The position numbers and the translations under genes are program-made. The notes beneath the pieces were generated by a model, which was given only the letters and a program-made list of their open reading frames with translations, ran no database searches and was not told where the DNA came from. A DNA stretch of 20,257 nucleotides from a virus: positions 1-20,257 of the IMG/VR virus record IMGVR_UViG_3300005588_000108, one strand, 5' to 3'. Positions 1 through 20,257 of this stretch are shown here, piece after piece. Position 1 is the first letter of the stretch. Each line of letters begins with the position of its first letter.

Positions 1-486
1 ACCGAGCTTCTAGCGGAGTTACAGACACGATTCCCGAACTACGAAGTTTTGGTTTGGGGCGACCCCGCCGGTCAGCAGCGTGATGCGATTTATGAAACGA
101 CGGCGTTCGAGTATCTGCGGACGCTGGGGCTTCGGGCGCAGCCGACGGCGACGAACGACTTTAAGGCGCGACGTGAGGCAAGTGCCGCGCCGATGAATCG
201 CCTTGTAATGGGAAAACCTGGCTTGATTATTCACAAGTCATGCAAGATGGTACGCAAGGCTTTGAGTGGCGGCTACCATTTCAAGCGTATCGCGGTAGGC
301 GCAGGGCAGGAGCGGTTCAAGGATTCGCCGAATAAGAACGAACACTCACACGTTGGCGACGCATTCGGCTATTTGCTTGTGGGCGGCGGTGAATACAAGA
401 ACATGACACGTAAAGGTTCAGCTTCTATGAACAAGACGTTCGTGGCACAGACATTGACTAACGCTGACTTTGATGTATTTGGATGA
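1..486 (+). CDS. terL: Terminase large subunit, C-terminal nuclease part (5' truncated)
   Basis: The reading frame is open from base 1, so only the last 161 residues are present; the ATPase domain lies outside the window. The visible part matches the RNase H-like nuclease domain of phage large terminases, which cuts concatemeric DNA during packaging into the prohead. An aspartate in the GDPAG motif (window residue 21) fits the first metal-binding acid, and the closing HVGDAFGYLL motif (Asp 120) fits the last acid of the active site. No start choice is possible; the TTG at 49 is internal to the domain. The stop overlaps the next start as ATGA, so translation is probably coupled. Base composition is noticeably GC-rich at 61-180 compared with the structural genes downstream. 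Family assignment is firm from motif order and from the position before the connector gene. Confidence 0.9.
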   Translation, partial: TELLAELQTRFPNYEVLVWGDPAGQQRDAIYETTAFEYLRTLGLRAQPTATNDFKARREASAAPMNRLVMGKPGLIIHKSCKMVRKALSGGYHFKRIAVGAGQERFKDSPNKNEHSHVGDAFGYLLVGGGEYKNMTRKGSASMNKTFVAQTLTNADFDVFG

Positions 487-971
487 ACCCATTAGACCTA
501 AACTTAGTCTGTAAGTTGCCACCAGGCGTGGTGATCGTACCGTTCATGCGTGAGCATGCGCTGAAGTTCAAGTTCGAGCAGCCTGACCTTAAGGGGCATG
601 AGGTACATGAACTGCAAGAGCGATTATGTGACCAAGTAGAGGCAGGCATAGGTATTACGGTAATGCAACGTGGTACGCCGATTGGAATCTTTGGCGCTGC
701 TAAGATTTGGGATGGTCTACACGAAGCGTGGTTTATGGTTGGTGAGGCGACAAGACGTTACGGCATCGCCATGACTAAGGTAGCTAGAAAGTTCATCTTG
801 CTTAAATTTCAAGAAGATAGCTTGAATCGTTTACAAATTACAGTAAGATGCGATGATGTCAGAGCGTACAAGTGGGCAAAGTGCTTAGGCTTTTCAGATG
901 ATGGTGTAATGAGGCGATTTGGCCCCGACGGTTCTGACTTCTTTATGATGAGTATTGTTAGAGAGGATTAA
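483..971 (+). CDS. GNAT-like phage protein, T7 gp13-type
   Basis: A 162-residue protein with the pattern of the acetyltransferase-like phage family that includes T7 gp13 (DUF2833). The C-terminal half is most telling. WFMVGE (about 83-88) is followed by a helix, then LQITVRCDD (117-125), AYKWAKCLGF (128-137) and a GPDGSDFFMM ending, as in GNAT folds where a strand leads to a helix and an LGF turn. I see no clear glycine-rich acetyl-CoA loop: RRYGIA (91-96) occupies that place. Catalytic activity is therefore uncertain. In T7 the protein is needed for virion morphogenesis and was historically called internal virion protein A. Location between terminase and connector fits an assembly role. Its start overlaps the terminase stop by 4 nt. 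Confidence 0.75.
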   Translation: MNPLDLNLVCKLPPGVVIVPFMREHALKFKFEQPDLKGHEVHELQERLCDQVEAGIGITVMQRGTPIGIFGAAKIWDGLHEAWFMVGEATRRYGIAMTKVARKFILLKFQEDSLNRLQITVRCDDVRAYKWAKCLGFSDDGVMRRFGPDGSDFFMMSIVRED

Positions 972-974
972 CAA

Positions 975-1199
975 ATGGGTGGTGCAGTTAAAAAGATAGT
1001 AGGTGGCGACAAGCCAGCTCCAGCGCCGACTCCTGCTCCTGCTGCGCCAGAGCCAGTAAGAGCAACTAAAGCTGAAACGCAAGCAGCTCGTGAACGTCAG
1101 GCAGCATTCCGCGCTCGACGTGGTTCAGGTGCTAGCTTGTTAGGCTATGGTCGTACGCTTGGTTCTCAATCACCACTTGAAGGTGAGGATATTAAGTAA
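975..1199 (+). CDS. Small Pro/Ala-rich phage protein, MGG type 1
   Basis: A 74-residue protein starting MGGAVKK. Residues about 13-27 are a Pro/Ala linker (PAPAPTPAPAAPEP), then a basic helical stretch with several arginines (ARERQAAFRARRG), then the GSGASLLG turn. Small proteins of this form are common beside connector genes in podoviruses and I know no assigned function. A purine-rich ribosome site (GAGAGGA, 961-967) lies 7 nt before the ATG. The last base of its stop is the first base of the next gene (TAATG). The next protein also begins MGG, carries an arginine-rich helix and ends in a short LL-containing tail, so the two may be partners or distant paralogues. A structural or head-assembly role is inferred from position only. 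Confidence 0.7.
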   Translation: MGGAVKKIVGGDKPAPAPTPAPAAPEPVRATKAETQAARERQAAFRARRGSGASLLGYGRTLGSQSPLEGEDIK

Positions 1200-1423
1200 T
1201 GGGTGGTTTATTTAGTAAGCCAGACACCTCTGGTCAAGAGAAACAGCTTGAGCTTCAGCGTAAACAAATTGAAGCACAAGAGAAGCGTCAGCAACAACAG
1301 ATGGCTCAAGAAGGCGCAGCACTTCAGGCTAAGACTCGCGCTCGTCAGTTAGCGGGTCGTCGCATGTTATTGTCTGATCGTGAAGATGCAGAGCTTGGCA
1401 TTGGTACAGACATTACCTCATGA
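1199..1423 (+). CDS. Small Gln-rich coiled-coil phage protein, MGG type 2
   Basis: A 74-residue protein starting MGGLFSKPD. Residues 13-45 are rich in Gln, Glu, Lys and Arg (LQRKQIEAQEKRQQQQ) and look like one long helix or coiled coil. A basic RRMLLSDRE segment and a GIGTDIT tail follow. No function is recognised, although proteins of this form sit near connector genes in other podoviruses. The start overlaps the previous stop by one base, with a GAGG sequence a few bases upstream in the preceding gene. Its own stop overlaps the next start as ATGA. It has the same length as its upstream neighbour and the same MGG start, which may reflect old duplication or simply a shared constraint. Confidence 0.7.
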   Translation: MGGLFSKPDTSGQEKQLELQRKQIEAQEKRQQQQMAQEGAALQAKTRARQLAGRRMLLSDREDAELGIGTDITS

Positions 1424-1998
1424 CACGCCTTGTCGTTAAACGCGAATCGCTTGGTATTAATACTAAGCATACGTCACCGTCCTATATAGATGGCAATGAT
1501 GAGCAGGTACTAATAAGCACAGCTTACGGACTACCGACAGTATCTACGCTTGAGGGGCATATTATCCAAGGTGATGCCTATTCTGCTGGCGCAGTATCAA
1601 CCTCATTGGCTGATGGTGCTAGCTTAGATTTAGCGATTGCGTTTGGTTCTAGCGTTGAGGCAAGAATGAATGTTGAAGGCGTTAGTGGCGGCAACGGCAT
1701 GGGTTACTTCTATGAAAACGCAACCGTGTCAGGCGGAACGCCATTAGGCTCTATCAACTTAGATCGCAATAGTACTAACACTAGCAACTCCGCTATCTTA
1801 TTGTCTCCTACTGTAAGTTCAACAGGAACAACGCTAGCCCAGTACATTTTGATTGGTGGTGTTAAAAAGAAAGCAGCAGGTGGCGATGTGTCATCAGCGA
1901 GTATTATTCTCAAACCGCTAACAACTTATTTGCTGCGTTTAACTAACAACAGCGGATCAGCACAGCCCGCTGAAATCATTTTGACTTGGTACGAATAA
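1420..1998 (+). CDS. Beta-rich putative virion decoration or fibre protein
   Basis: A 192-residue protein, rich in Ser, Thr, Gly and Ala, with a pattern of short alternating strands and few charged residues after the N-terminus. Central features are AFGSSVEARMN (74-84), the GGNGMGYFYE segment (90-99) and the terminal TYLLRLTNNSGSA (168-180) leading to ILTWYE. The ending, a strand then N-S-G-S-A then a strand closing in WYE, is a recurrent feature of small phage structural proteins encoded beside connector genes. It suggests a jelly-roll-like sandwich. A surface decoration or head-fibre role is inferred; no catalytic motif is visible. ATGA overlap with the preceding gene suggests coupling. A tail-associated role is the main alternative. 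Confidence 0.6.
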   Translation: MTRLVVKRESLGINTKHTSPSYIDGNDEQVLISTAYGLPTVSTLEGHIIQGDAYSAGAVSTSLADGASLDLAIAFGSSVEARMNVEGVSGGNGMGYFYENATVSGGTPLGSINLDRNSTNTSNSAILLSPTVSSTGTTLAQYILIGGVKKKAAGGDVSSASIILKPLTTYLLRLTNNSGSAQPAEIILTWYE

Positions 1999-2008
1999 GG
2001 AGCCTGCA

Positions 2009-3595
2009 ATGGCAGAGCCAAAGAAACTCACACCAGAGCAGATTCTCAAACGACAGAAACTAGCTCAGTCCCGCAAAGAAAACTTCCGTGACTTGTACGA
2101 AGATGCGTACGAGTTTGCATTACCTCAACGTAATCTATACGACGGCTACTACGAAGGTAAGACCGGTGGTCAGAAGAAGATGAGCCGAGTATTTGACTCG
2201 ACAGCTATCAATTCTACCCAACGCTTTGCTAACCGTATGCAGTCTGGCATTTTCCCGCCACAGCGTAACTGGTGTAAGTTAGAGCCAGGTAACGAGGTTC
2301 CACCTGAGCGTAAACTTGAAGTACAGCAGGCGCTTGATGTATTCAACGAGAAGATGTTTGATGTACTCAAGCAGTCTAACTTTGACATTGCGATCGGTGA
2401 ATTCTTATTAGACTTGTCAGTTGGCACAGCAGTTATGTTGGTTCAACCAGGTGACAACTTAACCCCTATCAACTTCATCCCAGTGCCTCAGTACCTTGTG
2501 GCATTCGAGGAAGGCGCAAATGGTCAGGTAGACAATGTTTACCGTCGCATGCGTATCAAGGGTGAGTCTATTAAGCAGCAATGGCCTGATGCAGAGATCA
2601 GTGCTGAGTTGCAGCGAATGATTGACGACAAGCCAACTGAAGAAGTTGATTTGATTGAGGCAACAATCTACGACTACGATCGTGGCGATTATTGCTATCA
2701 CGTTATTCATCCTAAGAGCAAAGACGAATTGGTTTACCGTCGTCAGAAGACTAGCCCTTGGGTAGTCAGCCGCTTTATGAAAGTTGCTGGTGAAATCTAT
2801 GGTCGCGGCCCAGTGATTACTGCGCTGCCTGACATTAAGACCCTGAACAAGACGCTTGAGCTTCTGTTGAAGAATGCGAGTCTTGCAATTACGGGCGTGT
2901 ACACAGCAGCCGACGATGGCGTATTGAACCCGCAAACAATACGAATCGTTCCTGGCGCGATCATACCTGTTGCTCGCAATGGTGGCCCACAAGGTGAATC
3001 ATTACGCGCTCTACCAAGAGCAGGTGATTTCAATGTAAGTCAGATTATTATCAATGACTTACGAATGAATATTAAGAAAACACTTTTAGATGAGTCACTA
3101 CCACCTGACAACATGTCTGCTCGTTCTGCGACAGAAGTTGTTGAGCGTATGAAAGAGTTGGCTCAGAACTTAGGCTCTGCGTTTGGTCGATTGATCAACG
3201 AGACAATGGTTCCATTAGTTGCTAAGACATTAGAGGTTATGGATCAAAACGGCATGATCACTCTGCCGCTGAAGGTCGATGGTCTTGAAGTTAAGGTAAC
3301 ACCAACTTCTCCTCTGGCATCTGCTCAGAATATGGAAGAAGTCAACAGCATCATGCAGTTCGCTCAAGTCGCACAAGCAATGGGGCCTGAAGGGCAACTT
3401 GCTATTAAGACAGGCGATATGATTGACTACATTGCAGACAAGATGGGCGTACCAGCGTCTATTCGTACAACGCCTATGGAACGTCAACAGATGATGCAAG
3501 AAGCGCAGCAGATGGCAATGGCAGTCCAGCAGGCGCAAATGCAAGGTGCAGCTCCACAGCAAGCAGCAGAACAAACGGCTGAAGGAATGATGTAA
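2009..3595 (+). CDS. Head-to-tail connector (portal) protein, T7 gp8-like
   Basis: A 528-residue protein, close in size to T7 gp8 (536), of the podovirus head-tail connector family. The N-terminal region includes ENFRDLYEDAYEFALPQ (24-40) and a later FDSTA...RFANRMQSGIFPP block. Both are typical of this family, where the portal begins with a helical segment and a conserved FP.R.W stretch (here FPPQRNW). The dodecameric ring forms the DNA entry vertex, binds terminase during packaging and later carries the tail. The C-terminus (from about 490) is Gln/Met/Ala-rich, as in the crown or barrel region of many portals. A good AAGGAG ribosome site at 1997-2002 overlaps the previous stop and supports the ATG at 2009. 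The stop overlaps the next start by one base. Confidence 0.95.
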   Translation: MAEPKKLTPEQILKRQKLAQSRKENFRDLYEDAYEFALPQRNLYDGYYEGKTGGQKKMSRVFDSTAINSTQRFANRMQSGIFPPQRNWCKLEPGNEVPPERKLEVQQALDVFNEKMFDVLKQSNFDIAIGEFLLDLSVGTAVMLVQPGDNLTPINFIPVPQYLVAFEEGANGQVDNVYRRMRIKGESIKQQWPDAEISAELQRMIDDKPTEEVDLIEATIYDYDRGDYCYHVIHPKSKDELVYRRQKTSPWVVSRFMKVAGEIYGRGPVITALPDIKTLNKTLELLLKNASLAITGVYTAADDGVLNPQTIRIVPGAIIPVARNGGPQGESLRALPRAGDFNVSQIIINDLRMNIKKTLLDESLPPDNMSARSATEVVERMKELAQNLGSAFGRLINETMVPLVAKTLEVMDQNGMITLPLKVDGLEVKVTPTSPLASAQNMEEVNSIMQFAQVAQAMGPEGQLAIKTGDMIDYIADKMGVPASIRTTPMERQQMMQEAQQMAMAVQQAQMQGAAPQQAAEQTAEGMM

Positions 3596-3846
3596 TGAGC
3601 GGATGGGATGATATGGAGCCAGTAGAAGCTCCACCCGTAGATCATAAACGAGATGACCTTGATATTCTAATTGCTCGTACATTCTCTACTGAGAATGGGC
3701 AAAAAGTGTTGGCATGGCTTCGAGAGACTTATCTTGAGAATCCAAGCTGGCAACCTGGAGCTGAAAGTAGCTACGGGTTCTACCGTGAAGGACAGAATGC
3801 TGTCATTCGCGACATTGAAAAACGTATCAAGAGGATTAAAGAATGA
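3595..3846 (+). CDS. Bbp19-like small phage protein
   Basis: An 83-residue protein with an acidic, proline-containing N-terminus and a compact helical C-terminal part. The pattern ARTFSTENGQKVLAWL (27-42), an aromatic/proline segment, then YREGQNAVIRDIEKRI (63-78) matches the family named after Bordetella phage BPP-1 Bbp19. That family is regularly encoded between portal and scaffold genes. Its function is not established as far as I know. Position suggests a role in prohead assembly or in the virion head. It begins by TAATG overlap with the connector gene, preceded by AAGGA, and ends in an ATGA overlap with the scaffold gene, so it probably is translated in fixed ratio with both. Confidence 0.75.
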   Translation: MSGWDDMEPVEAPPVDHKRDDLDILIARTFSTENGQKVLAWLRETYLENPSWQPGAESSYGFYREGQNAVIRDIEKRIKRIKE

Positions 3847-4601
3847 GCGAAACCGAAGAAAGCGGTGGCCTTTTAGACGGCGTTGAAACAGAAGCGTCTG
3901 AAGAAAGCACAACCCCTGCTGAAGCGGAGATCAGCCATGTGGCTGCTGACCCTGAAGCGGAAGCAGCAGAACCATTAGAGCGCCCAGATTGGTGGCCCGA
4001 AAAGTTCTGGCAACAGGACGAAAACGAGCCAATGCTCGAAGAGATCGCTAAGTCGTATGCAGAGCTAGAAAAGAAGTTCCGTAATGGCGATCACAAAGCC
4101 CCTGAAGAGTATGCAATGGATGTCTTTGGCGAAATGCCAAGCGATGATCCGGTAGTAAGTACTTACCTTGATTGGGCTAAAAAGAACGGCATTAACCAAG
4201 ATGCTTTTAATGAACTAGCTGAGCAAGTGCTGAAGTTAGGCGGGAATGAAGCCGAAGAGATTAAATACTCTATGGAGCAAGAACGTCAGGCACTTGGCCC
4301 GAATGCAGATGCCATCATTAAGAATATGGCAACTTGGGGCAAAGGCTTTGTTGATAAAGGTATCTGGGGTGCTGAAGACTATGAAGAGTTTAAGATTTGG
4401 GGTGGCACTGCCAACGGAATCAAAGCACTTCAGAAGCTTCGTTCGTCGTATGAAGGTCGTGTACCTGTAGAAACGGCTCCTTCTTCTGATATGCCATCGA
4501 AAGATGAGCTATATGAGATGGTAGGTAAGCCTGAGTACAAGAGTGATCCTGCATATCGACGTAAAGTTGAGAAACTTTTTGAGCAAGCATTTGGTCAATA
4601 A
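3843..4601 (+). CDS. Capsid assembly scaffolding protein
   Basis: A 252-residue, strongly acidic protein. The first 45 residues are rich in Glu, Ala, Thr and Ser and probably disordered. The RPDWWPEKFW motif (47-56) followed by SYAELEKKF (71-79) is characteristic of podovirus scaffold proteins. The middle (about 105-205) is predicted helical. The end, DPAYRRKVEKLFEQAFG (235-251), is a basic amphipathic helix of the kind that contacts capsid subunits in this family. The protein templates prohead assembly with the capsid protein and leaves before or during packaging. It is the last gene before a strong terminator, so transcription from upstream probably ends here while capsid protein is made from a separate promoter. 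Confidence 0.88.
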   Translation: MSETEESGGLLDGVETEASEESTTPAEAEISHVAADPEAEAAEPLERPDWWPEKFWQQDENEPMLEEIAKSYAELEKKFRNGDHKAPEEYAMDVFGEMPSDDPVVSTYLDWAKKNGINQDAFNELAEQVLKLGGNEAEEIKYSMEQERQALGPNADAIIKNMATWGKGFVDKGIWGAEDYEEFKIWGGTANGIKALQKLRSSYEGRVPVETAPSSDMPSKDELYEMVGKPEYKSDPAYRRKVEKLFEQAFGQ

Positions 4602-4611
4602 ACAATAACCT

Positions 4612-4634
4612 AGCCCCCTTAGTTGGGGGCTTTT
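4612..4634 (+). terminator. Intrinsic terminator after scaffold gene
   Basis: A perfect 7-bp GC-rich stem (4612-4618 AGCCCCC with 4625-4631 GGGGGCT) with a 6-nt loop, followed by TTTT. It begins 11 nt after the scaffold stop and separates the connector/scaffold operon from the capsid unit. Confidence 0.9.
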
Positions 4635-4637
4635 ATT

Positions 4638-4658
4638 AGAAACTTGTTGCAAGTTTCT
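4638..4658 (+). promoter_or_regulatory. Perfect 9-bp inverted repeat overlapping the capsid promoter -35 region
   Basis: Bases 4638-4646 pair exactly with 4650-4658 around a 3-nt centre. The candidate -35 element (TTGTTG, 4644-4649) spans the centre of the repeat. The repeat has no T-tract, so it is not a second terminator in + orientation. It could be an operator for a dimeric regulator or an RNA hairpin at the end of read-through transcripts. Function is inferred from position only. Confidence 0.45.
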
Positions 4659-4672
4659 GTTTAGTGTATAAA
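4644..4672 (+). promoter_or_regulatory. Candidate sigma70-type promoter for the capsid unit
   Basis: TTGTTG at 4644-4649, a 17-nt spacer and TATAAA at 4667-4672. The first three bases of the -35 and five of six of the -10 match consensus, and spacing is ideal. Transcription would start near 4680, giving a leader of about 137 nt before the capsid ATG. It stands just after a strong terminator, where a new promoter is needed for the most abundant virion protein. The position corresponds to phi10 in T7, but the elements look like those of host RNA polymerase. Confidence 0.6.
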
Positions 4673-4679
4673 ATCATCT

Positions 4680-4816
4680 CAGGCTAATCGCGCAAGCGAC
4701 CCTAAATGGTAGTGACCTACTCAACGGGCGAGTTGTAAAACGCAAGTTCAGGCCCACGCAATGTGGATAACCATAAGAGCGAAATTTAACCGTAAATTAT
4801 TGATCAGGAGATCACA
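4680..4816 (+). promoter_or_regulatory. Hairpin-rich 5' leader of the capsid mRNA
   Basis: This untranslated stretch can form a chain of small local hairpins. They are 4688-4699 (4 bp, GCAA tetraloop), 4709-4720 (4 bp), 4722-4735 (4 bp), 4739-4748 (3 bp, GCAA loop), 4754-4766 (4 bp, GCAAT loop), 4783-4798 (6 bp) and 4801-4814 (5 bp, ribosome site in the loop). CGCAA occurs three times (4691, 4741, 4757), each time at a loop. Single 3-5 bp stems arise by chance, so the evidence is the series and the repeated loop. It may protect the capsid mRNA or tune its translation. No known riboswitch class was recognised. Confidence 0.4.
4801..4814 (+). promoter_or_regulatory. Capsid gene ribosome binding site inside a hairpin loop
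   Basis: TGATC (4801-4805) and GATCA (4810-4814) are perfect complements around an AGGA loop, so the Shine-Dalgarno AGGAG (4806-4810) lies mostly in the loop. It is 6 nt from the ATG at 4817, which decides the start. Presentation of the site in a loop could keep it exposed and clear of other pairing. Confidence 0.55.
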
Positions 4817-5662
4817 ATGGCAATTAATGTATCAAACGCCTTTGTTACGCTGTTCGATGCGGAGGTTAAACAGGCTTATCAAGCTGAGTCTGTATTGCGT
4901 AATACCGTCCGTCTTCGTTCTGGTGTAGAAGGTTCTACTCACAAATTCCCTAAAATTGGCAAGGGCGTAGCTCAGGTTCGTGTTCCACAAACTGACGTTA
5001 CTCCAATGAATGTTGACTACTCTCAGGCAACTGTAACTCTTTCAGATTACATCGCTGCTGAGTACTCAGACATCTTCAACCAAGCTAAAATCAACTTTGA
5101 CGAGCGTTCAGAGTTGGTTCAAGTTGTATCTAAGTCAATCGGTCGCCGTGCTGACCAGTTGATCATCGACGCACTTGACGCAGCTTCTAGCTCTTTAACT
5201 GTTGCATCTTCAATCGGTGGCGCGAACACCAACTTGAACTTGGACAAGTTGTTGGCTGCTAAGAAGTTGATGGATGCTGGCAATGTTCCTATGGAAGGTC
5301 GTCACATCTTGATCCACGCTAACAACCTTTCTGCGTTGTTGGGTGAAACTGAAGTGACTTCATCAGATTACAACAGCGTTAAAGCTCTTGTTTCTGGCGA
5401 TGTAAACACTTTCTTGGGCTTTAACTTCCACGTTATCGGTGATCGTGACGAGGGTGGTTTACCTCTATCTTCTGGTGATCGTACTTGTTACGCATGGCAC
5501 CAGGGCGCGCTTGGCTATGCAGAAGGCATGGGCATCCGCACTGAGATTAACTACATCCCTGAGAAGACTTCTCACCTTGTAGCATCTATGTTCTCTGCTG
5601 GCGCAGTAGGCATCGACGCTGAAGGCATCGTCGAAATCACTTGTGACGAAGACGGCGCATAA
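4817..5662 (+). CDS. Major capsid protein
   Basis: A 281-residue protein placed directly after the scaffold gene and recognisable as a podovirus major capsid protein, presumably of HK97 fold and on the short side for it. Supporting features are the N-terminal helix with FDAEVKQAYQ (13-22), a KFPKIGKG segment (43-50), the YIAAEYSDIFNQAKINFDERSE stretch (the E-loop to spine-helix region as I infer it) and a central RRADQLIIDALDAA helix. The C-terminal half carries HILIHANNLSALL and a final FSAGAVGIDAEGIVEI strand pair. Codon use is strongly biased to GGT, CGT, AAC, TTC, ATC and TTG, as expected for the most highly expressed virion gene. An AGGAG site 6 nt upstream, in a hairpin loop, supports the start. 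Confidence 0.93.
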   Translation: MAINVSNAFVTLFDAEVKQAYQAESVLRNTVRLRSGVEGSTHKFPKIGKGVAQVRVPQTDVTPMNVDYSQATVTLSDYIAAEYSDIFNQAKINFDERSELVQVVSKSIGRRADQLIIDALDAASSSLTVASSIGGANTNLNLDKLLAAKKLMDAGNVPMEGRHILIHANNLSALLGETEVTSSDYNSVKALVSGDVNTFLGFNFHVIGDRDEGGLPLSSGDRTCYAWHQGALGYAEGMGIRTEINYIPEKTSHLVASMFSAGAVGIDAEGIVEITCDEDGA

Positions 5663-5677
5663 TAGGGGGATATAGAA

Positions 5678-5956
5678 ATGGCATTTTCAACTACTGGTTT
5701 TTCAACCATTGGTGCATCGAAGGCTGGTAACTCTCCTTCTGTGTACTCTTACGCAACTGCTGATACCATTGCAGATGTAAACACCGCTGGTTATTTCAAC
5801 ACCATGTCTGACACTTTGTCAGTTGGTGACATGATCATCGTTCGTTCATCTACTGGTGGTACTCAGGTAATGTCTTTGGTTTTCGTTGCTTCTAACGCTT
5901 CTGGCGTAGTAGACGTAACCGACGGCTTGACTGTTACTGCAACTGATTCAGACTAA
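5678..5956 (+). CDS. Small capsid-associated (putative decoration) protein
   Basis: A 92-residue protein with an uncharged, Ser/Thr/Ala-rich composition and a clear small beta-rich module: YSYATADTIADVNTAGYFN (23-41) then LSVGDMIIVRSSTGGTQVMSLVFV (47-70). Modules of the form Y-x-T-A-D-T-I-A-D-V-x-x-x-G-Y-F-N followed by L-x-V-G-D are frequent in small proteins encoded just after major capsid genes and in head decoration or fibre proteins. The gene lies 15 nt after the capsid stop with an AGGGGGA ribosome site (5664-5670), and the two share one transcription unit closed by a terminator. This favours a high-copy shell component. Exact role is inferred. Confidence 0.7.
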   Translation: MAFSTTGFSTIGASKAGNSPSVYSYATADTIADVNTAGYFNTMSDTLSVGDMIIVRSSTGGTQVMSLVFVASNASGVVDVTDGLTVTATDSD

Positions 5957-5970
5957 TCAGTTAGGTGACT

Positions 5971-6012
5971 AAGGAGGAGGTTACTTCTGCTCGCAGGGGT
6001 AGCCTCCTTTTT
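5971..6012 (+). terminator. Intrinsic terminator after the capsid unit
   Basis: The core stem pairs 5975-5984 with 5999-6008 (10 bp with one T-G wobble, six GC-rich pairs at the base). A weak AAGG/TTTT extension and the run TTTTT (6008-6012) follow. The 14-nt apical region can form a small CTG/CAG hairpin. Position between the capsid unit and tail tubular protein A is the same as T7 Tphi between genes 10 and 11. No promoter is visible before 6030, so partial read-through probably feeds the tail genes. Confidence 0.85.
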
Positions 6013-6029
6013 CCTTATAGGAGAGAAAA

Positions 6030-6644
6030 ATGGCTGCCGGTGATTCAGCAATAGGTATTTGTTCAGATGCGTTGATTCTGCTTGGCGCAGCGCCTATCTC
6101 GTCTTTTACTGAAGGCACAGACGAGGCGAACACTTGTGATCGTCTTTACAGTGACGTAAGAGACTCTACCCTCCAGATGTACCCCTGGAGTTTTTCTTTT
6201 AAGAAGGTTCAATTAGCTCGTACTATCAATACTCCTGTTAATGAGTGGAAGTATGAGTATCAACTCCCATCAGACCGTATTGGCCCACCTAGAGCCGCTT
6301 TCACTAGCGATCAGGCTGGCGCTAGACCATTTACTGGTTGGGAGATTTATGGCGATAAGCTGCTTACCAATGAGACAGCTATCTATATTGATTATCAGTA
6401 TTCTGTATCTGAGGCAGCAATGCCTGTTTGGTTCATTCAGTTGCTCAAGTATCAGATGGCTTGGCACTTAGCAGAGCCTATTACCGATCAAGTATCTAAG
6501 ACTGATTACTGGAAAACAGTCGCATTAGGTTCACCAGGTGAAAATAATCGTGGTGGCTATATGCGTACTGCAATGAGTATTGACGGACAAGGTAATACGC
6601 CTCAAGCTATCGAGGATTACAGCTTAATAGCGGTACGCTACTAA
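6030..6644 (+). CDS. Tail tubular protein A (adaptor), T7 gp11-like
   Basis: A 204-residue protein, close to T7 gp11 (196). Family features visible are an N-terminal helix with CSDALILLGAAPISSF (11-26), then ANTCDRLYSDVRDSTLQMYPWSF, where the final W-S-F after a helix is diagnostic. The sandwich region follows with YQLPSD (77-82) and WEIYGDKLLTNE (104-115), then a C-terminal helical bundle with WFIQLLKYQMAWHLAEPIT. The protein forms a ring attached to the portal and joins it to the nozzle. An AGGAGA ribosome site a few bases upstream supports the start. The stop overlaps the next start as TAATG, giving one-to-one coupling with the nozzle gene, although no strong Shine-Dalgarno precedes that start. 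Confidence 0.92.
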   Translation: MAAGDSAIGICSDALILLGAAPISSFTEGTDEANTCDRLYSDVRDSTLQMYPWSFSFKKVQLARTINTPVNEWKYEYQLPSDRIGPPRAAFTSDQAGARPFTGWEIYGDKLLTNETAIYIDYQYSVSEAAMPVWFIQLLKYQMAWHLAEPITDQVSKTDYWKTVALGSPGENNRGGYMRTAMSIDGQGNTPQAIEDYSLIAVRY

Positions 6645-8626
6645 TGACTAAATACGTTGATATTCAGACTAACTTTACCAGTGGCGAGATTGACCCGTTA
6701 CTGCGTTCTCGTGTGGATATTAAGCAGTACCAGAATGGTGCTAGCAAACTAACTAATGTATTAGTACAGCCTCAGGGTGGTGTTAAGCGTCGCCCAGGTC
6801 TAAAGCATATCTATGAGCTAGATGCAGCTTACAATCCTGATGATGGTATTCGTTTAGTACCATTCGAGTTCAGCACATCAGACAGCTATATGTTGATGTT
6901 TACTGCTGGCAAAATGCACGTTATCCGTGACGGTGCTGTTATTGCTAACATCAATGGCTCAGGTAATGACTACGCAACCATTAGCGGGTTGACTTCAGCC
7001 ATGCTAGATACCATGTGCTGGACTCAGTCTGCTGACACACTGATCGTAGTTCATCCTGACATTCAGCCACTCAAGATTGTTCGTGGTGCTACCAATGCTG
7101 ACTGGACTGTTAGCTCGATTACTTTCGACAGCATTCCTCAGTACGCATTCACTATATCTACTAGCAACCCATCAGGCACCATTACTCCTGATGAGATCAG
7201 TGGCACTGTAACGATTACGGCTTCATCTGGCGTATTTAACTCAGGCCATGTCAATCAGTACATTAACGCATCACCTCAGGGTCGTATGCGTATTACTGAG
7301 TATGTTTCTAGTACTTCTGTTAAAGGTGTTACTGAGGTTCCATTCTTTGACACCAATGCCATTGCTAATGGCAACTGGGAGCTAGAAACAGGTTACGAAG
7401 ACGTTTGGTCTAGCTCTAAAGGTTGGCCTCGTACCTGTACTTTCCACGAGGGTCGTTTGTACTTTGGTGGTAGTAAGAGCCGTCCTACAACCATTTGGGG
7501 TAGTAAGATCGGCTTCTTCTTTGATTTCCAACCTGTAGAGGCTTATGACGACGATGCTGTGGAAGCGACGCTCGATACGAACACGCTCAATACTATCATC
7601 GACATCATCTCAGGCCGCGACCTACAAGTTTTCACGAGTGGTGGTGAATTCTTTATCCCGCAGGATACGCAACAGCCTATTACTCCTACTAACTTTTTTG
7701 TTCGTACTGGTACTCGTAATGGCGTAAGAGAAGGTATCCGAGTTGTTCAGCTTGACTCAGGCACAATCTATATTCGTCGCCAAGGTAAAGCATTGTCAGA
7801 ATTCCTTTACAGTGATACCACTCTGGCTTATGTAAGCAACTCAATATCACTATTATCGTCACATTTGTTGAAAGGCCCTAAAGAGATGGCTATCCGTAAG
7901 GCTACGTCTACGGATGAGACTGACTTGTTGCTTATCGTTAATGAAGACGATGGATCAATAGTGGCTTACAGCTTGTTCACTCAGCAGCAGGTAGTTGCCC
8001 CATCTGAGCTAATTACTGATGGTCAGTTTATCGAGGTTGCTGTTGACGTAACTGATATTTACGTTATCACTAAGAGAACATTTGATGGCACTGATAAATT
8101 CTTTGTTGAGAAATTTGACTCTACTGTTTTCACTGATTGCGCTTTCACTGGTGGCGCTGCTTCTGGTGCCACTTCACTTCCTCACGAAGACGCATCGTTA
8201 AATGTGATTGCTGACGGTAACGTGCTAGGTGATGAGACAGTTAGCTCTGGCGCTATTACATTTGACCGAGCATCTACTTCTAGCTATGAAGTTGGATTGC
8301 CATTCAATGTTGAAGTAACCACTATGCCAGTAGAAAAAGACATTGGCACAGGTACTCGATTAGGCTTTAAGAAGCGCATTGTTGAGGTAAATGCAGTTGT
8401 TGATTCAACCCAGCATTTGTCTGTTAATGGTGTATTGCTGCCAATTAGAGCGCTTGATACAGCAGGAACGCTAGATTCTCCAACGTCTGAATTTACGGGG
8501 ATCAAGACCCTGTATGGCAAGCGCGGCTACAGTCGTGAAGCTAAAGTATCAGTTACACAAGAATATCCACTCAAGCTCACATTATTGGGTCTTGAGTACA
8601 AGGTCGCTACGAGCGGAGGTTCATAA
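6644..8626 (+). CDS. Tail tubular protein B (nozzle), T7 gp12-like
   Basis: A 660-residue protein (T7 gp12 is 794). The N-terminus is diagnostic: NFTSGEIDPLLRSRVDIKQY (10-29) followed by KLTNVLVQPQGGVKRRPG. This opening is found in the podovirus tail-nozzle family. Further support comes from FEFSTSDSYMLMFTAGKMHV (75-94), a TFHEGRLYFGGSKSRPTTIW block in the propeller-like core and TDLLLIVNEDDG near 425. Six subunits form the distal tail tube that closes the virion and opens upon contact with the cell. The gene starts by one-base overlap with the gp11-like gene. A GGAGG site at its 3' end serves the next gene. Length and motif order indicate an intact gene. Confidence 0.93.
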   Translation: MTKYVDIQTNFTSGEIDPLLRSRVDIKQYQNGASKLTNVLVQPQGGVKRRPGLKHIYELDAAYNPDDGIRLVPFEFSTSDSYMLMFTAGKMHVIRDGAVIANINGSGNDYATISGLTSAMLDTMCWTQSADTLIVVHPDIQPLKIVRGATNADWTVSSITFDSIPQYAFTISTSNPSGTITPDEISGTVTITASSGVFNSGHVNQYINASPQGRMRITEYVSSTSVKGVTEVPFFDTNAIANGNWELETGYEDVWSSSKGWPRTCTFHEGRLYFGGSKSRPTTIWGSKIGFFFDFQPVEAYDDDAVEATLDTNTLNTIIDIISGRDLQVFTSGGEFFIPQDTQQPITPTNFFVRTGTRNGVREGIRVVQLDSGTIYIRRQGKALSEFLYSDTTLAYVSNSISLLSSHLLKGPKEMAIRKATSTDETDLLLIVNEDDGSIVAYSLFTQQQVVAPSELITDGQFIEVAVDVTDIYVITKRTFDGTDKFFVEKFDSTVFTDCAFTGGAASGATSLPHEDASLNVIADGNVLGDETVSSGAITFDRASTSSYEVGLPFNVEVTTMPVEKDIGTGTRLGFKKRIVEVNAVVDSTQHLSVNGVLLPIRALDTAGTLDSPTSEFTGIKTLYGKRGYSREAKVSVTQEYPLKLTLLGLEYKVATSGGS

Positions 8627-9141
8627 TGGAATTAGCAGCGTTAAAAGCGTATGCAGGCGTAGCTGCCTTAGCTGCTGGAGCGTTAAGTGCCGTAAGCACA
8701 ATAAAACAAGGTCAGTTTCAAAAGGCAGAATACAGCTTAAAAGCCAAGCAAGCTGAGCTTCAAGGTCGTCAAAATGCACTTAATTATAGCAATCAAGCAT
8801 TAGATGTTTTAAGTAATCAGCGTCGTATGGCTGGCTCATTAATAGCTAGAAGTGCTGCTGGCGGCATTGATCCATTCTCAGGGTCTCCAATGACGGTAGA
8901 TCAATGGAATGCGTTTCAGGCCGGTGAGGAATATAACCTTGGTCTTGAGAATGCTGACATGGCGATTGCTGGCGGCTTAGCTCAAAGTCAATCGCTACAA
9001 GCAGCAGGAAAGCAGGCAATGCAATCAGCATACTTAAATGCTGCTATTTCTGTTGGAACTGCTGTAGCTACTTATGGAAGTTTGTCTACGCCAGGAAATA
9101 CGGTGACAAACGCTAAAGGTCAAGTGATTAAGGTTCAGTAA
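8626..9141 (+). CDS. Internal virion protein, T7 gp14-like
   Basis: A 171-residue protein (T7 gp14 is 196) in the position of gp14. An N-terminal apolar helix (about 5-25, LKAYAGVAALAAGALSAVS) could cross a membrane. It is followed by a long polar helix rich in Gln, Ala and Lys, and a conserved-looking RSAAGGIDPFSGSP turn (75-88), recurrent in this family. A second helical part and a short variable tail complete it. In T7, gp14 is ejected first and forms the outer-membrane part of the trans-envelope channel. The same role is inferred here. Start overlaps the nozzle stop by one base with a GGAGG site upstream. Confidence 0.82.
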   Translation: MELAALKAYAGVAALAAGALSAVSTIKQGQFQKAEYSLKAKQAELQGRQNALNYSNQALDVLSNQRRMAGSLIARSAAGGIDPFSGSPMTVDQWNAFQAGEEYNLGLENADMAIAGGLAQSQSLQAAGKQAMQSAYLNAAISVGTAVATYGSLSTPGNTVTNAKGQVIKVQ

Positions 9142-10823
9142 TGGCATTACCTATATATAGAAAGCGTGGAATTATGTATGCAGATTTGCCTCGTGTTGAG
9201 ACTGCAAACTTAAAAGAAGGCGCTCGTGGTTTTGAAAGTATTGATCGCAAATTAGATCAATTATCCTCATTTATTAAACGTGAAGGTACTCAATACGCTA
9301 AAGAGCAGGCTATGCAGTATGCAGCTCAGAACCCTGTTACAGAGCAGCAGATTGCTGAAGCAGTAGCGTCTAAAGGTGAAGGCAAATCTTGGTTGTCAGC
9401 TCTTACTGGTGGCAATGTCTACGATGAGACGTTGCAAGCTGCTCAAGGCTCAATGCTAGCTAATCAGTTGTCTATCGAGGCACAAAAGAAGTTTCGTGAG
9501 CTTCAGGTAATGGCTGAGAATAATCAGCTTAGCTTTGATGACGCTCAGGTTGAGATTCAAGACATCATTGATGGTTATGCCACAACGATTAGTGCATTTA
9601 GCCCAGAAGCCTCTATCAAAGCTCGTGCTTCTATGGCTACTGCTGGTAATGGTGTACTTAAGTCTGTAGCTGAGAAACAGTCTAAAATCTTCGCAGCAGC
9701 ACAAGCAGCTAAGCTTGATGAGGACATTTTCTCAGTTAAGCGTTTTGCTGAAGATGAGTTCTATCGTGGTGATTCATGGAATCCTACAACTCAAACCTAC
9801 ATTCGTGCAGAAGATCGCATTGCGGCAATCTTTGAGCCAATCGAGTCCCAAGCAATGGCTATGGGCCAAGAGGGTCGTTTTCCTAAGCTGCTAGAAGCTA
9901 AACGTGAAGCTCGTATCAACGGTGTTACTCGTGGTTTGTTAGACGAGAAGTTTGCAGCTTCTCCAACTAAAGCTTACAAGCGCATTATTAATGGCGACTT
10001 AGGCGAATATGAAAGCTCTTGGGCAATGATGTCTGATGATGAGCGAGACAAGGTTAAGTCTAAGTTCCTTAAAGAAATTGCTGATCGTAAGAAATTCTCA
10101 GATCAAGCAGAAAAAGAACAAGATGAAACTTACAAGAAAATCTCTGTTGATTTGATGCGTGAAGCTGAAAACGCTGATCCTGCTCGTCAAAGAGAGATTG
10201 CTAATGAATTGTGGCAAAACAATTCTGATGCTGGCTCAATGGTTACACCTCTTGGCTACCTACAGAAACTATCTGAAGGCAAGATTGGTGAAGAGCTAGA
10301 TAACGATGAATTAATCTTTGAGCTAGAGACTGCTGTTGATGATGGCATGATGAATGATGAGTCTATTAAGTATCTTGCTCAGAATAATCAAATCAACTGG
10401 ACTCAGGCTCGTAAGTTACAAGATCGCATTGTAAAGACTGAGAACCGTGAGGTTCGTGCAGCAACTCGTAGAGCTGTAGCTGAGATTGACCAGTTAGATG
10501 TTAAGCCTGCTATCAAGACTCGCATGAAGGCAGAAGTTAAGGCTGAGATTTTTAAGGCTGAGCCTGGTGAAAATCTACAGGCATTGGTTGACGGTGCTGT
10601 TCAAGCACAAGTCACATCAATCCAGAATCAGCGAGCTGAGTCAGCTAAGCGTAGAATTGCAGCAGCACTCAAGAAAGTTCCTGAGTTCTCAAACTTAGAT
10701 GATGATGAGTTAGAAGCAAAAGCATCTCAGATTATGCAGAACCCTAGCTTGATTCCAATGATTAAGATGGATGATGGCGTTAAGCGTTCTATTGAGCGTT
10801 CACTAAAGACACTGGATCGATAA
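9141..10823 (+). CDS. Internal virion protein, T7 gp15-like
   Basis: A 560-residue, almost entirely helical and highly charged protein (T7 gp15 is 747). It has no signal peptide or membrane segment. N-terminal residues LPRVETANL and a FESIDRKLDQLSSFI helix (30-44) resemble openings of gp15-like internal core proteins. Long stretches of Glu, Lys, Gln and Ala, such as AEKEQDETYKKI near 330, suggest helical hairpins or repeats like those of the T7 core. In T7, gp15 forms the periplasmic tube of the ejection apparatus with gp16. Assignment rests on gene order, length and composition; sequence motifs are weak. It begins and ends in TAATG overlaps, with an AAGG site before its start. Confidence 0.78.
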   Translation: MALPIYRKRGIMYADLPRVETANLKEGARGFESIDRKLDQLSSFIKREGTQYAKEQAMQYAAQNPVTEQQIAEAVASKGEGKSWLSALTGGNVYDETLQAAQGSMLANQLSIEAQKKFRELQVMAENNQLSFDDAQVEIQDIIDGYATTISAFSPEASIKARASMATAGNGVLKSVAEKQSKIFAAAQAAKLDEDIFSVKRFAEDEFYRGDSWNPTTQTYIRAEDRIAAIFEPIESQAMAMGQEGRFPKLLEAKREARINGVTRGLLDEKFAASPTKAYKRIINGDLGEYESSWAMMSDDERDKVKSKFLKEIADRKKFSDQAEKEQDETYKKISVDLMREAENADPARQREIANELWQNNSDAGSMVTPLGYLQKLSEGKIGEELDNDELIFELETAVDDGMMNDESIKYLAQNNQINWTQARKLQDRIVKTENREVRAATRRAVAEIDQLDVKPAIKTRMKAEVKAEIFKAEPGENLQALVDGAVQAQVTSIQNQRAESAKRRIAAALKKVPEFSNLDDDELEAKASQIMQNPSLIPMIKMDDGVKRSIERSLKTLDR

Positions 10824-11926
10824 TGGAAGACAACTTAGACAGCTTCATTATGAAGGATTGGGAACGGTCTATTGGCCTTAGTGCTGAGACTGATGGTGTT
10901 CGTGATCCTGAGTCAGTATCAATGGAAGGTATTGAAACGCCAACTGATGAATCAGTGGGTGGCTATTTAACCAATCTTGGTAAAACTTGGGCGCAAATGT
11001 TTCGTGGATATACGGCTGCTGGAGCAGGCGCTTTAGGTGAGACTGAGCGTTTAATCCAAGGTATTGGTGAAGTTATTGGTCGTGAAGGTGATGAGTCAGC
11101 AAAAGATGCTTTCATGCGCGGCATACAAGAAGAGACTCAATTCTGGACAACAGAGGATGTAGCTAAGATGTTACCTGATGTACCTGGTGTGGAGCCTGGT
11201 GAGCTACAAATGGCAGAACAGATGGGTGAGATGATTGGCCCAACTGGTGCGCCTTTATGGATTAGCAAAATGCTAGGCGTAGCTACTCGACCACAAAAAG
11301 CTGTTGGCATGGGTGTTGGCACTGCAATGGCTTCTGAAGATGCAGCAGGCGCTTCTGACAAATCAGCAATTATTGATGAGCTATATCAAGACTTTGCTAT
11401 ATCAGAAGGTAATGGAGACACAACTGGCGCTGCACCTACTGGTAAACGTGGTCTTACTACAAGACTTTACAATGCCATGAAGAAAAAGCATGGCAATATT
11501 TCTGAGGAAGAGGCTAGCAAGCTTTACCTAGGCGAGGCTTACGACAAGTTTACGGCTGACTTAGCTGGGTTTGATCAGCTTCCTAAAGAGGCACAAAAAG
11601 GTATATTGGACGCTGCGTACAACATGGATTTCAATAAGATGTTGAAATTCAAAAACTTTGCTAAAGCTGTAGCGGCTGGCGATGTTGATGGTGCATTCAA
11701 GAACTTGCTAGATACAGCAAATATCAATGGTCAATCATCTAAAGGTTTGGCTAAGAGACGAGCTGAGTCATATAACATGGCTAGCCCAAGCTCTCCAATA
11801 ACTTCTGTAGAGCAGGATGCTAATGGAGAAATCCGTTACATGAAGGGTAATAATGTATTCTTCAGCTACACACCTCGCAAGGGAAAACATAAGTCCTCGG
11901 CTGCTGGCACAATAGGTATTAAATAA
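10823..11926 (+). CDS. Virion-associated muramidase with T4-lysozyme-like domain
   Basis: A 367-residue protein in two parts. Residues 1-180 are acidic then glycine/alanine-rich and of unknown fold. Residues about 185-320 resemble T4-type lysozyme (GH24-like). Glu195 in FAISEGN, then TTGA and T206 in PTGKRGLTTRLYN, occupy the places of the catalytic Glu and Thr. The C-terminal lobe is clear: QLPKEAQKGILDAAYN (252-267), a KNFAKAVAAGD helix, then LLDTAN (295-300) and KGLAKRRAESYN (307-318). The domain should cleave peptidoglycan locally as DNA is delivered. The gene lies between gp15-like and gp16-like genes, joined to both by TAATG. It therefore appears to supply the wall-degrading function that T7 places at the N-terminus of gp16, using a different enzyme fold. 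The Asp of the usual triad is not certain (Asp199 is a candidate). Confidence 0.8.
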   Translation: MEDNLDSFIMKDWERSIGLSAETDGVRDPESVSMEGIETPTDESVGGYLTNLGKTWAQMFRGYTAAGAGALGETERLIQGIGEVIGREGDESAKDAFMRGIQEETQFWTTEDVAKMLPDVPGVEPGELQMAEQMGEMIGPTGAPLWISKMLGVATRPQKAVGMGVGTAMASEDAAGASDKSAIIDELYQDFAISEGNGDTTGAAPTGKRGLTTRLYNAMKKKHGNISEEEASKLYLGEAYDKFTADLAGFDQLPKEAQKGILDAAYNMDFNKMLKFKNFAKAVAAGDVDGAFKNLLDTANINGQSSKGLAKRRAESYNMASPSSPITSVEQDANGEIRYMKGNNVFFSYTPRKGKHKSSAAGTIGIK

Positions 11927-14760
11927 TGATTGAGAATATTGACCCGTTATTGAATGACTCACCAGAGCAGCAGCAGGAAGAACTTGTTAGCGGCGTAATG
12001 ACTGAGGATTTGATGCCAGAGGTGTCAGATATTGCTCAAGTTGGCCTTGAAGAGTCTCCTGAGCCTGAGGCTACTGAAGTTGCTGGCCTAGGCAAAATAT
12101 TCAATGTACTGGGTAAAGCTGAGAAGCGTACAGTAGATAACCCTAATTTAGTGGGTAAAACTCAGCTAGAAGAAGCTGACATGATTGTACCGACTAAAGG
12201 TGCAGTAGAAGGCACTCCTCCTGAGACTGTCTTCAACCTCAACAAGATTAATGGCCCAGATGAGCTGAAGCAGCATATCGATCAAGTAGCCCAGGCTTCT
12301 GGTGCTGGCAAGATTGAGCGTATGGACTTTGGTCAGTTAACGGCTAAGGTTGAGGAATTAGGTTACTCAGAATCTTTCGTAGCAAAGATCATTAATCCTA
12401 ATGCCAAGCTGAATGCTGATCCAGGTGAAGTCTACAAGATGATGTTGGCTCTTACTGATGCTGGCAAACGCTCAATGGACTTGGCTAACAAGATCAAGGC
12501 AGGTAACTATGATGACGAGTTACTTGTTGAATTCCGTCAAGCAGTTGCCCTAGAGGGCGCTTTGGCTCGTGGTGCTAAGCGTAAGCAAGCAGATGTGGCT
12601 CGCTCTCTTGCTGTGTTCAATCAAGCTCGTGAAGCTGACGTAGATCGCGCATTCCGACTAGAAGAGGTTTTAGACGCTTCTGGAGGTCGTGGAGACGCTG
12701 TAGCACTTGCCAAGGCCTATGCCTCTGCCGGTAGCCCAGAAAAGGCTCACAAGCTCGCAGAGCGTACCCTAGGTGGTCGTGTAAAGGATATCTGGATCAC
12801 TACTTGGATTAACGGCATTTTGTCCTCTCCAGTGACCCATGTGAAGAACATGACAGCTAATGCTGCTTATGCAGGATTGAACCTAGCAGAAAAGCAGACA
12901 GCAGCTCTTATCGGCAAAACCCGTAACATTCTGTTTAACTCAGAAGACTACATCCGACAGCAGGAAATCTTTGTCGATATGTACAGCATGGGCCAAGGTC
13001 TCCGTGAGGGCTTAGCTCTGGGCAAGAAAGCTTGGAATCAGAATGAGCAGATCACAGGTCGCTCTAAGCTAGAAACTCGCACTATCAGCGATCCTTTCAA
13101 TATTGAGGTTGGCGAGAATGCGTCTGACTTCCAGAAGGCTCTAGCTAAAGGTTTTGGCTACTACGGTAAGTTTGTGACCATGCCTGGTCGTGCATTGATG
13201 GCAGAAGACGAGTTCTTCAAAGCATTCAACTACCGTCGTAATCTCAATAGCTTAGGCTATCGTGAATATGTCAAGACTCGTAATGAAATGCTTGATATGG
13301 GTGATGATTTGGCAACTGCTGAGCAGAAAGCTCAACAACGCATGCTTGATCTGATGAATGATCCACCTGATGATATTCACCGTGAAGCTGTTGAATTTGC
13401 AGAGGAAATGACCTTTACCAAAAAGTTAGAAGGCAATCTAGCGGCAATGGAAAAGATCGCTCAGCATCCTTTAGCTAAGATTTATGTTCCATTTATCCGT
13501 ACTCCTACCAACATTGCGATTGAGCTAAATAAGCGCTTACCTACTGCTGCCTTATCTAAGAAGGTTAGAGAGGATTGGGCTGCTGGTGGCATTCGTCGCG
13601 ACATGGTTATGGCTCGTGTCACATTAGGCTCAGGCATGATGTATGGCATTAGCTCTCTAGCATTAGAGGGTGGCATTACTGGTGCTGGCCCATATTCAGT
13701 TGAGCAGAAAAAAGCTCTCCAGGCTACTGGTTGGCAGCCATACAGTATCGTTTTCGACAAGAAAGACGTTTCTGAAGAGACATTAGCTGAGTTCAAGAAA
13801 TACTCTACCGTTACCTCTGGTACTGACAAAATCTTCGTTTCATACGCAGGTTTAGAGCCTATCGGTGCATTAATGGGTATGGGTGCTACTCTGGGTGAGT
13901 ACAGCATCATGGAGCCAGATGCTAAGAATATGGAAGACCTGATGATGGGTCTTGTTATCGGTACAAGCGATTATGTCTCTGAGCTACCTATGGTTTCTGG
14001 TATCTCTGAGGTTATGCAGACTTTCCAAGGTCGAGGCAAAGAAGGTGCTGATTACTACGCAAGTGTGATCAAGCGTCTGACTGAGCAAGCAGGTTCAGTA
14101 GCGATTGGTGGTACTCCAGCAGGTGCTTACAGCTCTTTGATTGCTTACACAGACCGTATTCTTAATCCTGAGCGTCGTCTGCCTAAGGCTGACATTGAGG
14201 AATATGACGATCTGAATCCTGTTGCTAAAGGCTTTATCGACTCTTTGGCTCAGTACAAATCTCGCAATCCATTCCTAAGCAAAGACGCTCCTTTGGTTTA
14301 TGACCCGATTACAGGTGAGCAGTTGAACCATGCAGCCTCTAGTGCTTGGATGCGAGCTTTCCCATTCAAGATTTCTGAGCAGAAATATAGTCCTGCTTAT
14401 GATGTCCTAAATGTATTTGATGTAGGCCAATACAAGCCTAAGAAAAAGATTGATGGTGTTGAGCTGACTCCTAGTCAGTACAACCGCTGGATTGAGCTAG
14501 CCACTACAACACCTGATGAGTATGGGAAAACCCTAGAGGACTCGATCGCTGAGCTGCCTTATGACTCTAGCTTCATGGCTCTAGCAGATGAAGACCCACT
14601 TTCGGCTCAGAAGTACATCAAGACCATTGTTTCTGATTTCTACAAGGACGCTAAAGAAGTGTTGATGGAAGAAGAGATCGGCTTGGTGGTTGGTGCTGAC
14701 ATTAAGAAAGCTGGCAAAGAGAAGAAGATTGAATCTCGAATTGAGGCAATGCTTCAATAA
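11926..14760 (+). CDS. Large internal virion protein, T7 gp16-like body
   Basis: A 944-residue protein, the largest in the window, placed where T7 has gp16 (1318 residues). The first 100 residues are acidic and probably flexible. A helical region follows, then NGILSSPVTHVKNM (about 295-308). Next comes a long block with YGKFVTMPGRALMAEDEFFKA and, near 480-540, EEMTFTKKLEGN and IYVPFIRTPTNIAIEL. These blocks recur in large ejection proteins of podoviruses. An apolar stretch around 557-592 could insert into the inner membrane. The C-terminus has SPAYDVLNVFD (near 820) and a charged helical tail. No lytic domain is visible here: it is in the preceding gene. The inferred role is the inner-membrane part of the ejection channel. 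It starts by one-base overlap with the lysozyme gene. Confidence 0.82.
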   Translation: MIENIDPLLNDSPEQQQEELVSGVMTEDLMPEVSDIAQVGLEESPEPEATEVAGLGKIFNVLGKAEKRTVDNPNLVGKTQLEEADMIVPTKGAVEGTPPETVFNLNKINGPDELKQHIDQVAQASGAGKIERMDFGQLTAKVEELGYSESFVAKIINPNAKLNADPGEVYKMMLALTDAGKRSMDLANKIKAGNYDDELLVEFRQAVALEGALARGAKRKQADVARSLAVFNQAREADVDRAFRLEEVLDASGGRGDAVALAKAYASAGSPEKAHKLAERTLGGRVKDIWITTWINGILSSPVTHVKNMTANAAYAGLNLAEKQTAALIGKTRNILFNSEDYIRQQEIFVDMYSMGQGLREGLALGKKAWNQNEQITGRSKLETRTISDPFNIEVGENASDFQKALAKGFGYYGKFVTMPGRALMAEDEFFKAFNYRRNLNSLGYREYVKTRNEMLDMGDDLATAEQKAQQRMLDLMNDPPDDIHREAVEFAEEMTFTKKLEGNLAAMEKIAQHPLAKIYVPFIRTPTNIAIELNKRLPTAALSKKVREDWAAGGIRRDMVMARVTLGSGMMYGISSLALEGGITGAGPYSVEQKKALQATGWQPYSIVFDKKDVSEETLAEFKKYSTVTSGTDKIFVSYAGLEPIGALMGMGATLGEYSIMEPDAKNMEDLMMGLVIGTSDYVSELPMVSGISEVMQTFQGRGKEGADYYASVIKRLTEQAGSVAIGGTPAGAYSSLIAYTDRILNPERRLPKADIEEYDDLNPVAKGFIDSLAQYKSRNPFLSKDAPLVYDPITGEQLNHAASSAWMRAFPFKISEQKYSPAYDVLNVFDVGQYKPKKKIDGVELTPSQYNRWIELATTTPDEYGKTLEDSIAELPYDSSFMALADEDPLSAQKYIKTIVSDFYKDAKEVLMEEEIGLVVGADIKKAGKEKKIESRIEAMLQ

Positions 14761-14825
14761 TGGTTAACAAGCGCATGATTTTTAAGTATATTACGGGGCA
14801 GGAAGGAGATACTTATGCCTATTGA
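14760..14825 (+). CDS. Possible 21-residue ORF in the gap before the fibre gene
   Basis: An ATG overlaps the preceding TAA by one base, exactly as at eight other junctions here. It opens a 21-codon frame that overlaps the fibre start by 11 nt. No strong Shine-Dalgarno precedes it, and the same bases hold a good promoter, so it is most likely a remnant or chance frame. Confidence 0.15.
   Translation: MVNKRMIFKYITGQEGDTYAY
14764..14792 (+). promoter_or_regulatory. Candidate sigma70-type promoter for the fibre and adhesin genes
   Basis: TTAACA (14764-14769), a 17-nt spacer and TATATT (14787-14792) each match five of six consensus bases. Transcription would begin near 14800, just before the AAGGAG site (14803-14808) of the fibre gene. 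That leaves a very short leader. T7 has phi17 at the corresponding place. It lies in the only other appreciable gap of the late region. Confidence 0.6.
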
Positions 14826-16290
14826 CATTTCAGACGTAACACGCCGAGTGGTCTATTCTGGCTCTGCCGGAGTAGGGCCATATTCCTTCTCGTTTGAGAT
14901 TCTCAATGAGAACGACATTGCGGTTTACGAAAACGACACACTCCTGACGATTACGACAGATTACACCGTTACCATTAATGCTGACGGTACTGGCTCTGTA
15001 ACCCTGGTCTCAGCCTCTAGCTCATCAGATACCGTAGCTATCTTGGGTAACAAAGGTATTGAGCGTCTTACAGACTTCGTAACAGGTGGTGACTTATTCG
15101 CTACCAGCCTGAATGACGAGTTTGATGCTCAGACCATCTTTGCCCAGCAGAACGCTGAAGCAGTATCTCGTGCGATCAAGATTCCACCTCAGTCTAGCTT
15201 AAGCATTGACACTACTCTGCCAGTACCTCAGAGCAACTACATCCTTGGTTGGAACGACACAGGTGATGCGATCCTGAACCTTCAGGAGATTGGCTCTTAC
15301 CAGGGTACTGATGCAACAACGACTACGGCTAACTACAATAACCGTGACATCGTTAAAGACTCATCTAACTCTAACGTCTACATCTGTACAGCAGCCTCTA
15401 CTGCTGGCACATTATTGACCAATACCTCTTATTGGGCTTTATTGGTAGATGCAGCAACAGCTACTTCTAGCGCTACAGCAGCAGCCGCTAGTGCTACAGC
15501 AGCCGCAGCTAGTGAGACAGCCGCAGCAGCCTCAGAAACGGCAGCAGCAGCCTCAGAGAGTGCAGCCGGCACATCAGAGACCAATGCAGCCTCTAGCGCA
15601 TCAGCAGCCTCTACAAGCGCCAGTAATGCAGCCTCTAGTGCTTCAGCAGCTTCTAGTTCTGCAAGCGCAGCTTCTACCTCAGAAACCAATGCAGCGGATA
15701 GTGAAACAGCGGCGGCAGCAAGCGAGTCAGCAGCAGCAACTTCTGCCTCTAATGCAGCTACTTCTGCAACCAGCGCAGCTAGTTCAGCAACCACAGCGAC
15801 TACTCAGGCATCAGCAGCAAGTACTTCTGCGACTAACGCAGCGACTTCTGCAAGTGCAGCGGCTACTTCAGCTTCTAATGCGTCTACCTCTGAGAGCAAT
15901 GCGGCTACATCAGCTAGCGCAGCTCAAGCAGCATTGGACTCGATTGAGAACTTCTACTTAGGTGCTTCGGCTACTGCGCCTACTGTTGACGACAATGGCG
16001 ATCCATTAGCAGCAGGTGATTGGTACTTCAATACCACTGATAACCTGACCTACATCTATAACGGTTCTTCTTGGCAGGTAACAGTTACCAGCACAAGCGG
16101 TTTACTACAGGCATCTAACAACTTGTCTGATCTAAATTCAGCGGCTACTGCATTAACAAATCTTGGCTTAACTGCTACAGCAACAGAACTTAACTACACC
16201 GATGGCGTTACTTCTGCCATCCAAACTCAACTCGACACTAAAGCGTCAACTGGTAAGGCCATTGCTATGGCTATCGTATTCGGAGGCTAA
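14815..16290 (+). CDS. Tail fibre protein with T7 gp17-type N-terminal domain
   Basis: A 491-residue protein. Residues 1-150 are the T7 gp17-type tail attachment domain: VVYSGSAGVGPYSFSFEIL (12-30), then YTVTINADGTGSVTL and GGDLFATSLNDEFD (91-104). Residues about 165-213 form a small module (RDIV..SSNSNVYIC..SYWALLVDA) similar to chitin-binding-like modules of phage fibres. Residues 219-372 are 22 uninterrupted Ala/Ser/Thr heptads, probably a trimeric shaft. A conserved ALDSIENFYLGASA..GDWYFNT segment follows (373-412), then TELNYTDGV and a short KAIAMAIVFGG end. There is no large receptor-binding head, so host recognition may depend on the genes downstream. The AAGGAG site 6 nt before the ATG supports the start, and the GGAGG near its stop serves the next gene. 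Confidence 0.9.
   Translation: MPIDISDVTRRVVYSGSAGVGPYSFSFEILNENDIAVYENDTLLTITTDYTVTINADGTGSVTLVSASSSSDTVAILGNKGIERLTDFVTGGDLFATSLNDEFDAQTIFAQQNAEAVSRAIKIPPQSSLSIDTTLPVPQSNYILGWNDTGDAILNLQEIGSYQGTDATTTTANYNNRDIVKDSSNSNVYICTAASTAGTLLTNTSYWALLVDAATATSSATAAAASATAAAASETAAAASETAAAASESAAGTSETNAASSASAASTSASNAASSASAASSSASAASTSETNAADSETAAAASESAAATSASNAATSATSAASSATTATTQASAASTSATNAATSASAAATSASNASTSESNAATSASAAQAALDSIENFYLGASATAPTVDDNGDPLAAGDWYFNTTDNLTYIYNGSSWQVTVTSTSGLLQASNNLSDLNSAATALTNLGLTATATELNYTDGVTSAIQTQLDTKASTGKAIAMAIVFGG
15469..15930 (+). repeat. 22 tandem 21-nt (7-residue) degenerate repeats in the fibre shaft
   Basis: The coded protein reads as 22 consecutive heptads (fibre residues 219-372) with no insertion or deletion. 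The pattern is S-x-x-x-A-x-x with Ser first in 21 units (Gln once), position 2 mostly Ala or Glu, and Ala, Ser or Thr elsewhere. SATAAAA, SETAAAA, SETNAA and SASNAA units recur. DNA copies are degenerate but share GCAGC, TCAGC and ACTTC words. Equivalent repeats are known from lambda Stf-like side fibres. Confidence 0.85.
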
Positions 16291-16293
16291 TAA

Positions 16294-16647
16294 ATGGCTG
16301 CACCAAACATTGTAAACGTAAGCACGATTACTGGTAAGACTGCGGTTCAAGCCGTAGGTACATCAGCAACTGCTATTGTCACTAACTCAGCAGCAAGCGG
16401 TAAGGTATTCAAGGTTAATGCTTTGTACGTTTCTAACGTAGATGGCACTAACAACGCTGAAATCAACGTAGACCTGTTCCGCTCATCTACTGCTTATCAC
16501 ATTGGCAAGACCATCGTGGTTCCTGCTGACGCAACTCTGGACGTGATTAGTAAAGCAATCTACCTCGAAGAAGGTGACACATTACGCTTAACCGCTAATG
16601 CTGCATCTGACCTTGAGGCTGTTTGTTCTTACGAAGAGATTAGCTAA
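16294..16647 (+). CDS. Small beta-rich protein following the fibre
   Basis: A 117-residue protein with alternating polar/apolar residues typical of a small beta sandwich. Recognisable segments are KVFKVNALYVSNVDGT (37-52), EINVDLFRSS (55-64), then TIVVPADATLDVISKAIYLEEGD and a LRLTANAASDLEAVCSYEEIS ending. Proteins of this kind, with a VPA..TL strand and an L-x-L-x-E-G-D turn, accompany tail fibre genes in many aquatic phages. I know no proven function. A fibre tip, fibre-associated cap or assembly factor are options. GGAGG (16282-16286) inside the fibre stop region is its ribosome site. The stop overlaps the first glycine-rich gene as TAATG. Confidence 0.65.
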   Translation: MAAPNIVNVSTITGKTAVQAVGTSATAIVTNSAASGKVFKVNALYVSNVDGTNNAEINVDLFRSSTAYHIGKTIVVPADATLDVISKAIYLEEGDTLRLTANAASDLEAVCSYEEIS

Positions 16648-17615
16648 TGGCTACATTTCCGGACACTACTGGTGCGTCTGGAATCTGGACGCTAAAGCAA
16701 AACAAACGCGCTGAGAAGGGTGACCACTGGCCTTCAACTTTTGTTCCTTACAATGTTGACGTGTTGCTAATTGGTGGTGGCGGCGGTGGCGGCGGTCAAT
16801 ACGATGGCTATACAGGCGGCGGTGGTGGCGCAGGTGGTTACGTCTACGCAACTTCTGTTTCTACGACAGAAGGTACTCATACTATTACTGTAGGCGCAGG
16901 TGGCGCAGGTGGTATAGGCGAAGTTGGTAGCGGTTCAAACGGTGGCATTTCTTCTGCTTTATCTCAAACCAATGCTATTGGCGGCGGTTATGGTTCCAGA
17001 GGTGGCACAGGTGGCAACGGAGCATCTGGCGGCGGTGGCTCAGCCGGCAGCAGTGGTGGCACAGGGTCACAAGGTAGCAACGGTGGCGGAGCTCAGGGTT
17101 CAACTGGTTCTCCTTATTATATTTCAAATGCCGGCGGTGGCGGTGGCTATAGTTCAGCAGGTGGAGCCGGTAATAACACCACAACAACAGGTGGCTCAGG
17201 CGGCGCAGGTGTTTCTAACTCTATAACTGGCTCAGCAGTTTATTATTGCGGTGGAGGTGGTGGCGGAGCTTCTGGTGGTGGTAGTAACTCAAGCACCTAT
17301 GCAACAGTAGGATCCGGCGGTATTGGCGGTGGCGGCGATGGTGGTCGAAGCACTACCGGCATCGGTATTGCGGCTTATACAGCACCTGAAGATGGTACGG
17401 CTAACACTGGTGGCGGTGGTGGTGGCAGTTGCGGTAGCGCATCCCCACAAGCTGTAACACCTTATGGTGACGGTGGTAATGGTGGTTCAGGCGTTGTTAT
17501 CTTGCGTATGCTTACTTCTGACTATTCAGGCACTACAACTGGCTCACCAACTGTTACAACCGATGGTAGCTACACGGTAGTTAAATTCACATCTTCTGGT
17601 TCGTATACGGCTTAA
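16647..17615 (+). CDS. Glycine-rich putative adhesin, copy 1
   Basis: A 322-residue protein. By hand count 105 residues (one third) are glycine. Residues 1-29 are a module shared with the next two genes (FPDTTGASGIWTL, RAEKGDHWP). Residues 37-288 are glycine-rich runs separated by short strands (DVLLIGGG, HTITVGAGGAGG, SITGSAVYYCGGGG, TANTGGGGGG), ending in SGVVILRM. This matches the glycine-rich domain family and recalls polyglycine-II sandwich adhesins such as T-even gp38. The last 25 residues (GSPTVTTDG..FTSSGSYTA) form a strand pair that in the family normally precedes the glycine-rich body. Receptor binding at the virion surface is inferred from composition and the position after the fibre. 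Two cysteines (201, 262) are unusual for a phage surface protein and may be buried. Confidence 0.75.
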   Translation: MATFPDTTGASGIWTLKQNKRAEKGDHWPSTFVPYNVDVLLIGGGGGGGGQYDGYTGGGGGAGGYVYATSVSTTEGTHTITVGAGGAGGIGEVGSGSNGGISSALSQTNAIGGGYGSRGGTGGNGASGGGGSAGSSGGTGSQGSNGGGAQGSTGSPYYISNAGGGGGYSSAGGAGNNTTTTGGSGGAGVSNSITGSAVYYCGGGGGGASGGGSNSSTYATVGSGGIGGGGDGGRSTTGIGIAAYTAPEDGTANTGGGGGGSCGSASPQAVTPYGDGGNGGSGVVILRMLTSDYSGTTTGSPTVTTDGSYTVVKFTSSGSYTA

Positions 17616-17625
17616 GGATTAAACG

Positions 17626-18573
17626 ATGGCAGACAATCCAAGTTCAACAGAAGCATCTGGCGTTTGGTCTTTAGACGACAACTACAATGCAGAGGCAGGC
17701 GATAACTGGCCTGCTACTCCTAGTTATATAACTGCTACTGGTGGAACCGTTACCACCGATGGTAACTATAAGATTCACACATTCACATCGTCTGGTACTT
17801 TCACCGTAACTGACGCAGGTACGATTGACCCAACTGTTGAATACTTAGTTATTGCAGGTGGTGGCTCAGGTGGTAAAGATGACAATCATGCAAACGGTGG
17901 CGGTGGCGCCGGTGGCTATCGTACATCTTATGGAACATCAGGTGGTGGAGCGTCTGCTGAATCAAGCATAACTGTAACCGCACAAGCGTACACAATAACG
18001 ATTGGCGCAGGTGGTGCAGGCTCGCCTGTAACTAATGGCAATGCTGCTCAGGGAATAGATGGAAACGCAACAACTGCATTAGGTGTTTCAACTGTTGGCG
18101 GCGGTGGCGGTGGTGGTGCTTCCAATGCCGGCAAAACAGGCGGCTCAGGTGGCGGTGGTGGTAGTAATGACACTACAGGCTCTGAAGGCTCAGGCACAGC
18201 GAATGAGGGTTATGCAGGCGGTGATAGTTTTTCTGCTTCTGAACCAACTAAAGCTGGCGGCGGTGGTGGCGGCGCAGGTTCAGTAGGAACAGCAGGTTCA
18301 TCGGGTTCATCTGGTTCTGGCGGTTCAGGTGTAGCTTCTACTATTACAGGCTCATCCGTAACTCGCGCAGGTGGTGGCGGTGGTTCATCACAAACTAGCG
18401 TGGGTTCCGGTGGCTCAGGTGGTGGTGGAGCAGGTAATAACTCTGGAAATGCAACATCTGGCACTGCTAACACCGGTGGCGGTGGTGGTGCAATAACGGA
18501 TATAGGTATTGCCGGATATTCAAGTGGCTCAGGCGGCTCTGGCGTAGTCATCATTCGTTACCAATATCAATAA
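17626..18573 (+). CDS. Glycine-rich putative adhesin, copy 2 (reordered domains)
   Basis: A 315-residue paralogue of the flanking genes. The N-terminal module (STEASGVWSL, NAEAGDNWP, residues 7-29) is conserved. Unlike its neighbours, the TVTTDGNYKIHTFTSSGTFTV strand segment lies at 41-61, directly after the module, and leads into VEYLVIAGGGSGG. That is the usual order in the glycine-rich domain family. The body follows with GGGGAGGY, YTITIGAGGAG, SVTRAGGGGG and TANTGGGGG. The protein ends just after GVVIIRYQYQ, with no C-terminal strand segment. An AAGGA site at 17614-17618 supports the start, 10 nt after the previous stop. Receptor binding is inferred. Confidence 0.75.
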   Translation: MADNPSSTEASGVWSLDDNYNAEAGDNWPATPSYITATGGTVTTDGNYKIHTFTSSGTFTVTDAGTIDPTVEYLVIAGGGSGGKDDNHANGGGGAGGYRTSYGTSGGGASAESSITVTAQAYTITIGAGGAGSPVTNGNAAQGIDGNATTALGVSTVGGGGGGGASNAGKTGGSGGGGGSNDTTGSEGSGTANEGYAGGDSFSASEPTKAGGGGGGAGSVGTAGSSGSSGSGGSGVASTITGSSVTRAGGGGGSSQTSVGSGGSGGGGAGNNSGNATSGTANTGGGGGAITDIGIAGYSSGSGGSGVVIIRYQYQ

Positions 18574-18582
18574 GGAACACAC

Positions 18583-19536
18583 ATGGCACAATTTCCAAGT
18601 ACAAGTTCTGCTTACGGTGTTTGGTCACTGAAAGAACAGCGTGATGCTGAGATGGGCGATAACTGGCCTGAACCGCCTATTCTTATTTCGTATCTCGTTG
18701 TTGCCGGTGGTGGCTCTGGTGGTTTTGTTTGTGGAGGCGGTGGAGCAGGTGGTTATAGAAACTCATATGCTTCAGAAACTTCAGGCGGTGGTGGGTCTAC
18801 AGAAACACCTTTAGCTGTAACACCCGGAACAAGCTATACAGTAACTGTTGGTGCCGGAGGTGCTGCTACTACTGTTAATGAAAGCAATAGCGGCTCAAAT
18901 TCTACCTTCGCTACTGTTACATCAATAGGTGGCGGCGGCGGTGGTAAAGTTTATTACAACAGCGGTGATGGTAAAAGCGGCGGCTCTGGCGGTGGTGGTT
19001 CTGATGCTGATGGTGCTACTGGTGCTGGCGGTTCAGGAACTTCTGGTCAAGGTTATGATGGTGGTTCTAATTTAGATAGTACAGGTGCTTTTTGGCCCGG
19101 AGGCGGTGGAGGCGGTGCAGGAGCAACAGGTGGTAATGGCACTGGCTATGTTGCAGGTAATGGTGGTAATGGTCTTGCATCCTCAATTACTGGTTCGTCC
19201 GTAACTAGAGCAGGCGGCGGTGGCGGCGGTGTTATGAGGGTTGGAGGCACCGGAACATTAGGCACAGGAGGTTCCGGAGGTGGTGGCAACGGCGGTGCAA
19301 ACGGAACAAACTGTACAGCAGGATCAGCTAACACCGGAGGCGGTGGAGGCGGTGACGGCGGTACTGCTTCAGGTTATCCACAGTCTGGATTTGGAGCAGC
19401 AGGTGGCTCTGGTATTGTGATCCTTCGTATGCCAACAGCTAACTACACCGGAACAACTACAGGTTCACCATCCGTTACAACTGACGGCTCTGATACAATT
19501 TTAACTTACACTTCTTCTGGCTCTTACACAGCATAG
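18583..19536 (+). CDS. Glycine-rich putative adhesin, copy 3
   Basis: A 317-residue paralogue with the same architecture as copy 1. It has the N-terminal module (FPSTSSAYGVWSL, AEMGDNWPE, to residue 30), then a strand ISYLVVAGGGSGG, then a glycine-rich body (GGGGAGGYRNSY, YTVTVGAGGAA, SITGSSVTRAGGGGGG, SANTGGGGGG) closing with GIVILRMPT. The C-terminal segment TTTGSPSVTTDG..TSSGSYTA (291-317) closely matches copy 1. Part of its body is nearer copy 2 (SSVTRAGGGGG, GGAGGYR.SY), so it looks like a mosaic of the two. An AAGGA site at 18572-18576 supports the start. The inferred role is host-surface binding. Confidence 0.75.
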   Translation: MAQFPSTSSAYGVWSLKEQRDAEMGDNWPEPPILISYLVVAGGGSGGFVCGGGGAGGYRNSYASETSGGGGSTETPLAVTPGTSYTVTVGAGGAATTVNESNSGSNSTFATVTSIGGGGGGKVYYNSGDGKSGGSGGGGSDADGATGAGGSGTSGQGYDGGSNLDSTGAFWPGGGGGGAGATGGNGTGYVAGNGGNGLASSITGSSVTRAGGGGGGVMRVGGTGTLGTGGSGGGGNGGANGTNCTAGSANTGGGGGGDGGTASGYPQSGFGAAGGSGIVILRMPTANYTGTTTGSPSVTTDGSDTILTYTSSGSYTA

Positions 19537-19546
19537 GTAAATAAAC

Positions 19547-19957
19547 ATGGCACATTTTGCTCGCGTTAACGCACAAGGCATCGTTACTCAAGTAATCGTT
19601 GCCGAACAAGACTTCATCGATGGTTTGACTGATGCTGATTCATGGGTGCAAACCTCATACAACACTCGTGGTGGTGTTCATTATGGTCAGGATGGTCAGC
19701 CTGATGGTGGTACAGCACTGCGTAAAAACTATGCAGGTATCGGCTTCAAGTATGACGGCGACCGTGATGCGTTCATTCCACCACGTCCATTCGCTTCTTG
19801 GAATCTGGTTGAAGAAACCTGTTGGTGGGAAGCACCGATTGCTGCTCCAGAATTAACCCAAGAGCAGCGTGATGCAGGTTCGTACTACATATGGGACGAA
19901 GATACATACCAAGCTGACAACACTCAGGGTTGGGTACTCATTGAGTCTGGAGTCTAA
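19547..19957 (+). CDS. MAHF-type small phage protein near tail fibre genes
   Basis: A 136-residue protein starting MAHFARVNAQGIVTQVIVAEQDF, an opening I recognise from small proteins of many aquatic phages including cyanophages. Other family features are SWVQTSYNTRGG (32-43), LRKNYAGIGFKYD (58-70), DAFIPPRPFASW (74-85) and a C-terminal ETCWWEAP (89-96) followed by a YYIWDEDT strand. Aromatic residues are abundant. No function is known to me. Its regular location beside tail fibre or structural genes suggests a virion component or a fibre assembly factor. The ribosome site (TAGG) is weak. Start choice rests on the conserved MAHF opening. Confidence 0.8.
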   Translation: MAHFARVNAQGIVTQVIVAEQDFIDGLTDADSWVQTSYNTRGGVHYGQDGQPDGGTALRKNYAGIGFKYDGDRDAFIPPRPFASWNLVEETCWWEAPIAAPELTQEQRDAGSYYIWDEDTYQADNTQGWVLIESGV

Positions 19958-19959
19958 CG

Positions 19960-20157
19960 ATGACTGAGTTAGAGCGACTAGCGAAACTTGAGCAACAGCA
20001 GGAAGAACTGATGCGGATCGTGCGTGAGAATCATGAGGATCTAAAGGAAGTTAAGGAGTCGCTCACTAAGTGGAAAGGTATCGCTGGCGGTATTGCCATC
20101 TCTGTATCTGTTCTCTGGGCTGGCATTTTGTTCATTACTGACTTCTTGAAGAGATGA
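19960..20157 (+). CDS. Small coiled-coil membrane protein, holin candidate
   Basis: A 65-residue protein. Residues 2-37 are a charged amphipathic helix (LERLAKLEQQQEEL..HEDLKEVKESL) likely to form a coiled coil. Residues 38-62 (after KWK) form one apolar membrane segment (GIAGGIAISVSVLWAGILFI), followed by the short basic end DFLKR. This layout resembles XhlA-type holin-associated proteins and other single-span phage lysis proteins. Topology would put the coiled coil and the basic tail on opposite sides of the inner membrane. The next gene starts 3 nt after its stop. Holin, pinholin or antiholin roles are possible and an endolysin is not in the window. The GGAG at 19949-19952 supports the start. 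Confidence 0.55.
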   Translation: MTELERLAKLEQQQEELMRIVRENHEDLKEVKESLTKWKGIAGGIAISVSVLWAGILFITDFLKR

Positions 20158-20160
20158 TCG

Positions 20161-20257
20161 ATGTTGGATCCGGTATCAATCATTGGTATAGCCACTACAG
20201 CCTTCAAGGGACTCAAGGCAGCAGTGGAAGCGGGCAGGGAGCTAGAGGACTGCATGG
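20161..20257 (+). CDS. Small phage protein of unknown function (3' truncated)
   Basis: Only 32 codons are visible. The frame begins MLDPVSIIGIATTAFKGL and continues with KAAVEAGRELEDCM, an apolar helix followed by an amphipathic one. Openings of the form M-x-D-P-x-x-x-x-x-x-A-T-x-A-F-x-G-x-K-x-x-V-x-x-G-R-x-x-E-D are familiar from small aquatic-phage proteins near lysis and structural genes, without known function. It lies 3 nt after the holin-like gene and has only a weak purine-rich ribosome site inside that gene. A link with lysis is inferred from position. Confidence 0.6.
   Translation, partial: MLDPVSIIGIATTAFKGLKAAVEAGRELEDCM

Follow-up and report, generated by a model that had tools for sequence, protein, structure and literature searches.

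The window analysed here comes from a T7-like podovirus known as an uncultured virus record of 20,257 bases, and encodes a portal (phrog_332), a T7 capsid assembly protein (PF05396), a major head protein (phrog_3437) and tail tubular proteins, with the nearest relative of tail tubular protein B being that of Methylophilales phage MEP301 (60%). Its virion block also includes a 367-aa protein (10823-11926), probably a virion-associated peptidoglycan hydrolase, in which a domain resembling phage lysozyme is indicated by PF00959, right at its cut-off, and by phrog_31077 over residues 186-364. In the cassette of interest, the tail fibre gene (14815-16290) lies on the plus strand, as do all the features that follow it. 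The fibre has a T7 gp17-like N-terminus (phrog_1640 over residues 6-122; phrog_38058 tail fibre) and an Ala/Ser-rich shaft, and, in agreement with the preliminary description of a fibre lacking a receptor-binding head, no head domain is recognisable before its C-terminal end, ...STGKAIAMAIVFGG. Directly downstream is a gene absent from that description, encoding a 117-aa jelly-roll protein (16294-16647), termed the hub, which is the most conserved part of the cassette. Three tandem glycine-rich genes follow as slots 1, 2 and 3 (16647-17615, 17626-18573 and 18583-19536), their lengths of 322, 315 and 317 aa being as first described. The cassette ends with a closing gene (19547-19957), the 136-aa phrog_7759 product of which is possibly a fibre-assembly helper.

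All three glycine-rich proteins match PF21722 (Gly_rich_2) well above the curated cut-off of 24.3 bits (60.2, 81.4 and 42.8 bits for slots 1-3; E-values of 3.7e-16, 1.3e-22 and 8e-11), and they diverge chiefly between their glycine runs. They share an N-terminal module, as the preliminary description noted, with invariant residues P5, A10, G12, W14, L16, A22, E23, G25, D26, W28 and P29. This module is a tag of about 29 residues, with the body beginning directly after the final WP, and it occurs in three distinct types, alpha, beta and gamma, which had gone unmentioned. Tag clustering assigns slot 1 of the window to gamma (MATFPDTTGASGIWTLKQNKRAEKGDHWP, 16647-16733), slot 2 to beta (MADNPSSTEASGVWSLDDNYNAEAGDNWP, 17626-17712) and slot 3 to alpha (MAQFPSTSSAYGVWSLKEQRDAEMGDNWP, 18583-18669). 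The corresponding bodies occupy 16734-17612, 17713-18570 and 18670-19533.

A tblastn search of phage records with the adhesin itself returned no match with the BLAST low-complexity filter on, hence the baits were instead the hub and closing gene. At least 585 stretches of viral contigs encode relatives of the hub, of which the best 80 were retained. The placement of these genes near tail genes extends to all hub-carrying relatives examined, in which they directly follow the hub, beside fibre genes. All 37 distinct loci bounded by both hub and closing gene have one to three such genes after the hub: one in 25 loci, two in six and three in six, although one of these last six has only a single tagged gene. 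Most three-slot loci were picked up through tag patterns, a selection bias from which five in the hub-selected, bounded sample are free (L049, L051, L053, L065 and L085). Three slots are not universal, as there are also two-slot loci: L043, with alpha and gamma, L031, and L042, which has hybrid tags. The hybrids of L042 (2832-4648) are alpha-like or gamma-like in their first half and beta-like in their second. The phages bearing the cassette are mostly aquatic. No cultured phage with the tag trio was found in the phage collection searched, and the tag itself had no match in phage records even at an E-value of 10, a search that is weak for 29 residues. Neither hub nor tagged genes were present among the genes read behind the fibre of MEP301, the nearest isolate, and scanning a genome collection with the hub found only three MAG contigs, none with a clear trio.

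The first 30 or so residues of the post-hub genes follow a common pattern, S/T-A-x-G-x-W-x-L-...-G-x-x-W-P, which is degenerate in many single-gene loci. Within it, the consensus is AYGxWxLxDxRDAxMGDNWP for alpha, ASDVWxLxDxYRAEAGDNWP for beta and ASGIWTLKKxKRAxQGDNWP for gamma. When the tags of three-slot loci were clustered on a 20-residue core, blind to locus, all 25 loci (24 non-redundant) had one alpha, one beta and one gamma under both average and Ward linkage; complete linkage fuses beta with gamma, leaving one of each in just 11 of the 25. Labels dealt at random gave a mean of 5.6 such loci out of 24, with a maximum of 14 in 20,000 trials, whereas assigning each tag to its nearest neighbour, leaving out one locus at a time, recovered one of each in 24 of 24. 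A held-out scan with a gamma-only DNA pattern yielded five more distinct loci in which a trio could be seen (L163, L166, L174, L176 and L177), and all five likewise had one tag of each type. Position alone is insufficient to explain this regularity, because four gene orders occur: alpha-beta-gamma (15 loci), gamma-beta-alpha (five, including the window), beta-alpha-gamma (three) and alpha-gamma-beta (two). Tag protein identity is around 46-49% between types and 70% within a type, with the type retained in distant phages. The types also differ in the mean net charge of their helix, which is basic in gamma (+2.9) and slightly acidic in alpha (-0.6) and beta (-0.9), although the net charge of a whole trio differs between loci (mean +0.9, standard deviation 2.5).

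The peptide at the end of the window's fibre, GKAIAMAIVFGG (16252-16287), or a close variant, terminates otherwise different fibres immediately upstream of the hub in 61 of 87 loci, counted with a strict motif, and a similar fibre end is present in the cultured phages HTVC033P, DSL-LC04 and Bellamy. The AF2 model of the hub is a confident all-beta structure (pLDDT 91.8; 82 relatives in the alignment). Its many PDB matches are middling jelly rolls, including the KHP40 trimeric cement protein, Ena pilins, nucleoplasmin and needle knobs, and assign it to no family; its viral fold relatives include annotated virion structural proteins in several cyanophages.

The slot-2 protein was also modelled with AF2 (pLDDT 92.6; 75 sequences). 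The body is predicted to share the fold of solved glycine-rich phage heads, matching in VIA both the Bxb1 tail-tip protein (9d93 chain Q; Z 15.2, 3.0 A, 188 residues, 30% identity) and the proposed receptor-recognition head of the Pam3 fibre (7yfw; Z 15.1, 2.6 A, 183 residues, 30% identity, with a further match at Z 14.7), in line with the proposal that these proteins are fibre-associated adhesins. The next structural group, the ALK/LTK glycine-rich domains, scores far lower (Z about 6.9). By analogy with Pam3, the slot-2 body may contain packed polyglycine-II helices. In this model the tag forms an extended stretch, a helix (residues 16-24) and a loop, predicted with less confidence (block means of 54-76) than the body. 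The bodies are related by circular permutation: an edge hairpin is on the N-terminal side in slot 2 (about 17731-17805) and at the C-terminus in slots 1 and 3 (17532-17609 and 19435-19530), with permutation alignment Z-scores against slot 2 of 8.1 and 6.4, respectively, unreached by 2,000 shuffles each.

Among relatives, the bodies are far more diverse, comprising glycine-rich domains alone, fn3 followed by glycine-rich domains, one to five copies of Laminin-G, or beta-propeller repeats. Each tag type bears very different body folds, and therefore the tag, not the body, must set position. The uncoupling is quantitative: for 69 proteins from 24 loci, the closest tag outside the same phage belonged to the same type in 68 cases, whereas the closest body outside the same phage was attached to the same type in only 20, against a null of 23.0 +/- 4.3 (P=0.79). 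Mean body identity was 0.406 for same-type and different-type tags alike, with composition inflating the alignments of glycine-rich bodies equally in both. Individual exchanges are visible where one body occurs on two tag types: the alpha body of L129 corresponds to the beta body of L021 (91% over 374 aa), the alpha body of L146 is 82% identical to the beta body of L133, the beta body of L136 is about 80% identical to the gamma body of L130, and the gamma body of L138 is about 74% identical to the beta body of L148. The gamma slot of L007 has a body architecture seen in the beta slot of both the window and L006. Between the window and L006, DNA identity is around 100% in each inter-gene and tag block, the beta tag differing by one base, and about 55% in each body. 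These phages have unrelated capsids, the window's head being T7-like and that of L006 HK97-like (phrog_371), and with the glycine-rich genes excluded from the comparison, the only ones they have in common among the proteins compared are the hub (99%) and closing gene product (92%). The contrast between DNA and heads in L006, together with the body swap in L007, indicates at the sequence level that the cassette moves between unrelated phages, and bodies between slots. Judged by such comparisons, the tag trio, the uncoupling of tag from body and the transfer of cassettes between phages are all demonstrable.

The explanation we consider probable is that the fibre tip has three non-equivalent docking positions, each holding an exchangeable adhesin, rather than the genes being interchangeable copies. 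The headless fibre would terminate in its conserved peptide, and the jelly-roll hub probably caps it; we infer the placement of the hub between fibre and adhesins from the order of the genes and the conservation of the fibre's end, and likewise infer docking, heteromeric stoichiometry and receptor binding. The adhesins would dock through their short N-terminal tags (an extended stretch, one helix and the end GDNWP), with one type per position. The tags most likely also recognise one another, because a single hub gene product cannot by symmetry make three different sites; the basic gamma helix, set against slightly acidic alpha and beta helices, would fit such mutual recognition. The outcome would be a heteromeric (alpha:beta:gamma) head, with bodies that touch the host surface and pass from slot to slot and phage to phage via recombination at the conserved junctions, and single-slot relatives may represent a homomeric ancestral state. 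More tentatively, the heteromer may be obligate, with three adhesins seated at the fibre tip by 29-residue tags on the jelly-roll hub, any body fitting any of the three sockets, in a natural plug-and-socket arrangement for receptor binding common to phages with unrelated capsids. The option of a mixed tip complex, raised in the preliminary description, fits the occurrence of tags as an alpha, beta and gamma set. Its proposals of fibre-associated adhesins and of a mixed tip are retained, while its suggestion of an interchangeable reservoir is not supported as worded, nor do the matches obtained establish membership of the T-even gp38 type.

The main rival is that the tagged proteins make three separate homotrimers, which the tags attach at three different sites on the virion or tail, as a branched set resembling the CBA120 tailspikes. 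This would account for the slot specificity of the tags, and it suits both the match of the body fold to the homotrimeric Pam3 fibre head (PMC9608196) and the implausibility of Laminin-G and glycine-rich bodies mixing in one body trimer. However, the trimerising helical bundle of Pam3 gp24 is much longer than the tag, single-slot loci combine the same hub with one tag, as though the same site were used, and a second attachment gene is not evident in the cassette, making separate homotrimers unlikely.

Two further alternatives are each highly improbable. Firstly, interchangeable copies might compete for one site, generating a mixed virion population or the host-range reservoir originally envisaged. 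That bodies differ and are exchanged is compatible with such competition, as are the single-slot relatives, which show that one tag can suffice; nevertheless, the tags are strictly slot-specific, with the bodies alone exchanged, and competitors would not be expected to keep a one-of-each trio over more than two dozen loci in four gene orders. Secondly, alpha, beta and gamma might be co-inherited ancient paralogues, with tags marking homologous-recombination junctions devoid of docking specificity, as the extreme conservation of junction DNA between some phages, third codon positions included, would suggest, yet types only around 46-49% identical to one another are kept in distant phages (70% within type), and a flank alone would not preserve type-specific residues such as those of the basic gamma helix. 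Ancient paralogy by itself would likewise yield one of each tag; it is the free exchange of bodies that argues for functional slots.

CBA120 and other Kutterviruses, G7C and K1-5 likewise carry multiple receptor-binding proteins, in which the N-terminal docking parts are conserved and the C-terminal parts swapped, but docking there is by folded XD or anchor domains on large tailspikes. To our knowledge, none of these has a one-of-each trio of paralogous 29-aa tags, nor does a hub protein consistently come before their receptor-binding proteins. The glycine-rich protein of mycobacteriophage Bxb1 (9d93 chain Q) is alike in body fold but belongs to a siphophage tail tip, and we know of no three-slot array in that phage. 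The tail fibre gp24 of cyanophage Pam3 has the same TNF-like plus glycine-rich fold and an N-terminal helical docking part; the TNF-like plus glycine-rich unit, in which 12 glycine-rich motifs build a four-layer lattice, is proposed to be the head that recognises the receptor (PMC9608196). Unlike the window's proteins, gp24 is a homotrimer from one gene with a long helical bundle, and lacks tag types and a separate fibre or hub.

The polyglycine-II adhesins of the T-even gp38 type (S16, T2 and PP01) are also small proteins encoded behind the fibre gene, combining N-terminal attachment with a variable receptor-binding part in which hypervariable regions separate glycine-rich motifs, and gp38 chimeras have been made by swapping the N-terminal part of around 113 residues (PMC12892980). 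However, gp38 is a single gene whose product sits directly on gp37, whereas the cassette has three genes whose products bear three kinds of 29-aa tag and bodies that do not share a fold, with a jelly-roll hub gene set between them and the fibre. The window adhesins lack an N-terminal attachment region of gp38-like length (about 110 residues) and have, in searches at E-values up to 1, no Pfam or PHROG match to gp38, matching only PF21722, phrog_2295 and, weakly for slot 2, phrog_9239. The gp38 chains of S16 were absent among the Foldseek and VIA matches listed, which is no exclusion. The sharing of host-recognition modules by distantly related phages of Alteromonas is comparable to the spread of the cassette, although those modules pair a tail fibre with its cognate chaperone, and slot tags are not described in the part of that account drawn on here (PMC10579305). 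No description of a three-tag array was found in the largely open-access literature searched.

Modular receptor-binding proteins are well known, and fibre tips are usually assumed to be homotrimers. In this cassette the docking address is cut to about 29 residues and comes in three versions that exclude one another, and its uncoupling from the binding domain is demonstrable. The preferred reading of three docking positions, if correct, would explain host-range reshuffling in many uncultured aquatic phages and make the cassette a natural setting in which to test for heteromeric fibre tips. Tag and hub alone would then suffice to recognise receptor-binding genes in metagenomes.

Some relatives have additional genes within or around the array. 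In L127, L131 and L148, a closing-type (phrog_7759-like) gene separates the beta and gamma slots and does not come at the end of the array. An extra, untagged glycine-rich gene of about 290-330 aa occupies the interval between fibre and hub in L021 (3955-4827), and likewise in L129, L143 and L146, with the same kind of ending as the tagged bodies. Between its beta and gamma slots, L021 also has a 191-aa gene (7314-7889) that by eye resembles 2OG-Fe(II) oxygenases; DSL-LC04, HTVC033P and Bellamy, too, have annotated 2OG oxygenase genes close to the hub. On a Phycisphaerales MAG contig (L162), a frame by eye resembling a GIY-YIG-type endonuclease (2671-3303) lies among the hub-associated genes, and the body proteins have the look, by eye, of RCC1-type repeats.
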